This document shows positions 1-64,000 of a DNA stretch of 64,000 nucleotides, in pieces; positions within the stretch are counted from its first letter, which is position 1; each line of letters opens with the position of its first letter. The translations under genes and the position numbers were made by a program. Under the pieces are notes generated by a model. That model ran no database searches, was not told where the DNA came from, and saw nothing but the letters and a program-made list of their open reading frames with translations. Source of the stretch: Geomonas subterranea (GTDB lineage: Bacteria; Desulfobacterota; Desulfuromonadia; Geobacterales; Geobacteraceae); NCBI RefSeq assembly GCF_019063845.1, contig NZ_CP077683.1, positions 434,001 to 498,000 of the forward strand, in the 5' to 3' direction.

Positions 1-180
1 GCAGGCCACCATCCCCTCTCCCTCTGGGAGAGGGGGGGCATGGAGGACAGTCGTGGGGGATGTTGGGAAAACCTCCCTCACCCGCCCTTCGGGCACCCTC
101 TCCTATAGGGAGAGAAGGGGGCATGGAGGAGGGTCGCAAAAGGGAGTTGCTTGACCGCCTGGATTGAAAGTTCCAGGCAG
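1..180. repeat. Interspersed CTCTCCC/GGGAGAG palindromic repeat tract
   Basis: Two copies of the family found throughout this window: CCCTCTCCCTCTGGGAGAGGG at about 14-36 and a diverged copy at about 101-119, with a 'CTCACCCGCCCTTCGGGCACCC' type linker between them. Next to it, a 7-bp stem-loop (GCCTGGA 157-163 with TCCAGGC 172-178) sits just before the ribosome binding site of the first gene. No coding signal is seen; whatever gene lies upstream ends before the window. Confidence 0.8.
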
Positions 181-194
181 GAACGGAGGCGCAT

Positions 195-1391
195 GTGCGT
201 GAAGCGGTGATTATCGATGCGGTGAGGACCCCGGTGGGGAAGTTCGGCGGCGCCCTTGGCAAAGTTCGGCCGGACGACCTGGCGGCGTTGTGTATAGCGG
301 AGCTTGTCGAGCGCAACAGGCTCGATGCGTCCCTGGTCGAGGACGTCATCCTCGGCTGTACCAACCAGGCGGGCGAGGACAACCGCAACGTGGCGCGCAT
401 GGCCGCGCTGCTCGCCGGGCTGCCGCACAGCGTGGGGGGGCAGACCATCAACAGGCTCTGCGGATCGGGGCTGAACGCGGTCAACGCCGCGGCGCTCGCC
501 ATCAAGGCGGGTGAGGGGGATGTCTTCATCGCCGGTGGCACCGAGTCCATGACCCGCGCCCCCTTCGTCTTCGCCAAGGCTGACTCGCCGTTCTCCCGCG
601 ACATGAAGGTATTTGACTCGACCATCGGCTGGCGCTTCACCAACCCGAGGATGACCGAGCCGTATGCGAAAGAGGGGATGGGAGACACGGCGGAGAACGT
701 GGCGCAACGCTACGGAATCACGCGCCAGGAGCAGGACGAGTTCGCCCTCGTCACCCAGAGGAAATGGAGCGCCGCCCATGCCGCCGGGAAATTCGCGGAC
801 GAGCTGGTGCCGGTTCCCGTCCCGCAAAGAAAGGGTGAGCCGCTCATCGTGGACCGGGACGAGTTCCCGCGCCCGGACGTAACCATGGAACAGCTTGGCA
901 AGCTCCCCGCTGCATTCAAAAAGGACGGCACCGTCACCGCCGGCAACTCGAGCGGCATCAACGACGGGGCAGCCGCCGTCCTTCTCATGGAAGCGGAGCG
1001 CGCGCGGCAGTTGGGCTACCGACCGCTGGTCAGGGTCGTGTCGAGCGCCGTGGCCGGCTGCGACCCATCCTACATGGGGCTCGGGCCGATCCCGGCTATC
1101 CGCAAGGCGCTGGAGCGCGCACGGCTCTCCATCGACGACATCGATCTCTTCGAGCTGAACGAGGCCTTCGCCGCCCAGGCCATCCCCTGCATCAGGGAGC
1201 TGGGCATCGATCCGGACCGGGTCAACGTGAACGGAGGCTCCATCGCCATCGGGCACCCTTTGGGCTCCACCGGCGCGCGTATCACCGCGACCCTGGTGCA
1301 CGAGATGAGAAGGCGCGGATCGCGCTACGGCCTGGCCTCGCTCTGCATAGGGCTCGGACAGGGGATTGCCACCATCGTCGAGCGGGTCTGA
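195..1391 (+). CDS. Acetyl-CoA acetyltransferase (thiolase)
   Basis: Thiolase of 398 aa, the usual length for the degradative/biosynthetic acetyl-CoA acetyltransferase family. It would cleave a 3-ketoacyl-CoA with CoA, or condense two acetyl-CoA. The acylated cysteine is C89 in NRLCGSGLNA, the general-base histidine is about H354 in AIGHPLGSTGAR, and the second cysteine is about C384 in SLCIGLGQG. GTG at 195 is chosen because GGAGG lies at 185-189; an ATG two bases upstream is in another frame. It is followed after 20 bp by an amidohydrolase gene. In this context it likely acts in the lower benzoyl-CoA pathway; exact substrate is not visible. A second thiolase lies at 33739. Confidence 0.9.
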   Translation: MREAVIIDAVRTPVGKFGGALGKVRPDDLAALCIAELVERNRLDASLVEDVILGCTNQAGEDNRNVARMAALLAGLPHSVGGQTINRLCGSGLNAVNAAALAIKAGEGDVFIAGGTESMTRAPFVFAKADSPFSRDMKVFDSTIGWRFTNPRMTEPYAKEGMGDTAENVAQRYGITRQEQDEFALVTQRKWSAAHAAGKFADELVPVPVPQRKGEPLIVDRDEFPRPDVTMEQLGKLPAAFKKDGTVTAGNSSGINDGAAAVLLMEAERARQLGYRPLVRVVSSAVAGCDPSYMGLGPIPAIRKALERARLSIDDIDLFELNEAFAAQAIPCIRELGIDPDRVNVNGGSIAIGHPLGSTGARITATLVHEMRRRGSRYGLASLCIGLGQGIATIVERV

Positions 1392-1411
1392 AAGGGAAGG
1401 GGAGAAAAGCC

Positions 1412-2278
1412 ATGCCGTCGCCGGGCGAACCGAAACCGCAGCCTTTGAGGATCGACTTTCACGTCCATCTCGCCACGTACGACGGCTCGATGCACCCCTG
1501 GGTGGTGGATTGGATAAGCCAGTCTCATCCCGGCGGCTACGAGAAGTACGTCGCCCGCTACAGCGACCCCGGCGCCTTCGAGGCGCTTCTTGAAGAAGAA
1601 GGGGTGGACTACGCCTGCATCCTGGCCGAGCTGAACCCTGTCACCACAGGCATGTGCAGCAACGACTCGGTGCGTGAGTTCTGCCACGGCAGGAAGAGGC
1701 TGATCCCGTTCTGCGACCTGAACCCCCACCTGCACACCGACCTGGGCGCGGAGCTGCGCCGCAAGGTGGAAAGCGAAGGGTTCCGGGGGCTCAAGCTCTA
1801 CCCCAGCTACCAGCACTACTACCTCAACGAGCCGAGGATGTACCCCTTGTACCAGGCCGCGGAGGAACTCGGCATCCCCGTCCTGATCCACACTGGTTCC
1901 TCGGTCTTCAAGGGGACCAGGCTGAAATACGCCAATCCCCTACACCTCGACGACGTGGCCGTCGACTTTCCGTCGTTGAACCTGGTCATGGCCCATTCCG
2001 GGCGCGGCTTCTGGTACGACCGCGCCTTTTTCCTCTCCCGGCTGCACCCCAACGTCTACATGGAGCTTTCGGGGCTCCCCCCCGCGAAGCTTTTGACCTA
2101 CTTCCCCGAGCTTGCGCGCAACACCGGCAAAACCATTTTCGGCAGCGACTGGCCCGCGATGCCGCACATCCGCCACAACATGGAGGCGATAGCGAAACTG
2201 CCGCTGTCACCGGAGGGTGCGGCGGCGATCCTCGGGGGGAATGCCGCGAGAATTCTCAAGCTGGAAGGTCGATCTTAA
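1412..2278 (+). CDS. Amidohydrolase-2 family metal-dependent hydrolase/decarboxylase
   Basis: Protein of 288 aa of the amidohydrolase-related TIM-barrel family (PF04909 type). The metal motif HxH is at residues 17-19 (IDFHVHLATYDG); further ligands fit the VLIHTG and VMAHSG segments and the late FGSDWP aspartate. Family members include 2-pyrone-4,6-dicarboxylate lactonases, ACMS-type decarboxylases and assorted hydrolases, so the reaction cannot be fixed from sequence. It follows the thiolase closely and is probably co-transcribed. A second, distantly similar family member lies at 32416 in the same catabolic island, suggesting a role in aromatic or alicyclic acid metabolism. Confidence 0.75.
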   Translation: MPSPGEPKPQPLRIDFHVHLATYDGSMHPWVVDWISQSHPGGYEKYVARYSDPGAFEALLEEEGVDYACILAELNPVTTGMCSNDSVREFCHGRKRLIPFCDLNPHLHTDLGAELRRKVESEGFRGLKLYPSYQHYYLNEPRMYPLYQAAEELGIPVLIHTGSSVFKGTRLKYANPLHLDDVAVDFPSLNLVMAHSGRGFWYDRAFFLSRLHPNVYMELSGLPPAKLLTYFPELARNTGKTIFGSDWPAMPHIRHNMEAIAKLPLSPEGAAAILGGNAARILKLEGRS

Positions 2279-2289
2279 GTGTGAGGTGC

Positions 2290-2405
2290 ATGTCCATGTC
2301 CCCTCCCCCGGAGGGGGAGGGGGCTCCCGTTCCGGCAGAGGCCCCCTCCCAGCCTCCCCCTCCGGGGGAGGAGCGAGCCGGAGGAGTGAGGGGGCATTGC
2401 CCCAG
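2290..2405. repeat. Interspersed GC-rich palindromic repeat
   Basis: CCCCTCCCCCGGAGGGGGAGG followed by CTCCCAGCCTCCCCCTCCGGGGGAGG: the CCTCCCCC/GGGGGAGG variant of the repeat family that marks most gene boundaries here. Lies between the amidohydrolase and moaA; no coding evidence. Confidence 0.75.
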
Positions 2406-2438
2406 TTAAGACGCCACGTTCCCTGAAAGGAGCTGACC

Positions 2439-3419
2439 ATGTCGCTGATCGATTCCTACGGAAGACGCATCAACTACCTCCGGCTCTCGGTTACGGACCG
2501 CTGCAACCTGCGCTGCCGCTACTGCATGCCGGCCAAAGGGATGCAGATGCTCCCTCACCACGAGATCCTCTCCTTCGAGGAACTGCTGAGGGTCTCTGAA
2601 CAAGCTGTTGCTGCCGGGATCTGCAAGATACGGGTGACCGGCGGCGAGCCGCTGGTACGAAGGGGGATACTCCCTTTCCTGGCGCGGCTGGGGCGGCTTC
2701 CCGGCTTGAAGGAGCTTGTGCTTACCACCAACGGCGTCCTCCTCGGGGAGATGGCCAGGGGGCTTAAGGATGCGGGAGTGCAGCGGCTCAACATCAGCCT
2801 CGATTCCCTGAAGCCGGAGACCTTCGCCAGGATCACCCGCGGGGGGAAGCTCTCGGACGCGCTCTCCGGCATCGAGGCGGCGGAAAAAGCAGGTTTCCCG
2901 CCGCACAAGATCAACGTGGTGCTGATGCGTGGCGTCAACGACGACGAGATCATGGATTTCGTGGAGCTCACCAGGGAGCGCCCCTACAACGTCCGGTTCA
3001 TCGAGTACATGCCGACCCACTCGGGCAACTGGCGCGCCTTCTCCATCCCGGGGGCGGAAGTTCTGGAGCGGATCGCGGAGCGCTACCTCATAGAAAAGCT
3101 CGAGCCGGGCGAGCATTCGGGTCCCGCCAGCAACTTCCGGGTGCGGGGAGCGCCGGGGTCGCTCGGGATCATCTCCGCCATGACCGGGCACTTCTGTGGC
3201 AGCTGCAACCGCCTGAGGGTGACTGCGGCGGGATTAGCGAAGGGGTGCCTGTTCTCGGGCGAAGGGGTGGACCTGAGGCCGCTGCTGGCGGCCGGGGACG
3301 ACACCCTGCTCAGGCAGGAGCTACAAAGCATCGTGCAGGCAAAGCCTGCGGGGCACGAGATGAAGGGGCGGCCGGCATTTCCCCCGGCATCCTTTCACAT
3401 GTCCGCGATAGGCGGTTGA
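2439..3419 (+). CDS. moaA: GTP 3',8-cyclase MoaA
   Basis: Radical SAM enzyme of 326 aa that starts molybdopterin/tungstopterin synthesis by converting GTP to 3',8-cyclo-7,8-dihydro-GTP. The radical SAM cysteines are C22, C26 and C29 (CNLRCRYC); the second [4Fe-4S] ligands lie in HFCGSCNRLRVTAAGLAKGC; and the protein ends in the conserved double glycine (SAIGG). An AAGGAG site precedes the ATG by a few bases. It is followed by fdhD. Location beside a tungsten enzyme operon suggests a dedicated copy supplying pterin for BamB, which is an inference. Confidence 0.95.
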   Translation: MSLIDSYGRRINYLRLSVTDRCNLRCRYCMPAKGMQMLPHHEILSFEELLRVSEQAVAAGICKIRVTGGEPLVRRGILPFLARLGRLPGLKELVLTTNGVLLGEMARGLKDAGVQRLNISLDSLKPETFARITRGGKLSDALSGIEAAEKAGFPPHKINVVLMRGVNDDEIMDFVELTRERPYNVRFIEYMPTHSGNWRAFSIPGAEVLERIAERYLIEKLEPGEHSGPASNFRVRGAPGSLGIISAMTGHFCGSCNRLRVTAAGLAKGCLFSGEGVDLRPLLAAGDDTLLRQELQSIVQAKPAGHEMKGRPAFPPASFHMSAIGG

Positions 3420-3453
3420 AGACGGTAACCAGGAGAACCGGAGCGGAGGAGTC

Positions 3454-4239
3454 ATGAGCTGGGTCTACAGGTATGAAAAGGGGACGTTGTCGGCACGGGA
3501 GCGCGAGGTAGTCGAGGAGGTCCCGGTGGTGCTCAACGTGAACGGCCGGGAACTGGCGACGCTGATCGCTTCTCCGCACGACCTCCGCTTCCTGGTGGCG
3601 GGGTTCCTGCGCATGCAGGGGCTCGTCGAACGCGCCGACGATTTTTACCTCCTCTCGGTCTGCAACGACTTCGGCATGGCCAAGGTTCAGATAAAGGGGG
3701 AACTGCCGGAGAGCCTCAAACCCGTGCTGACATCGGGGTGTGGCACGGGAATCAGCTTCACCATCCCCCAGGCCCGCAAGATGCGATCTGAGGAGAGTTC
3801 CGGTATGAGCTACCTGCCGGCCGGCGTCTTTACCATGATGGACGCGCTGGCGCAAAAGGCGGAAGCCTACGCAAGCCACGGCGGCATTCACTCGGCCGCC
3901 GTCGGGCATGGCAGTGTCGACCTTTTTTCCGAGGACCTGGGGAGGCATAACACCATCGACAGGATCGCAGGCGAGGCGCTCCTGAAGGGGATCGACCTCA
4001 CGGGGATGATGCTGGTCACCTCGGGACGGATCTCCACCGAACTGGTGGCGAAAGCGGCGCTGCTCGGTATCGGCCTGGTCGCCTCCCGCACCTCTCCGAC
4101 GTCAACGGCGGTGCAGATGGCCGAGGAGGCTGGGATCACGCTGATAGGGTACGTGAAGGCCGACCGTTTCGAGGTGTATTCCCATCCGGACCGCCTGGAC
4201 GTGGTGGGAACCGTCACCCTGCAACATCAAGAAGGTTGA
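3454..4239 (+). CDS. fdhD: FdhD-like cofactor sulfurtransferase
   Basis: FdhD family protein of 261 aa. In E. coli FdhD moves sulfur from IscS to the bis-MGD cofactor of formate dehydrogenase. The cysteine loop here is TSGCGTGISF (C96) and holds one cysteine, whereas many homologues have CxxC. The conserved SEDLGRHNTIDRI and VTSGRISTELV segments are intact. GGAG lies just before the ATG. No formate dehydrogenase gene is present in the window, and the gene sits next to moaA and upstream of bamB, so its client may be the tungsten-containing BamB. That client assignment is inference. Confidence 0.88.
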   Translation: MSWVYRYEKGTLSAREREVVEEVPVVLNVNGRELATLIASPHDLRFLVAGFLRMQGLVERADDFYLLSVCNDFGMAKVQIKGELPESLKPVLTSGCGTGISFTIPQARKMRSEESSGMSYLPAGVFTMMDALAQKAEAYASHGGIHSAAVGHGSVDLFSEDLGRHNTIDRIAGEALLKGIDLTGMMLVTSGRISTELVAKAALLGIGLVASRTSPTSTAVQMAEEAGITLIGYVKADRFEVYSHPDRLDVVGTVTLQHQEG

Positions 4240-4269
4240 CATCGGATCGTGATATTGCGTATACACAAT
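4236..4269 (+). promoter_or_regulatory. Sigma-70-like promoter with near-palindromic operator before the PAS/sigma-54 activator gene
   Basis: TTGACA at 4236-4241 overlaps the fdhD stop codon and is followed after 18 nt by TATACA at 4260-4265. The -10 lies inside ATTGCGTATACACAAT (4254-4269), an inverted repeat with one mismatched pair (ATTG/CAAT around GTATAC). An overlapping operator suggests the downstream regulator gene is controlled at this site, possibly by its own product. Confidence 0.55.
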
Positions 4270-4351
4270 CAATCGGGTACTTGGCCGGCGCAGGTTCCGC
4301 GGCGACGGCTGACCTTCCATGATCCCGGGTGCACAAGCGAAAGGTGAGACC

Positions 4352-6133
4352 ATGGAGCAGCCCACAGAAATAGCCGGACCGGCAGCAGTGAAGGCAGCGG
4401 ATGACGGGAACTCTTCGGGAATCCTGCATCTCGATGCCCAACTCTGCATCGTCTCGCTGGACGAGGCCGCCGGTACTCTTCTTGGGGCGGCGCCGCAAGC
4501 GCTTCTGGGGCGGAGGCTGGACGAGATCGCCGATCTGGCTGATCTGGGAGCCTATATGAAGAGCGGCACCGTCTTCAACGGGCAACCGATTGAGGTCAGC
4601 GGCCGCCGGATCCTGTGCGACTACCTCCCTACCGTGGAATCGGACCAGGTCGTCGGAGGCGTGCTCTCGCTGCTGCGGGTCCTTCCCGACGCCCTCGACT
4701 GCCACGTCGATCTGAAGGAATTGCTACAGTCGGCCGGCGCCTACCTCGACCTCAACTATGACGGTATCGTTATCTGCGACCGCGCCGGCATCATCGTCAT
4801 GGTCAACCAGGCCTTCGCCGATCTCCTCGACACCACCCCCCACGCCATCATCGGCAAGCACCTGAACGAAGCCTACCTCAACTCGCAACCCTCGCGCCTT
4901 CCCGGCGTGATGGAAACCGAGACTCCCCAAGTCGGCATCACCCACTACATCAACGGGAAACAGGTGTACGCCTCGCTCTACCCGATCCAGAAGGACGGGA
5001 AGGTGGTGGGGGGGATCGGGAAGATCCTCTTCAAGGACATCCGCGAGATCACCCTGATCGCGAACCGGCTGCAGACAGCCCCCGAGACGCGGGCCCTGGC
5101 CGGGAGCGTGACCAGAAAAGAAACCAGTTCGCGCTACGACGTGAACAGCATCGTCGGGCAGAGCAAGAAGATCCTCGATCTGAAGGAATCCCTGCTGCGC
5201 GTGGCGGGAAAGAATTCCAACGTCCTGTTGCTGGGGGAAAGCGGCACAGGCAAGGAACTTTTCGCGCATGCCATCCATGCCGCCAGCAACCGGCGCTACG
5301 CGCAGTTCGTCAAGGTGAACTGCGCCGCCATCCCGGAGCACCTCCTCGAATCGGAACTGTTCGGCTACTCCGAGGGGGCCTTCACCGGGGCGCGCAAGGG
5401 TGGGCAGCTGGGGAAATTCGAGCAGGCGCACCTGGGGACCATCTTCCTCGACGAAATCGGCGACATGCCGCTGTACATGCAGGCGAAGATGCTGCGTGTC
5501 CTGCAGGAGCGGGAACTTACCCCGCTTGGGGGGGGCGCTCCGAAGATGGTCGACGTCAGGGTGGTCGCCGCGACCAACTGCAACCTGGAGCACCTGGTTC
5601 GGGAGGGAAAGTTCAGGCAGGACCTGTACTACCGCCTGAAGGTGGTGACGCTGGCCATCCCTTCCCTGCGGGAGCGCAGGGAGGACATTCGGCCCTTGGT
5701 CATGAGCTTCATCCACCAGTTCAACGAGGAGTTCGGCCTGGAGGTGCAGGCGCTGAGCCTCGAGGCGAGGGAAGTCATCATGCGCTATGACTGGCCCGGC
5801 AACGTCCGGGAGCTGCGCAACGTCATCGAAAGCGCGTTCAACCTGGTGACCGGGCCTCTCATCCTGCGCGATCATCTTCCCGAACAGTTGTCCCGGATGC
5901 ACGACTCTTCGGCTGCCGAGGCATCAGCCGCACAGGACATCGGCGGGTACATTCACCAGCGCTTGGGGGCCAAGCCCCTGTCCGAGATAGTGGACGAGTT
6001 CGAACAACTCCTGCTGGAAACGGCCCTGGAGGTGAGCAAGGGGAACAAGCTTCAGGCCGCAGACCTCCTGGGCATTTCCCGGCAGTGGCTCTACAAGAAA
6101 CTGCATAAATACGAATCCGGCGAAGATCCCTGA
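4352..6133 (+). CDS. Sigma-54-dependent PAS-AAA+-Fis transcriptional activator
   Basis: Regulator of 593 aa from the ATG at 4352; the frame is open from 4319, but AAGGTGAG precedes 4352. Two PAS-like sensory segments occupy about residues 20-110 and 120-240. The AAA+ domain spans about 265-500 with Walker A GESGTGKE near residue 295 and the sigma-54 contact motif GAFTGA near 342 ([19 protein letters not shown]). A Fis-type helix-turn-helix is at the C-terminus ([26 protein letters not shown]). No receiver domain is present, so it likely senses a ligand or redox state through PAS. A -24/-12 promoter and palindrome lie downstream, before the CoA-transferase, the obvious target. Confidence 0.92.
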
Positions 6134-6493
6134 CCCTTTCTCCATCCTCCCCTGCTTTCTTTCTCCTTCGTTCCCGACAGACTCTCTCCTGATCGTAAAC
6201 GCCGTTTTGATCGTCGAGGTAACACTATCTTGGAGCGCGACCTGATCCGCAGCCCCGGCTTCGGAGCCGACCGGTATCTACGAACTGTAAACGTTTTGTA
6301 TACATTATGTGTCAGGCCATAAGTCGCTGTAATCTATCTAACTTTCCTCCGGTGTCGCTATCGTGTGTCAACGATCGTTGACATGGCCCTCCTGGTGCCG
6401 TTTCAACGTACGTCAGTTCATGGAAACATTGTTTTGATAGATTTACGGATACTTGCACGGGGTTCCATGACTTTTGTCAAGAAAGGCCCGTTT
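6134..6493. other. Regulatory intergenic region between activator and CoA-transferase
   Basis: About 360 bp without coding signal. It is AT-richer than its surroundings and contains a perfect 18-bp palindrome (6366-6383), a second short palindrome AAACGCCGTTT near 6198, and TGTATACA at 6297-6304, which shares the GTATAC core with the operator before the activator gene. Confidence 0.6.
6366..6383. promoter_or_regulatory. Perfect 18-bp palindrome, candidate upstream activator site
   Basis: TGTCAACGATCGTTGACA is its own reverse complement. It ends 110 bp before the -24 element at 6494, a typical distance for an enhancer-like site of a sigma-54 activator with a Fis-type DNA-binding domain. The regulator encoded just upstream is the natural candidate. 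Confidence 0.7.
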
Positions 6494-6510
6494 TTGGTAT
6501 CAGGGTTGCT
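6494..6510 (+). promoter_or_regulatory. Sigma-54 (-24/-12) promoter
   Basis: TTGGTATCAGGGTTGCT matches the -24/-12 consensus: GG at 6496-6497 and GC at 6508-6509 with the standard 10-nt gap between the doublets. It lies about 65 bp before the start codon of the CoA-transferase. Confidence 0.8.
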
Positions 6511-6575
6511 TTACTCTCCTTCAAACACGAGCCTGTAGTCAGGACGTTCAACCTTAAAGGATGGAGGAGCCACCC

Positions 6576-7889
6576 GTGAAGAGTATCGCTCTGGCAAAAA
6601 GCAATTTTGAACAGGAATACCGGCAAAAACTCTGTACCCCCGCTGAAGCGGCCTCGATCGTCAAATCAGGGGACCACCTGTGCTTCCCGCTCGGAGTCGG
6701 TGAACCGACCCTCTTCGTGAAGGCGCTGGCGGCGCGCAAGCGTGAGCTGGAGGGGGTGGTGGTGAACCAGCAGCATCATCTTTGCCCCGATTATTTCACC
6801 GAGGATTCCGTGCCGCACATCAAGGTGAATGCCTGGTTCACCAGTCACGTTTCGCGTGAGGCGGTGCAGAAGGGGTGGGCGGACTTCGTGCCCAACCACT
6901 TCCACGAGGTTCCCAAGCTCTTGAGGGAATACTGGCCGGTGGACGTGGCGGGGACGGTGGTGTCGCCGATGGACGAATTCGGCTATTTCACCTGCAGCCT
7001 TTCGGTCGGGTACACCATGGAGGCGGTGAAGAAGGCGGAGAAGGTCGTGGTGCAGGTCAATCCGCATGCCCCCCGCACCCATGGCAACTGTCACATCCAC
7101 ATCTCGGAGGTGGATCACATCGTCGAGTGCAACGAGCCTCTCAAGGAGCTGCAGATACCGGAGATCTCCCCGGTGGAGGAAGCCATCGGCGGCCACCTTG
7201 CCGAGATGATCCAGGACGGGTCGTGCCTGCAACTGGGGTGGGGGGGGATTCCCAACGCGGTCACTAGGGCCCTCATGCACAAGAAGGACCTGGGGATCCA
7301 CACCGAGCTCATGTCCGACGGCATCGTCGACCTCATGCTCGCGGGGGCGGTCAACAACTCCAGGAAGAACATCCATCGCGGCAAGGCGCTGGCGACCTTC
7401 GCACTGGGCACCAAGCGGCTTTTCGACTTCATGAACGAGAACCCGATGATCGAGATGCACCCGGTCGATTACGTCAACGACCCTGCCGTGATCGGCTCTA
7501 TCGACAACGTCGTGGCCATCAACGCCACCATCCAGGTGGACCTCCTTGGGCAGTGCTGTTCCGAGTCGTTCGGGCACCTGCAGTGGAGCGGGACCGGCGG
7601 CCAGGCGGACTTCGCGCGAGGCGCCAACCGTTCGCGCGGCGGGAAGGCCTTCATCACCACGGCCTCCACTGCGAAAAACGGAACCATCTCCTGCATCGTG
7701 CCGACGCTCACCGCGGGGGCCTCGGTCACCACCAGCAAGAATGACGTCGACCACGTGGTTACCGAGTTCGGCGTGGCGAAGCTGCGCGGGCAGACCGCGA
7801 AGCAGAGGGCGATGAACCTGATCAACGTGGCCCACCCCGATTTCCGCGGCGAGCTGATGGAAGCGGCGCGGAGGATGAACAGGATCTAG
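6576..7889 (+). CDS. Acetyl-CoA hydrolase/CoA-transferase family; candidate succinyl-CoA:benzoate CoA-transferase
   Basis: Class I-type CoA-transferase related to 4-hydroxybutyrate CoA-transferase, 437 aa from the GTG at 6576 (GGAGGAG at 6563-6569; the frame is open from an ATG at 6561 that overlaps this site). The characteristic WSGTGGQADFARGA glycine-rich loop and the ENPMIEMHPVDYVN segment, where the catalytic glutamate of the family lies, are present. A succinyl-CoA:benzoate CoA-transferase of this family is known from Geobacter metallireducens. Together with sucCD at 39105 and the lack of a benzoate-CoA ligase gene in this window, that activity is the leading hypothesis. Other carboxylic acid substrates are possible. 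Confidence 0.75.
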   Translation: MKSIALAKSNFEQEYRQKLCTPAEAASIVKSGDHLCFPLGVGEPTLFVKALAARKRELEGVVVNQQHHLCPDYFTEDSVPHIKVNAWFTSHVSREAVQKGWADFVPNHFHEVPKLLREYWPVDVAGTVVSPMDEFGYFTCSLSVGYTMEAVKKAEKVVVQVNPHAPRTHGNCHIHISEVDHIVECNEPLKELQIPEISPVEEAIGGHLAEMIQDGSCLQLGWGGIPNAVTRALMHKKDLGIHTELMSDGIVDLMLAGAVNNSRKNIHRGKALATFALGTKRLFDFMNENPMIEMHPVDYVNDPAVIGSIDNVVAINATIQVDLLGQCCSESFGHLQWSGTGGQADFARGANRSRGGKAFITTASTAKNGTISCIVPTLTAGASVTTSKNDVDHVVTEFGVAKLRGQTAKQRAMNLINVAHPDFRGELMEAARRMNRI

Positions 7890-7899
7890 CGGGGCGGAC

Positions 7900-8400
7900 G
7901 AAAGATCCCTCTCCCTCGGGGAGAGGGGGCCCGGAGGGCGGGTGAGGGCGGGTTGGCAGCCGAATCCCTCACCCTGACCCTCTCCCAGGGGGAGAGGGGA
8001 TTGTGGGCGTTGGAAGGGCGGGTGAGTGATTACCCCGAATCCCTCACCCTGACCCTCTCCCAGAGGGAGAGGGGATTGTGGGCGTTGGAAGGGCGGGTGA
8101 GTGATTACCCCGAATCCCTCACCCTGACCCTCTCCCAGAGGGAGAGGGGATTGTGGGCGTTGGAAGCGCGGGGGAGTGACTGCGTCCGAATCCCTCACCC
8201 TGACCCTCTCCCAGGGGGAGAGGGGATTGTGGATGTTGGAAGGGCGGGTGGGTGATTACCCCGAATCCCTCACCCTGATCCTCTCCCAGAGGGAGAGGGG
8301 ATTGTGGGCGTTGGCTGGGCTGGGGGGGGGATTGCTCCGAATCCCTCACCCTGACCCTCTCCCAGGGGGAGAGGGGATTGCGGACGCAGCGGATGTTGTG
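7900..8400. repeat. Tandem repeat, six copies of a 75-76 bp unit
   Basis: Units begin with GAATCCCTCACCCTGA at 7962, 8037, 8112, 8188, 8263 and 8339. Each holds the palindrome CTCTCCCAGAGGGAGAG (or CAGGGGG variant) followed by GGATTGTGGGCGTTGG and a GGGCGGGTGAGTGATTACCCC tail. A single diverged copy precedes the array at about 7907-7930. Apparent open frames here are by-products of a unit length divisible by three. Confidence 0.9.
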
Positions 8401-8429
8401 GCTACCAGGTCCTTTTGTAGGGGGCGGGA

Positions 8430-8873
8430 CTAGCTTTTTGGGGGTTCCTTCTGCGCGGCGAGTTCGGCGCGCAGGCGGGTGTTCTTCAAGGCGGTGGCGA
8501 GGGTGATGGTATCGAGGATGGCGCGGGTGACCGTGTCGATCTCATTGGTAATCGCCTGTAGCTCCTCGACGACGGGATCGGCGGCCTTGCTCCAGTGCGG
8601 CAGGTCGAGGTCGGATTCCAGCGACTCGAAAAGCCTGATGATGTCGAGCAGCGTGGTGCGGTTGACGTTACCGGCGAAGCGATAGCCGCCACCGACTCCG
8701 CGCATCGCCTGCACCACCCCTTCGTGCACGAGGTTGCGCATCACCTTGGCCAGGTGGTGCGAGGAAATGCCGTACTTGTCGGCGATATCCGCGGTGGAAA
8801 GTTGCCGTTCCGGCTCGCTCGCCAGCTCGAGAACCGAGATCAGTGCGAAGAGGCTTGCCTTGTTCAGCTTCAT
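8430..8873 (-). CDS. Rrf2 family transcriptional regulator lacking cysteines
   Basis: Protein of 147 aa beginning MKLNKASLFALISVLELAS. It has the winged helix-turn-helix typical of Rrf2 (LSTADIADKYGISSHHLAKVMRNLVHEGVVQAMRGVGGGYRFAG), followed by the dimerization helix. It contains no cysteine at all, so it cannot bind an Fe-S cluster as IscR or NsrR do; it may sense a small molecule such as an acyl-CoA. The frame is open 11 codons further upstream, but MKLNK fits family starts. Downstream of the GNAT gene and probably co-transcribed with it. It is the most likely binder of the repeated GGTA-N6-TACC operators; a benzoate-gene repressor has been reported in a related Geobacter species, but orthology cannot be shown here. 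Confidence 0.88.
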   Translation of the reverse strand: MKLNKASLFALISVLELASEPERQLSTADIADKYGISSHHLAKVMRNLVHEGVVQAMRGVGGGYRFAGNVNRTTLLDIIRLFESLESDLDLPHWSKAADPVVEELQAITNEIDTVTRAILDTITLATALKNTRLRAELAAQKEPPKS

Positions 8874-8908
8874 GATGTGCTCGCTCCAGTGGGGTGCAGA
8901 CCGCACCC

Positions 8909-9355
8909 TCAGTCGATTTGCTTTTCCAGTTCGATGTAGCGGCCGGTGCGCATCCCCATGCTGCGGAAGAAGGAGAGGGTGAGCTTGCTGTCGATGTCGA
9001 CCATGGTCCGCACCGTGGAAACCCCCGCCTGTTTGAGCCTCTGGCAGATCTCGTCGAACATCTTTTTGCCGATACCTCCTTCACGGGCGGAAGGGGAAAC
9101 GGTGAGGGCGAAGACCCAACCGCAGGGAGGAGAGCCGAACTCCCAGGCACGTACCTCACCGATGATGAACCCGACCGGAGTACCCCCCTGTTTGGCTACC
9201 AGGAAAACGCGGTCGTTGCGCCCGCTTTCGACGTAGCGCTGGAAAACGCCGCGCCAGTAGCCGATCTTGTCTTCCTTTAGTCCGGCCCGGTCCAGGGCGA
9301 TGACCGCTTCCAGGTCACCTTGGACTGCGTCTTCTATGACTATCTGCTGGTTCAT
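8909..9355 (-). CDS. GNAT family N-acetyltransferase
   Basis: Protein of 148 aa from MNQQIVIEDAVQGDLEAV. The GNAT fold is shown by the acetyl-CoA loop LTVSPSAREGGIGKKMFDEICQRLKQ (the R/Q-x-x-G-x-G/A region) and the C-terminal FFRSMGMRTGRYIEL strand. Substrate unknown. Lies between the divergent promoter region and the Rrf2 gene with a 35-bp gap. GNAT enzymes can modify acyl-CoA synthetases, so a role in post-translational control of aromatic acid activation is possible but unsupported by sequence. Confidence 0.85.
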   Translation of the reverse strand: MNQQIVIEDAVQGDLEAVIALDRAGLKEDKIGYWRGVFQRYVESGRNDRVFLVAKQGGTPVGFIIGEVRAWEFGSPPCGWVFALTVSPSAREGGIGKKMFDEICQRLKQAGVSTVRTMVDIDSKLTLSFFRSMGMRTGRYIELEKQID

Positions 9356-9445
9356 GTTGCTCTCGCTCGCGCCGCGTGCCGGACCGTTGGACGAACCGGG
9401 CGGCCGCTCGGGGAAGTGGCCTCCTGAGATACGGAGACTGTTAAA

Positions 9446-9482
9446 GTGGTAAATTAGTACCACAAATACCGGGCTCTGGCAA
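9446..9482 (-). promoter_or_regulatory. Candidate promoter/operator for the GNAT-Rrf2 operon
   Basis: GTGGTA (9446-9451) and TACCAC (9458-9463) form a perfect 6-bp inverted repeat with a 6-bp spacer. On the minus strand TTGCCA (9477-9482) lies just upstream, followed by GGTATTTGTGGTAC. This resembles the plus-strand operators at 9534, 10145 and 33666, with slightly different spacing, and suggests autoregulation. Confidence 0.55.
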
Positions 9483-9520
9483 GTGCGGGAAAATAATAAC
9501 GCCAGGAGCACAAAAAAGTG

Positions 9521-9547
9521 TTGACAGTAAATCGGTATAGTGATACC
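9521..9547 (+). promoter_or_regulatory. Promoter with GGTAT-N4-ATACC operator before the thioesterase gene
   Basis: TTGACA at 9521-9526, then 7 nt, then GGTAT (9534-9538) AGTG ATACC (9543-9547), a perfect inverted repeat occupying the -10 region. The arrangement and the flanks (TTGACAGTAAA before, ATTTA-CAAC after) are almost identical to the site at 33653. Confidence 0.75.
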
Positions 9548-9653
9548 AATTTAGCAACGTAACGCTGTTCTGCTAAATCGTAGACGCCGCTGCCGGCAGG
9601 TGGCAGGCGGCAGCCGAAGGATCCCACCCGGGACCGGTAGAGCGAGGTTTTTC

Positions 9654-10115
9654 ATGAACGACATGTTCCGTTACTACATGAGGGTGCGCTACTACGAGTG
9701 CGATGCGCAGAAGGTGGTGTACAACGCCAACTACGGTAACTACGTCAGCGTGGCGACCACCGAATTCCTCCGCGCCCTGCAGGGGAGGGACCTCCTGCAG
9801 GGCGATCTCGACTACAAGGTGGTCAAGCAGGAAATGAAGTGGCATGCGCCGGCGCGCTACGACGAGGTCCTCGAGGTCTCGGTGGCCGTGAAGCAGCTGG
9901 GGCGCAGTTCGGTCACCATCTCGACCGACTTCCGCATCGCGGGCTCGCCGGAGGTGGTCGCCTCCGCCGAGACGGTCCGGGTCGTGGTCGACGCCCGCAC
10001 CATGGAGAAAATGGGGATCCCGCAGGACGTGCGCGAGATGCTCAAGACGGGAGCGCCGGGAGTCGTGGTAGACCACGCGGGGTACATTAACCTGGACGAC
10101 ATCGTCTTTTCTTAG
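9654..10115 (+). CDS. Acyl-CoA thioesterase, 4HBT (YbgC-like) family
   Basis: Hotdog-fold thioesterase of 153 aa starting MNDMFRYYMRVRYYECDAQKVVYNANYGNYV. The D-x-x-x-x-V-Y-N-x-N-Y segment matches the 4-hydroxybenzoyl-CoA thioesterase active-site helix (Asp17-type nucleophile/base region). It hydrolyses an acyl- or aroyl-CoA; in this setting it may relieve CoA trapping when benzoyl-CoA or ring-opened CoA esters accumulate. The frame is open 18 codons upstream, but 9654 matches the family N-terminus. Transcribed from the operator-bearing promoter at 9521 and followed by bamA, which has its own similar promoter. Confidence 0.85.
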   Translation: MNDMFRYYMRVRYYECDAQKVVYNANYGNYVSVATTEFLRALQGRDLLQGDLDYKVVKQEMKWHAPARYDEVLEVSVAVKQLGRSSVTISTDFRIAGSPEVVASAETVRVVVDARTMEKMGIPQDVREMLKTGAPGVVVDHAGYINLDDIVFS

Positions 10116-10131
10116 AACAACGGTATTTTTT

Positions 10132-10158
10132 TTGGATTAATAATCGTATTATGGTACC
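10132..10158 (+). promoter_or_regulatory. Candidate promoter/operator before bamA
   Basis: TTGGAT (10132-10137), 7 nt, then CGTA-TTATGG-TACC (10145-10158), matching the geometry of the sites at 9521 and 33653 with one arm mismatch. An additional CGGTA at 10121 could be an outlying half-site. It is AT-rich and lies 55 bp before the bamA start. Confidence 0.6.
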
Positions 10159-10212
10159 GCAATACAACAAGAGGGGCGGGAGCCCACAAAAAGACAAGCA
10201 AAGGGGGAAGCC

Positions 10213-11358
10213 GTGGCAACTACAGACGAAATCATAAAGAGAACCGCACCGTCCCATCTCATCGACCACAACCTGATCGACCGCGAGGTGGAGAGCCTGT
10301 GCGACGGCATGGTGCAGTACCAGAAGAGGCCGGCCCAGCGTCGCGACGGCAGCGTGGTGGACGGGCTCTACAACGCCTGGATCATCTTCAACAACCCCAA
10401 GCAGTTCAACTCCTACACCACCGACATGGTCAAGGCGACCATCCTCGCCTTCCGCCGCGCTTCCGCCGACCGCCAGGTCAACGCGGTGGTCTTCACCGGG
10501 GTAGGGGAGAAGGCGTTCTGCACCGGCGGCAACACCAAGGAGTACGCCGAGTACTACGCCGGAAACCCGCAGGAGTACCGCCAGTACATGCGCCTTTTCA
10601 ACGACATGGTCTCCGCCATCCTCGGCTGTGACAAGCCGGTCATCTGCCGGGTCAACGGCATGAGGATCGGCGGCGGCCAGGAGATCGGCATGGCCTGCGA
10701 CTTCTCGGTCGCGCACGACCTGGCCAACTTCGGCCAGGCCGGTCCCAAGCACGGCTCGGCGGCCATCGGCGGCGCCACCGATTTCCTCCCGGTCATGATC
10801 GGCTGTGAGCAGGCCATGGTCTCCGGCACGCTGTGCGAGCCCTTCTCGGCCCACAAGGCCGCACGCCTCGGGATCATCGCCGACGTGGTACCGGCGCTGA
10901 AGATCGACGGCAAGTTCGTCGCCAACCCCACCGTGGTCACCGACCGTTTCCTTGACGAGTACGGCCGCGTCGTCCACGGCGAGTTCCGCACCGGCTCCCA
11001 GTTCAAGGAGGGGCAGGCGATGATCAAGGAAGGGGAGATCGACCTGTCGCTTCTGGACCAGAAGGTCGAGGAACTCTGCGCGAAGCTTCTGGACACCTTC
11101 CCCGAGTGCATGACCAAGAGCCTCGAGGAGCTGAGAAAGCCCAAGCTGAACGCCTGGAACCAGAACAAGGAAAACTCCAGGGCATGGCTCGCGCTCAACA
11201 TGATGAACGAAGCGAGGACCGGCTTCAGGGCCTTCAACGAGGGGACCAAGGAAACCGGCCGCGAGATCGACTTCGTCAAGCTGCGCCAGGGGCTTGCCGT
11301 CGGCACGCCGTGGACCGAGGAACTGGTCGACAGCCTGATGCCGGCAGCGGCCAGGTAA
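10213..11358 (+). CDS. bamA: 6-oxocyclohex-1-ene-1-carbonyl-CoA hydrolase BamA
   Basis: BamA, 381 aa, a ring-opening member of the crotonase superfamily that adds two waters to 6-oxocyclohex-1-ene-1-carbonyl-CoA and opens the ring to 3-hydroxypimelyl-CoA. Recognisable markers are the long N-terminal extension, FTGVGEKAFCTGGNTKEYAEYYAGNPQEY-type oxyanion loop region, GMRIGGGQEIGMACDFSVAHDLANFGQAGPKHGS and the C-terminal helices. Start is GTG with a GGGGGAAG site. It is the standard marker gene for anaerobic aromatic degradation. Followed by a GC-rich hairpin and bamB. Confidence 0.97.
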   Translation: MATTDEIIKRTAPSHLIDHNLIDREVESLCDGMVQYQKRPAQRRDGSVVDGLYNAWIIFNNPKQFNSYTTDMVKATILAFRRASADRQVNAVVFTGVGEKAFCTGGNTKEYAEYYAGNPQEYRQYMRLFNDMVSAILGCDKPVICRVNGMRIGGGQEIGMACDFSVAHDLANFGQAGPKHGSAAIGGATDFLPVMIGCEQAMVSGTLCEPFSAHKAARLGIIADVVPALKIDGKFVANPTVVTDRFLDEYGRVVHGEFRTGSQFKEGQAMIKEGEIDLSLLDQKVEELCAKLLDTFPECMTKSLEELRKPKLNAWNQNKENSRAWLALNMMNEARTGFRAFNEGTKETGREIDFVKLRQGLAVGTPWTEELVDSLMPAAAR

Positions 11359-11482
11359 GACGCCGCACTTCCCGCGCCGGCCGCCGCCGCGCGCGGGAAG
11401 GATTCCAGGGGGGCGCCCCCACGTAGCACCGGTCCCGATCGTCGGGAGTCCGAACTCAAGGCAATCACCAAGGGGTAACACT
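11359..11482 (+). other. bamA-bamB intergenic hairpin region
   Basis: CTTCCCGCGC (11368-11377) pairs perfectly with GCGCGGGAAG (11391-11400); a smaller palindrome GGGGGCGCCCCC follows near 11409. No T-run follows, so this is not an intrinsic terminator; an mRNA processing or stability element between bamA and bamB-I is plausible. Confidence 0.5.
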
Positions 11483-13504
11483 ATGAGGTACGCAGAGACA
11501 GGATATGTGCTGGAAGTCGACCTTACCAAGGGGAACATCGAAAGGGTGGCGACTGACCCGAGGGATACCGAACTCTACCTCGGCGGTCTGGGCACCAACG
11601 CCAAGATGCTGTGGGACAGGGTCCCTGCCGATGTCGAGCCCTTTTCGCCGGACAACCTTTTGATCTTCGCCGCCGGCCTTCTGTGCGGAACGCCGGCCAC
11701 CGGCTGTAACCGCACCATCGTCTCCACCATCTCGCCGCAGACGAGGCTCATGGCCTTCTCGATGATGGGCGGGTTCTGGGCTCCGGAGCTCAAGTACGCG
11801 GGGTACGACAAGGTGGTCCTGCGCGGCAAGTCGGAAAAGCTCGTCTATCTCTACATCAACAACGACAAGGTCGAGATCCGCGACGCCTCCCACCTGAAGG
11901 GGAAGGGGGCCATCGAGACCGCGGAGATCATCAAGAAGGAGCTGAACGAGCCCCGGGCCCAGGTGGCCGCCATCGGCCTCGCCGGTGAGAACCGGGTCTT
12001 CTACGCATCCATAGAGCAGGGGCGCTCCTCCGCCTCCCGCGGCGGCATCGGCGCGGTGATGGGGGACAAGGGGGTCAAGGCGGTGGTGGTGCGCGGCACC
12101 AAGGACGTCGTGGTCGCCAAGCCCCAGGAGTACATGGACCTCTGCAGCGACGTGCTCGACTACATAAAGCACCGCGAGGAGAACCCGATTCCGGACGTGA
12201 TGCCGATCCTGGCAGGGCTAGGCAGCCCCCAGGAGATGAAGGTCCACGACGAGAAGTGGCACACCGAGAACTTCAACTGGGGCAACGCCCGCACCCGCCG
12301 CAAGGACTTCTGGACCGAGGAGGTGGACCACGCCTGGGCCGAGACCATGGAGAAGGCGAGGACCAGGCTCATCAGCTGCTACAACTGTCCCATGAAGTGC
12401 GGCGCCACCATCTCGATGGAGGGGCTCCCCACCTACATGATGAAGTGCTTCACCAAGCTGACCTACACCATGGCCGCCTTCTCCGACCTCGACTTCGGCC
12501 TGAGGATGGCACAGAAGGCAACCGAGTACGGCCTGGACGGCTTCTCCGCCCCCCAGGTCATGGCGTTCGCCCTGGAGCTCCTGGAGAAGGGGAGCCTGAA
12601 GGACTCCGACTTCCCCGGGATGCCCGAGGACACCGAGGGTAGGTTCTTCTACCTCCTGGACATGATCGTGAACCGCCAGGGGATCGGCGACGTCCTCGCC
12701 AACGGCACCTACTGGGCCGCGCGCGAGATCGGCAACGGCGCCGAGGATTTCGCCCACAACAACATCAAAAAGCACGAGCAGCTTCCCTTGAAGCTCTCCA
12801 TGCTGAACCCCATCTACTACCTCATGTACTGCACCGGGGAGAAGATCAACATCACCCAGATCGAGGGGCAGTTCCCGCAGGCGCCGTACCCGACGGTGGA
12901 GCAGCGCGAGGCCTTCGTCAAGGACTGGATCCAGGTCCCGGACGACAAGTTCAAGGACATCTTCCTGCAGTGGGAGCCGCGCGGCGAGAAGTCGATGCCC
13001 AACTTCCCCACCGTGGACATGTGCTGCGACATCGTCGACTGGCAGGAGATGATGCACTACATCGACGACGCCCTCGGGCAGTGCGCCGGCCTCTCCTCCT
13101 TCCCGCTCAAACCGCCGTACCACATCCACAACTACCCGAAGTTCATCTCCGCCGGGGCCGGCATCGAGATGACCAAGGAGAAGCTCACCAAGGCCGCCAA
13201 ACGCTACCGCACCCTGGTGCGGGCGATCAACATCCGCCGCGGCATGAGAAGGGTGGACGAACAGCCGCCGGCGAACCACTGGAAGAACAGGTTCCCCGAG
13301 CTGGAGAAGGAGCTCCTCGACTCGTACTACCAGTTGAAGGGGTGGAACGAGGACGGCATCCCCACCAGGGAGACCCTGGAGGATCTGGGGCTTGGCTACG
13401 TCGCCGCCGAGTTCGAGCGGAGCGGCGTGTACGGCGGCTCCGCCCAGCCGGCCAGTGCGCCGCGCCAGCAGGAGACACTTAACGTCGGGGGGGTACAGCC
13501 GTGA
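11483..13504 (+). CDS. bamB: Class II benzoyl-CoA reductase active-site subunit BamB (tungsten)
   Basis: Aldehyde:ferredoxin oxidoreductase superfamily protein of 673 aa, catalytic subunit of the ATP-independent benzoyl-CoA reductase that forms cyclohexa-1,5-diene-1-carbonyl-CoA. The [4Fe-4S] ligands CYNCPMKCG lie near residue 300, with the fourth cysteine fitting DALGQCAGLS near residue 534. The tungsten is held by two pterins, consistent with the nearby moaA/fdhD. Starts with ATG after AAGGGG. Its stop overlaps the GTG start of bamC by 4 bp, so the two subunits are translationally coupled. Confidence 0.96.
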   Translation: MRYAETGYVLEVDLTKGNIERVATDPRDTELYLGGLGTNAKMLWDRVPADVEPFSPDNLLIFAAGLLCGTPATGCNRTIVSTISPQTRLMAFSMMGGFWAPELKYAGYDKVVLRGKSEKLVYLYINNDKVEIRDASHLKGKGAIETAEIIKKELNEPRAQVAAIGLAGENRVFYASIEQGRSSASRGGIGAVMGDKGVKAVVVRGTKDVVVAKPQEYMDLCSDVLDYIKHREENPIPDVMPILAGLGSPQEMKVHDEKWHTENFNWGNARTRRKDFWTEEVDHAWAETMEKARTRLISCYNCPMKCGATISMEGLPTYMMKCFTKLTYTMAAFSDLDFGLRMAQKATEYGLDGFSAPQVMAFALELLEKGSLKDSDFPGMPEDTEGRFFYLLDMIVNRQGIGDVLANGTYWAAREIGNGAEDFAHNNIKKHEQLPLKLSMLNPIYYLMYCTGEKINITQIEGQFPQAPYPTVEQREAFVKDWIQVPDDKFKDIFLQWEPRGEKSMPNFPTVDMCCDIVDWQEMMHYIDDALGQCAGLSSFPLKPPYHIHNYPKFISAGAGIEMTKEKLTKAAKRYRTLVRAINIRRGMRRVDEQPPANHWKNRFPELEKELLDSYYQLKGWNEDGIPTRETLEDLGLGYVAAEFERSGVYGGSAQPASAPRQQETLNVGGVQP

Positions 13505-14040
13505 GCACCGAGACCAAGAAAAGAACCATAAAGACCATCAACATCGACGCGGACAAATGCAACGGCTGCCGTGCCTGCGAGGTGATCTGCTCCTCCTTTC
13601 ACGCGGCGCCTAAGTACAGCAGCAACAACCCGGCACGCTCCAGGGTGCGCGTGGTGCGCGACCCGCTGCGCGACATCTACATCCCGCTCTACGCCGGTGA
13701 CTACACCGAGAGCGAGTGCATGGGGCGCGACAAGTTCATCATCGACGGCAAGGAGTACGACGAGTGCGGCTTCTGCCGGACCTCCTGCCCCTCGCGCGAC
13801 CTCTTCAGGGAACCGGACTCCGGCCTTCCCCTGAAGTGCGACCTCTGCGACGGCGAACCCGAGCCCCTGTGCGTCAAGTGGTGCCTGGTCGGGGCCCTTT
13901 CCGTGACGGAACGGGAGGTGGAGGAGCCGGCTGAGGAGACGAAGCGGGGCGAACTGGAGATAGGCCTGGAGTCCCTGGCGAGAAGATTCGGCGCCGACAA
14001 GCTCCTTGATACCGTTGCCCAGATTACCAAAGGACGCTGA
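13501..14040 (+). CDS. bamC: Benzoyl-CoA reductase ferredoxin-like subunit BamC
   Basis: Iron-sulfur protein of 179 aa with three cysteine groups: CNGCRACEVIC near the N-terminus, CGFCRTSCPSRD in the middle and CDLCDGEPEPLCVKWC, enough for about three [4Fe-4S] clusters. It is the electron-transfer partner of BamB. GTG start overlaps the bamB stop. The acidic/charged C-terminal third has no cluster ligands. Confidence 0.95.
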   Translation: MSTETKKRTIKTINIDADKCNGCRACEVICSSFHAAPKYSSNNPARSRVRVVRDPLRDIYIPLYAGDYTESECMGRDKFIIDGKEYDECGFCRTSCPSRDLFREPDSGLPLKCDLCDGEPEPLCVKWCLVGALSVTEREVEEPAEETKRGELEIGLESLARRFGADKLLDTVAQITKGR

Positions 14041-14059
14041 CGCGAAAGGACGGTGCATC

Positions 14060-15211
14060 GTGGAAACCGTGACTCCATTCAAAGAGATCATAGATGTCAT
14101 CAAGGAGAAGGGGGGGGACTCGCTCAAGTACTGCTACCAGTGCGGCCTGTGCGACTCGGTCTGCCCCTGGAACCGGGTGCGGCAGTTCAGCATGCGCAAG
14201 GTGGTGCGGCAGGGGGTCTTCGGGCTCACCGAGATCGAGCAGGAGGAGATCTGGCGCTGCAGCACCTGCGGGACCTGTCCCTCCCGCTGCCCCAGGGGGG
14301 TGAACCAGATCGAGGCGGGGGTTGCCCTGAGGACCATGGGCGCCGAGTACGACGTCTACCCCGGTCACGTGGCCACGATCAGGAACGTGGTGGCGAGCCT
14401 GACCAGCGAGGGGAACTCCATCGGTGGTGAGCGCGCCAAGAGGGGCGATTGGGCCAAGGACCTCCCGGTGAAGCCGTACCAGGAGGGGATGGAAGCCCTC
14501 TACTTCACCGGCTGCTACCTGAGCTACGATCCTAGGATGAGAAGGGTGGCCCAGGCCACCGCGACCATCCTCAACAAGGCGGGGGTGAACTTCGGGATCC
14601 TCGGCACCAAGGAAAGCTGCTGCGGCGAGAGCATCAGGAAGACCGGCAACGAGGAACTCTTCAAGAAACTCGCCAAGGAGAACATCAGGACCTTCATCGA
14701 CAACGGCGTCAAGAAGGTGATCGTCTCCTCGCCGCACTGCTACCACACCTTCAAGAACGAGTACCCGGAGTTCATGGTGAACTTCGAGGTGGTCTTCATC
14801 TCCCAGTTCATCGAGGAGCTGATCGAGACCGGGAGGCTCACCATCAAGGGTGAGTTCGCCAAGAAGGTGACCTATCACGACCCCTGCTACCTCGGGCGGC
14901 ACAACGGCGTCTACGACGAGCCCAGGAACGTGCTGAAAATGGTCCCGGGACTTCAGTTCACCGAGATGGCCGACAACCGCGAGTTCGCCCTTTGCTGCGG
15001 CGGTGGCGGCGGCAGGATCTGGATGGAGACACCCAAGGAGGAGCGCTTCGCCGACTTGAGGCTCAGGCAGGCGGTCCAGGCCGGGGCCGAGGTGCTGGCC
15101 ACCTCCTGTCCCTACTGCATCACCAACTTCACCGACTCGAGCCTCGACCTGGCCGACCACGAGAAGGTGGAAGTAAAGGACCTGACGGAGATCATCGCCG
15201 AGGTGATCTGA
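14060..15211 (+). CDS. bamD: BamD, HdrD/CCG-domain iron-sulfur subunit
   Basis: Protein of 383 aa. Two N-terminal [4Fe-4S] motifs (CYQCGLCDSVCPW and CSTCGTCPSRCPRG) are followed by two CCG domains of the heterodisulfide reductase type (ESCCGESIRKTGNEELF, CYLGRHNGVYDEPRN, CCGGGGGRIWME, CPYCITNF). The GTG at 14060 is preferred, with AAAGGA at 14046-14051; an in-frame ATG at 14006 would overlap bamC. It is believed to couple BamBC to the BamE-I electron input module. Confidence 0.93.
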   Translation: METVTPFKEIIDVIKEKGGDSLKYCYQCGLCDSVCPWNRVRQFSMRKVVRQGVFGLTEIEQEEIWRCSTCGTCPSRCPRGVNQIEAGVALRTMGAEYDVYPGHVATIRNVVASLTSEGNSIGGERAKRGDWAKDLPVKPYQEGMEALYFTGCYLSYDPRMRRVAQATATILNKAGVNFGILGTKESCCGESIRKTGNEELFKKLAKENIRTFIDNGVKKVIVSSPHCYHTFKNEYPEFMVNFEVVFISQFIEELIETGRLTIKGEFAKKVTYHDPCYLGRHNGVYDEPRNVLKMVPGLQFTEMADNREFALCCGGGGGRIWMETPKEERFADLRLRQAVQAGAEVLATSCPYCITNFTDSSLDLADHEKVEVKDLTEIIAEVI

Positions 15212-15243
15212 GGCAAGAAACCCTGAGGGGAAGGATAACTTCT

Positions 15244-18200
15244 ATGAATAGCGCAGAGAGAAATATAGGTGACGTACTCATCGTGGGCGGAGGGATCAGC
15301 GGCATTCAGGCCGCCCTCGATCTCGCCAACTCAGGATTCAGGGTCTTCCTCGTGGACAAGTCCCCGGCGCTCGGCGGCAAGATGTCCCAGCTGGACAAGA
15401 CCTTCCCTACCAACGACTGTTCCATGTGCATCGAGTCCCCCAAGTTCATCGAGTGCTCGAGGAACCCGAACATCGAGATCATCACCTACACCGAGGTCGA
15501 CCGGGTCGAAGGGGAGGCCGGCGACTTCAAGGTGACCCTCACCAAAAAGCCCAGGTACATCTCGGAGGAGAAGTGCACCGGGTGCAACATCTGCGTGGAC
15601 TACTGCCCGGTGAAGATCCCGGACCCGTTCAACCAGAACCTCTCCGAGAACAAGGCGGTGCACATCTACTTCTCGCAGGCGGTGCCGCTGGTCACCTACG
15701 TCGACCCGGAGACCTGCCTGTACCTGAAGGAAGGGAAGTGCCAGATCTGCGTCGGCGCCTGCAAGACCAACGCGATCGACCTGCACCAAAAGCCCGAGAC
15801 CTTCCAGATCGAGGTGGGCGCCATCCTCCTTTCCCCCGGCTACTCGACCTTCGACCCGAAACTGAGGGGGGACTTCGGCTACGGCAGGATGCAGAACGTG
15901 GTGACGAGCCTCGACTTCGAGAGGATCCTCTGCGCCACCGGCCCCTACGAGGGGGAGGTGCTGCGCCCCTCGGACAAGAAGCACCCGCACAAGATCGCCT
16001 GGATCCAGTGCGTGGGCTCCCGCCAGGTCACCCCGGGCGGCAACAACTACTGCTCGGCAGTCTGCTGCGCCTATTCGCAGAAGCAGGTGATCCTCGCCAA
16101 GGACCACAGCCCGACCCTGCAGGCCACCATCTTCCATAACGACGTCCGCGCCTACGGAAAGGATTTCGAGCGCTTCCACCAGCGGGCCGAGAAGCTCCCC
16201 GACGTGCGCTTCATCCGGAGCTACGTCACGGTGGGAAGGGAGATCGAGAGCAGCAAGAACGTCACCATCAGGTACTCCACCGTCGACCAGGGGGTCAAGG
16301 AGGAGGAGTTCGACATGGTGGTCCTCTCGGTGGGGCTTAACCCGCCCAAGGACGTGGAGGCGCTGGCCGCCAAGTTCGGCATCGAGCTGACCGACCAGAA
16401 GTTCTGCAAGAACAACCCGTACAACCCCATCGAGACCTCCAGAAAGGGGATCTTCGTCTCCGGCGCCTTCCAGGGCCCCCTGGACATCCCCGAGTCGGTC
16501 GTGACCGCCAGCGGCGCCGACGCCCTGGTCGGCCAGCTCCTCTCCACACGGCGCCACAAGCTGGAGCGGGAGAGGGTCTACCCGGCCGAGAAGGACGTCT
16601 CGCAGGAGGAGCTGAAGATCGGGGTGGTGGTCTGCTACTGCGGCGCCAACATCGGGCGCGTTGTCAACATCCCGGAGGTGATCGAGTACGCGGCGACCCT
16701 CCCCAACGTCTCCTGGGCCGGCGAGAACCTCTTCGCCTGCTCCACGGAAAACGCGAAGCAGATCTCCGACGCCATCGTGGCCAAGGGGCTGAACCGCGTG
16801 GTGCTCGCAGCCTGCACGCCGAGAACGCACGAGCCACTCTTTAGGGACACCTGCCGCGAGGCGGGGCTTAACCAGTACTTCTTCGAGTTCGCCAACATCC
16901 GCGAGCACTGCTCCTGGGTCCACTCCCGCGAGAAGGAGAACGCGACGGAAAAGGCGAAGGAGATCATCCGGATGTCGGTGGCCCGCGCCGCCCACCTGGA
17001 ACCGTTGCAGGAATTCCAGCTCCCGGTCGACCACACCGCGCTCGTCGTCGGCGGCGGGGTCGCGGGGATGACCGCCTCGCTCAACATGGCCGAGCAGGGT
17101 TTCGAGGTCTACCTGGTCGAGAAGGACGACGACCTGGGGGGGATGGCGAGGCGCCTCCACTACACCCTGGAGGGGACCGAGGTGCAGCCCTTCCTCGCCG
17201 AGCTCGTGAAGAAGGTGTACCGGCACCCGTCCATCCACGTCTGGACCGACGCCACCATCGAGGACGTCTCCGGCTACGTCGGCAACTTCACCACCCGCGT
17301 GCTCTCCCAGGGGAGGGTGCGCGAGGTGAAGCACGGGGTCTCGGTGCTGGCCACCGGCGCCGCCGAGTACAAGCCGACCGAGTACCTCTACGGCGAGAAC
17401 GACAACGTCCTGACCCAGCTCGAGCTGGAAGAGCGGATCGCGGCGGGGGACGAGAAGGTCAAGGCGGCCCAGAGCGTGGTCATGATCCAGTGCGTCGGCT
17501 GCCGCCAGGCCGACCGCAACTACTGCAGCCGGGTCTGCTGCAACCAGGCCATCAAGAACGCCCTGAAGCTCAAACAGATCAACCCCGAGGTCGAGGTCCA
17601 GGTCATCTTCCGCGACATGCGCACCTACGGGCTCAAGGAGGTCTACTACCGCGAGGCGGCCAACCAGAACGTGAAGTTCATCCGCTACGAGGCGGAGGGG
17701 AAACCGGTGGTGGAGGCGACAGGCGCCGGCTTCACGGTGACCGTCCCCGACCCGGTCCTGGGTCAGAAGATGGAGCTGGAAGCGGACCTCGTGGTGCTCG
17801 CGGCGGCGGTGATCCCGTCCGAGGCGAGCCAGGAGGCGGGGAAACTGTTCAAGGTGTCCAACAACCCGGACGGCTTCTTCCAGGAAGCCCACGTGAAGCT
17901 GAGGCCGGTCGATTTCAGCGCCGACGGCGTCTTCCTCTGCGGCACCGCCCACTATCCCAAGCACCTGACCGAGACCATCAGCCAGGCGCTGGGGGCGGCG
18001 GGACGCGCGGTGGGGATCCTCTCCAAGGAGACGGTGACCGCCTCCGGATCGGTCTGCGACGTCGACGAGACGAGCTGCGTATCCTGCGGCGCCTGCATCA
18101 CCGCCTGCAAGTACGGCGCGATCAGCTTCGCCGACACCCCCAAGGGGAAGAAGGCGCGTGTGGAACCGATTCTGTGCAAGGGAGACGGCCTGTGCAACGC

Positions 18201-18294
18201 CAAGTGCCCGACCCGCGCCATTTACCTGAAGCACTACACCGACGACGCGATCTTCGCCCAGATCGACGCGGCGCTCCCGCCGGGCCGGGGCTAG
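15244..18294 (+). CDS. bamE: BamE, HdrA-like flavoprotein (duplicated)
   Basis: Large HdrA-type protein, 1016 aa from the ATG at 15244 (GGGGAAGGA upstream); the frame is open further upstream through bamD. Two FAD-binding HdrA modules are visible: GGGISGIQAALDLANSGF at the N-terminus and GGGVAGMTASLNMAEQGF near residue 605. Ferredoxin motifs include CTGCNICVDYC near residue 112 and CVSCGACITACKYG plus CKGDGLCNAKCPTRAI at the C-terminus. Flavin-based electron bifurcation is the proposed role in the BamB-I megacomplex. Confidence 0.94.
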   Translation: MNSAERNIGDVLIVGGGISGIQAALDLANSGFRVFLVDKSPALGGKMSQLDKTFPTNDCSMCIESPKFIECSRNPNIEIITYTEVDRVEGEAGDFKVTLTKKPRYISEEKCTGCNICVDYCPVKIPDPFNQNLSENKAVHIYFSQAVPLVTYVDPETCLYLKEGKCQICVGACKTNAIDLHQKPETFQIEVGAILLSPGYSTFDPKLRGDFGYGRMQNVVTSLDFERILCATGPYEGEVLRPSDKKHPHKIAWIQCVGSRQVTPGGNNYCSAVCCAYSQKQVILAKDHSPTLQATIFHNDVRAYGKDFERFHQRAEKLPDVRFIRSYVTVGREIESSKNVTIRYSTVDQGVKEEEFDMVVLSVGLNPPKDVEALAAKFGIELTDQKFCKNNPYNPIETSRKGIFVSGAFQGPLDIPESVVTASGADALVGQLLSTRRHKLERERVYPAEKDVSQEELKIGVVVCYCGANIGRVVNIPEVIEYAATLPNVSWAGENLFACSTENAKQISDAIVAKGLNRVVLAACTPRTHEPLFRDTCREAGLNQYFFEFANIREHCSWVHSREKENATEKAKEIIRMSVARAAHLEPLQEFQLPVDHTALVVGGGVAGMTASLNMAEQGFEVYLVEKDDDLGGMARRLHYTLEGTEVQPFLAELVKKVYRHPSIHVWTDATIEDVSGYVGNFTTRVLSQGRVREVKHGVSVLATGAAEYKPTEYLYGENDNVLTQLELEERIAAGDEKVKAAQSVVMIQCVGCRQADRNYCSRVCCNQAIKNALKLKQINPEVEVQVIFRDMRTYGLKEVYYREAANQNVKFIRYEAEGKPVVEATGAGFTVTVPDPVLGQKMELEADLVVLAAAVIPSEASQEAGKLFKVSNNPDGFFQEAHVKLRPVDFSADGVFLCGTAHYPKHLTETISQALGAAGRAVGILSKETVTASGSVCDVDETSCVSCGACITACKYGAISFADTPKGKKARVEPILCKGDGLCNAKCPTRAIYLKHYTDDAIFAQIDAALPPGRG

Positions 18295-18337
18295 ATCTCA
18301 CGAACAACTCCAGGGGAAACCTGGGAAGGAGGTAACA

Positions 18338-19108
18338 ATGACAACCGGAATCGAGCAAAAGCCCAGGGTCGTCGGTTTCCTGTGCACGTGGTGAGCGTAC
18401 GGCGCTGCCGACCTGGCTGGAGTTTCCAGACTGCAATATACGACAGAGACGAAGATTATCAGGGTGATGTGTACCGGCCGCGTGGACATCGGGTTCGTGC
18501 TGCGGGCCTTCCAGAAGGGGGCGGACGGGGTGTTCATCGGCGGCTGCTGGCCGGGTGAATGCCACTACGTCACCGAGGGGAACTACGATGTGCTGAAGAA
18601 CGTGCACATTGCGAAAAAGATCCTCGAGAAGATCGGGGTGAACCCGAACCGCCTGAGGCTCGAGTGGATCTCGGCCTCGGAGGGGATGCGCTACGCCGAG
18701 GTGATGAACGACTTCGGCCGCGTGCTGAAGGAGTTGGGCCCCCTGGGCAAGGGGGAGGGGATCGACGCGAGCGCCCTGACCATCCGGATGGAGGCCGCCA
18801 ACAGGCTGGTCCCCTACGTGAAGCTGGTGGAGCGCGAGCGGCTCAGGCAGCGCTTCAAGACCGAGGAGGAGTACGCCCGGTACTTCGAAAGCGACGAACT
18901 GAACCGTATCTTCGAGGACCTGGTGGTGGACAAGCTGGCGGTGAGCCAGATGACCCTGCTCCTGAGGGACAACCCGCTCACCAGCGCGGAGATCGCCCAG
19001 GCCCTGGGCCTCGAACCGGCGGACGTCTCCCGGCACCTGAAGGATTCGTCGCGGAAAGGATTGGTGAGGTACGACGAGGGGGAGAAGCGCTACGCGCTGG
19101 CCCTGTAG
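18338..19108 (+). CDS. bamF: BamF, MvhD-like iron-sulfur protein, selenoprotein (in-frame UGA)
   Basis: Reading from ATG at 18338 (GGAGG at 18328-18332), codon 19 is TGA at 18392-18394 in FLCTWUAYGAADLAG; MvhD homologues have cysteine there (CxWC-type [2Fe-2S] motif). Translation continues without interruption to 19108, giving 256 aa with the MvhD features RVMCTGRVD, GADGVFIGGCWPGECHY and a winged-helix-like C-terminus. A small hairpin follows the TGA: CTGGA (18417-18421), loop GTT, TCCAG (18425-18429), a reasonable bacterial SECIS. BamF of Geobacter is reported as selenocysteine-containing. It links BamE to the other electron-carrying subunits. Confidence 0.93.
18392..18429 (+). promoter_or_regulatory. 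Selenocysteine UGA codon and candidate SECIS hairpin
   Basis: TGA at 18392 is followed about 25 nt later by a 5-bp stem (CTGGA/TCCAG) with apical loop GTT, i.e. a GU-containing loop as bacterial SelB requires. The stem lies inside the coding sequence for DLAGVSRLQ. Confidence 0.7.
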
Positions 19109-19138
19109 TCACAACGAAGGTAAATGAGGACCGCTGCC

Positions 19139-19597
19139 ATGTGCATGGATATTACGAGAATCGACCAGATCATTGACGACCACAACGCCGAGCAGAGCTC
19201 GCTGATCCAGATCCTTTTGGACATCCAGGCCGAGCACCACTGGCTTCCCAAGCAGGCGCTGGACCGGGTGGCCGAGAAGCTGGATGTGCCGATGAACCGG
19301 ATCCAGCACATCACCACCTTCTACAAGGCGTTCAGCCAGGTTCCCAAGGGGCGCCACCAGATCCATGTCTGCATGGGGACGGCCTGCCACGTGCGCGGGG
19401 CGCAGAGGGTGCTGGACACCATCTCCGAGGCGACCGGGATCAAGGCGGGAGAGACCGACGCCGAGCTCAAGTTCAGCCTCGAGACGGTGAACTGTCTCGG
19501 GTGCTGCGCCCTCGGGCCGGTCATGGTGGTGGACGGTGAATATCACGGCAACGTGGCGCCTGCACAGGCGGCAGACGTTCTGAAAAACTACGAGTAA
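19139..19597 (+). CDS. bamG: BamG, NuoE-like [2Fe-2S] subunit
   Basis: Thioredoxin-like [2Fe-2S] protein of 152 aa related to the 24-kDa subunit of complex I. Cluster ligands are in CMGTACHVRGA and NCLGCCALGPVM. Two starts are possible: ATG 19124 (GAAGG upstream) or ATG 19139 (GAGGA at 19126-19130); the second gives MCMDITRIDQ and better SD spacing. Part of the diaphorase-like module with BamH and BamI. Confidence 0.92.
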   Translation: MCMDITRIDQIIDDHNAEQSSLIQILLDIQAEHHWLPKQALDRVAEKLDVPMNRIQHITTFYKAFSQVPKGRHQIHVCMGTACHVRGAQRVLDTISEATGIKAGETDAELKFSLETVNCLGCCALGPVMVVDGEYHGNVAPAQAADVLKNYE

Positions 19598-19606
19598 GGG
19601 GCGCTT

Positions 19607-21517
19607 ATGCCAAGGATAAATTCGCCAGCGGAATTGGAAGAGTTCAGGAGGAGCATCCTGTCGAAGCGCAGCGACGACAGGCCCTGCATCACGCTCTGCT
19701 CCGGCAGCGCCTGCCACGCAACGGGGAGCGAGAAGGTCGCCGGCGCCATCGTCGCCGAACTGGAGAACCACGGGCTCACCGGCCAGGTCGATTTCAGAAG
19801 GACCGGCTGCCACGGCTTTTGCGAGCAGGGGCCCATCGTGGTCATCTACCCGGAGGGGATCTGCTACCTGAAAGTCAAGCCCGAGGACATCTGCGAGATC
19901 GTCTCCCACACCTTCAAGGAGAAGAAGCTCGTCGAGCGGCTCCTCTACGTCGACCCGACCAACGGGGAGAAGTCGAGCTTCGAGCACGACATCCCCTTCT
20001 ACAAGAACCAGCAGCGGCTCATCCTGGGGCTCAACCGCAAGATCGACCCGAAGAGCCTCGAGGACTTCCTCGCGGTCGGAGGGTACAAGGCGCTCACCAA
20101 GGCGCTCTTCGAGATGAGCCCGGAAGAGGTGATCGGCGAGGTCAAGGCCGCGAAGCTCAGGGGGCGCGGCGGTGCGGGCTTCCCCTCCGGCATGAAGTGG
20201 GAATTCGCCAGGAAGGCGCCGGGAGACCAGAAGTACGTGGTGGTCAACTGCGACGAGGGGGACCCGGGCGCGTACATGGACCGCTCCCTCATGGAAGGGA
20301 ACCCCTTCACCGTCCTCGAAGGGCTCATGATCGGGGCCTACGCCATCGGCGCCACCGAGGGTTACATCTACGTGCGCCAGGAATACCCGCTCGCCGTCGA
20401 CAACCTCTCGGTCGCGATGAAAGAAGCGGAGCGGCGCGGGCTTCTGGGGAAGAACATCATGGGTTCCGGCTTCGACTTCACCGTCAAGGTACATCGCGGC
20501 GCCGGCGCATTCATCTGCGGCGAGGAGACTTCGCTGCTTGCCTCGCTGGAAGGAAAGCCGGGGGAGCCGAAGTCCAGGCCGCCGTTTCCCGCCAACAAGG
20601 GGCTTTGGGGCAAGCCGACCAACATCAACAACGTGGAGACCTGGGCCAACATCCCGGTGATCATCAACGAGGGGGCGGAATTCTTCTCCTCCGTCGGGAC
20701 CGAAAGCAGCAAGGGGACCAAGATCTTCTCGCTGGTCGGGAAGGTGAACAACACCGGCCTCGTCGAGGTGCCGATGGGGATACCGCTGCGCGACATCATC
20801 TACAAGATCGGCGGCGGCGTGCCCAAGGGGAAGAAATTCAAGGCGGTGCAGACCGGCGGGCCGTCGGGTGGCTGCATCCCCGAGGCGTATCTCGACGTCA
20901 AGGTGGACTTCGACGAGCTGATGAAGATGGGCGCCATGATGGGCTCGGGCGGCATGATCGTCATGGACGAGGACACCTGCCTCGTGGACATCGCCCGCTA
21001 CTTCCTCGAGTTTTTAAGTGACGAGTCGTGCGGCAAGTGCGTTCCCTGCCGCGAGGGGATCAGGCAGATGCTCAAGGTGATGACCGACATCACCCAGGGG
21101 AAAGGGAAGGAAGGGGACATCGAACTCCTCGAGAACATGGCGATGGCGACCCAGGGGGCGGCACTTTGTGCCCTCGGCAAGACCGCGCCGAACCCGGTCC
21201 TCTCGACCCTCAAGTACTTCCGCGAGGAGTACGAGGCCCACATCAAGGAGAAGCGCTGCCCGGCCCTTTCCTGCAAGGAGCTGATCGCCTTCCACATCGA
21301 TCCGGAGAAGTGCAAGGGGTGCGGCAGCTGCTTGAGGAAGTGCCCCGCCAACGCCATCGAGGGGGGGAAGAAGACGATCCACGTCATCGACCAGGAGAAG
21401 TGCACCAAGTGCGGCACCTGCATCGAGGCCTGCCCGGCGGCCTTCCAGGCCATCGGCAAGCTTTCCGGCGTGCCGGTGCCTGCCCCGGTTCCGCAGGAAA
21501 AACGGGCGTTGGCGTAG
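19607..21517 (+). CDS. bamH: BamH, NuoF-like NADH-binding flavoprotein with ferredoxin domains
   Basis: Protein of 636 aa. Order of domains: N-terminal thioredoxin-like [2Fe-2S] (CSGSACHATGSEK, GCHGFCEQGP), the NuoF core with GRGGAGFPSGMKW (FMN) and the NADH-binding region, the [4Fe-4S] motif SCGKCVPCREG, and two C-terminal [4Fe-4S] motifs (CKGCGSCLRKCPANAI, CTKCGTCIEACP). This matches NADH/NAD+-reactive subunits of bifurcating hydrogenases. It would feed or accept hydride in the Bam complex. Confidence 0.94.
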   Translation: MPRINSPAELEEFRRSILSKRSDDRPCITLCSGSACHATGSEKVAGAIVAELENHGLTGQVDFRRTGCHGFCEQGPIVVIYPEGICYLKVKPEDICEIVSHTFKEKKLVERLLYVDPTNGEKSSFEHDIPFYKNQQRLILGLNRKIDPKSLEDFLAVGGYKALTKALFEMSPEEVIGEVKAAKLRGRGGAGFPSGMKWEFARKAPGDQKYVVVNCDEGDPGAYMDRSLMEGNPFTVLEGLMIGAYAIGATEGYIYVRQEYPLAVDNLSVAMKEAERRGLLGKNIMGSGFDFTVKVHRGAGAFICGEETSLLASLEGKPGEPKSRPPFPANKGLWGKPTNINNVETWANIPVIINEGAEFFSSVGTESSKGTKIFSLVGKVNNTGLVEVPMGIPLRDIIYKIGGGVPKGKKFKAVQTGGPSGGCIPEAYLDVKVDFDELMKMGAMMGSGGMIVMDEDTCLVDIARYFLEFLSDESCGKCVPCREGIRQMLKVMTDITQGKGKEGDIELLENMAMATQGAALCALGKTAPNPVLSTLKYFREEYEAHIKEKRCPALSCKELIAFHIDPEKCKGCGSCLRKCPANAIEGGKKTIHVIDQEKCTKCGTCIEACPAAFQAIGKLSGVPVPAPVPQEKRALA

Positions 21518-21672
21518 TATCGAGGAACTTTTAACCCCCTCTCCCGACACTCCCTCTCCCCCTGGGAGAGGGTCGGGGTGAGGGAGCCGGCACCAGGCAC
21601 CAGTCAAGCTTCGCGGCAGCGCCCTCACCCCCAGCCCCTCTCCCAAAGGGGGAGGGGGGGAACGGGGTCCCC
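21518..21672. repeat. Palindromic repeat pair inside the bam operon
   Basis: CCCTCTCCCGACACTCCCTCTCCCCCTGGGAGAGGG at about 21537-21571 and CCCCTCTCCCAAAGGGGGAGGGG at about 21636-21658, between bamH and bamI. The repeat has inserted within what should be one transcript. Confidence 0.8.
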
Positions 21673-21688
21673 TTGAAAGGAGTACAAC

Positions 21689-22336
21689 ATGAGCGAATTC
21701 GTCCTGCAGATAGATGGGAAAGAGGTCACCGCCCGGGAAGGGATGACCATCGTAGAGGCCGCGAAATCGGCCGGGATCAGAATCCCGACCCTTTGCCACC
21801 ACGACCAGCTGGAGCCCTACGGCGCCTGCCGGATCTGCACGGTGGAGGCGGAGGCCAACGGCAGAAACCAGCTGGTCGCAGCCTGCGTCTACCCTGCGGA
21901 AAAGGGGATGGTGGTGCAGACCAAGACCGAGAAGCTGGCCAAGATCCGCAAGGTGCTGGTGGAGCAGATGATGGCCCACGCCCCGGACGCGCCGCAGCTT
22001 CTGGAACTGGCCGAGGAGTACGGCGCCGACCGGGACCGCTTCGACAAGGACCCCTCCTTCTGCATCCTCTGCGGCCTGTGCGTCAGGTACTGCAACGAGG
22101 TCAAGAAGAAGAACGCCATCGGCTACATCGACCGCGGCCCGCGGCGCGAGATCAGCTTCATCCCCGACGTCGCCGGCAAGGAATGCTGGGACTGCAAGGA
22201 ATGCTTTCCCCTCTGCCCGACCTCCGCGCTGCAGGCGGCCTACGTGCTGACCGAGGCGCTGGCCACGCCGCCCGAGGAGGCCGCGCAGGAGGCCGGTTGC
22301 GCCTGCTCCTGCTCCTGCTCGGGAAGCTGCGGCTAG
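21689..22336 (+). CDS. bamI: BamI, NuoG-like iron-sulfur subunit
   Basis: Protein of 215 aa: N-terminal [2Fe-2S] ferredoxin domain (CHHDQLEPYGACRICTVE... ending VAAC), then [4Fe-4S] motifs CILCGLCVRYCNEV and CWDCKECFPLCP. The last dozen residues are unusually cysteine/serine-rich (GCACSCSCSGSCG), with five closely spaced cysteines that do not fit a standard cluster motif. AAAGGAG precedes the ATG. Completes the bamB-I set. Confidence 0.92.
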   Translation: MSEFVLQIDGKEVTAREGMTIVEAAKSAGIRIPTLCHHDQLEPYGACRICTVEAEANGRNQLVAACVYPAEKGMVVQTKTEKLAKIRKVLVEQMMAHAPDAPQLLELAEEYGADRDRFDKDPSFCILCGLCVRYCNEVKKKNAIGYIDRGPRREISFIPDVAGKECWDCKECFPLCPTSALQAAYVLTEALATPPEEAAQEAGCACSCSCSGSCG

Positions 22337-22679
22337 CGGATTTGGCTGAAGGGAAAGCTAGAGTCTCTTGCTTCCGGGGGCGCGGTGGGTGTGTGTCGTT
22401 GGGGTGCGAATCCCCATCCGGCCTTCGGGCCACCCCCGGGGGCGAGGGAAACAAGAAGATAGTTCGCTCACACAGTGAGCCCTGCCTCCCGCTCCAGCGC
22501 GGGGAGGGCAACTTCCCTCTCCCTCTGGGAGAGGGCCAGGGTGAGGGCGTTGCAATAGGCGAAATGTCACTTCGTGGCTCCCCCCTCACCCGCCCCTTCG
22601 GGCACCCTCTCCCGGGGGGAGAGGGGATTGAGTCGAAGATTCTAGTCAAGCAAGAAACTTAATAACCAAGGAGGTCGTC
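22337..22679. repeat. Repeat tract between bamI and the acyl-CoA dehydrogenase gene
   Basis: About 340 bp with several palindromic repeat elements (CTTCCCTCTCCCTCTGGGAGAGGG near 22510-22535; CACCCTCTCCCGGGGGGAGAGGGG near 22601-22625) and the 'CACCCGCCCCTTCGGGCACCC' linker. No coding evidence. Confidence 0.8.
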
Positions 22680-23837
22680 ATGCGGTTCGGATTAACGGAT
22701 GAACAGAAAATGATGCAGGAGATGGCGAGGGACTTCGCCCAGAAAGAGATCCTTCCCACCCTGAAAGAGGACGAGGCCAACCATACCTTCCGTCCCGAAC
22801 TGGTGAAAAAGATGGCCTCCCTCGGGTTCTTCGGCTGCGGATTGCCCGAGGAGTACGGCGGCAACGGCTGCGGCTTCCTCGAATCGGTGATCCTGGCGGA
22901 ACAGCTCGCCACGGTGAGCGGCTCGTCACGGCTCCCCCTCAACATGCAGAACATCGGCCCCGCCCTCACCGTCAACCGGTTCGGCAGCAAGGAGCAGAAG
23001 GAGCGCTTCATACCGGACTGGGTAAGCGCGGAATCCTTCGGCTTTTTCGCCATCACCGAGCCCAACTCCGGCTCCGACGTGGTGAGCATGGGGACCACCG
23101 CCACCGACCGCGGCGACCACTGGGAGATCAACGGCCAGAAGATGTGGATCTCCAACGCCCACGTGGGTGATTGGGGTCTCCTCTACGCCGTGACCGACCG
23201 TGCCGCCAAGCACAAGGGTCTCACCTGCTTCATCATCAACCTGAAGGGGAACGAGGGGATCATCACCGCCGCCATCGAGAGCAAGGTCGGTCTCCACTGC
23301 GCCCCGACCGGCGAGATCTCCTTCAACCAGGCCAAGATCCCCAAGGATTCGGTGCTGGGCGAAGTGGGGCAGGGGTTCCAGATCTGCATGTGGCAGTTGA
23401 ACAACACCCGCATCAGCTGCGCGGCGGGAGCCCTCGGTATCGGCGCCGGCGCCATCGAGGCGGCCATCGGCTACGCCAACGAGAGGACCCAGTTCGGCAA
23501 GAAGATCGGCTCCTACCAGATGGTCCAGGCCTCCATCGCCGAGATGGTCGCCGAGCACGAGGCGGCACGGCTTCTCGTCTACCAGGCCGCCTGGCTCAAG
23601 GACCAGGGGCTCCCCAACCAGTACCAGACCTCCATGGCGAAGCTCTTCGCCTCAGAGGCTGCGGTTCACGCGGCGACCGAAACCATGAAGATCTTCGGCA
23701 GCTACGGATTCTCCACCGAATACCCGGCGGAGCGCTGGCTGCGCGACTCCATGTCACTTCGTACCGTCGAAGGAACCAGCAACATCCAGAAGACCATCAT
23801 CGCCGGCTTCGCCCTGGGCGACGTGGTCAACCGCTAA
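22680..23837 (+). CDS. Acyl-CoA dehydrogenase, probable glutaryl-CoA dehydrogenase
   Basis: FAD-dependent acyl-CoA dehydrogenase of 385 aa. Visible features: ITEPNSGSDVVSMGTTA (FAD/substrate strand), ERTQFGKKIGSYQMVQ, IFGSYGFSTEYPAERWLRDS and the catalytic glutamate in RTVEGTSNIQK. AGGAGG precedes the ATG. It is followed by a glutaconyl-CoA decarboxylase alpha-type gene, suggesting that it oxidises glutaryl-CoA, perhaps without decarboxylation, with the CO2 removed by the biotin enzyme. Decarboxylating and non-decarboxylating versions cannot be told apart with confidence from sequence alone. Electrons should go to one of the ETFs at 41504 or 45723. Confidence 0.82.
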   Translation: MRFGLTDEQKMMQEMARDFAQKEILPTLKEDEANHTFRPELVKKMASLGFFGCGLPEEYGGNGCGFLESVILAEQLATVSGSSRLPLNMQNIGPALTVNRFGSKEQKERFIPDWVSAESFGFFAITEPNSGSDVVSMGTTATDRGDHWEINGQKMWISNAHVGDWGLLYAVTDRAAKHKGLTCFIINLKGNEGIITAAIESKVGLHCAPTGEISFNQAKIPKDSVLGEVGQGFQICMWQLNNTRISCAAGALGIGAGAIEAAIGYANERTQFGKKIGSYQMVQASIAEMVAEHEAARLLVYQAAWLKDQGLPNQYQTSMAKLFASEAAVHAATETMKIFGSYGFSTEYPAERWLRDSMSLRTVEGTSNIQKTIIAGFALGDVVNR

Positions 23838-24002
23838 CCCAAAACCCCTCTCCCCCTGGGAGAGGGTGCCCGAAGGGCGGGTGAGGGCGTTGCCTTGTAA
23901 TGAGGAGCTGCCGCTGCCGACGCCCTCACCCTGGCCCTCTCCCGGAGGGAGAGGGGATGTGGACGATGTGCTGGCGAAGATCATGACAAATTAAATTCAA
24001 TG
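23838..24002. repeat. Palindromic repeat pair
   Basis: CCCTCTCCCCCTGGGAGAGGG at about 23846-23866 and CCCTCTCCCGGAGGGAGAGGGG at about 23935-23956, with the 'GTGCCCGAAGGGCGGGTGAGGGCG' linker. No gene. Confidence 0.8.
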
Positions 24003-24015
24003 AAAGGAACCCACC

Positions 24016-25773
24016 ATGGCACGAAAGCAGACACCGCTGCGCCCGTATTTCGAGAAGATGGCCGACATCGGCAAGGCGCTGAGCGATGCGGAGGTTAAAC
24101 GTTCGCAGGAGAACGTGGAGCTGGTCAAGGAGCAGGTGCAGCTCCTCGGTCAGGAAACGGAGCGGGTGAAAAACGCCGGCATCCCGGCCAAGAAGGTCCA
24201 CGAGCGCGGCGGCATGACCATCTACGACCGCCTCGACTACCTCGTCGACGCCGGGACCTGGGCGCCGCTGCACACCCTCTACAACCCCAAGAACAACGAG
24301 GAGGGGTGCACCGGGGTCGTGAACGGCATCGGGCGCATCGAAGGCAAGTGGGCGGTCATCATCGGCTTCGACAACAAGGTGATGGCGGGCGCCTGGATCG
24401 CCGGGCAGTCCGAGAACATCCTCATGGTCACCGACATGGCCAAGCGCCTCAACGTCCCGCTGGTCTGGCTCACCAACTGTTCCGGCGTGAAGCTCATGGA
24501 GCAGGAGACGGTCTATGCCGGACGCCGCTCCAGCGGCGCTCCCTTCTACCGCCACGCCGATCTCAACCACCTCGGCATCCCCATCCTCAACGGCATCTAC
24601 GGCACCAACCCGGCCGGCGGCGGCTACCAGGGCATCAGCCCGACCATCCTCCTTGCCCATGATGGTGCCAACATTGCGGTAGGCGGCGCGGGCATCGTCG
24701 GCGGCATGAACCCGAAAGGACACATCGACGTGGAGGCCGCGCAGGCACTCATCGATGCCACCCGCAACTTCAAGGCGAAGGATCCCGGCCGCGTCGAGAC
24801 CCATTTCGACCAGACCGCCTACTTCCGCGAAGTGCACGACACCGAGACCGGCGTCCTGGACGGCATCAAGGATTACATGCGCATGATGCCCGCCTACGAT
24901 CCGGCCATGTTCCGCGTCGCGGCGCCTGCCGCGCCCCGCTTCCCGGTAGAGGATCTCAACATGATCCTGCCGGCCAACCAGAAGCGCCCCTACGACGCCA
25001 TCCAGATCCTGGCGCGCCTGACCGACAACAGCGAGTTCATGGAGTACCGCCCCGACTACGGGCGCGAGGTCTACACCGGCATCGCCAAGGTGGACGGCTT
25101 CCCCGTCGCCTTCATCGGCAACCGCCAGGGGGTCTTCCCGGGCTATCCCGAGTACGCCAAGGGGGCCTACCCGGCCGTGGGCGGCAAGCATTACCGCGAG
25201 GGTCTCATCAAGCAGGCCGAGTTCGTGACGCTGTGCGGCCGCGACAACCTCCCCATCGTCTGGCTCCAGGACACCACCGGCATCGACGTCGGCGACCTGG
25301 CCGAGGAAGCCGAACTCCTGGCACTCGGGCAGTCGCTGGTCTACTCCATCGAACAGACCGACCTCTCCATGATGTGCGTCGTGCTCAGGAAGGGGACCGC
25401 GGCGGCCCACTACATCATGTGCGGTCCGCAGGCGAACAACAACAACGCCTTCACCCTGGGCACACCGCTCACCGAGATCTACGTCATGCACGGCGAGACC
25501 GCGGCCGCCGCGTCCTATGCGCGCCGCCTGGTGAAGGAGCAGGATTCCGGCAACGACCTGGCGCCGGTCATCGGCAAGATGAACCAGATGATCCAGGACT
25601 ACCAGGAGAAATCGCGCCCGGCCTACTGTGCCATCAGCGGCTTTGTCGACGAGATTGTCGAGCTTCCCGACCTGCGCAGGTACATCCAGGCCTTCACCGG
25701 CGCCAACTATCAGAACCCGAAGTCGATCACCCCGGTGCACCAGATGCTCCTACCGAGGATCATCAGGGGATAG
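24016..25773 (+). CDS. Glutaconyl-CoA decarboxylase alpha-type carboxyltransferase (GcdA-like)
   Basis: Acyl-CoA carboxyltransferase of 585 aa, the length of GcdA (alpha subunit of glutaconyl-CoA decarboxylase) rather than of PccB (about 510 aa). Two crotonase-fold halves are visible, with IYGTNPAGGGYQGISPTILLAHDGANIAVGGAGIVGGMNP in the N-half and the GPQANNNNAFTLGTPLTEIYVMHGETAAAA region in the C-half. It would move the carboxyl of glutaconyl-CoA to biotin, giving crotonyl-CoA. GAAAGGAA precedes the ATG. No membrane GcdB or OadB gene follows; the next gene encodes an OadA-like protein with biotinyl domains. Confidence 0.85.
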   Translation: MARKQTPLRPYFEKMADIGKALSDAEVKRSQENVELVKEQVQLLGQETERVKNAGIPAKKVHERGGMTIYDRLDYLVDAGTWAPLHTLYNPKNNEEGCTGVVNGIGRIEGKWAVIIGFDNKVMAGAWIAGQSENILMVTDMAKRLNVPLVWLTNCSGVKLMEQETVYAGRRSSGAPFYRHADLNHLGIPILNGIYGTNPAGGGYQGISPTILLAHDGANIAVGGAGIVGGMNPKGHIDVEAAQALIDATRNFKAKDPGRVETHFDQTAYFREVHDTETGVLDGIKDYMRMMPAYDPAMFRVAAPAAPRFPVEDLNMILPANQKRPYDAIQILARLTDNSEFMEYRPDYGREVYTGIAKVDGFPVAFIGNRQGVFPGYPEYAKGAYPAVGGKHYREGLIKQAEFVTLCGRDNLPIVWLQDTTGIDVGDLAEEAELLALGQSLVYSIEQTDLSMMCVVLRKGTAAAHYIMCGPQANNNNAFTLGTPLTEIYVMHGETAAAASYARRLVKEQDSGNDLAPVIGKMNQMIQDYQEKSRPAYCAISGFVDEIVELPDLRRYIQAFTGANYQNPKSITPVHQMLLPRIIRG

Positions 25774-26100
25774 CGATCCAGGTTCCCTCCCCCGGAGGGG
25801 AGGGTTAGGGAGGGGACGCCTGAAAGTTTCCCCCTCCCGACCTCCCCCCCGGGGGGAGGAGCGATGACGTTCCCCCCCTGGTTCCCAAGCTCCAGCTTGG
25901 GAACCCCCATGTGGCGCAAAGCTCCAGCTTTGCATTCGAGGGAAAATCGGAGCTTCGGAGAGGCTTTGCGTTCCCAAGGTGGACCTTGGGAACATAAAAA
26001 GTCCCCCTTTGCGAAGGGGGATTTAGGGGGATTTGTCTTTGATCCCCAGCAGCTTAACAGTGATCTTTTAAACAAACACTTCAGCAGCTTAACTTCACGA
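25774..26100. repeat. Compound repeat region with hairpins
   Basis: Contains CCTCCCCCGG/GGGGAGG elements (about 25787-25860), GTTCCCAAGC-TCCA-GCTTGGGAAC (25881-25904), GCAAAGCT-CC-AGCTTTGC (25916-25933), GTTCCCAAGGT-GGA-CCTTGGGAAC (25970-25993) and the GTCCCCCTTTGCGAAGGGGGAT element (26001-26022). The last type recurs at about 41424-41445. No coding evidence. Confidence 0.8.
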
Positions 26101-26117
26101 TAATTACGGAGACGAAG

Positions 26118-28190
26118 ATGGCCAAGACAACGAAACCGTTAGGGATCACCGAAGTCGTCCTCAGGGACGCCCACCAGTCCTTGTTCGCGACCCGCCTGCG
26201 CCTGGACGACATGCTTCCCATCGCCGCCAAGCTGGACCAGGTCGGCTATTGGTCGATCGAGATGTGGGGCGGAGCCACCTTCGACTCCTGCATCCGCTTC
26301 CTGGGCGAGGACCCCTGGGAGCGCCTGCGCGAACTGAAGAAGGCGATGCCCAACACGCCGCAGCAGATGCTGTTCCGGGGGCAGAACATCCTGGGCTACC
26401 GCCACTACGCAGACGACGTGGTCGAGAAGTTCGTGGAGCGCTCCGCGGTGAACGGCATCGACGTCTTCCGCGTCTTCGATGCCATGAACGACCCGCGCAA
26501 CCTGGACACCGCCATCAAGGCGGTCATCAAGCAGGGCAAGCACGCCCAGGGAACCCTCTCCTACACGGTCAGCCCGGTGGACACCATCCCGAAATGGGTG
26601 GATCTCGCCAGGAAAATCGAGGACATGGGGGCACACTCGCTCTGCATCAAGGACATGGCCGGCCTCATGGCCCCCTACGCCGCCTACGATCTGGTCAAGG
26701 CGCTCAAGAAGGCGATCAAGATCCCCATCCACATGCAGTGCCACGCCACCACCGGCATGTCGACGGCGGCCTACGTGAAGGCGATCGAGGCGGGGGTCGA
26801 AAACGTCGACACCTCCATCTCCTCCATGAGCATGACCTACGGCCATTCCCCCACCGAGACGCTGGCCGCCATCTTCGCGGACACCGACAAGGCCACCGGC
26901 CTCGACACGGTGCTCCTGCAGGAAATCGCCGACTACTTCACCGTGGTGCGTAAGAAATACGCCAAGTTCGAGGGCTCCCTCAAAGGGGTCGACGCCCGCA
27001 TCATCACCGCGCAGGTCCCGGGCGGCATGCTCACCAACATGGAGAGCCAGTTGAAGGAGCAGAACGCCGGGCACAAGATGGACCTGGTGCTGGCCGAGAT
27101 CCCGAAAGTCCGCGAGGACCTGGGCATGATCCCGCTGGTCACCCCGACCTCGCAGATCGTCGGCACCCAGGCCGTCATCAACGTCCTGACCGGCGAGCGC
27201 TACAAGTCGATGACCAAGGAGACCGCCGCAGTCCTCAAAGGGGAGTACGGCGCCACCTCCGCTCCGGTGAACAAGGAGCTGCAGCAGAAGGTGCTGGCAG
27301 GCGCCGATCCGATCACCTGCCGCCCGGCCGATCTTCTCATCGCCGAGATGGACAAGCTCACCGAGGAACTGCGCGCCCTCTCCAAGGAGAAGAACCTGAA
27401 GTTCGGCGACCACGAGGTGGAGGACGTGCTCACCTACGCCCTGTTCCAGCAGGTGGGTCTCAAGTTCCTGGAGCATCGCGACAATCCCGAGATGTTTGAG
27501 CCTGTGCCGACCGCCGAGGATGCGGCCCCCAAGAAAGCGGCGGCAGCCGAAGTCACCGGCGGCGACACCTACACCGTCACCGGCGGCGGCCAGACCTTCG
27601 TGGTGCAGGTGGCGAAGGCAACCGGTGCGGCCGCAGCCGCAGCCGCGGCAGCCTCAGCCGTGGGTGGCAGCGCCCCGGCAGCAGCCCCGGCCGCAGCCGC
27701 CGGCAAGACCGTCGTCTCGCCCCTGGCTGGCAATGTCTGGAAGATCGAATGCGAGCCGGGCCAGCAGGTGCAGGAAGGTGATCTGCTCCTGATCCTGGAG
27801 GCGATGAAGATGGAGAACGAGATCTTCGCCGACCGCGACGGCATCGTGGGCGCCATCCATATCGAGGAAGGTACCGCCGTCGACATCGGCGCCGCATTGG
27901 TCACCATCATCGGCGAGGGTGATGCGCAGGCCGCCGCCTCGGCCCCGGCCGCAGCTGCCGCAGTCGCCGCTCCCGCCGAAGGTGGCGTCGTCGCCCCCTT
28001 GGCCGGCAACGTCTGGAAGATTGAGGTCGAGCAGGGGCAGGCGGTCCAGGCCGGCGATCTGCTCCTGATCCTGGAAGCCATGAAGATGGAGAACGAGATC
28101 TTCGCCGAGAAGGACGGTGTCGTCGGCCAGATCATGATCCAGGAAGGAAACGCCGTCGACATCGGCCAACTCCTGCTGGTCGTTCAGTAA
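26118..28190 (+). CDS. OadA/5S-type carboxyltransferase with two biotinyl domains
   Basis: Protein of 690 aa, longer than OadA (about 600 aa). HMGL-like TIM barrel at about 10-270 with D17 (LRDAHQS) and the carboxybiotin lysine K178 (LCIKDMAG), then the PYC_OADA domain to about 465. Two Ala/Pro-rich linkers each lead to a biotinyl domain with EAMKMEN (near residues 560 and 657). The barrel metal motif is H205-M-Q207-C-H209, where Vibrio OadA has His at 207 and 209. The barrel acts on pyruvate/oxaloacetate. Coupled with the GcdA-like protein upstream, a soluble transcarboxylase (glutaconyl-CoA plus pyruvate to crotonyl-CoA plus oxaloacetate) fits; pyruvate carboxylase subunit B is the alternative, but no biotin carboxylase gene lies here. 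Confidence 0.85.
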
Positions 28191-28196
28191 AGAAAA

Positions 28197-28250
28197 GCTC
28201 CCTCTCCCTCTGGGAGAGGGTACGTCTCGACTTTCCTTTCCCAAAGGGAG
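28197..28250. repeat. Palindromic repeat
   Basis: CTCCCTCTCCCTCTGGGAGAGGG at about 28199-28221 followed by TTCCTTTCCCAAAGGGAGG. Lies between the OadA-like gene and malic enzyme. Confidence 0.7.
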
Positions 28251-28303
28251 GCTAAGTCACCGATCCTGTTGTCAATGCCACTTGCCTTGAAGGGGATGCT
28301 GCT

Positions 28304-30646
28304 ATGAAGAAGATGTCTGATGCACTGCAATACCACGCCACAGGTCGCAAGGGGAAGATCGAGGTTATCGCCACTAAGCCCTGCCAGACCGCCCAGGACC
28401 TGTCATTGGCCTATTCGCCCGGCGTCGCCGAGCCCTGCCTCGCCATCGAGCAAAACCCCGAGGATGCCTACCAGTACACCGCCAAGGGAAACCTGGTGGC
28501 GGTGGTCTCCAACGGCACCGCGGTCCTTGGCCTTGGCAACATCGGCGCCCTCGCGGGGAAGCCGGTCATGGAAGGGAAGGGGGTCCTCTTCAAGCGCTTC
28601 GCCGACGTCGACGTCTTCGACATCGAACTTAACAGCGAGGACCCGGACGAGATCATCAGGGCCTGTCAGCTGCTCGAGCCGACCTTCGGCGGCATCAACC
28701 TCGAGGACATCAAGGCACCCGAGTGCTTCTACATCGAAGAAGAACTCAAGAAGACCATGAACATCCCGGTCTTCCACGACGACCAGCACGGCACGGCTAT
28801 CATCTCGGCGGCCGGGCTGATAAACGCCCTGCACCTCGTGGGTAAGAAGATCGACGAGGTGAAGATAGTGGTGAACGGCGCCGGCGCATCGGCTAATGCC
28901 TGCGTCAACCTCGCCCTGTCGCTTGGCCTCAAGCTGGAAAACCTCATCATGTGCGACACCAAGGGGGTGATCTTCAAGGGCAGAACGGAGGGGATGAACA
29001 AGTACAAGGAGCGTTTCGCCGCCGATACCCCGCTGCGGACGCTGGAAGAGGCGGCGGTCGGCTGCGACGTCATGTACGGCCTCTCCTCCAAGGGGGCCAT
29101 CACTCCGGCGATGGTGCGCAGCATGGCGCCCAACCCGATCATCTTCGCCATGGCGAACCCCGACCCGGAGATCACCCCGGAGGAGGCGCACGCGGTCCGC
29201 GGGGACGTCCTGATCGCCACCGGGCGCTCTGACTATCCGAACCAGGTCAACAACGTCCTGGGCTTCCCCTTCATCTTCCGCGGCGCTCTCGACGTGCGGG
29301 CCACGACCATAAACGAGGAGATGAAAAAGGCGGCGGTCTTCGCGCTGGCCGAACTTGCCCGCGAGGAATGCCCCGATTCCGTCTGCCGCGCCTACGGCAA
29401 CGTCAAATTCAGCTTCGGTCGCGACTACATCATCCCGAAACCGTTCGATCCCCGGGCCCTTTTGCGAGTCGCCCCCGCGATAGCGAAGGCGGCAATGGAT
29501 TCGGGCGTGGCGCGCCAGCCCATCGCCGACATGAACAAGTACGTGGAGCATCTGGAGTCCCTGCAGGGGAAGTCCAAGGAAACGCTGCGCCAGATCATCA
29601 ACAAGGCCAAGAGCGACCCGAAGACGGTGGTTTTCCCGGAAGGGGAGAACGAGAAGGTCCTGCGCGCGGCCCAGATGCTGGTGGAGCAGGGGATAGCGCG
29701 ACCGATCCTGCTCGGGAACGAGGACAAGATCCGCTGCACGCTCAAGTCGCTGGAGATCGACCTCAACGGCGGCGTCACCATCATCGACCCGGCCAACTAC
29801 GAGAACCTCGAGTCGTACGCAAATGAGCTGTTCCTGCTCAGGCAGAGAAAGGGGCTCACCCTCTCCGAGAGCCGCCGGCTCATGGCCCGCAAGTCGCGCA
29901 CACACTTCGGCTGCATGATGGTGCGCCGGGGCGACGCGGACGCGCTCTTGGCCGGCGTCGATGCCAACTACGCCGATACCATCCGTCCCGCCCTGCAGGT
30001 GATCGGCAAGCAGGAAGGGCTCTCCAGCGTACACGGCCTCTACATGATGGTCTTCAAGCAGGAGATCTACTTCCTTGCCGACACGACCGTCTGCATCGAC
30101 CCGGACGCGGCGGAGCTTGCCGAGACGGCGATCCTTGCCGCGGAGAAGGCGCGTATGCTCGAGATCGAACCGAGCGTCGCCATGCTCTCCATGTCGAACT
30201 TCGGTTCGGTGCGGCACCCGCAGGCCGACCGGGTGCGAAGCGCCGTTGAGATGGTTAAAAAGAGGGCCCCCGGGCTCGACATCGACGGGGAGATGCAGGC
30301 GGACACCGCCGTGGTCTCCGAGCTGCTGCAGGCGAATTTCCCCTTCACGACTCTCAAAAAAGCTGCTAACGTCCTGGTCTTCCCTGACCTCACCTCGGGG
30401 AACATCTGTTACAAGCTCCTGCGCCAGCTGGGGGGGGCGGACGCCATCGGCCCCATCCTCATGGGGATGAACAAGCCGGTGCACATCCTGCAACAGGGGG
30501 ACGACGTCTTGGACATCGTCAACATGGCCGCCATCGCCGTGGTCGATGCCCAGAACTGCGGCAGGTCGGCCACCGCGGCCGGTGCGCCGGCAACCAGGAA
30601 GGCCCATCCTGCCCCCACGTCCGAGGGGGTCTTCGCCGGGGCCTGA
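28304..30646 (+). CDS. maeB: NADP-type malic enzyme with phosphotransacetylase-like domain (MaeB)
   Basis: Protein of 780 aa. Malic N-terminal domain ([27 protein letters not shown]), NAD(P)-binding domain ([17 protein letters not shown]) to about residue 425, then a PTA_PTB domain ([20 protein letters not shown] ... [29 protein letters not shown]) characteristic of MaeB, where it is usually regulatory. It converts malate to pyruvate, CO2 and NAD(P)H. AAGGGGA precedes the ATG. Position right after the candidate transcarboxylase suggests it recycles C4 acid to pyruvate, closing a pyruvate/oxaloacetate/malate loop. This coupling is inferred. Confidence 0.92.
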
Positions 30647-30656
30647 GGAGGCGTTC

Positions 30657-31514
30657 ATGATGCCCGCGCACGAACAGATGAGAGCAGCCGCCGCTGTGGC
30701 CGGCCACTACCGTTCACCGGACCTCGAAGAAAGCGTCCTGGCGGCGCTGGTCGCGGCGGGAAAGGACCCGGACCGGCTACGGCCAGAAGATCTGGCTGCA
30801 ATCGACGAATTCCACGTGCGCGGTGCCGCGGCCACCAGGGAACTCGCGGCGGCGCTGGATCCTCGGCCGGGGCTGCGGGTTCTCGATGTTGGCTGCGGGC
30901 TGGGAGGGGCGTCGCGCTACCTCGCCGGCCATTTCGACTGCCACGTCACTGGCGTCGACCAAAGTTCCGACTACTGCGCGGCGGCGAGGATGCTCGCGAA
31001 AAGGCTCGGGATGGGTGCCAAGGTCGTCTACCTTCACGCAAACGCGCTGACGCTCCCCTTCGGGCACGGGATCTTCGACGTGGTCTGGACCCAGCACGTC
31101 TCGATGAACATCGACGACAAGCGCCGTTTTTACCGCGAGGTCCGTCGCGTGCTGGCGCCGGGTGGAAGGCTTGCCTGCTACGAGGTGCTATCGGGGCCGG
31201 GAGGCGAGGTATGTTTCCCGGTGCCGTGGGCGCGGGACCCGTCGGGGAGCTTCCTGGTAAACCAGCAGGGGTTTCGCCGGCTCCTCGGCGAGGCGGGATT
31301 CCAGACCTTGCTTTGGAAGGACGTGACAGAGGAGGGGCTTGCCTGGTTTCGCGGCAGGCAGCAGAAGAGCAGCGGCGCACCTCGCAACCCTTTCGGGCTG
31401 CAGTTGCTGCTCGGTAACGATTTCCCCCTGATGACCGAAAACCAGCTGCGCAACCTGGAAGAACAGCGGATCACCCTGGTGCAGGGAATTTTCCAGGCGC
31501 CGGGAGGGAGATGA
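30657..31514 (+). CDS. Class I SAM-dependent methyltransferase
   Basis: Protein of 285 aa from ATG 30657 (GAGGAGG upstream, only 10 bp after maeB). The SAM-binding motif I is LRVLDVGCGLGGASRYLA and the post-motifs include VTGVDQSS, LTLPFGHGIFDVVWTQHVSMNI and VLAPGGRLACYEVL. It resembles ubiquinone/menaquinone or sarcosine-type small-molecule methyltransferases, but the substrate is not identifiable. The frame is open 37 codons upstream, overlapping maeB. Its place inside a catabolic operon is unexpected. Confidence 0.85.
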   Translation: MMPAHEQMRAAAAVAGHYRSPDLEESVLAALVAAGKDPDRLRPEDLAAIDEFHVRGAAATRELAAALDPRPGLRVLDVGCGLGGASRYLAGHFDCHVTGVDQSSDYCAAARMLAKRLGMGAKVVYLHANALTLPFGHGIFDVVWTQHVSMNIDDKRRFYREVRRVLAPGGRLACYEVLSGPGGEVCFPVPWARDPSGSFLVNQQGFRRLLGEAGFQTLLWKDVTEEGLAWFRGRQQKSSGAPRNPFGLQLLLGNDFPLMTENQLRNLEEQRITLVQGIFQAPGGR

Positions 31515-31607
31515 TTTTTCTAACAGCAGGGCAGGGATAGGAGGTTCGCCATGAAAAATGCCGCCAGGAGGTTTTCGCTCTTACCACATCCGAAGGAGGG
31601 GCCGGCC

Positions 31608-32414
31608 ATGCCGCAGCTCAAGGATTGCACCCTGACCCTGGAGGACCGGGTCGCAGTTCTGACGTTCCAGCGCGACGATGTCCGCAATGCCCTCACCGGA
31701 ACCGCCCTCGCCGAAGACATCATCACCACCATCAACTGGGTAAACGCGGAAGATTGCGTCTCCGTCCTGGTCATGACCGGCGCCGGATCGGCGTTTTCCT
31801 CCGGCGGAAACGTGAAGGAGATGCAAGCTCAAAGCGGCATTTTCGGCGGCTCGCCGGTCCAGGTCCAGGACAAGTACCGCCGCGGCATCCAGCAGATCCC
31901 GCTTCTGCTGCACAAGGCCGAGATCCCCGTCATCGCCGCGATCAACGGTCCTGCCATCGGGGCCGGATTCGACCTTGCCAACATGTGCGACATCCGCATC
32001 GCCTCCACCCGCGCCAAGGTCGGAGAGACCTTCATAAACCTCGGCATCACCCCCGGCGACGGCGGAGCCTGGTTCATGCAGCGGCTTTTGGGGTACCAGC
32101 GGGCCGCCGAGCTCATCTTCACCGGGCGTGTGATCGACGCCGCCGAGGCGCTGAAGCTCGGCATCTTCCTCGAGGTGGTCGATCCGGAGGAACTCCTGCC
32201 GCGCACCATGGAGCTGGCGCGCGAGATCGCCTCCAAGCCCCCCGTGACGCTCAGGCTCACCAAGCGGATGATGAAGCTCGCCCAGAGAAGCGATCTTCCC
32301 GACTTCCTCGACCTCTGCGCCTGCTTCCAGTCCTTCGCGCATCATACCGAGGACCACCTGGAGGCGGTCGACGCCTTCCTGGAGAAGCGGAAGCCCACCT
32401 ACAAGGGGCGCTGA
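31608..32414 (+). CDS. Enoyl-CoA hydratase/isomerase (crotonase) family
   Basis: Crotonase of 268 aa from ATG 31608 (GAAGGAGG at 31592-31599). An in-frame ATG at 31551 also has AGGAGG before it and would add 19 residues of no recognisable family sequence. The oxyanion-hole segments are GAGSAFSSGGNVKEM and NGPAIGAGFDLANMCDIRIAS; the second acidic position falls in GETFINLGITPGDGG. It could be the cyclohexa-1,5-diene-1-carbonyl-CoA hydratase or a chain-shortening hydratase; a second crotonase at 35784 fits crotonyl-CoA hydration better. Confidence 0.82.
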   Translation: MPQLKDCTLTLEDRVAVLTFQRDDVRNALTGTALAEDIITTINWVNAEDCVSVLVMTGAGSAFSSGGNVKEMQAQSGIFGGSPVQVQDKYRRGIQQIPLLLHKAEIPVIAAINGPAIGAGFDLANMCDIRIASTRAKVGETFINLGITPGDGGAWFMQRLLGYQRAAELIFTGRVIDAAEALKLGIFLEVVDPEELLPRTMELAREIASKPPVTLRLTKRMMKLAQRSDLPDFLDLCACFQSFAHHTEDHLEAVDAFLEKRKPTYKGR

Positions 32415-32415
32415 C

Positions 32416-33309
32416 ATGAGCGTATCGGAGACAACGACGGGTAACGGGGGAGCCGGCGCCGGGATCATCGACGTCCATGCCCACTGCTTCACCTCGAAGA
32501 ACCTGGCGGCGGACGTCGCCCGGCAACTGGCGCGACTTCGGGAGCGCGGGATCACCCACGTGGCCGTGGCAGGGATGGTGAACGACCGCTGCGATGCGAA
32601 GCAGATCTGGGGGCTCGTTCCCGACTGGGTGGAAAACCGGGGTGACGGCCTCTTCGATGAGGCCCACGATCTCCTGGAGCACGCCCGGCTTTCCAAAGGG
32701 GCCATCGTCCCGCTGCTTGACACCCGTTACCTTTGGGGAGACGTCTCCGGCGCCTTGGGGCGGTATCTGAGGCAGGGGTTCCGCGGCATCAAGGGGATCT
32801 ATCTCCCCGACTCCGGGAATGACCTGGGCGTGAAGGGTGTGCCGGATACCTTCGGCATCACGGTGGCCGAGTACCGCAAGAGGGAATGGGAGATCTTCTC
32901 CTTCGCCGAGGCGAACGACCTCCCGGTCCTGTACCACATCGATGCCAGGCGCTACGGCGACACCATGGCGGCCCTTCTGGCCGACTTCCCGAGGGTGCGC
33001 GTGAACTTTCCCCATTTCGGGATCGGCAGGAAGGCCTTCAGCCCGTTCCTTGACCGCTACCCCAACCTGTTCACCGACTTCTCGGGGCTTCTCCCGCACA
33101 TGAGGGAGAACCGGGCGAGCTACCGCGACTTCATCCTGCAGTACCATGACCGGGTCTGCTTCGGGAGCGACGCCATCCTCTACAAGGTCGAGGGCTCCGC
33201 TCATTACCTGGACGCGCTGCACGACCTGGGGCTTTCCGAAGAGGTGCTGCACAAGGTGTGTGTCGAGAACCCGCACCGACTGATGGGGAGTGCACTCCGG
33301 AGCGCTTGA
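32416..33309 (+). CDS. Amidohydrolase-2 family protein (second copy in island)
   Basis: Protein of 297 aa of the same family as the gene at 1412 but with little direct similarity. The metal motif is H21-A-H23 (IIDVHAHCF); VLYHIDARRYG, VNFPHFGIG and CFGSDAIL supply the remaining ligand positions. Start ATG one base after the preceding stop, so translationally coupled to the crotonase. The reaction is unknown; hydrolysis or decarboxylation of an alicyclic or aromatic acid would be typical for the family. Confidence 0.75.
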   Translation: MSVSETTTGNGGAGAGIIDVHAHCFTSKNLAADVARQLARLRERGITHVAVAGMVNDRCDAKQIWGLVPDWVENRGDGLFDEAHDLLEHARLSKGAIVPLLDTRYLWGDVSGALGRYLRQGFRGIKGIYLPDSGNDLGVKGVPDTFGITVAEYRKREWEIFSFAEANDLPVLYHIDARRYGDTMAALLADFPRVRVNFPHFGIGRKAFSPFLDRYPNLFTDFSGLLPHMRENRASYRDFILQYHDRVCFGSDAILYKVEGSAHYLDALHDLGLSEEVLHKVCVENPHRLMGSALRSA

Positions 33310-33640
33310 TCAGCCCTGGTCTTTGCCGCATGCGTCCGGATTTCCTGCCCGGTGGGAGGGTAGGGGAGGGCGCGGGATGTTTTCACATAAAAAATCCCCT
33401 CACCCTGACCCTCTCCCAGAGGGAGAGGGGACCGGTGAAAAACCTTGGGGCGGTTGCCCAGGCGTCCCCGCCCCCGGAGGGGGAGGGACAGGGAGGGGCT
33501 CTGTGTCTTTCCCCCTCCTGGCCTCCCCCTCCTGGCCTCCCCCCTCCTGGGGGAGGTATCGAGTTTCCCCTTACCTGATACCTTCCGGCGGTGGAGCCGG
33601 TAGGCATGTTTCTCTAAAAAAGAAATTGCTGTAACACCGT
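33310..33640. repeat. Repeat tract before the beta-oxidation operon
   Basis: About 330 bp without a gene. Holds CTCACCCTGACCCTCTCCCAGAGGGAGAGGGG near 33400-33431, CCCCGCCCCCGGAGGGGGAGGG near 33466-33487 and CCTCCCCCCTCCTGGGGGAGG near 33536-33556. Short open frames here repeat the unit and are not credible. Confidence 0.8.
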
Positions 33641-33652
33641 TCTCTTTTTTTG

Positions 33653-33679
33653 TTGACAGTAAAATGGTATTGTAGTACC
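33653..33679 (+). promoter_or_regulatory. Promoter with GGTA-N6-TACC operator before the thiolase operon
   Basis: TTGACA (33653-33658), 7 nt, GGTA (33666-33669) TTGTAG TACC (33676-33679). Aligning with 9521 gives identity at TTGACAGTAAA, GGTAT, TACC, ATTTA and CAAC, i.e. most of a 38-bp stretch, although the downstream genes are unrelated. This strongly indicates a shared regulator. Confidence 0.78.
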
Positions 33680-33738
33680 TATTTACCAACTAGCGACGGA
33701 GCGGCTCCATGGAACGCCGCACCAAGAGGAGAAACACC

Positions 33739-34926
33739 ATGTCCGAGGTCTACCTTGTCGAAGCTTTGAGAACACCGTTGGGATCCTTTGGAGGCGCTCT
33801 TTCCGATGTGGAGGCCCCGCGTCTTGCCGCAACGGTGATGAAGGAAATCCTGCAGCGTACCGGGCTCCCGGCTGACGCTGTCGACGAGGTCATCGTCGGG
33901 CAGGTCCTCTCCGGCGGCAGCGGCCAGGCCCCGGCCAGGCAGGCGCTGCGTTACGCGGGACTCCCCGACAACGTCCCGGCCCTGACCATCAACAAGGTCT
34001 GCGGTTCGGGGTTGAAGGCGATCATGCTCGGCGCGGGCTCGATCCGGCTGGGTGACGCCGAGGTGGTGCTGGCGGGCGGCATGGAGAACATGTCCCTCGC
34101 TCCGTACGCGCTCAGCAAGGGTCGCTACGGCTACCGGATGGGGAACGCCGAGATGCTCGACCTCCTGGTCCATGACGGCCTCATCGACCCCTACAGCGGC
34201 AGCCACATGGGGGTGATCGCCGAGGCGAGCGCCGAGAAGAACGGCATCAGCCGCTCCACCCAGGACACCTACGCCCTCGCCTCCTACATGAAGGCGCAGG
34301 CGGCGCAGACGGACGGGGTGTTCGCGGACGAGATCGTGCCGGTCACCAAGAAGGGCCGCGGCGGCGAGGTGGTGGTCAAGGACGACGAGGAGCCGTTCAA
34401 GGTCGACTTCAAGAAACTCCCCGAGCTCCGCGCCGCCTTCAAGAAGGAAGGGACCATCACCGCGGGGAACGCCTCGACCATCAACGACGGCGCCGGCATG
34501 ACCCTTCTGGCCAGTGCCGCTGCGGTGAAGAAACATGGGCTGAAGCCCAAGGCCCGCCTGGTGGCCTACGCTACCAACAGCGTCCACCCCGACGACTTCA
34601 CCGAGGCGCCGGTAGGGGCGATCGAGAAGGCGTGCGCAAAGGCCGGCCTTTCCGTCGCCGACATCGATCTCTTCGAGATCAACGAGGCCTTCGCGATGGT
34701 GCCGCTCATCGCCTTCAAAAAGCTCGGCATCGACCCGGAGAAGGTCAACGTGAACGGCGGCGCCGTCGCCATCGGCCACCCCCTGGGTGCCAGCGGCGCC
34801 CGCATCACCGCGACCCTGGTCCGTGAGCTCAAAAAAAGAAAAGCGCGCTACGGTCTCGCCACCCTCTGCATCGGCGGCGGCGAGGCGGTGGCGGTCATCC
34901 TCGAGTCCGTTCAGGAGGCAATATGA
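33739..34926 (+). CDS. Acetyl-CoA acetyltransferase (thiolase)
   Basis: Thiolase of 395 aa from [20 protein letters not shown] (AAGAGGAG upstream; the frame is open 10 codons earlier). Active residues: C88 in [10 protein letters not shown], the [11 protein letters not shown] histidine and the C-terminal CIGGGEAVA cysteine. It begins an operon with 3-hydroxyacyl-CoA dehydrogenase and crotonase, so acetoacetyl-CoA to two acetyl-CoA is the likely step. Its last codons overlap the next gene by 4 bp. Confidence 0.93.
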
Positions 34927-35771
34927 TCAGGAAGGTTGGTGTTCTCGGCGCAGGGCAGATGGGGAGCGGCATAGCGCAGGTCCTGGCCCGGTATGAAACC
35001 GAGGTGCTCCTCTACGACATCGCGCAGCCGCAGCTCGACAGGGCACTCGCCGGCATCGCGAAGAACCTGGACCGCCAGGTGCAGAAAGGGGAGCTCGCCG
35101 CTGAAGCGGTGCAGCAGATCCTCAAGCGCATCGTCGCCACGCAGAAGATGGACGACCTCTCCGGTTGCGACCTGGCCATCGAGGCGGTCACCGAGAAGGA
35201 GTCGCTCAAGCTGGAGATCTTCCGGCAGCTCGACAAGGTGGTGAAGAAAGACGCCATCCTCGCCTCAAACACCTCCTCCATCCCGATCACCAGGATCGCG
35301 GCGGTGACCGGGCGGCAGGACAAGGTGATCGGCATGCATTTCATGAATCCCGTGCCGGTCATGAAGCTGGTCGAGGTGATCCGCGGGCTTGCCACCAGCG
35401 ACGAGACCTTCGCGGCGACCTCCTCGCTCGTGGCCAGGCTGCAGAAGGAGATGGCGGTCTCCGCCGACTACCCCGGCTTCATCGTGAACCGCATCCTCAT
35501 CCCGATGATCAACGAGGCGGCGTTCGCCCTGTTCGAGGGGATCGCCACGGTCGAGGACATCGACAAGGCGATGAAGCTCGGCACCAACCAGCCCATGGGG
35601 CCACTCACGCTGGCCGACTTCATCGGGCTCGACACCTGCCTGGCCATCATGGAGGTCCTGTACCAGGGGTTCAAGGATCCCAAGTACCGTCCCTGCCCGC
35701 TGCTCGTGAAGAAGGTCGAGGCAGGCTATCTCGGCAGGAAGTCCGGCAGGGGCTTCTACAACTACGCCTAA
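34923..35771 (+). CDS. 3-hydroxyacyl-CoA (3-hydroxybutyryl-CoA) dehydrogenase
   Basis: NAD-dependent dehydrogenase of 282 aa, full length for the Hbd family. Rossmann motif GVLGAGQMGSGIAQVLA at the N-terminus; the catalytic His-Glu region is IGMHFMNPVPVMKLVEVI; SADYPGFIVNRILIPMINEAAF and GPLTLADFIGLDT mark the C-terminal domain. Overlaps the thiolase stop (ATGA). Oxidises 3-hydroxybutyryl-CoA, and possibly 3-hydroxypimelyl-CoA, in the route to acetyl-CoA. Confidence 0.94.
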   Translation: MIRKVGVLGAGQMGSGIAQVLARYETEVLLYDIAQPQLDRALAGIAKNLDRQVQKGELAAEAVQQILKRIVATQKMDDLSGCDLAIEAVTEKESLKLEIFRQLDKVVKKDAILASNTSSIPITRIAAVTGRQDKVIGMHFMNPVPVMKLVEVIRGLATSDETFAATSSLVARLQKEMAVSADYPGFIVNRILIPMINEAAFALFEGIATVEDIDKAMKLGTNQPMGPLTLADFIGLDTCLAIMEVLYQGFKDPKYRPCPLLVKKVEAGYLGRKSGRGFYNYA

Positions 35772-35783
35772 AGGGGGCTCGCC

Positions 35784-36566
35784 ATGCCATACCAGAATCT
35801 GCTCTTGGATAAAAAGGACGGGGTCGCGCTCCTCACGGTGAACCGCCCGAAGGTGCTGAACAGCCTCAACGAGGAAGTGCTGGACGAACTGCTGCACGCC
35901 TTCGAGGTGCTCGACCTGGACCGGTCGGTGCGCGCCGTGGTGCTGACCGGCGCCGGCGAGAAGGCCTTCGTGGCCGGTGCCGACATCGCCGCCATGGCCG
36001 ACTACAACGTGGAGCAGGCGCTCGCCTTCGCGAAGAAGGGACAGCAGCTGATGGCGCTGATCGGCCGGGTGAGAAAGCCGGTGATAGCCGCCGTGAACGG
36101 CTTCGCCCTGGGGGGCGGGCTGGAGCTGGCCCTCGCCTGCGACTTCGCCTACGCCTCGGACAACGCGAAACTCGGTCTCCCCGAGGTCACCCTCGGCATC
36201 ATGCCCGGCTTCGGCGGCACGCAAAACCTGCCGCGCCTGGTGGGGAGGTACCGCGCCAACGAGCTGATCTTCCTCGGCAAAGTGGTCAACGCCGTCGAGG
36301 CCAAGAGCTGGGGGCTGGTCATGGCCGTGTTCCCGCCCGAGCGGCTGCTGGACGAGGCGCTGGAGACCGCGGCGAAGATCGCCGGCAACGGGGTGATCGG
36401 CGTCGCCCGCGCCAAGGACGCGGTGAAGAGCGGCCTCGACATGTCGCTGGCGGACGGGATGAACCACGAGGCGGTAAGCTTTGCCTCCCTCTTCGCGAGC
36501 CAGGACCAGAAAGAGGGGATGACCGCATTCGTGCAGAAAAGGAAACCCGCCTTCGTGGGGGCGTAA
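35784..36566 (+). CDS. Enoyl-CoA hydratase (crotonase)
   Basis: Crotonase of 260 aa, typical length. Oxyanion-hole segments GAGEKAFVAGADIAAM and NGFALGGGLELALACDFAYAS; catalytic glutamates fit ELALACD and LPEVTLGIMPGFGGTQNLPR, both present, as in true hydratases. Twelve bp after the dehydrogenase gene. Hydrates crotonyl-CoA to 3-hydroxybutyryl-CoA. Confidence 0.93.
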   Translation: MPYQNLLLDKKDGVALLTVNRPKVLNSLNEEVLDELLHAFEVLDLDRSVRAVVLTGAGEKAFVAGADIAAMADYNVEQALAFAKKGQQLMALIGRVRKPVIAAVNGFALGGGLELALACDFAYASDNAKLGLPEVTLGIMPGFGGTQNLPRLVGRYRANELIFLGKVVNAVEAKSWGLVMAVFPPERLLDEALETAAKIAGNGVIGVARAKDAVKSGLDMSLADGMNHEAVSFASLFASQDQKEGMTAFVQKRKPAFVGA

Positions 36567-36584
36567 GCAGATTGAAACGTACGT

Positions 36585-36706
36585 CCGTATCCCCTCTCCC
36601 TCCGGGAGAGGGCCAGGGTGAGGGCGTTGCAAACGGCAAGATGATAGCGACCGGCAGGGCCCTCACCTGCCCTTTGGGCACCCTCTCCCGGAGGGAGAGG
36701 GGACTG
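36585..36706. repeat. Palindromic repeat pair
   Basis: CCCCTCTCCCTCCGGGAGAGGG at about 36591-36612 and CCCTCTCCCGGAGGGAGAGGGG at about 36682-36703, with the 'CACCTGCCCTTTGGGCACCC' linker. Same layout as the pair at 23846-23956. Confidence 0.8.
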
Positions 36707-36747
36707 GCAAAAGTATCGGCAATCAGGAACGGCAAGCGAGGTGAGTC

Positions 36748-38745
36748 ATGGAAGCAACGCGCGAACTCTATTGGAACATAGGCCACGGGGCGGCGGTACT
36801 GGTCCCGATGTACCTGATCACGGTGGCCGCTTTGGCGCTGCTCGGCTACTACGGTTACCAGCGGCTGCGGATCTACGGCAAGGGTAAGCCCCTGGACCGG
36901 ACCGGCAACCGCCCGGAACGGATCTCCATGCTGGTGAAGAACGTCCTCCTGCAAAGCCGCGTGCTCAAGGTCAAGGGCCCCGGCTTCGCCCACGGCTTCT
37001 TCTTCTGGTCGTTCGCGACACTCTTCGCCGGTACCGTGCTGGTGGCCCTGCAGGCCGACGGCACCGACCTGCTCCTCGGCGTGCGCTTCCTGACCGGCAC
37101 CTTCTACAAGATCTTCTCCCTGGTGCTCGACGTCGCCGGTCTCGCCGCCCTCATCACGCTTGGCGGACTCTTCGTGCGCCGCTACCTGGTGCGCCCGGAC
37201 GGGCTGGAAACGACCCGCGACGACGCCGTCATGCACGCCCTTCTCTTCGCCATCATCGTCACCGGTTTCCTCATCGAGGGAGCCAGGATGGCCGTGACCG
37301 AAGTGGTGCAGCAGCCCGATCTCGCGCTCTGGTCGCCGGTGGGGCTCCTGGTCGCCAAGATCCTCGCCGGCTCGCAGCCCGAGGACCTGGCCCGGGTGCA
37401 CCGCGGTCTGTGGTGGTTCCATTTCATCCTGGTCGCCGCTTTCATCTGCGCCATCCCCTTCACCAAGTTCCGCCACATCTTCACCACCTCGGCCAACTAC
37501 TTCTTCGCGCCGCTCGGCCCCAAGGGGGCCCTGGTGACCGTGGACATGGAGGGTGATGCCGAGAGCTTCGGGGCGGCAAAGATTGGCGATCTCACCTGGA
37601 AGGACATCTTCGATACCGACGCCTGCACCAAGTGCAAGCGCTGCCAGGACCGCTGCCCGGCGCACGCAACGGACAAACCGCTCTCTCCCATGAAGGTCAT
37701 CTCCCAGCTGGGCGAGGTGGCCCGCGAGGCCGTCGAGGACAACCTGGTCGAAGCGGTCGGCAAGGATGCCCTCTGGTCCTGCACCACCTGCCGGGCCTGC
37801 CAGGAGATCTGCCCCGCCGCCATCGAGCACGTCAACAAGGTGGTCGACATCCGCCGCAACCTGGTCCTCATGGAAGGGGAGTTCCCGGGGGACGAGGTGG
37901 TCACCGCGATGGGGAACGTCGAGGTGAACGGCAATCCACTCGGCATGTCCTTTGCCTCCCGCGGCGACTGGGCCGAAGGGTTGCCGGTCACCCAGCTCTC
38001 CGAAGGGGCCGAGGTCGACATCCTCTACTTCGTCGGCTGCTACGCCTCCTTCGACAAGCGCAACATCAAGATCGCCACCAGCTTCGTGAAGCTCTGCGCC
38101 GCCGCCGGCATCAGGGTCGGCATCCTCGGCAAGGAGGAGAAGTGCTGCGGCGAGCCGATGCGCAAGCTGGGGAACGAGTACCTGTACCAGACCCTGGCGA
38201 CGGAGAACATCGAGACCATCAAGGGGTACGGTGTGAAGAAGGTGGTCACCGCCTGCCCGCACTGCTTCAACACCCTCTCCAAGGATTACCGGGACCTCGG
38301 CTTCGACGTCGAGACCGAGCACTACACCATGTTCCTGGAGCGCCTGGTCACCGGCGGAAAGCTGAAGATCGAGCAGGGAACCTTCGAATGCACCTACCAC
38401 GACTCCTGCTATCTCGGTCGCTACAACGAGACCTACCAGGCGCCGCGCGCCCTGGTGCAGGCGGCGGGGGGCACCATCAGGGAGATGGAGCGCAAGGAAG
38501 CCGAAAGCTTCTGCTGCGGCGCCGGCGGGGGACGGATCATGGTCGAGGAGAAGCTCGGGAGCCGCATCAGCGTGAAGCGCGTGCAGATGGCCGCCGCGAC
38601 CGGCGCCGGAGTCCTGGTCTCGAACTGTCCGTTCTGTCTCACCATGTTCGAGGACGGCGTCAAGGGGGCCGAACTGGAAGGGCTCCTGGTGGCCCGGGAC
38701 GTGTCGGAGATCCTGCTGGAAAGAATTGCACCCCAGGCAGGGTAA
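36748..38745 (+). CDS. EMO-type membrane (Fe-S) oxidoreductase, ETF:menaquinone oxidoreductase candidate 1
   Basis: Protein of 665 aa. The N-terminal half has about five or six membrane helices of the cytochrome b (NarI-like) type with histidines suited to heme b (HGFFFWSF, ALLFAIIVTGFLIEG, HRGLWWFHFILVAAF). Next come two [4Fe-4S] motifs (CTKCKRCQDRCPAH, CTTCRACQEICP) and two CCG domains (EKCCGEPMRKLGNE, CYLGRYNETYQAPR, CCGAGGGRIM). This architecture matches the EMO protein that passes electrons from ETF to menaquinone in Geobacter and syntrophs. It follows the beta-oxidation operon; an ETF pair lies at 41504. Confidence 0.88.
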   Translation: MEATRELYWNIGHGAAVLVPMYLITVAALALLGYYGYQRLRIYGKGKPLDRTGNRPERISMLVKNVLLQSRVLKVKGPGFAHGFFFWSFATLFAGTVLVALQADGTDLLLGVRFLTGTFYKIFSLVLDVAGLAALITLGGLFVRRYLVRPDGLETTRDDAVMHALLFAIIVTGFLIEGARMAVTEVVQQPDLALWSPVGLLVAKILAGSQPEDLARVHRGLWWFHFILVAAFICAIPFTKFRHIFTTSANYFFAPLGPKGALVTVDMEGDAESFGAAKIGDLTWKDIFDTDACTKCKRCQDRCPAHATDKPLSPMKVISQLGEVAREAVEDNLVEAVGKDALWSCTTCRACQEICPAAIEHVNKVVDIRRNLVLMEGEFPGDEVVTAMGNVEVNGNPLGMSFASRGDWAEGLPVTQLSEGAEVDILYFVGCYASFDKRNIKIATSFVKLCAAAGIRVGILGKEEKCCGEPMRKLGNEYLYQTLATENIETIKGYGVKKVVTACPHCFNTLSKDYRDLGFDVETEHYTMFLERLVTGGKLKIEQGTFECTYHDSCYLGRYNETYQAPRALVQAAGGTIREMERKEAESFCCGAGGGRIMVEEKLGSRISVKRVQMAAATGAGVLVSNCPFCLTMFEDGVKGAELEGLLVARDVSEILLERIAPQAG

Positions 38746-39104
38746 GTGTTCCAACCTCCCGCCTCCCGCAACGGGCCTGCGCGCAGCGCTCCGGTCCGCG
38801 AAGGGGGAAGGGGGACCATAGCAGTCAACGGTAGAGGTAGAGCCGGTAGCGGCAGGTACCGCATCCGACTCCGGGCAGGCGAAAATCTGACGGAGGACAC
38901 CGATGAGCCGAATTCATTGTGCAGATGGCCCCAGGAGGGGTGGCGGAAACCGTAGCAGATGTGAAATCCAGTTGCTGATACCTCCATGATGGGGGCTCGG
39001 GGGAATGGAAATCCAGCCGGAAACGGCGGGGATGCCTTGGGACAACCGCAATCGGCGCGACAGGCGAGACGGGGAGGCGCCGCGCGCCTGGGAGGATAAA
39101 AGGG
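38746..39104. other. Gene-free stretch of unknown content
   Basis: 359 bp between the first EMO gene and sucC. It does not contain the usual palindromic repeats, no reading frame looks genuine, and composition is more mixed than neighbours. The segment GTGAAATCCAG/GGAAATCCAG occurs twice (about 38959 and 39007). A promoter or structured RNA for sucCD is possible; nothing specific is recognised. Confidence 0.4.
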
Positions 39105-41203
<2,099 letters not shown>

Positions 41204-41500
41204 CCCGGGCCTACCCGGTTACCGGAGACAATCCCCCGTTGGCCTTGTCCCCCCCTCCCTTGACGGGAGGGGGTCGGGGGGTGGGTGAAGCCGCAAGGCA
41301 GTTGAGATGATGGCATCCTCCCCCGCCCCTACCCCCTCCCGCAAGTGGAGGGGAGCAACGGCAGGGGGATTTCAAAGGCGGTACCGCTGAAGTTGTTAGA
41401 AACGCTGCACGACACCTCGCGTTCCCCCCTTTGCGAAGGGGGGACAGGGGGGATTTGCTTCTGAACCAACAGCACACCAGCAGTCAAAGCGAAGGAGAAG
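41204..41500. repeat. Repeat tract before etfBA
   Basis: About 300 bp without a gene. Contains CCCCCTCCCTTGACGGGAGGGGGTCGGGGGGTGGGTGAAGCCGCAA (from about 41251), matching the start of the tract at 59208, the facing CCCCTACCCCCTCCCGCAAG..GGAGGGG half, and CCCCCCTTTGCGAAGGGGGGA (about 41425-41445), matching 26003. Confidence 0.8.
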
Positions 41501-41503
41501 ATC

Positions 41504-42316
41504 ATGCTCGTGATCTCCTGTATCAAGCAGGTGCCGGACACCACCCAGGTCAAGATCGACCCGGTCACCAACACCCTGGTGAGGGAGGGGATCCCCTTCA
41601 TCGTGAACCCCTACGATACCCACGCCCTCGAGGAGGGGCTGGCCCTCAAGGACCGCTACGGGCTGCGCTCGGTCGCCATCTCGATGGGGCCGCCCAACAC
41701 GGTCGCCACCCTCAAAAAGGCGTGCGCACTCGGGGTCGATGAGGCCATCCTCCTCTCCGACCGCGCCTTCGGCGGTGCGGACACCCTGGCCACCAGCCAG
41801 GTGCTCGCCTCCGCCATCGAGCGGCTCGCGCAGCAGGAGGAAGTGGGGATCGTCTTCTGCGGCAAGCAGACCATCGACGGGGATACCGCGCAGGTCGGGC
41901 CCGGCATCGCCACCCGCCTTGGCTTCACGCAACTCACCCTCGTCGACCGGATCGAGTGGCTCGATCTCGACAAAAAGAGGATACGGGTCAGGAGAAAGCT
42001 CGAAGGGAGGCACGAGATCGTCGAGGCCCCGCTGCCGGTGGTCATCACCGCGGTGCGGGAGCTGAACCGTCCGCGCTACCCAACCGTTCCTATGCGCCTG
42101 ACCGCGGAGCTGACGGAGGTGACCGTGTGGGACAACCAGGTGCTCAACCTGGACGTCGGGACGGTCGGCCTCAAGGGGTCGGCGACCTGGGTCAGCAAGA
42201 TCTTCTCTCCCGAACGTGACCAAGGGGAGATCATCGGCGACGGCATCAAGGATCCCGTCGGCACCGCCCACCTGCTACTCGACAAGATGCTCAGCAAAGA
42301 CCTGTTAGCGTTGTAG
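41504..42316 (+). CDS. etfB: Electron transfer flavoprotein beta subunit (first ETF)
   Basis: EtfB of 270 aa with N-terminus MLVISCIKQVPDTTQVKIDPVTNTL. The segment AISMGPPNTVATLKKACALGVDEAILLSDRAFGGADTLATS closely resembles EtfB of the bifurcating/anaerobic subgroup and differs from the EtfB at 45723. GAAGGAG precedes the ATG. Paired with the ferredoxin-fused EtfA that follows. Confidence 0.92.
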   Translation: MLVISCIKQVPDTTQVKIDPVTNTLVREGIPFIVNPYDTHALEEGLALKDRYGLRSVAISMGPPNTVATLKKACALGVDEAILLSDRAFGGADTLATSQVLASAIERLAQQEEVGIVFCGKQTIDGDTAQVGPGIATRLGFTQLTLVDRIEWLDLDKKRIRVRRKLEGRHEIVEAPLPVVITAVRELNRPRYPTVPMRLTAELTEVTVWDNQVLNLDVGTVGLKGSATWVSKIFSPERDQGEIIGDGIKDPVGTAHLLLDKMLSKDLLAL

Positions 42317-42332
42317 CCTGCAAGGAGTTGAC

Positions 42333-43673
42333 ATGGACAGCAAGAAGATCAAAAAGCCGCGCGGCATAGCGCGCGTGGTCGCCGGCAAGTGCATAGCCTG
42401 CGGGGCGCGCTGCGAGAGTTCCTGCCCGGTGAGCGGCATCCTCATGAACGAGGCGGGGGAGCCTTCGATCCACGCCGAGAAGTGCATCGGTTGCGCGAAG
42501 TGCGTGAAGGTCTGCGCGGCCGGCGCCCTCGAGATGTTCTACACGCCGGAAGAGCTGGAGCTCCTGAAGCAGTGGGAAGCGCAGCACGGCGCGGCCGAGG
42601 AGGAACTCGATCCGGCGGAAAAGAAGCTGCGGGAGATGCTGGCCACCTATCGCGGCGTCTGGGTCTTCATCGAGCAGTACCAGGGCGAGGTCGCCAAGGT
42701 CTCCTGGGAGCTTCTGGGTGCCGGTGCGGAGCTGGCGAAAAAACTCCAGGTGCCGCTGTCGGCGGTGATCATCGGCCACGGCGTGGCCGAGCTCTGCGAG
42801 GAGGCCTTCAGCTACGGCGCCGAGCAGGCCATCGTGCTGGACGCACCGGTCTTCGAGAATTACCGCACCAAGCCCTTCTGCGACGCGCTCTGCTACCTAG
42901 TCTACAAGCACCGGCCCGAGGTGATCCTCATGGGCGCCACCGGCCAGGGGCGCGACCTCGCCGGGGCGGTCGCCACCGTGGTCAAGACCGGCCTTACCGC
43001 CGACTGCACCGGCCTCGGCATCGATGACAAACGCAACCTGATGCAGACCCGCCCGGCCTTTGGCGGCAACATCATGGCGACCATCATGTGCGACCGCTTC
43101 CGCCCGCAGATGGCGACGGTGCGCCCGCACGTGATGGCCATGCCGGAAAGGCTCCCGGGGCGGACCGGTGTGGTTGTCAGCGAGACGTACGACCTCTGCG
43201 AGGAGGACGTCCTCGCCAAGGTGATCGAGTCCATCAGCGACAAGGGGGGCAAGGACATCGACATCGCCGGGGCCGAGATCATCGTCTCGGGGGGGCGCGG
43301 CCTGATGGGGAAGGAGAACTTCGCCATGCTGCACGAGCTCGCCGCGGAACTTGGCGGGGTGGTCGGCGCCTCCAGAAGCGCCGTCGATGCGGGGTGGATG
43401 CCGCACAGCCGCCAGGTGGGGCAGACCGGGAAGACGGTGCGGCCCAAGATCTACATCGCCTGCGGCATCTCCGGCGCCATCCAGCACCTGGTCGGCATGC
43501 AGGACTCGGACGTGGTCATCGCCATCAACCGCGACCCGGAGGCCCCCATCTTCCAGGTCGCCACCTACGGCATCGTGGGTGATGTCTTCGAGATCGTCCC
43601 GGCCCTGACCAAGAGGGTGCGCACCATGAAAGAGCAGCGCGGCGGGAGACTCCCCGACCGGCTCGCCGTCTGA
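42333..43673 (+). CDS. etfA: Electron transfer flavoprotein alpha subunit with N-terminal ferredoxin domain
   Basis: EtfA of 446 aa. Residues about 15-70 form a two-[4Fe-4S] ferredoxin domain ([31 protein letters not shown]) fused to a normal EtfA, whose FAD-binding C-domain shows [60 protein letters not shown]. It receives electrons from acyl-CoA dehydrogenases; the extra clusters may help contact the EMO protein encoded immediately downstream or a ferredoxin partner. Confidence 0.93.
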
Positions 43674-43761
43674 CGAACCGATGACCGCTTGAGTTGAAGG
43701 GGACCGGCACCTGCGGAGCCAGTCCCCCTCAAGGAACAGATAACCGCTTGCGAGGTATCAC
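43674..43761 (+). other. Stem-loop between etfA and the second EMO gene
   Basis: TTGAAGGGGACCGGC (43694-43708) and GCCAGTCCCCCTCAA (43718-43732) form a long stem with two mismatches and a 9-nt loop. No T-run follows, so complete termination is unlikely; it may tune expression between etfBA and the downstream genes. Confidence 0.5.
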
Positions 43762-45711
43762 ATGCAAAGCCACCCGTACTTTATGCCGTTGTTACTCGTC
43801 GCCGTCCTGACCTTTTGCTACAGCTGCTATCAGCGCCTGCAACTGGTTGCCGCCGGTGCCGCCGAGGACCGCTTCGACCGCCCCGGAACGCGCCTGGCCG
43901 GCGTCTTCTCCTACGCCTTCGGACAGAAGCGGGTTCTTTCCCGCCCGTTCGGTGTCAACCATTTCGTGCTGTTCTGGGCCTTTTTGCTCCTTCTGGTCGC
44001 CAACGCGGACTTCCTGTGGCAGGGGCTCTTCCCGGGAAGCGGGCTCTCCGCCCTTCCCGAAGGGGTCCGCCACCCGCTCGAACTCGCCTTCGACATGGTG
44101 TCGCTCCTTGCGCTCGTGAGCGTCATCGTGGCCCTGGCGCGCCGGCTCTTCTTCGCCCCGTCGTATCTTGGCAACGACTACACCAAGCCCTGCAGCGGCG
44201 AGGCCCTCCTGATCCTCGCGATGATCGCGACGCTCATGGCGGCGTACTTCCTGATGAACGCAGCCCGCCTCGCTCCCGGGGCGGATACGTGGCAGCCTGT
44301 CTCACGGGCAGTCTCCTTTTTATTGCAGGGCGTTCCTGCGGCAACACTGGACGCGGTGGCCCTGGCCTCGTGGTGGGTGCACGCGATAGTGTTGCTTCTT
44401 TTTCTCAACCTGCTGCCGCGCAGCAAGCATATGCACATCCTGACCGCCATCCCCAACTGTTACTTCAGGAGCCTCGACCATCCCGCCGTCCCGCCGCGCG
44501 AGGAGTTCCAAATGGGGAACAGGTTCGGTGTGAGCGGCGTCGAGCAGTTTTCCTGGAAGGATCTGCTGGACTCCTTCTCCTGCACCGAATGCGGACGCTG
44601 CCAGGACCTCTGCCCCGCCCACACTACCGGGAAGGCCCTCAATCCGCGCCGCGTCGTGCACGATCTCAAGGTGAACCTGCTGGAAAAGGGGGGGAAGCCG
44701 CTCATCGGTACCCAGGACGAGGGGACGAGCAGTGAGGAGGCGCTCTGGGACTGCACCACTTGCGGCGCCTGCCTCTCCGTCTGCCCGGTCCTCATCGAGC
44801 ACCTCCCCAAGATCGTCAAGATGCGCAGGCACCTGGTGCAGGAAAAGGCCCGGTTCCCGGAAGAGCTCTTGAACCTCTTCGAGAACATGGAACAGCGCAG
44901 CAACCCCTGGGGCATCGCGCCCTCCGAGCGCGGCAAGTGGACCTCCCTCCTCGGGGATCGCAGCTTCAAACAGGGCGAGACCGAGTATCTCTTCTTCGTC
45001 GGCTGCGCCGGCTCCTTCGACAGCCGCGCCAAGCAGACCACACTCGCCCTGGCCACCACCCTGGACCGGGCCGGGATCAGCTGGGGCATCCTGGGCAAGG
45101 ACGAGATCTGCTGCGGCGACAGCGTCCGGCGCCTGGGCAACGAATTCGTGTTCGACAAGATGGCCCGCGGCAACGTGGAGCTGTTCCGCGAGCGTGGGGT
45201 GAAGAAGATCGTCACCGCGTGCCCGCACTGCTTCAGCACCTTGAAGAACGACTACAAGCAGTACGGCATCGAGCTGGAGGTGGTGCACCACAGCGAGCTG
45301 ATCGCCCGGCTGGTCCGGGATGGCAGGCTCAAGGCCCCCGGCACGGCGAGCCAGGGGAAGGTTCTCTTCCATGACTCGTGCTACTTGGGGCGCCACAACG
45401 ACACCTATACCGCGCCTCGCGCCGTCATCGAGGCGGCTACCGGCGCTCCTCCCGGCGACTTCGAGCGCAACCGCGAGAACGGCTTCTGCTGCGGCGCCGG
45501 CGGCGGCAGGATGTGGATGGAGGAACAGACCGGAGCGAGAATCAACCACGAACGGGTGAAGGAGGCCCTCACGCAGCAACCCGACACCATCTGCGTAAGC
45601 TGTCCCTACTGCATGACCATGCTGGAGGACGGGCTGAAGGACCAGGGGGCGGAGAAGGTACGGGTTAAGGACATCGCAGAGGTAATGGCCGAGGCATTAA
45701 ACGACCGATAG
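43762..45711 (+). CDS. EMO-type membrane (Fe-S) oxidoreductase, candidate 2
   Basis: Paralogue of the protein at 36748, 649 aa. Membrane domain at about 1-230 (several hydrophobic helices, e.g. HFVLFWAFLLLLVANADFLW, ALLILAMIATLMAAYFL), then CTECGRCQDLCPAHTTG and CTTCGACLSVCP clusters and two CCG domains (EICCGDSVRRLGNE, CYLGRHNDTYTAPR, CCGAGGGRMWM). Sits exactly between two ETF pairs, supporting a role as ETF:menaquinone oxidoreductase. Confidence 0.88.
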   Translation: MQSHPYFMPLLLVAVLTFCYSCYQRLQLVAAGAAEDRFDRPGTRLAGVFSYAFGQKRVLSRPFGVNHFVLFWAFLLLLVANADFLWQGLFPGSGLSALPEGVRHPLELAFDMVSLLALVSVIVALARRLFFAPSYLGNDYTKPCSGEALLILAMIATLMAAYFLMNAARLAPGADTWQPVSRAVSFLLQGVPAATLDAVALASWWVHAIVLLLFLNLLPRSKHMHILTAIPNCYFRSLDHPAVPPREEFQMGNRFGVSGVEQFSWKDLLDSFSCTECGRCQDLCPAHTTGKALNPRRVVHDLKVNLLEKGGKPLIGTQDEGTSSEEALWDCTTCGACLSVCPVLIEHLPKIVKMRRHLVQEKARFPEELLNLFENMEQRSNPWGIAPSERGKWTSLLGDRSFKQGETEYLFFVGCAGSFDSRAKQTTLALATTLDRAGISWGILGKDEICCGDSVRRLGNEFVFDKMARGNVELFRERGVKKIVTACPHCFSTLKNDYKQYGIELEVVHHSELIARLVRDGRLKAPGTASQGKVLFHDSCYLGRHNDTYTAPRAVIEAATGAPPGDFERNRENGFCCGAGGGRMWMEEQTGARINHERVKEALTQQPDTICVSCPYCMTMLEDGLKDQGAEKVRVKDIAEVMAEALNDR

Positions 45712-45722
45712 GGAGGCGCACA

Positions 45723-46499
45723 ATGAACATTCTAGTCTGCATCAAACAGGTACCGGACATGGAATCCCGCTTCAAGGTGAACGGGACGGGGGATTGGTAC
45801 GACGAGGCCGATCTGGCCTACAGGATGAACGAATACGACGAGTACGCCGTCGAGCAGGCGGTGCAGCTCAAGGAGCAGCTCGGGAACCAGCCCGAGATCA
45901 CGGTGCTCTCCATCGGCGCGGACCGCGTCGGGGAGGCCCTCAAGAAGGCGCTCGCCATGGGGTGCGACAAGGCGGTCCAGGTCCAGGATAACGACAGCGC
46001 CCGCAAGGACCCCTGGCAGATCGCCAACATCATCGCCGCCTTCGCGAGCGACAAGAACTTCGACGTCATCTTCACCGGGATGCAGTCGCAGGACCGGGGC
46101 TCGGCGCAGGTGGGCGTCACCGTGGCCGAAATTTTGGGCCACAACTGCGCCAGCACCCTGGTCGGCTTCGAGTACGCCGACGGCGTGGTGACCGCGAAGA
46201 GGGAACTTGAGGGGGGCGTCAAGAGCGTGGTCAAGGTCCCCGTGCCGGCGCTGGTCACCTGCCAGTTGGGCCTCAACGTGCCGCGCTACCCGACCCTGCC
46301 CAACATCATGAAGGCGAAGAAGAAGGAGCTGCAGCTGGTACCGGTTTCGAGCCTCTTGAAAGAGGAGGCCGCGACGGGAACCGCGAAACTCTACCCGCCG
46401 GTGAAAAGCGGCGGCGGCATCGTTCTCGAAGGGGATCTGGGGGACGTTGCGGACCGCCTGCTGGGCATTCTCAAGGAAAAAACCACGGTCATGAAATAA
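45723..46499 (+). CDS. etfB: Electron transfer flavoprotein beta subunit (second ETF)
   Basis: EtfB of 258 aa, different in type from that at 41504: N-terminus MNILVCIKQVPDMESRFKVNG, VLSIGADRVGEALKKALAMGCDKAVQVQDND, FTGMQSQDRGSAQVGVTVAEILG. These features fit the canonical ETF group used by respiratory acyl-CoA dehydrogenases. Eleven bp after the second EMO gene and 11 bp before etfA. Confidence 0.93.
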   Translation: MNILVCIKQVPDMESRFKVNGTGDWYDEADLAYRMNEYDEYAVEQAVQLKEQLGNQPEITVLSIGADRVGEALKKALAMGCDKAVQVQDNDSARKDPWQIANIIAAFASDKNFDVIFTGMQSQDRGSAQVGVTVAEILGHNCASTLVGFEYADGVVTAKRELEGGVKSVVKVPVPALVTCQLGLNVPRYPTLPNIMKAKKKELQLVPVSSLLKEEAATGTAKLYPPVKSGGGIVLEGDLGDVADRLLGILKEKTTVMK

Positions 46500-46510
46500 G
46501 GAGGTGAGCC

Positions 46511-47431
46511 ATGAAAGCACTGCTTGTCTGTGAACAGCGGGAAGGGAAATTACTGGATACCAGCTATGAGCTGGTGGCCTTCGCCGAGCGTCTGGGGGCG
46601 GAGGTGAGCCTGGTTCTGGTGGGGAAGCAGGCGCAGGCGCCGCAGGTTGCCGGGAAACTTTACCTGGCGGACGTCGACAAATATGGGGAGTACAGCCCGG
46701 AGCTGCACAAGCACATCGTGCTGGCCGCGGCGCTTAAGGAAAACCCGGACTACATCATCTTCCCGCACTCCTCCTACGGATGGGACCTGGCTCCCAGGGT
46801 GGCCGCGACACTGAGAGTGGGACAGGTCTCCGAGATCGTCAACATCGTGGACGGCCAGCTGGAAGTGAGCCTGTGCAACGGCAAGCTGCGCCGCACCGTG
46901 AGCCCGAAAGGGGCCCGCGCCGTCCTCACCGTCCAGGCTGGTGCCTTCAACTATGCCGGCCAGAAATCCGGTGCCCCGCAGGTGGAGGAGATCGAGATCT
47001 CCCAGGGGAGTTCGGCGCTGCAGTTCGTCGGCTATGAGCCCGCCGAGAAGAAAGAGGTCGACCTCGGGCGCGCCGAGATCATTGTCAGCGCAGGTCGCGG
47101 CGTCGGCAAGAAGGAGAACGTGGGCGTCATCGCCGATCTGGCCAAGGCTTTCGGCGGCGAGCTCGGGGCGAGCCGCCCGGTGGTCGACGCCGGATGGGTC
47201 GGGCACAGCCACCAGGTTGGCACCACCGGCCAGACCGTGTCGCCCAAGCTGTACGTCGCCTGCGGCATCTCCGGTGCCATCCAGCACCTGGCCGGCATGA
47301 AGAAATCCGACTTCATCGTCGCCATAAACAAGGACAAGGACGCCCCCATCAGCGAGGCCGCCGATGTCATGGTGGTGGCCGACGTGCTGCAGCTGGCGCC
47401 GGTCCTGGCCGAGAAGCTGCGCGCCGCGTAA
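46511..47431 (+). CDS. etfA: Electron transfer flavoprotein alpha subunit (second ETF)
   Basis: EtfA of 306 aa without a ferredoxin extension. FAD-binding C-domain: [70 protein letters not shown] precedes the ATG. Forms the second EtfBA pair and ends the electron-transfer operon. Confidence 0.94.
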   Translation: MKALLVCEQREGKLLDTSYELVAFAERLGAEVSLVLVGKQAQAPQVAGKLYLADVDKYGEYSPELHKHIVLAAALKENPDYIIFPHSSYGWDLAPRVAATLRVGQVSEIVNIVDGQLEVSLCNGKLRRTVSPKGARAVLTVQAGAFNYAGQKSGAPQVEEIEISQGSSALQFVGYEPAEKKEVDLGRAEIIVSAGRGVGKKENVGVIADLAKAFGGELGASRPVVDAGWVGHSHQVGTTGQTVSPKLYVACGISGAIQHLAGMKKSDFIVAINKDKDAPISEAADVMVVADVLQLAPVLAEKLRAA

Positions 47432-47449
47432 CGGCACCTGCAGCGGGTG

Positions 47450-47775
47450 GCAACATGAAGGATCCCCTCTCCCTCTGGGAGAGGGTGGCCGGAGGCCGGG
47501 TGAGGGCGTCACTACCGCTAGGGATCCCCTCTCCCTCTGGGAGAGGGTGGCCGGAGGCCGGGTGAGGGCGTTGCTACCGCTGAGGGATTCCCTCTCCCTC
47601 TGGGAGAGGGTGGCCGGAGGCCGGGTGAGGGCGTCGCTACCGCTAGGGATCCCCTCTCCCTCTGGGAGAGGGTGGCCGGAGGCCGGGTGAGGGCGTCGCT
47701 ACCGCTGAGGGATCCCCTCTCCCTCTGGGAGAGGGTGGCCGGAGGCCAGGTGAGGGCGTTGCTGCAGGGCAAGAT
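47450..47775. repeat. Tandem repeat, five copies of a 62-63 bp unit
   Basis: Units start at GATCCCCTCTCCC/GATTCCCTCTCCC at 47461, 47523, 47586, 47648 and 47711. Each contains CCCTCTCCCTCTGGGAGAGGG and the GTGGCCGGAGGCCGGGTGAGGGCGT tail. A further half-element lies at about 47800-47827. Confidence 0.9.
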
Positions 47776-47825
47776 GCGAGCCGGTGGCACCTCCCTCACC
47801 CCGACCCTCTCCCAAAGGGAGAGGG

Positions 47826-47935
47826 GGTAAAAGGGTAAAAGGGAGAAGGGGAGAAGGGGAGAAGGGGAGAAGGGGAGAAGGGGAGAAGGGGAGAAGGGGA
47901 GAAGGGGAGAAGGGGAGAAGGGGAGAAGGGGAGAC
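47826..47935. repeat. 8-bp microsatellite (GAGAAGGG)n
   Basis: After two GGTAAAAG units, an uninterrupted run of about eleven GAGAAGGG units. It is a purine-only tract of roughly 110 nt, prone to slippage and triplex formation. Confidence 0.9.
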
Positions 47936-48010
47936 GCCGTCTACCGGCAACCTCGCTGCAAGGATATGTTTCTCAGGAAATGGCTCGGGACAATGCGCCT
48001 GGGACCAGCA

Positions 48011-48053
48011 GCACCACGCGCAGGGTTTCTCCTGGCTTCCCTGCGCGTGGTGC
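48011..48053. other. Perfect 15-bp inverted repeat upstream of ribBA
   Basis: GCACCACGCGCAGGG (48011-48025) and CCCTGCGCGTGGTGC (48039-48053) pair without mismatch around a 13-nt loop. No T-run follows. Ends 58 nt before the ribBA start. It has no resemblance to an FMN riboswitch; a leader hairpin or a repeat remnant are both possible. Confidence 0.65.
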
Positions 48054-48111
48054 GACTTCACTTCTCGTGGTACTCAAGTACATCTGGTGCGAATACATAA
48101 AGGAGGGTGTC

Positions 48112-49314
48112 ATGTCCGTGGCGAGCATAGAGGAAGCGATCGAAGAGATCAGGGCGGGAAGGATGGTCATCCTGGTGGATGACGAGGACCGCGAGAACGA
48201 AGGCGATCTCACCATGGCCGCCCAGTTCGTAACCCCGGAGGCCATCAACTTCATGGCGCGTTTCGGGCGCGGCCTCATCTGCCTCACCATGACCGCGGAA
48301 CGCTGCGACCACCTGGCGCTCCCTCCCATGGTGCGGGACAACACCTCCTCCTTCGGCACCGCGTTCACCGTCTCCATCGAGGCGCGCTCCGGCGTCAGCA
48401 CCGGGATCTCCGCGGCGGACCGTGCCCGCACCATACTGACCGCCGTGGCCCCCGACGCGCAGGCCTCGGACCTGGCAAGGCCGGGGCACATCTTTCCCCT
48501 GCGCGCCCGCGACGGCGGCGTCCTGGTCCGCTCCGGGCAGACCGAGGGCTCCGTGGATCTCGCGCGTCTGGCCGGGGTGGAGCCGGCAGGCGTCATCTGC
48601 GAGATCATGAAAGAGGACGGCTCCATGGCCCGGATGCCCGACTTGAAGCGCTTCGCGCTGCAGCACGGCATCAAGATCTGCACCATCGCCGACCTGGTCG
48701 CCTACCGCCTCCGGCACGAGTCCCTGGTGCGGCGCTCCGTAGAGGTCGCCCTCCCCACCAAAGCGGGTGCTTTCCGCGCCATCGCCTTTGACAACGACGT
48801 CGACCATCTCGAGCACATCGCCCTCGTCAAGGGGGACCTCGCCGGCGACGAGCCGGTCCTGGTACGGGTCCATTCCGAATGTATGACCGGCGACGTGTTT
48901 GGCAGCGTCCGCTGCGACTGCGCCGACCAACTGCACCATGCCATGGAACTGGTGGAGGCGGAGGGTAGGGGGGTGGTCCTCTACATGCGCCAGGAAGGGC
49001 GCGGCATCGGGCTCACCAACAAGCTGAAGGCGTACGCGCTGCAGGATCAGGGTAAAGATACGGTCGAGGCCAACCTTGCCCTGGGGTTCAAGGCCGACAT
49101 GCGCGACTACGGCATTGGGGCTCAGATCCTGGCTCACCTGGGGCTCACGAAGATCCGGCTCATGACCAACAATCCGAAGAAACTGGTCGGCCTGCAAGGG
49201 TACGGCATAGACATCGTCGAGCGCGTGCCACTGGAGGTCGCACCCGGCAGTGACAACATCGAGTATCTCCGTGCGAAGCGGGAGAAAATGGGACATATGC
49301 TGCAGTTCATCTGA
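48112..49314 (+). CDS. ribBA: Riboflavin biosynthesis bifunctional protein RibBA
   Basis: Protein of 400 aa from ATG 48112 (AGGAGG at 48101-48106); the frame is open 44 codons upstream through the inverted repeat. N-terminal 3,4-dihydroxy-2-butanone-4-phosphate synthase ([11 protein letters not shown] near residue 24, [12 protein letters not shown]), C-terminal GTP cyclohydrolase II with zinc cysteines in [21 protein letters not shown] and [13 protein letters not shown]. Supplies riboflavin; proximity to two ETFs and an acyl-CoA dehydrogenase may reflect high flavin demand. Confidence 0.95.
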
Positions 49315-49351
49315 GGATGCGGGAGAAGGCGCTGCGGCTCGTGGGGGAAGT

Positions 49352-49579
49352 ATGAACGATTATGGAGACCTTGATTGTCGGCGCTACATCATCTCGGTCA
49401 GGATCACCGATGCCGAGCGCAAATTTTTGCTGCGCCTGTTGAACGGGCAGAACATGACCATCTCCGACCTGGTGCGGGAGGCCCTGGGGCGCCTGGCCGT
49501 CTTCCCGCCCACCACTCTCCGGAAGCCGCGCTCCGCGCCAGGAGGGAAAGCGGCGCGGCAGAAAAACAGCGTCGCGTGA
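49352..49579 (+). CDS. Small ribbon-helix-helix-like protein
   Basis: Protein of 75 aa from MNDYGDLDCRRYIISVRITDAERKF. A single predicted strand followed by two helices (ISVRITDAERKFLLRLLNGQNMTISDLVREALGRL) fits the RHH DNA-binding fold; the tail is basic (RKPRSAPGGKAARQK). GGGGGAAG precedes the ATG. Lies between ribBA and the marR operon. Target unknown; no toxin partner is adjacent. Confidence 0.6.
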   Translation: MNDYGDLDCRRYIISVRITDAERKFLLRLLNGQNMTISDLVREALGRLAVFPPTTLRKPRSAPGGKAARQKNSVA

Positions 49580-49623
49580 AGCTGCGACGTGGGTCTTCGG
49601 ACCCAGGCGGGGTGTCCCGAAAA

Positions 49624-49658
49624 ATAGATAGCAAAATAATAGATAGCATGCTATCTAT
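49624..49658. promoter_or_regulatory. 20-bp palindromic operator plus half-site before marR
   Basis: ATAGATAGCATGCTATCTAT (49639-49658) is a perfect palindrome that ends 5 bp before the ATG. A direct repeat of one arm, ATAGATAGC, lies at 49624-49632, 15 bp upstream (register of 1.5 helical turns). Position and symmetry suit autorepression by the MarR protein. Confidence 0.8.
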
Positions 49659-49663
49659 ATTGC

Positions 49664-50128
49664 ATGACCACGGCAAACGCAAAGGTAGGCAAAGAAAACC
49701 TCCTCTACCGCATGGGATTTTTAACCAGGCGGTGGCGTCAGGTGCTGGACGGCGCTTTCCAATCCCTGGGGCTGACTGACGCCGCATGGCGCCCATTGCT
49801 GCACCTGCACCACATGGGCGACAGCATCAGGCAGAAGGACTTGGCGGCCTCTCTCGGCATAGAAGGTCCCTCGCTGACACGCATTCTCGACCAACTGATA
49901 GCCAGAGGGCTTATCGAGCGCAGCGAGGACGCCAGCGACCGGCGAGCCAAACTCCTTACCCTCGCTCCCCGGGGACGCGCGATGGTGACTGAGATTGCCG
50001 GCAAGGTCGCGACCCTGGAGCATGACCTCCTCAATGAGTTCAGCGAAGCGGAGATCAACCAGATGAGCGACTACGTGGAGCGGCTGGAGAAGAGGTTGCA
50101 GGAAACCCGCTCGAGACTCAAAGGATGA
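49664..50128 (+). CDS. MarR family transcriptional regulator
   Basis: Protein of 154 aa with MarR winged helix: LTDAAWRPLLHLHHMGDSIRQKDLAASLGIEGPSLTRILDQLIARGLIERSEDASDRRAKLLTLAPRG, including the wing motif DxRxKxLxLT. Members sense phenolic or aromatic ligands and repress adjacent efflux genes. Overlaps the FUSC gene by 4 bp (ATGA) and carries a palindrome at its own start. Confidence 0.92.
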   Translation: MTTANAKVGKENLLYRMGFLTRRWRQVLDGAFQSLGLTDAAWRPLLHLHHMGDSIRQKDLAASLGIEGPSLTRILDQLIARGLIERSEDASDRRAKLLTLAPRGRAMVTEIAGKVATLEHDLLNEFSEAEINQMSDYVERLEKRLQETRSRLKG

Positions 50129-52092
50129 ATCCGTCCCACCGCTTGAAATTCGCCCTCGCCCTGCGCGGGACGCTGGCCGCACTGACCGCCCTGGGCGTCG
50201 CCGAGTTCCTCGGCATAGAGAACCCCTACTGGGCGGCGATGACCGCTCTGATCGTCATCCAGCCTACGCGCGGCCTGCTGTTCGAAAAAAGCTTCTACCG
50301 CCTGGTCGGCACCGTCTTCGGCTCCCTGGCCGCCCTGCTGCTCCTCCAGTACACGAAATCCCCCTTTCTGCTCACGTGCGCGCTCGTCTTCTGGATCGCC
50401 GGGTGCGTCGGCATAGGAAATCTCTTCCACGGCCTGCGCTCCTACGCCTTTCTCATGGCAGGCTGCACCTGCGCCGTCATCGTCATGAGCGGCTTCATGA
50501 ATCCCTCCCGCGTGCCCGAGATCGCCTTCGGCCGGATCGCCTGCATCGTCGTCGGCATCATCGTCACCACGGCGGTCACCGCCCTTTTTACACCGCGTTC
50601 GCCGCGTGAGGAGTTGAAGCGGCGTCTTCGTGAGGTGATCTGCGACGCCATACGGTGGCTGTCGGAGCTGATCAGGGACGGCCGCAGCGATAACGTCGCG
50701 AGGCTTGAGCAGGTGATGCTCATCGAACTGGCGGACCTGGAGCTGCTTCTCGATACCGCCGGAGCGGCATCACCCGGCTTTAAAAAAAGACACCGCCACG
50801 TGAAGAGCCTGATTGCGGCGCTTCTTTCCCTGCTGTCAGTGGGGCGCCTCGCAGCGGAACACCTCGACCGTCACAGCGATGGCGTCGGCAGGGACGCGAA
50901 GTGGCGCGAGATGATGTCCCGGCATCTTCTCCACGTCGCATCGACCTTCGCGTCCTCCCCTCGGGGCGGGATCTGCTCCGAGCTTGCGGCTTTGGCCTGC
51001 GAAGCGCGTTCCCACCTGCCACTTCTGGGCGAGACTTTCGCCGGGCTGGTGGTAGCCATGGAAGAGGTCCGTGCAGGATTCGAGGCCGTGGCAGAAGACG
51101 CGGCAGAGGAGCCGCGACATCGGCTCATCCGGCACCGGGACTGGGTTGAAGCGGGTAGGGCGGCCTTTCGCTCCGGGCTCGTCATCGCCGCCGTGGGCTT
51201 CACCTGGAGCGCCACCGGCTGGAGCAAGGGGCCTCTCATGATGATGGCCCTGTCGATCATGACCACCATCTTCTCGAACAAGGACCATCCCGCCCATTTT
51301 GTCGGCAACATCTTCGTCGGTGCGGCGATCGGCTCGGCCAGCGCTGTTTTCTGCCGGATATTCCTGCTCTCCGCCGTTCATGACCCCTCCCTTACCGTTG
51401 CCGTCATCGCGCCTTTCGTGCTGCTCGGGTTCGTCGCCATGCAGTATCAGCGCACGATGATAGCGGCGACCGATGCGACCCTTTTCTTCATCTTCGTGGT
51501 CCAGCCGGGTGTCGCGGTCAACGTCGCACATGTCGATCTGGCCATCGGCGCCGTAGCCATGGTGGCCGGTGTCGGAACCGCCTGGCTTTCCTACACCGTG
51601 CTGGTCCCCATCAACCCGGGGCTGCGGATGCGGTCCATTCTCGCCGCCGTTTCCCGCGACCTGGTGCACATGGCACAGGACGGTTCGCCGCAGGTGCTAG
51701 GCCGGGCACAGGAAAGGCTGCACCACAGGGTGATCCGCCTGGTGGACATGGCCGCGCGGCACGACCCGGAACATCTGAGGACGGTCGAGGGGGGGGTGAC
51801 CGCGCTTGGCATGGCAGCATGCATCAGGTCGCTCTGGGAAAAACTGAACGGTAACGACCTTACTCCCTCCTCGGAGCGGATCATAAGAGAAGCGCTGATG
51901 ACGATAGCGGTCCTGGCCCCTCAACCGGACAACGCACGGGAGCTCCTGAGCCGTGCCGCCCGCGCCCTTTATGCCGTTTTGGAAGAGGGTGCCGTCATGA
52001 AGGGGCTGATGAATGAAACAGCAGGGGCGGCCGGGGATTCCGGCCAGGTCCGGCAGCCGCGTAACCGGCTGTTGTGGGCAGAGCGACAGTAA
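50125..52092 (+). CDS. FUSC family (aromatic acid efflux AaeB/YccS-like) inner membrane protein
   Basis: Membrane protein of 655 aa. Two hydrophobic blocks of about six helices each (residues about 10-160 and 340-490) separated by a cytoplasmic helical domain, the FUSC/AaeB layout. The first block has PYWAAMTALIVIQPTRG, typical of the family; the second SKGPLMMMALSIMTTIFSNKDHPAHFVGN. AaeB exports hydroxylated aromatic carboxylates in E. coli. Coupled to marR, it probably protects against excess aromatic acid. No membrane-fusion partner is adjacent. Confidence 0.85.
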   Translation: MNPSHRLKFALALRGTLAALTALGVAEFLGIENPYWAAMTALIVIQPTRGLLFEKSFYRLVGTVFGSLAALLLLQYTKSPFLLTCALVFWIAGCVGIGNLFHGLRSYAFLMAGCTCAVIVMSGFMNPSRVPEIAFGRIACIVVGIIVTTAVTALFTPRSPREELKRRLREVICDAIRWLSELIRDGRSDNVARLEQVMLIELADLELLLDTAGAASPGFKKRHRHVKSLIAALLSLLSVGRLAAEHLDRHSDGVGRDAKWREMMSRHLLHVASTFASSPRGGICSELAALACEARSHLPLLGETFAGLVVAMEEVRAGFEAVAEDAAEEPRHRLIRHRDWVEAGRAAFRSGLVIAAVGFTWSATGWSKGPLMMMALSIMTTIFSNKDHPAHFVGNIFVGAAIGSASAVFCRIFLLSAVHDPSLTVAVIAPFVLLGFVAMQYQRTMIAATDATLFFIFVVQPGVAVNVAHVDLAIGAVAMVAGVGTAWLSYTVLVPINPGLRMRSILAAVSRDLVHMAQDGSPQVLGRAQERLHHRVIRLVDMAARHDPEHLRTVEGGVTALGMAACIRSLWEKLNGNDLTPSSERIIREALMTIAVLAPQPDNARELLSRAARALYAVLEEGAVMKGLMNETAGAAGDSGQVRQPRNRLLWAERQ

Positions 52093-52113
52093 CACAGAAG
52101 AGGAGAATGAAAG

Positions 52114-52845
52114 ATGGATGTGTCAGGCAAAGTAGTTCTGGTTACCGGTGCCAACGGCGGTATCGGGTGGGCGCTGGTGAATGAGTTGCTGGAGCGCGGA
52201 GCTGCCAAGGTATATGCGGCGGCGCGCAATATCCAGGCGGTGGCGGGAATGGCCCGGTTCGACCCCGGGCACGTGGTGGCGCTCAGGATCGACGTGACCC
52301 ACGAGACCAGCGTGGCCACGGCCGCGGCGCAATGCCAGGATGTCGACCTGCTGATCAATAACGCCGGCGTGAACCATTGCAAAAGCCTACTCGACCCCGA
52401 TGGGCTTGAAAGCGCGCGCCAGGAGATCAAGGTGAACTATCTCGGCACCCTCTCCATGTGCCGGGCCTTCGCGCCGCTATTGGCAGCCCGCGGTGGGGCG
52501 ATAGCGAACGTCTGCTCCATCCTGGGTCTTGTCAACCTCCCCGTTAACGGCACCTATTCAGCCTCCAAGGCCGCAGGTCATTCCTTGCTGCAGGGGGTGC
52601 GCGCCGAACTCGCGTCGCGTGGCGTCAAGGTGTACGGAGTGTACCCCGGACCCGTGGACACCAGGATGACAGCAGGCCAGGAAATGGACAAAGCCACCCC
52701 GGAGCAGGTCGCCAAGATGATCCTGGACGGGATCGCGAAGGACCAGGAGTACATCTTCCCGGACGCGATGTCCCGGGACGTGTATCGTGGACTGCTCAAC
52801 GCTCCCAAAGAAGTCGAACAGCAGTTCGGTGCCATGGTGCCGTAA
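52114..52845 (+). CDS. Short-chain dehydrogenase/reductase (SDR)
   Basis: Classical SDR of 243 aa: cofactor motif TGANGGIG at residues 11-18, NNAG motif (LLINNAGVNHC), catalytic Ser in VCSILG and YxxxK in GTYSASKAAGH. Acts on an unknown alcohol/ketone with NAD(P). GAGGAG upstream of the ATG, 22 bp after the FUSC gene, so likely the third gene of that operon. Confidence 0.88.
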   Translation: MDVSGKVVLVTGANGGIGWALVNELLERGAAKVYAAARNIQAVAGMARFDPGHVVALRIDVTHETSVATAAAQCQDVDLLINNAGVNHCKSLLDPDGLESARQEIKVNYLGTLSMCRAFAPLLAARGGAIANVCSILGLVNLPVNGTYSASKAAGHSLLQGVRAELASRGVKVYGVYPGPVDTRMTAGQEMDKATPEQVAKMILDGIAKDQEYIFPDAMSRDVYRGLLNAPKEVEQQFGAMVP

Positions 52846-52934
52846 GCGATAGAGAAGCGCAAGGTGCCATCGGTAAAAAAATGAACGATTCCGATTAGAT
52901 GTAGCTGTGGTGCAAAGGTGCCCCAAAAAAACAA

Positions 52935-52973
52935 TTGACATAAAGTTTTGGAGGGGCTATACACAAGTCTACA
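52935..52973 (+). promoter_or_regulatory. Promoter and TGTAGACT-type site of the Rrf2 sulfur regulator
   Basis: TTGACA (52935-52940), 17 nt, TATACA (52958-52963), a near-consensus sigma-70 promoter. Immediately downstream AGTCTACA (52966-52973) is the exact reverse complement of TGTAGACT at 53493-53500, so a regulator bound here would block transcription. Confidence 0.7.
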
Positions 52974-52991
52974 AAAACGACAGGCTAATGG

Positions 52992-53453
52992 ATGATATCG
53001 AAAAAAACGAAATACGGCCTTAAAGCCCTTATCTATCTTGCGCGGCAGTACGAGCAGGGACCGATCCTGATAGCGGACCTGGCGCGGGACGAGAACATCC
53101 CGAAGAAGTTTTTGGAAGCCATCCTGCTTGCGTTGAAAAACAGCGGTATCCTGCAGAGCCGGAAAGGGAAGGGCGGGGGCTACCACCTGGGGCGGTCCCC
53201 CAGGCAGATCACCATGGGGCAGGCGATCCGGGTGATGGAAGGTCCTCTGGCGCCGGTCCCCTGCGTCAGCGAAACGGCGTACGCCAAGTGTACCGAGTGC
53301 GGCAACGAGAACACCTGCGGCATCCGGCTGGTCATGAAGGACGTGCGCGAGGCCATCGCCAAAATCCTGGACAACACCACCCTGGCCGATGTGCTGGATC
53401 GCATCGAGCACGCTGAACTCTCCGAAAAGAACGTCATCGATTTTTGCATCTGA
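52992..53453 (+). CDS. Rrf2 family regulator (CymR/IscR-like) with four cysteines
   Basis: Protein of 153 aa beginning MISKKTKYGLKALIYLA. The HTH (ILIADLARDENIPKKFLEAILLALKNSGILQSRKGKGGGYHLG) is classical Rrf2. Cysteines C91, C100, C103 and C109 (VPCVSETAYAKCTECGNENTCG) resemble the IscR cluster region but with an extra cysteine. CymR, a cysteine-metabolism repressor that acts with CysK, belongs to this family. Together with adjacent sulfate binding, metK and two cysK genes, a role as sulfur regulator is the best guess. Confidence 0.9.
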   Translation: MISKKTKYGLKALIYLARQYEQGPILIADLARDENIPKKFLEAILLALKNSGILQSRKGKGGGYHLGRSPRQITMGQAIRVMEGPLAPVPCVSETAYAKCTECGNENTCGIRLVMKDVREAIAKILDNTTLADVLDRIEHAELSEKNVIDFCI

Positions 53454-53492
53454 ACAGCAGCACTTTTTTTTGTCTCAATAATCTATCAAATC

Positions 53493-53500
53493 TGTAGACT
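53493..53500 (+). promoter_or_regulatory. TGTAGACT motif before the sulfate-binding protein gene
   Basis: TGTAGACTAAACA at 53493-53505, 24 bp before the ATG, in an AT-rich segment. Shared with 52966-52973 (inverted) and 59403-59409. The core promoter is not clear here. Confidence 0.5.
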
Positions 53501-53523
53501 AAACAGAAAAAGGAGAAACGCCG

Positions 53524-54516
53524 ATGAAGAAAACTATCCGCACCGCACTCGCCACGCTGCTGGTAGCAGCACTCCCCCTCACCGCTTTCGCGGCACAGGA
53601 GTTCCTCAACGTCTCGTATGACCCGACCCGCGAACTGTACCAGGACTTCAACAAGGCCTTCGCCAAAAAAGGGCACTCCAATGTCACCTTCAAGCAGTCC
53701 CACGGCGGCTCCGGCAAGCAGGCCAGGGCGGTGATCGACGGCCTCGAGGCCGACGTGGTAACCCTGGCGCTGGCCTACGATATCGACGAGATCAGCGACA
53801 GGGCGAAGCTCCTCCCGGCCGACTGGCAGAAGAGGCTCCCGAACAACAGCTCTCCCTACACCTCGACCATCGTCTTCCTGGTGCGCAAGGGTAACCCCAA
53901 GAAGATAAAGGACTGGAACGACCTGGTGAAGCCGGGCGTCGCCGTCATCACCCCCAACCCCAAGACCTCCGGCGGTGCGCGCTGGAACTACCTGGCGGCC
54001 TGGGCCTACGCCCTGAAGCAGAAAGGGGGGAATGAGGCGAAAGCGAAGCAGTTCGTATCCGAACTCTTCAAGCACGTACCGGTGCTCGATTCCGGTGCTC
54101 GCGGCGCCACCACCACCTTCGTGCAGCGCGGCCAGGGCGACGTGCTTCTCGCCTGGGAGAACGAGGCCTTCCTCGCGGTGAACGAACTGGGCAAGGACAA
54201 GTTCGAGATCGTGGTTCCCTCGCTGAGCATCCTGGCCGAGCCGCCTGTTGCCGTGGTGGACAAGGTCGTCGACAAGAAGGGGACCAGGAAGCTTGCCGAG
54301 GAGTACCTGAAATACCTCTACTCGACGGAAGGGCAGGAGATCGCCGCCAAGCATTATTACCGTCCGCGCGACAAGAAGGTGGCGGCCAAGTACGCCAAGG
54401 TGTTCCCCAAGGTGAAGCTGGTAACCATCGACGACACCTTCGGCGGCTGGCGCAAGGCACAGAAGACACATTTCGCCGACGGCGGGGTGTTCGACCAGAT
54501 CTACAGCGCAAAGTAG
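53524..54516 (+). CDS. Sulfate/thiosulfate ABC transporter substrate-binding protein
   Basis: Periplasmic protein of 330 aa (Sbp/CysP family). Signal peptide [23 protein letters not shown] with cleavage before [20 protein letters not shown]. Family signatures: [66 protein letters not shown]. Binds sulfate or thiosulfate for an inner-membrane permease. No cysT, cysW or cysA follows; instead yezD and metK do. AAAAGGAG precedes the ATG. Confidence 0.93.
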
Positions 54517-54551
54517 CTTGCACTGCATCAGCTAATCGTCCCGGAGGGAGC

Positions 54552-54707
54552 ATGAAAACGGTACCCGAACAACCTGGCAAATGGAGTAAGGAACTCGAGC
54601 AGAGGCTCCGCCTCGCACTCCAAGACCTGCGCTTCGGGACGGTCACCCTCGTGGTCCAGGACGGCAAGGTCATTCAGCTCGATAAGAACGAAAAGATCAG
54701 GATTTAG
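54552..54707 (+). CDS. YezD family (DUF2292) small protein, copy 1
   Basis: Protein of 51 aa: MKTVPEQPGKWSKELEQR followed by the family core LRFGTVTLVVQDGKVIQLDKNEKIRI. YezD-type proteins are short, of unknown biochemical function, and often sit near sulfur-assimilation genes. GGAGGGAG precedes the ATG. The first of three copies within 5 kb. Confidence 0.85.
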   Translation: MKTVPEQPGKWSKELEQRLRLALQDLRFGTVTLVVQDGKVIQLDKNEKIRI

Positions 54708-54714
54708 AAGATAG

Positions 54715-54835
54715 CAGCGAGCCCGGCGGTGCCCTGAGAGGGGGGCGCCGGTACACCCGACACAAACCCTGTCGCCGACCAGACAAACTGGAGGCCAGGC
54801 CGTAACCGGATGCACGGTTATGCCTGGCCTTTTTT
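54715..54835 (+). promoter_or_regulatory. Structured leader with intrinsic terminator before metK (attenuator)
   Basis: Successive hairpins: CCGGCG(G)TGCCC with GGGGGCGCCGG (about 54723-54751), CGACA/TGTCG (about 54758-54774), CCAG-ACAAA-CTGG (54779-54791), then the terminator AGGCCAGGC (54792-54800) / GCCTGGCCT (54822-54830) with inner TAACCG/CGGTTA and T-run 54830-54835. The metK ATG is only 35 bp past the T-run, leaving no room for a separate promoter, so metK must be transcribed by read-through. It does not match SAM riboswitch classes I know; ligand unknown. Confidence 0.72.
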
Positions 54836-54870
54836 GTTGCCGCCGGCCAGTTCCAGAGGAGGAAGCACCC

Positions 54871-56079
54871 ATGTCCAAGCAGCGATTTCTGTTCACCTCC
54901 GAATCCGTCACCGAGGGGCACCCCGACAAGCTGGCGGACCAGGTTTCCGACGCCATCCTCGACGCCCTGCTGGCACAGGATCCCCATGCCCGCGTCGCCT
55001 GCGAGACCAGCGTGACCACTGGGCTTGTGCTGTTGTTCGGTGAGGTCTCCAGCTCGGCTCAGGTCAACTTCGCCCGCATCGCCCGCGACACCATCGCCCG
55101 AGTCGGCTACACCGACGCGAAGTACGGCCTGGACGCGGAACACGCCGCGGTCCTGGTTTCTCTGGACCAGCAGTCGGCCGACATCGCCCAGGGGGTAGAC
55201 GTTGCGCTGGAGCAGAGAAAGGGGGCGGAGCACGACGGCTACCTCGACTCGGTGGGGGCGGGGGACCAGGGGATGGTCTTCGGTTTTGCCACCGACGAGA
55301 CTCCCGAATACCTCCCCACCAGCATCGCCCTGGCCCACAAGCTGGCCCGGCGGCTCACCGAGGCGCGCAAGTCCGGCGAGATCCCCTACCTGCGCCCCGA
55401 CGGCAAGACCCAGGTAACCGTGGAATATGAAGGGGATGTTCCGGTCCGGGTGGACACGGTGGTCATCTCGGCCCAGCACGACCCGGAGGTGGAGCTCGAA
55501 CAGATCCGCGCCGACCTGATCGCAAAGGTGATCGGGCCGGTGATCCCCGAGGCGCTCCTGGACGCGCAGACCCGCATCTTCGTCAACCCGACCGGTCGCT
55601 TCGTGATCGGCGGACCGCACGGCGACGCCGGCCTCACCGGCAGGAAGATCATCGTGGACAGCTACGGCGGCTTCTCGCGCCACGGCGGCGGCGCGTTCTC
55701 GGGCAAGGACTCCACCAAGGTGGACCGCTCCGGCGCGTACGCGGCCCGCTACGTTGCGAAGAATCTGGTCGCGGCGGGGTTGGCAAAGAAGGTCGAGGTC
55801 CAGATCGCCTACGCCATCGGCGTCGCCCGCCCGGTCTCCATCTTCGTCGACAGCTTCGGGACCGGGGCCTTGGCCAACGAGGAACTGGCCGGACTGATCG
55901 CGCGCCACTTCGACCTGCGGCCTGCTGCCATCATCGAGCAGCTCGACCTCAGGCGTCCCATCTACCGCGACACGGCAGCCTACGGCCACTTCGGCAGGCT
56001 CGATCTCGATCTCCCCTGGGAGCGGACCGACAAGGCGGATCTCCTGCGGCAGGCGGCGCGCGGCGTGGCGGTCAACTGA
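54871..56079 (+). CDS. metK: S-adenosylmethionine synthetase
   Basis: Protein of 402 aa from ATG 54871 (AGGAGGAAG upstream; frame open 17 codons earlier through the terminator). Signatures: [41 protein letters not shown] (methionine/ATP binding), FGGAFSG-type loop [23 protein letters not shown], and [18 protein letters not shown]. Makes SAM from methionine and ATP. Being placed in a sulfur/cysteine island behind an attenuator suggests sulfur-responsive control. Confidence 0.97.
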
Positions 56080-56179
56080 AAGCATCCTGATCGGCCGGCC
56101 GTGTAGAACCTGTGCTTCACCGCCAGCCAACGGCGCACCGTGCTGCGCTTGGGCATGAAACAGTAAAAGGAGGCGCCAC

Positions 56180-57007
56180 ATGGCCGGACAACATCTCATC
56201 ATCGTAGGGAAAAGCGGCGTCGGCAGGTCCACCGTCGCGGCCAATGTGGGCGCCGCCCTGGCGGAAACGGGGCGCCGGGTGCTGCTGATCGGTTACGACA
56301 ACCACAGGAGTTCGGCGGGCAACCTGAGCGGAGGCAGCGAGCTGAAGGCGCTGCCGCTCTGGGGGCACGGGGAGGAGCCACCCCTTTATGCGCACGGCTA
56401 CCGCGGCGCCCTATGCCTGGAAGCGGGGGGAGGCGTTGCGGAGGACGAAGCCGCGCAGGCGGCTCTTTGGGCCCATCCCCTGGTCGCGGCTTTTCAGCCG
56501 GAATTCGTGCTGCATGACGTAGCCTGGGAGCCCTGCGGCACCTTCCGTCTCCCGGTGGGAATCGACGGCGTTGCCAGTATCCTGGCGGTCACCTCCGCCG
56601 ACCGTTGCGCGCTGCAGGCGGTTAACGGGCTCTTCGGCTGGCTCAACACGGTCGCCGCCGCCAATGCCAGGCTGGGAGGCGTGGTGGCCAACAACCTTAC
56701 GGGGCCGTTGCAGGAGGCGATCGTGTCCGATTTCGCCGGCCAGACCGGAGCTTCGGTCACGGCGACCATCCCGCATTCCATCATGGTTTCGGTAAGCGAC
56801 TTTTACAGCCAGACGCTGCTCGAGTCCGCCCCCTTCTCCCACGTCACCTACGCCTACCGCAAGCTGGCGAAAACGCTGGTCGAGGCGGCGACGCAGCGCC
56901 GTCCCCGGCAGCTTGACGACGAAGCCATGAGGAAGTGGTCCGCGAAGTGGGGTGACATCATCGCCGAGCTCGAGACCGGCGTGGTGAACGGCGGACTCGG
57001 GATCTAG
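56180..57007 (+). CDS. Degenerate NifH-like P-loop protein
   Basis: Protein of 275 aa, clearly homologous to the NifH-like protein at 59771 (shared ends [24 protein letters not shown] and DKQLHEWALKWADTLLAIETGEV). Its nucleotide site is altered: GKSGVGRST instead of GKGGIGKST, and GYDNHRSSA instead of GCDPKSDST. Of the two cluster cysteines of NifH, the first (GCAGRG context) is lost and only C119 (EPCGTFRLP) remains. It is unlikely to be a normal [4Fe-4S] reductase; a regulatory or heteromeric partner is possible. AAGGAGG precedes the ATG; cysK follows after 17 bp. Confidence 0.85.
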
Positions 57008-57024
57008 ACAAGGAGGATGCCGAG

Positions 57025-57972
57025 ATGTCACGCATTTATGACAGCCTTACCGAGCTCATCGGAGCCACGCCCCTGCTGCGCCTGAACCGTTTCGCAGCCG
57101 GTGCCGGGGCGGAAGTCCTGGCCAAACTGGAAGCCTTCAACCCCGGAGGGAGCGTCAAGGACCGCATCGGCTACGGCATGCTCATCGAGGCGGAAAAGCA
57201 GGGACTCATCGACCAGGATACCGTCATCATCGAGCCCACCAGCGGCAATACCGGTATCGCGCTCGCCATGGTGGCGGCGGTGCGCGGCTACCGGCTGGTG
57301 TTGACCATGCCCGACTCGATGAGCGTCGAGCGTCGCAACCTGCTCAAGGCCTACGGGGCCGAACTTGTTCTCACCCCGGGGGCGCAGGGGATGAAAGGAC
57401 CGATGGACGCAGCCGAGGAGCTGGCGGCCCGCATCCCCAATTCGTTCGTGCCTTCGCAGTTCAAGAACAAGGCGAACGCCGCCATCCATCGAGCCACCAC
57501 CGCCGACGAGATCTGGCAGGACACGGACGGCAAGGTGGACATCGTGGTGGGAGGGGTGGGGACCGGCGGCACGCTCACCGGCGTCGGGGAAGCGTTGAAG
57601 GCCCTCAACCCGAAGGTACGGGTCATCGCGGTCGAGCCCTTCGAGTCGCCGGTGCTCTCGGGAGGCATGCCGGGCCCGCACGGCATCCAGGGGATCGGCT
57701 CCGGGTTCATCCCCGAGGTGCTGAACCTGGAGATCGTCGACGAGATCTTGAGGGTGAGGTCGAGTGAGGCGATCGATGCCAGCCGGCGCCTGGCCAAGGT
57801 GGAGGGGGTGCTGGCCGGCATCTCGGGAGGGGCCGCGGTCCATGCAGCCTGTCTCGTCGCGGAACGTCCGGAGAACCGCGGCAAGCGCATCGTGGTGGTG
57901 CTGCCGGACACGGGCGAGCGCTACTTGTCGACTCCGTTGTTCAGCCAGCCCCAGGGGGGGGCGGCTGCATAA
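57025..57972 (+). CDS. cysK: Cysteine synthase (O-acetylserine sulfhydrylase), copy 1
   Basis: PLP enzyme of 315 aa. The PLP lysine lies in [14 protein letters not shown], substrate loop in [16 protein letters not shown], phosphate-binding [15 protein letters not shown], and C-terminal [10 protein letters not shown]. Catalyses O-acetylserine plus sulfide to cysteine. AAGGAGG upstream. In the same unit as the degenerate NifH homologue and a second cysteine synthase. Confidence 0.93.
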
Positions 57973-58014
57973 ACAATCACTGTGGACTACAACCCAACAC
58001 GAGGAGGGAGCATC

Positions 58015-58968
58015 ATGGGAAACATTTTTAACGACAATTCGCTTTCGATCGGCAACACGCCGCTGGTTAAGCTGAACCACGTGACCGGCGACGCCAAGGC
58101 CACTGTCCTGGCCAAGGTCGAGGGACGCAACCCGGCCTACTCGGTGAAGTGCCGCATCGGGGCCAACCTGATCTGGGACGCCGAGAAAAGGGGCGTGCTG
58201 AAGTCCGGCGTCGAGATCGTCGAGCCCACTTCCGGCAATACCGGTATCGCCCTTGCCTACGTGGCGGCCGCCCGCGGCTACCGGCTCACCCTTACCATGC
58301 CCGATACCATGAGCATCGAGCGGCGCCGCGTGCTGGCCGCCCTCGGGGCGAACCTGATCCTGACCCCCGGTGCGGAGGGGATGAAGGGTGCCATCAAGAA
58401 GGCGGAGGAGATCGCCGCTTCCGAGCCGGCACGCTACTTTATCCCGCAACAGTTCAAAAACCAGGCGAACCCCGCCATACACGAAAGCACCACCGGCCCG
58501 GAGATCTGGAACGACACCGACGGCGCGATCGATGTCCTCGTGGCCGGTGTCGGCACCGGGGGGACCATCACGGGCGTCTCGCGCTACCTGAAGAAAACGA
58601 AGCAGAAGCAGATTCTGTCCGTTGCCGTCGAACCAAAGGAGAGCCCGGTTATCAGCCAGGCACTGGCCGGGGAAGAGCTCAAGCCCGGTCCGCACAAGAT
58701 CCAGGGAATCGGCGCCGGGTTCATCCCCGACACCCTTGACCTTACCCTCGTGGACCAGGTGGAGCAGGTGAGCAGCGATGAGGCCCTGGAGTTCGCCAAA
58801 AGGCTCGCCCGGGAGGAGGGGCTCCTGGTCGGCATCTCCTCCGGCGCCGCGGCCGCGGCCGCCGTGCGCCTGGCGCAGCGTGACGAGTTCGCCGGCAAGA
58901 CCATCGTGGTGGTGCTGCCCGACGGCGCCGAGCGTTATCTCTCCACGGCGCTCTTCGAGGGAATCTGA
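58015..58968 (+). CDS. Cysteine synthase, copy 2 (enterobacterial CysK-like)
   Basis: PLP enzyme of 317 aa from ATG 58015 (GAGGAGGGAG upstream). The PLP lysine context is [22 protein letters not shown], as in enterobacterial CysK, and differs from copy 1 (GGSVKDRIG). [34 protein letters not shown] and [11 protein letters not shown] are intact. Substrate preference may differ from copy 1 (for example thiosulfate or another nucleophile), which sequence alone cannot decide. Stop overlaps the yezD copy 2 start (ATGA). Confidence 0.93.
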
Positions 58969-59150
58969 TGAGCGCGCAGAGTCCAGACCCATGGAACCCG
59001 GAACTCGAACAGATTATCAGGGACCTGCTGGTCTCGTTGCGCTTTGGGACGCTCACCCTGGTGGTCCAGGACGGGCGCGTGATCCAGGTGGACAGAAGTG
59101 AAAAGTACCGCCTCAACAAACCCGGTCACATAGACGGCAGCGGTATCTGA
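58968..59150 (+). CDS. YezD family (DUF2292) small protein, copy 2
   Basis: Protein of 60 aa: ELEQIIRDLLVSLRFGTLTLVVQDGRVIQVDRSEKYRLN. Closely similar to copy 1 in the core. Translationally coupled to the second cysteine synthase, the strongest context clue that YezD proteins work with cysteine synthesis or sulfide. Confidence 0.87.
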   Translation: MSAQSPDPWNPELEQIIRDLLVSLRFGTLTLVVQDGRVIQVDRSEKYRLNKPGHIDGSGI

Positions 59151-59199
59151 AACTGGACTTTTGGGGTTCATCGCGGAATTTCGGGGTGGGCCATTGTTC

Positions 59200-59330
59200 A
59201 CGGCTCCCCCTCCCTTGACGGGAGGGGGACGGGGGGTGGGTGAAGCCGCAACCAGCGGAAATGATGGCATCTCCCCCCACCCCCATACCCCCTCCCGCAA
59301 GGGGAAGGGGCAGCTGCAGGCTGCCCCCGG
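59200..59330. repeat. Inverted GC-rich repeat
   Basis: GGCTCCCCCTCCCTTGACGGGAGGGGGACGGGGGGTGGGTGAAGCCGCAA (from about 59202) with the facing CCCCATACCCCCTCCCGCAAGGGGAAGGGG. Same compound element as at 41246-41355. Confidence 0.8.
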
Positions 59331-59358
59331 AATTGTCTGCAGAGCCTATTTTTTTCCG

Positions 59359-59387
59359 TTGACAAAGTAGCTTCTATCATATATACC
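59359..59387 (+). promoter_or_regulatory. Sigma-70 promoter of the yezD3-nifH-like-transporter operon
   Basis: TTGACA (59359-59364), 17 nt, TATACC (59382-59387), matching in spacing the promoter at 52935 (TTGACA, 17 nt, TATACA). GTAGACTAAA at 59403-59412 lies just downstream, as at the other two sites of this motif. Confidence 0.72.
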
Positions 59388-59402
59388 TTGTCCATCGTTT
59401 CA

Positions 59403-59409
59403 GTAGACT
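59403..59409 (+). promoter_or_regulatory. GTAGACT motif in the leader
   Basis: AGTAGACTAAAGG, one base short of the TGTAGACT seen at 53493 and (inverted) 52966. Candidate operator of the Rrf2 regulator encoded at 52992. Confidence 0.5.
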
Positions 59410-59418
59410 AAAGGCTCA

Positions 59419-59467
59419 CCGGAAAAACCGGAGGCCAAAGGACCTGCTCCTTTGGCCTCTTTTTTTT
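59419..59467 (+). terminator. Intrinsic terminator 1 of tandem attenuator
   Basis: Mini-hairpin CCGG-AAAAA-CCGG (59419-59431), then an 11-bp perfect stem GAGGCCAAAGG (59431-59441) / CCTTTGGCCTC (59449-59459) and eight T residues (59460-59467). Lies about 70 nt after the promoter, upstream of a second terminator. Confidence 0.85.
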
Positions 59468-59494
59468 GCACTCACATATCGTCGTACTGGTTGA

Positions 59495-59542
59495 CTGGAA
59501 ATACCGGAGACCGGCTGCAGATTATCTGCACCGGTCTTTTTT
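59495..59542 (+). terminator. Intrinsic terminator 2 of tandem attenuator
   Basis: Mini-hairpin CTGG-AAATA-CCGG (59495-59507), then AGACCGG (59508-59514) + TGCAGA (59516-59521) pairing with TCTGCA (59525-59530) + CCGGTCT (59531-59537), and a T-run to 59542. The yezD3 ATG is 16 nt further on, so any expression of yezD3 needs read-through of this terminator. Confidence 0.85.
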
Positions 59543-59558
59543 CGTTTTTGGAGGGTGC

Positions 59559-59744
59559 ATGAGCAACGCGAGCAGGATCATCAGGAAAAGGGGAGGGGAC
59601 CAGAACATCGAGGCGATCCACAAGGTGACCGACCTCCTCAAGACGGTCCATTACGGGTCCATCACCCTGCATATCCAGGCAGGGAAGGTCTACCAGATAA
59701 ACAGAACCGAGAGCCGCAGGCTTGCCGCCGCGGCCCTTGACTAA
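59559..59744 (+). CDS. YezD family (DUF2292) small protein, copy 3
   Basis: Protein of 61 aa from ATG 59559 (GGAGGG upstream). Core: VTDLLKTVHYGSITLHIQAGKVYQINRTESRRL, more diverged than copies 1 and 2 and with a basic N-terminus (SNASRIIRKRGG). Preceded by the tandem terminators and followed after 26 bp by the NifH-like gene. Confidence 0.85.
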   Translation: MSNASRIIRKRGGDQNIEAIHKVTDLLKTVHYGSITLHIQAGKVYQINRTESRRLAAAALD

Positions 59745-59770
59745 GCCAACACACAAAAGGAGCCAACGAC

Positions 59771-60649
59771 ATGTCCGGTAAAAAAGTGAAAACCATCGCC
59801 ATCTACGGCAAGGGGGGGATCGGCAAGTCCACCACCACCTCCAACATCAGCGCGGCTCTCGCGGCCTCGGGCCTCAAGGTGATGCAGATCGGCTGCGACC
59901 CGAAGAGCGACTCCACCACCACCCTGCGCGGCGGAGGGTACATCCCCACCATCCTCGACACCCTGCGCGAGAAGAAGAACGTGAAGCTCGACGAGGTGGT
60001 GTTCCGCGGCTTCGCCGGCATCTACTGCGTCGAGGCGGGCGGACCCGCCCCGGGCGTCGGCTGCGCCGGCCGCGGCATCATCACCTCGGTGGAACTGTTG
60101 AAGCAGCTGCGCGTCTTCGAGGAGCTCGATCTCGACATCGTGGTCTACGACGTCCTCGGGGACGTGGTCTGCGGCGGCTTCGCGGTGCCGGTGCGCGAGG
60201 GGATCGCCGACCATGTCTTCACGGTTTCCTCCTCGGACTTCATGGCCATCTACGCGGCCAACAACCTCTTCAAGGGGATCCAGAAGTACTCCAACAACGG
60301 CGGTGCGCTCCTGGGCGGGGTGATCGCCAACTCCATGAACTCCGACTACCACAAGGCGATCATCGACGACTTCGTGGAGAACACCCAGACCCAGGTGGTC
60401 GAGTATGTCCCGCGCTCGGTCACAGTAACCCAGTCCGAGCTGCAGGGTAAAACGACCATCGAGGCCTTCCCCGATTCCGACCAGGCCAAGGTGTACCGCG
60501 CTCTCGCGGACAGGATCTACAACCACTCCGACTCGAAAGTGCCCACGCCGCTGAACGACAAGCAGTTGCACGAATGGGCCCTCAAATGGGCCGACACCCT
60601 GCTCGCCATCGAGACCGGCGAGGTGAGAAGCAGCGGCGCCAGCATCTAG
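59771..60649 (+). CDS. NifH-like ATP-dependent reductase
   Basis: Protein of 292 aa of the NifH/BchL superfamily with all functional residues: P-loop GKGGIGKST (residues 13-21), GCDPKSDST, cluster cysteines C98 (GVGCAGRG) and C134 (DVVCGGFAVP), equivalent to C97/C132 of nitrogenase Fe protein. No nifD/nifK-like gene is within the window; genes for sulfonate-type uptake follow directly. NifH-like proteins of this sort act in nitrogenase-like systems, including methylthio-alkane reductase that salvages sulfur. The sulfur context fits such a role, but the electron acceptor is unknown. AAAGGAG precedes the ATG. Confidence 0.9.
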   Translation: MSGKKVKTIAIYGKGGIGKSTTTSNISAALAASGLKVMQIGCDPKSDSTTTLRGGGYIPTILDTLREKKNVKLDEVVFRGFAGIYCVEAGGPAPGVGCAGRGIITSVELLKQLRVFEELDLDIVVYDVLGDVVCGGFAVPVREGIADHVFTVSSSDFMAIYAANNLFKGIQKYSNNGGALLGGVIANSMNSDYHKAIIDDFVENTQTQVVEYVPRSVTVTQSELQGKTTIEAFPDSDQAKVYRALADRIYNHSDSKVPTPLNDKQLHEWALKWADTLLAIETGEVRSSGASI

Positions 60650-60723
60650 CCTGCAAGTGGGGGGGCGATGCCCCGCGAGACCGGCGCGGTTCCCGCGCCG
60701 GACACCAATTTCCGGAGGAGATT

Positions 60724-61590
60724 ATGGACGGAATCATCTATACGCCGGTGCGGGAGAAGACGGTTGAAGGGGAGGCGGCGAGCGCCGCGGCGCGAGGAAG
60801 CCACTTCCATCTGCCTGATTTCGTGCTGCGGCTGAACGATCGGCTGCTCGACTGGTACGGACTCGCGCTGTTGCTGGCCCTGTGGGAGATCGCCCCCCGC
60901 CTGGGGTGGATCGACATCCAGTTTTTCCCTCCTCCTTCGCTGATCGTCGAGGAGGGGGTGAAACTGGCTTCCCGGGGCGAGCTGCTGGCACAGATCACCT
61001 CGAGCCTCGCGCGTCTGTTGCAGGGGCTCTCGGCGGCGCTCGCGGTTGGCATTCCCGCCGGCTTCGTCCTCGGGGGGTGGTACCCGCGCCTCACCCACTT
61101 CCTGCGGCCGCTGCTGCGCCTTTTCGGGCAGATCAACGCCTTTTCGCTCTTCCCGCTCTTCGTGCTCTTCTTCGGGATCGGGGAGCTGGCCAAGTTCGCG
61201 GTGATCTTCTGGTCCTGCCTCTGGCCCATCCTCTTCACCACCATCTCCGGGGTGCAGAACGTGGACCCGCTCTTCGTCAAGGTGGCGCGCTCCATGGGGT
61301 GCGGCAGGTTGAGGCTCTTCTCCCGGGTGCTCTTGCCCGGAGCGCTTCCCTCCATCTTCACCGGGGTGCGCCTCGGGGCCACGGTCGCCTTCCTGATGCT
61401 GATCGCGGCGGAGATGATCGGAGCCAACGCGGGGCTTGGGTGGCTCGTGCACAACTCGTCCACCAACTACGTGATCCCGCGCCTGTACCTGGCCGCCGCG
61501 CTGATCGCCCTGCTGGGGCTGGGCATGAACTCGGCCATCCACTTCGTCGAGGCGCGGGTCGTCGCCTGGCGCCAGTCCGTCGAAGTCTAA
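60724..61590 (+). CDS. ABC transporter permease (SsuC/TauC type), copy 1
   Basis: Membrane protein of 288 aa from ATG 60724 (GGAGGAG upstream). BPD-type permease with about six helices and the EAA-like loop AKFAVIFWSCLWPILFTTISGVQNVDPLFVKVARSMGCGRLRLFSRVLLPGALPSIFTGVRLG. An extra soluble N-terminal stretch of about 35 residues precedes the first helix. Transports an organosulfur compound or similar together with the next three genes. Confidence 0.9.
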   Translation: MDGIIYTPVREKTVEGEAASAAARGSHFHLPDFVLRLNDRLLDWYGLALLLALWEIAPRLGWIDIQFFPPPSLIVEEGVKLASRGELLAQITSSLARLLQGLSAALAVGIPAGFVLGGWYPRLTHFLRPLLRLFGQINAFSLFPLFVLFFGIGELAKFAVIFWSCLWPILFTTISGVQNVDPLFVKVARSMGCGRLRLFSRVLLPGALPSIFTGVRLGATVAFLMLIAAEMIGANAGLGWLVHNSSTNYVIPRLYLAAALIALLGLGMNSAIHFVEARVVAWRQSVEV

Positions 61591-61604
61591 AGGAGGAAGC
61601 TACC

Positions 61605-62408
61605 ATGCCGCAAGAACAGATAACCGACCGGCGGGGGGGATGGCTGACCCGCCACCTGGACAAGCTCTCCATCCTTCTCTTCTTCGCCGCCTGGCAGGCC
61701 GCGCCTCAACTGGGGGGAATCGTCGAGACCTTCATTGCCCCGCCGACCCTGGTGCTGAAGACCCTGTACGAGATGTTCCAGGCCGAAGAGCTGCTGCCGT
61801 CCATCGGCGTCAGCCTGTTCCGCTCCGCCACCGGATTTTTCCTGGCCGCCGCTGTCGCCATTCCGCTGGGCTTCCTGCTGGGGGGGAGCTTCAGGACCTT
61901 CGAGCGCCTGGTGAACCCGGTGCTCCGCTTCCTCGGACAGGTGAACCCCTTCTCGCTCTTCCCGCTCTTCATCCTCATCTTCGGGATCGGCGAGATGTCC
62001 AAGGTGGCCATGATCTTCTGGGTCTGCATCTGGCCCATCCTCTTCAACACGGTGAACGGGGTGAAGCAGATCGACCCGCTCTTGGTGAAGTCGGCGCGTT
62101 CCATGGGGTGCGGCGTGGCAACGCTGTTCTTCCGGGTCATCCTCCCCGCGGCCTCCCCCGGCATCTTCCATGGCCTCAAGATGGGGTGCGGCACCGCCTT
62201 CTTCATGCTCATCGCCGCCGAGATGATCGGAGCGAGCGCCGGGCTCGGCTGGCTGGTCTGGAACGCCCAGATCAACTTCCAGATGCCGCAGCTTTTCGCG
62301 GCCACCGTGCTCATCTCCACCCTCGGCCTGATCCTGAACCACTCCTTCGCCCTCCTGGAGGGGAAACTGGTGGGGTGGAAGCAGCGATCCATTACCGAGA
62401 ATTTCTGA
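61605..62408 (+). CDS. ABC transporter permease (SsuC/TauC type), copy 2
   Basis: Membrane protein of 267 aa from ATG 61605 (AAAGGAGG upstream), similar to the previous permease across the whole length (SKVAMIFWVCIWPILFNTVNGVKQIDPLLVKSARSMGCGVATLFFRVILPAASPGIFHGLKMG). The tandem pair suggests a heterodimeric channel, whereas SsuC/TauC normally form homodimers. Confidence 0.9.
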   Translation: MPQEQITDRRGGWLTRHLDKLSILLFFAAWQAAPQLGGIVETFIAPPTLVLKTLYEMFQAEELLPSIGVSLFRSATGFFLAAAVAIPLGFLLGGSFRTFERLVNPVLRFLGQVNPFSLFPLFILIFGIGEMSKVAMIFWVCIWPILFNTVNGVKQIDPLLVKSARSMGCGVATLFFRVILPAASPGIFHGLKMGCGTAFFMLIAAEMIGASAGLGWLVWNAQINFQMPQLFAATVLISTLGLILNHSFALLEGKLVGWKQRSITENF

Positions 62409-62530
62409 CGCGGCACTCAGGCGGAATCACCCTGGCGGCAGGGGGCGTCAAGAAGAATGATCACAGCGACAAATAAAGAAGAACTGCCGCCGGCAAAAAC
62501 AGATGCCGGTGCATCCAAGGAGGAAGGACC

Positions 62531-63601
62531 ATGAACGTATCGAGGAAAAATGTGGTACTGGCCGCACTGGCGGTGGTTGTGGCGGCAGCGTCGATTTTCG
62601 CCGGGACCGGCAACGGGCAGGCCGCGACCAAAAAGCAGCTGGTCGAGATCAAGACCTGGACCAGGAAGGACTGTTCGCTCGCCCCCTGGCTGGTCACGGA
62701 GAAGCTGGGATTTTTCGAGCAGGAGGGTGTGAAGCTCGTCTACACCGGCGAGACGCAGGCCCCGCTGCAGATCCCGTCCCTGGTGAAGGGGAACAACGAC
62801 GTGGGGAGCGGGCATCCAAACCAGTACGGCATCGCCATCGCCGGCGGCGCCAAGCTGAAGGCGGTGGTGCGGGCCGGGGTCGAGCCGGCGCCTTCCTACG
62901 ATCCCAAGTTCCGCCACATGTGGTGGTTCGTCAACCCGGCCAAGCATCCCAACGTGAAGAGCTTCGCCGACCTGAAGAACCTGCCGGGCAAGATCAAGGT
63001 CTCCACCATCACCAAGAACATCTGCGCCGACTTCGAGACCAACATCCTGGCGGAGAAGTACGGGGTGCCCAAAGAGAAGATCGAGTGGGTAACCATGCCG
63101 GACATCCAGGCCATCCAGGCGCTGAAGCAGGGGCTGGTCGACGTCGCGCCGGTGCACCCCCCGTTCTACAAGGGGATGCTGGACGCGAAGGCGATCAAGG
63201 TGGCGGACTCCACCGACACGGGGCTCGGCTCCGCGGCCGGACTCTCCTACTACTGGTTCACCGAGGACTTCATCAAGAAGCACCCGGAGGCGGTGGCCGG
63301 TTTCGTGAGGGCGATCAAGCGCGGACAGCGCTGGGCCAACGCCAACCCCGACAAGACCGCCAAGTGGGTCGAGGAGGTGATCGGCGTGCCGGTGACCGGC
63401 AACCACTACTACTCCGAGGACGCCACCATCGTCGAGAAAGAGATCGTCCCCTGGATCAAGGGGGTCGAGGATGCCAAGGTCATCCCCAAGGGGAAGATCA
63501 CCCCGGCTTCCATCGTGACGCACCAGTTCGAGGCGGTGGGCAACGACGACAAGGCCTACCAGAACAAGCTGAAGCAGGGCGCGAAGAAGAAAAAGGCATA
63601 A
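62531..63601 (+). CDS. ABC transporter substrate-binding protein (SsuA/TauA/NMT1-like)
   Basis: Periplasmic protein of 356 aa. Signal peptide about residues 1-32 (MNVSRKNVVLAALAVVVAAA...GQAA). Core: RKDCSLAPWLVTEKLGFFEQEGVKLVYTGETQAPLQIPSLVKGNNDVGSGHPNQYGIAIAGGAKLKAV, typical of NMT1/sulfonate-binding proteins; the C-terminus is a lysine run (KQGAKKKKA). Substrate not determinable. AAGGAGGAAG upstream. Confidence 0.88.
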   Translation: MNVSRKNVVLAALAVVVAAASIFAGTGNGQAATKKQLVEIKTWTRKDCSLAPWLVTEKLGFFEQEGVKLVYTGETQAPLQIPSLVKGNNDVGSGHPNQYGIAIAGGAKLKAVVRAGVEPAPSYDPKFRHMWWFVNPAKHPNVKSFADLKNLPGKIKVSTITKNICADFETNILAEKYGVPKEKIEWVTMPDIQAIQALKQGLVDVAPVHPPFYKGMLDAKAIKVADSTDTGLGSAAGLSYYWFTEDFIKKHPEAVAGFVRAIKRGQRWANANPDKTAKWVEEVIGVPVTGNHYYSEDATIVEKEIVPWIKGVEDAKVIPKGKITPASIVTHQFEAVGNDDKAYQNKLKQGAKKKKA

Positions 63602-63614
63602 CAGGAGGCAACTC

Positions 63615-64000
63615 ATGGCAACGGCTGCAAGTAACGCAAAGATCGAGATCAGGGGCATCCACCGCGTCTTCCCGGCCCGAAACCGTGGCCGGGGGGACAG
63701 CCCCAAGGAGTTCGTGGCGCTCAAGGACGTGAGCCTCCAGGTGCAAAAAGGGGAGTTCCTCGCCATCGTGGGGCCCTCGGGGTGTGGCAAGTCGACACTC
63801 CTGGACATCCTGGCCGGGCTCGCCAAGCCGAGCTCGGGGGAGATCTTCATCGACGGCAGGAAGGTGACCGGGCCGGCCCTGGACCGCGGCATCGTGCTGC
63901 AGGGATACGCGCTCTTCCCGTGGCGCACGGTGCGCCAGAACGTGGAATTCGGCCTGGAGATAAAGAAGGTTCCCAAGGGCGAGCGCCGCGCCGTCAGCGA
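63615..64000 (+). CDS. ABC transporter ATP-binding protein (SsuB/TauB type), partial at window edge
   Basis: First 128 codons of an ATPase; continues beyond the window. Walker A is GPSGCGKSTLLD near residue 57, the Q-loop is GIVLQGYALFPWRTVRQNVEFGL, identical in style to nitrate/sulfonate/taurine transporter ATPases. CAGGAGG precedes the ATG. Completes the transporter begun at 60724. Confidence 0.9.
   Translation, partial: MATAASNAKIEIRGIHRVFPARNRGRGDSPKEFVALKDVSLQVQKGEFLAIVGPSGCGKSTLLDILAGLAKPSSGEIFIDGRKVTGPALDRGIVLQGYALFPWRTVRQNVEFGLEIKKVPKGERRAVS

Follow-up and report, generated by a model that had tools for sequence, protein, structure and literature searches.

The DNA analysed here, a 64,000-nucleotide stretch of the Geomonas subterranea chromosome that we call the window, contains the left end of an island of sulfur-scavenging genes whose regulon spans positions 486,992 to about 553,000 of the chromosome; the same genome also carries a nif set. 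The genes and leader RNAs of the window are given in window coordinates and all lie on the forward strand. The series begins with an Rrf2-family, CymR-like regulator (52992..53453; PF02082, 131 bits) and a sulfate-type substrate-binding protein (53524..54516; PF13531, 143 bits), which stands near CysT/W/A-type genes in relatives and which, from its sequence and context, we take to be Sbp. These are followed by the small DUF2292 protein YezD1, of the OscA-like type (54552..54707; PF10055, 62 bits), the S-adenosylmethionine synthetase gene metK (54871..56079; PF00438, PF02772 and PF02773), a degenerate NifH-like protein here called degH (56180..57007; PF00142, 89.6 bits), and two cysteine synthases, CysK1 (57025..57972; TIGR01139, 447 bits), which starts 17 nt after degH, and CysK2 (58015..58968; TIGR01139, 470 bits), both over the model cut-off. 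YezD2 (58968..59150; PF10055, 56.2 bits) and YezD3 (59559..59744; PF10055, 43.6 bits) come next, all three YezD proteins passing the PF10055 cut-off, and then an intact nitrogenase-type reductase (59771..60649; PF00142, 343 bits). The right end is occupied by an importer with two called genes that are presumably ABC permeases (60724..61590 and 61605..62408), an NMT1/sulfonate-type substrate-binding protein (62531..63601; PF09084, 61.2 bits) and a gene that is presumably the ABC ATPase (63615..64000), running past the window end. Every gene named in the first-pass annotation of this DNA was recovered in its place by gene calls and profile searches. Over its whole span the regulon holds sulfate import genes (Sbp, CysTWA), several importers of organosulfur type, cysteine synthases and corrinoid methyltransferases; by domain, a corrinoid protein (PF02310/PF02607), a methyltransferase (PF01208) and RACo (PF14574/PF17651) are encoded at chromosome positions 546962-551636.

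The intact NifH-like protein is MarH, the reductase of methylthio-alkane reductase. Its closest solved relative is MarH of R. rubrum (9fmg_D, E 8e-144), 12 of 12 key residues are kept, and a MarH is found in at least 27 genomes. NifD/K-like partners had been predicted to the right of the window, and they do exist: four NifDK-like pairs and a NifB/MarB-like radical SAM gene lie 16-49 kb to the right, and two NifX-like proteins are also encoded on that side. In alignment all four pairs retain the P-cluster and [Fe8S9C]-cluster ligands. The closest solved relatives of the third pair, D3/K3, are MarD and MarK (40% and 49% identical), and alignment with the R. rubrum MarD and MarK letters gave six P-cluster cysteines, Cys270, His429 and Arg428. 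Among the four pairs the Arg428-His429 hallmark of Mar occurs only in D3, while D1, D2 and D4 all lack the arginine and keep the histidine (Gly-His). These nitrogenase relatives, comprising one MarH, one MarB and four MarDK-like pairs, would act as C-S bond reductases and, judged from their sequences, probably take sulfur out of organic compounds.

Several described systems resemble the island in part. The methylthio-alkane reductase MarBHDK of R. rubrum (9fmg/9d9u; PMC12552129) shares the MarH-like and MarB-like genes and, in D3/K3, the full set of eight cluster ligands together with the Arg-His pair; here, in contrast, three further DK pairs lack the arginine, four DK pairs seem to depend on a single MarH, and the island additionally has a degenerate NifH lineage, an operator and a leader RNA. 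Isethionate reductase IsrBHDK (PMC11423573) likewise combines a nitrogenase-like enzyme, a radical SAM protein and a sulfonate-type importer in sulfur assimilation, but IsrD has one P-cluster cysteine and no cofactor ligands, whereas D1-D4 have three cysteines plus the cofactor-ligating Cys and His; the retained ligands rule out isethionate reductase as the identity of D1-D4. In Type I mlp clusters with group IV-A MarHDK-like genes (PMC10418091), too, DK-like genes and cysK have as neighbours a corrinoid protein, methyltransferases of URO-D/MtaA type and RACo, and the available part of that source makes no mention of a degenerate NifH, the operator or the leader RNA. By domain the present island has the corrinoid protein, SCMT-type methyltransferases and RACo of a Type I mlp cluster, an assignment that stops short of the Mlp clade level.

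The Rrf2-family regulator scores nearer to the CymR model of NCBIfam than to IscR (96.5 vs 64.9 bits), both below cut-off, the CymR model NF047409 requiring 195 bits. It thus resembles the CymR/Rrf2 cysteine regulators in its superfamily and in its sulfur operons, but differs in falling below the CymR cut-off and in its presumed palindrome, CTAY-N7-RTAG, of which seven operator-like sites were found in the island. Three of them, given without strand, lie in the window: before rrf2 (52966..52986; 21.5 bits, TTGACA and TATACA just upstream), before sbp (53480..53500; 27.9 bits, the top site in 120 kb scanned) and in the promoter of YezD3-MarH (59389..59409; 18.7 bits, TTGACA and TATATA just upstream). 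The matrix was built from 15 sites upstream of Rrf2 orthologues in other genomes, with rows holding poor or short sites left out; a sequence-only operator model was too weak genome-wide, its 3 matches (E 1.4-2.7) falling on two sites of the island. The operator is common to the island and to sulfate-importer operons, as in part is the leader RNA, and this sharing argues for sulfur-linked expression of the island, in which the Rrf2 regulator would act through the shared palindrome. We found no published report of the palindrome or of the leader RNA layer.

The leader RNA occurs in eight strong copies in this genome, all inside the island and including those before metK-degH and MarH. The copy before metK-degH (54770..54837) scores 54.8 bits with our model R2 and has both terminator and antiterminator folds, and the tandem before YezD3 consists of a first copy (59410..59465; E 2.7e-16 in the whole genome) and a second (59486..59544; E 6.1e-8), whose changed letters still permit both folds. 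The element has a conserved 5' GCUGACC, a terminator stem with a T-run and a second stem that uses the same GGCC strand. The two mutually exclusive stems covary, with 99.3 and 99.4% of cells paired and 161 and 45 double-change cells, a result reached in 0/500 shuffles, and changes at column 27 accompany changes at columns 5 and 84. The set of leader sequences comprises 23 of the 28 rows listed, a near copy (L065), a partial copy (L083) and three rows that lack the motif (two from L060, one from L073) being left out, and stricter filters applied when R2 was run against 141 and 395 genomes. Copies usually lie 5' of a gene start, at a median of 50 nt, and of the 74 copies followed by a called gene 62 lie within 150 nt of it; metK is a frequent candidate target, and cysK, nifB/marB and NifH-like genes are others.

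That the element is a mere strong intrinsic terminator between operons, with no switch, seems to us quite unlikely. It is true that the terminator stem and T-run belong to it and that the evidence for its fold is sequence-based; against this stand the conserved 5' GCUGACC, the second stem on the same GGCC strand, the joint variation of column 27 with columns 5 and 84, the location ahead of gene starts, and the fact that several of this genome's copies follow promoter and operator elements. A known riboswitch was also considered and set aside, as Rfam 15 at gathering level gave no match in the window. With the E limit raised to 10, the MarH leader matched Spot 42, ylbH and an lncRNA model and nothing else, each well short of its cut-off, and five further leader loci gave a single match over the element, BjrC68 sRNA at L211 (24.2 bits vs a cut-off of 39, E 0.014). 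The leader is comparable to riboswitches and protein-controlled attenuators (S-box, SAM-II, tandem THI) in being a terminator/antiterminator element, sometimes in tandem and often before metK, but differs from them in having no Rfam 15 match at threshold. We regard it as a two-state terminator/antiterminator element of an apparently undescribed class. Confirmation would make it a new class of regulatory RNA with clear sulfur targets, and these targets put the signal that it presumably reads within direct reach of in vitro transcription.

The leader RNA and YezD tend to occur together. With a strong RNA genome defined by E below 1e-8, the RNA is present in 60 of 64 genomes with YezD vs 11 of 77 without it, in tests that treat genomes as independent though they are related, and it lies downstream of at least 31 of 95 YezD genes. 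In Pseudomonas, oscA forms a gene cluster with components of a sulfate ABC transporter and responds to sulfur stress, according to the available part of its report (PMC2996968). The present proteins share the DUF2292 family with OscA as described there, but YezD1, the only one of the three compared with the OscA model NF033785, reached 32.5 bits, below the cut-off of 85, and the genes here lie to either side of the leader RNA and of genes for NifH-like proteins. The predicted structure of YezD1 was poor (pLDDT 63.6), its alignment consisting of window proteins only.

The second NifH homologue had been read as degenerate, with an altered P-loop and one lost cysteine, and this reading can be sharpened, since Cys97 and Arg100 are both gone. 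The P-loop GKGGIGKST has become GKSGVGRST, the Walker lysine being an arginine in this genome. Throughout the degH clade (21 sequences in 20 of the 141 genomes of the order, with matches of E above 1e-20 left out of the count), alignment places no cysteine at position 97, leaves position 132 empty of one and lacks the docking residue Arg100, in 21 of 21 sequences each. A cysteine one column off the Cys132 position is peculiar to this genome among the clade members, and in the relative L059 one stands at a distance of four columns from the Cys97 position; both [4Fe-4S] ligand sites have effectively been lost. The Walker A lysine is retained in 14 of the 20 degH-clade members that cover the site and lost in 12 of 34 such members of the operon clade, where 2 of 35 members keep Arg100 and 11 of 35 keep the two cluster cysteines. 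Phylogeny of the two NifH homologues, which had been proposed as a check, separated the degH clade and 14 related paralogues from MarH, other NflH and NifH with 100/100 support. Because the [4Fe-4S] ligands and the docking arginine are lost, degH most likely no longer transfers electrons. Its predicted structure was poor (pLDDT 54.7, alignment of window proteins only). A scan of genome contigs with the degH alignment gave, among the matches listed, only distant P-loop proteins, which matched parts of the query with 25-51% identity and E values no better than 2e-9; on plasmids, two records gave distant matches of 29%.

With its intact reading frame, its orthologues and a dN/dS of 0.14-0.26 in six comparisons, indicative of purifying selection, degH is no chance frame and most probably no pseudogene. 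A slower loss, in which degH would be a relic held by linkage to sulfate genes, is suggested by its faster protein evolution (dN/dS above that of MarH, Sbp and MetK, not above that of CysK1), by the differing combinations in which cluster and Walker residues have gone in the wider clade and by the absence of a degH match in five congeners. We consider this decidedly improbable, given the low dN/dS, the absence of internal stops among the matches listed, the members in two families and the invariant residues of the clade, which lie outside the lost sites. The usual setting of degH is a sulfate-importer operon with Rrf2, YezD, metK or cysK, and an importer, CysK or MetK gene lies within six genes at 18 of the 20 degH loci fetched; the clade is patchy, congeners G033, G035, G037 and G038 having sulfate importer genes without degH.

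Two further readings tie degH to the Mar enzymes. As partner of MarH in a heterodimer, or as a decoy docking on MarDK, it would tune C-S reductase activity; MarH is its best solved match and is present in 12 of the 20 degH genomes (in one as a contig-end fragment), and in L052, L054 and L056 degH adjoins marH and directly follows the leader RNA. We nevertheless think this unlikely. Arg100 is missing from all clade members, and in eight of the 20 genomes no MarH reaches 77% identity, seven of these also having no MarDK-like gene found at the thresholds used, as judged at NifH level from genome rows with one match each. One of the seven is a single contig rated 100% complete, and one is only 85% complete. 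Since these seven keep degH, it is not the obligate half of a MarH heterodimer, and we reject such a heterodimer as its general function. Of the organosulfur system first proposed, the nitrogenase-like core is supported, through the identity of MarH, the DK, MarB and NifX genes and the shared operator and leader RNA, and the regulator role may hold, while an obligatory pairing of the two NifH homologues is not supported. Where Mar is present, degH could act on it, and a nitrogenase partner may also be considered, since nitrogenase-type D/E and NifH genes persist in each of the seven genomes without Mar. NifH has a role of its own in cofactor assembly, and a NifB/MarB-like gene adjoins degH in L053, L063, L064 and L065, which would suit a P-loop carrier or chaperone that brings metal clusters or precursors to MarDK-like enzymes; the fact that some genomes with degH yielded no MarDK speaks against it, and we give it little credence.

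On balance we slightly favor a sulfur regulon in which MarH, MarB and four MarDK-like pairs are placed under Rrf2 and leader RNA control, with degH as regulator or adaptor. Control by the palindrome, with the leader RNA as a putative second layer, is supported by sequence and covariation. degH itself forms a distinct, conserved lineage that belongs to the sulfate-importer operon, and its losses, context and selection suggest, somewhat short of an even chance for this step alone, that it is an ATP-binding protein of NifH fold which regulates sulfate import or cysteine synthesis or serves there as an adaptor. A bolder and rather doubtful extension is that the undescribed two-state leader RNA class runs the island, that YezD/OscA reads the RNA as an antiterminator and that the Fe-protein lineage consists of cluster-less ATP-binding switches that inform the sulfate importer or cysteine synthase of the sulfur status. 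One regulon here joins three poorly understood subjects, nitrogenase-like sulfur reductases, the small YezD/OscA proteins and an Fe-protein lineage without a redox centre, and NifH-family matches near sulfur genes need a residue check before they are called nitrogenase or Mar reductase. In such a check degH departs from NifH or Fe protein at the two ligand cysteines, the Walker A lysine and Arg100, and 20 of 20 true reductases were invariant at the 12 key sites.

All genes named by the first-pass annotation at the right end of the window are present in their place, running from left to right as rrf2 (a CymR-like regulator gene), sbp (sulfate-type binding protein), yezD1, metK, degH, cysK1, cysK2, yezD2, yezD3, marH, two permeases, a binding protein and an ATPase, with 17 nt between degH and cysK1. 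The host genome is one contig of 4.99 Mb, of which the window occupies positions 434,001-498,000, and PF00148 matches it in 12 places. Four of these adjoin a third, true nifH (1,340,279-1,347,309) and are read as a nif D/K/E/N set; the remaining eight make up four DK-like pairs (D1-D4/K1-K4) at 514-524 kb and 544-547 kb. The NifDK-like partners that had been predicted to the right of the window therefore exist, as four pairs accompanied by a NifB-type protein, 16-49 kb beyond its end. This radical SAM protein (279 aa) lacks a NifX domain and reaches 310.6 bits in NCBIfam NifB against a cut-off of 343.65; two NifX-like proteins, four URO-D-family (MtaA-type) methyltransferases, a corrinoid protein, a RACo activase and further NMT1-type binding proteins also lie beside the pairs. 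CysT/W/A-type genes and another CysK, the third, are located at 533.8-538.3 kb; their names come only from sequence and context. MarH and MarB are adjacent at five fetched loci (L050, L051, L052, L054, L056) and about 30 kb apart in this genome, in which the gap (chromosome 494.7-524.2 kb) carries importers and three DK pairs and looks like an insertion. Further left, intergenic repeats at about 47430-47700 of the window contain one short unit several times in reading frames (PLSLWERVAGGRVRA in translation).

The intact H protein (window 59771-60649, forward strand) has Rhodospirillum rubrum MarH of methylthio-alkane reductase (Mar) as its closest solved protein (9fmg_D, E 8e-144), and the solved proteins nearest to D3 and K3 are MarD (E 2.4e-110) and MarK (E 6e-132). 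D1, D2 and D4 likewise match MarD best, sharing 41-48% identity among themselves and 30-33% with MarD and D3. Three P-cluster cysteines, the cofactor cysteine and the axial histidine are kept in all four D proteins, and three cysteines in all four K proteins. Isethionate reductase (Isr) is ruled out as an identity for these pairs, because Isr, as described in the accessible part of its report, lacks most of the ligands that they keep (PMC11423573). The arginine of the Arg-His pair, proposed with the Mar structure as a possible hallmark of Mar in the portion available (PMC12552129), is present only in D3. MarHDK-like genes beside corrinoid methyltransferase clusters have already been described, as far as the accessible text goes (PMC10418091), and on that basis the Mar-type part is another case of a known kind. 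Insofar as genes can show, the earlier reading of the region as an organosulfur reduction system holds for its Mar-type part; the function itself is a prediction from sequence. We regard as the new parts a conserved cluster-less NifH lineage, an operator and a leader RNA.

The best solved relative of degH (window 56180-57007, forward strand), the degenerate NifH-like protein, is again MarH (E 2.9e-34), the best NifH reaching E 1e-19. Among 141 genomes of the order, 52 were matched at E 1e-20, a count that includes MarH cross-hits, and 40 stretches fetched around the matches provided 55 H proteins for a tree. The degH clade comprises 21 sequences from 20 genomes (support 100/100), and is joined by 14 further NifH paralogues (type B) on one side of a branch that separates these 35 from the 20 MarH, other nitrogenase-like non-Nif (Nfl) and NifH proteins, also with 100/100 support, in a tree for which the program issued a long-branch warning. 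The phylogeny that had been proposed for both NifH homologues places them on opposite sides. No additional member exceeded 300 bits in a 395-genome sample of the phylum. Type-B genes (L070, L075, L076, L079-L086, L088, L089) stand mostly near sulfur genes, with an importer, CysK or MetK gene at most six genes away at 11 of 14; in one genome (G005, L066) degH and a type-B paralogue share a sulfur locus, which adjoins a cluster of corrinoid methyltransferase genes.

Twelve key NifH sites are invariant in the other 20 H proteins. Among the 35 of degH and type B, two retain Arg100 and 11 retain both cluster cysteines, 12 of 34 have another residue in place of the Walker lysine (Arg 3, Val 3, Thr 5, Ser 1), and every one has switch II Asp125 and Cys85. 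Walker and cluster losses do not coincide: 14 of 20 degH proteins keep the lysine with the cluster absent, in five type-B proteins threonine replaces the lysine and the cluster ligands remain, a second pattern of degeneration, and six type-B proteins keep the lysine and both cysteines and could, judging from these residues, still be redox-active. Since the losses occur in differing combinations, ATP-driven electron transfer is unlikely as a function common to all 35.

Within six genes of degH at the 20 fetched loci were found a sulfate importer (16), YezD (14), Rrf2 (12), NifB/MarB (8), CysK (7), MetK (7), corrinoid-cluster genes (6) and NflDK (2). An importer, CysK or MetK neighbor occurs at 18 of the 20, but not at L066 or at L060, which stops close to the end of a contig; sbp-degH-cysTWA, at L059, is the simplest arrangement. 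MarH (identity of at least 77%) appears among the matches listed in at least 27 of the 141 genomes, two of these with a fragment; of the 20 degH genomes, 12 have it. An obligatory role of degH as half of a heterodimer finds no support: in the DK-like gene search, which covered 16 of the 20 degH genomes, seven (G031, G032, G036, G039, G042, G043, G044) had Nif-type matches alone, at 135-146 bits versus >300 for NflD. One of them, G039 (L053), keeps a MarB-like gene, and neither MarH nor a MarDK-like gene was found there. Of 11 relatives without degH probed for Sbp, seven have it, four of them congeners with sbp-cysTWA (G033, G035, G037, G038), and neither YezD nor degH was seen at these seven loci, all of which were read. 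dN/dS was 0.14-0.26 for degH, 0.18-0.33 for CysK1, 0.02-0.15 for MarH, 0.05-0.06 for Sbp and 0.03-0.10 for MetK.

Upstream regions of Rrf2 orthologues have in common TTGAC and the palindrome CTAY-N7-RTAG. Scanning the 120 kb around the island with a matrix trained solely on those of other genomes yielded seven sites that score above 18 bits, plus one of 14.4 bits outside the island; when the sequence was resampled three times at first order, the top scores were 14.6, 11.4 and 13.9 bits. Four sites precede rrf2 (window 52966), sbp (53480), yezD3-marH (59389) and cysT, one lies between marB and nifXa, and two are upstream of nifXb (by 435 nt) and ssuA5 (by 228 nt); four of the seven fall right of the window. 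In relatives the operator is near -16 of rrf2, which is the training set itself, and, independently of training, mostly about 30 nt before sbp. By eye, it lies 3′ of the -10 element in some promoters and upstream of -35 in others (ssuA5), and since its position varies in this way, the regulator may serve as repressor as well as activator.

The marH leader has two terminator-like hairpins 3′ of the promoter (fold z-score -4.7), and its core recurs at other loci. An alignment of 23 sequences supports a stem CCRG-AAAAA-CYGG with a terminator stem (pairing in 99.6% of cells, 34 double-change cells, 0/500 shuffles), and an alternative stem pairing 5′ GCU with GGC (99.4% of cells paired). Across 108 hits (102 distinct), in a model-fitted alignment that leans toward the terminator fold and not toward the alternative, there were 161 double-change cells for the former and 45 for the latter. 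Columns 5/27/84 of the 102 sequences read G/C/G (90), A/U/A (4), A/U/G (3), A/C/G (2), G/U/A (2) and G/U/G (1), as would be expected if one strand paired in both states. This covarying element is a probable terminator/antiterminator.

All eight copies with E <1e-7 in this genome lie in the island between 488,770 and 551,808 (window 54770-54837, 59410-59465 and 59486-59544; chromosome 525102 and 525170 on the reverse strand, 525507, 536691 and 551739 on the forward strand), as does a ninth (3.6e-5); four weaker matches lie elsewhere. For 82 copies of at least 28 bits in the window, its flanks and the fetched loci, the next gene was NifH-like in 13 (degH 4), metK in 10, NifX-like in nine, NifB/MarB-like in seven, CysK in three, YezD in three, another island homologue in nine and unclassified in 20, with no called gene within 600 nt in eight. 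Nine of the unclassified genes gave in Pfam rhodanese (two), methyltransferase, NlpA lipoprotein, radical SAM, DsrE, MFS, MMPL and one without a match; one further neighbor is a prismane protein. An operator above 14 bits lies within 160 nt upstream of 42 of the 82. Proteins of 414-424 aa, alike by eye, follow the element at L089:648-1901, L078:15202-16443 and L072:2346-3617; that of L078, the one searched, had no Pfam match.

Of 88 non-Nif NifH-like genes, 37 have the small DUF2292 protein YezD encoded directly upstream, at most 300 nt away, and the leader RNA follows YezD within 350 nt in at least 31 of 95 cases and precedes it in two. Strong copies occur in 60 of 64 genomes with YezD versus 11 of 77 others, and, among genomes without NflH, in 11 of 15 versus nine of 73, counts that take related genomes as independent; YezD therefore tracks the RNA even without NifH-like genes. 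We hypothesize that YezD is an RNA-binding factor. No YezD match was present in G008 and G118 (88% complete), which have five and seven copies of the RNA. The gene of the DUF2292-like OscA is clustered with those of a sulfate transporter, according to the accessible part of its description (PMC2996968).

The leader RNA matched no Rfam family at threshold. It may be a distant relative of BjrC68 or other weakly matched families, as a BjrC68 sRNA match covers the element in L211 (24.2 bits, below the cut-off of 39; E 0.014); matches to the marH leader were far weaker, and we read them all as a shared terminator shape. In the accessible texts, Geobacter S-box elements stand before metIC and metX (PMC545781), and two rare Geobacter motifs, yjbM and nifV, before other genes (PMC11109978), the comparison being one of gene placement. 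The accessible literature on YezD/OscA, NifH-like and sulfate genes, Geobacter RNA motifs and Rrf2 regulons, which takes in a minority of subscription papers, yielded no account of degH, of the operator or of the leader RNA. At E 0.01 the RNA occurs in 90 of the 141 genomes of the order, and in none of five congeners without degH. A match at E 0.001 is present in 23 genomes of the 395-genome phylum sample. Five genomes that do not belong to the order (G166, G350, G488, G219, G376) fall below E 1e-8; one of them, G166, has a NifH-like gene 3.3 kb away from the RNA.
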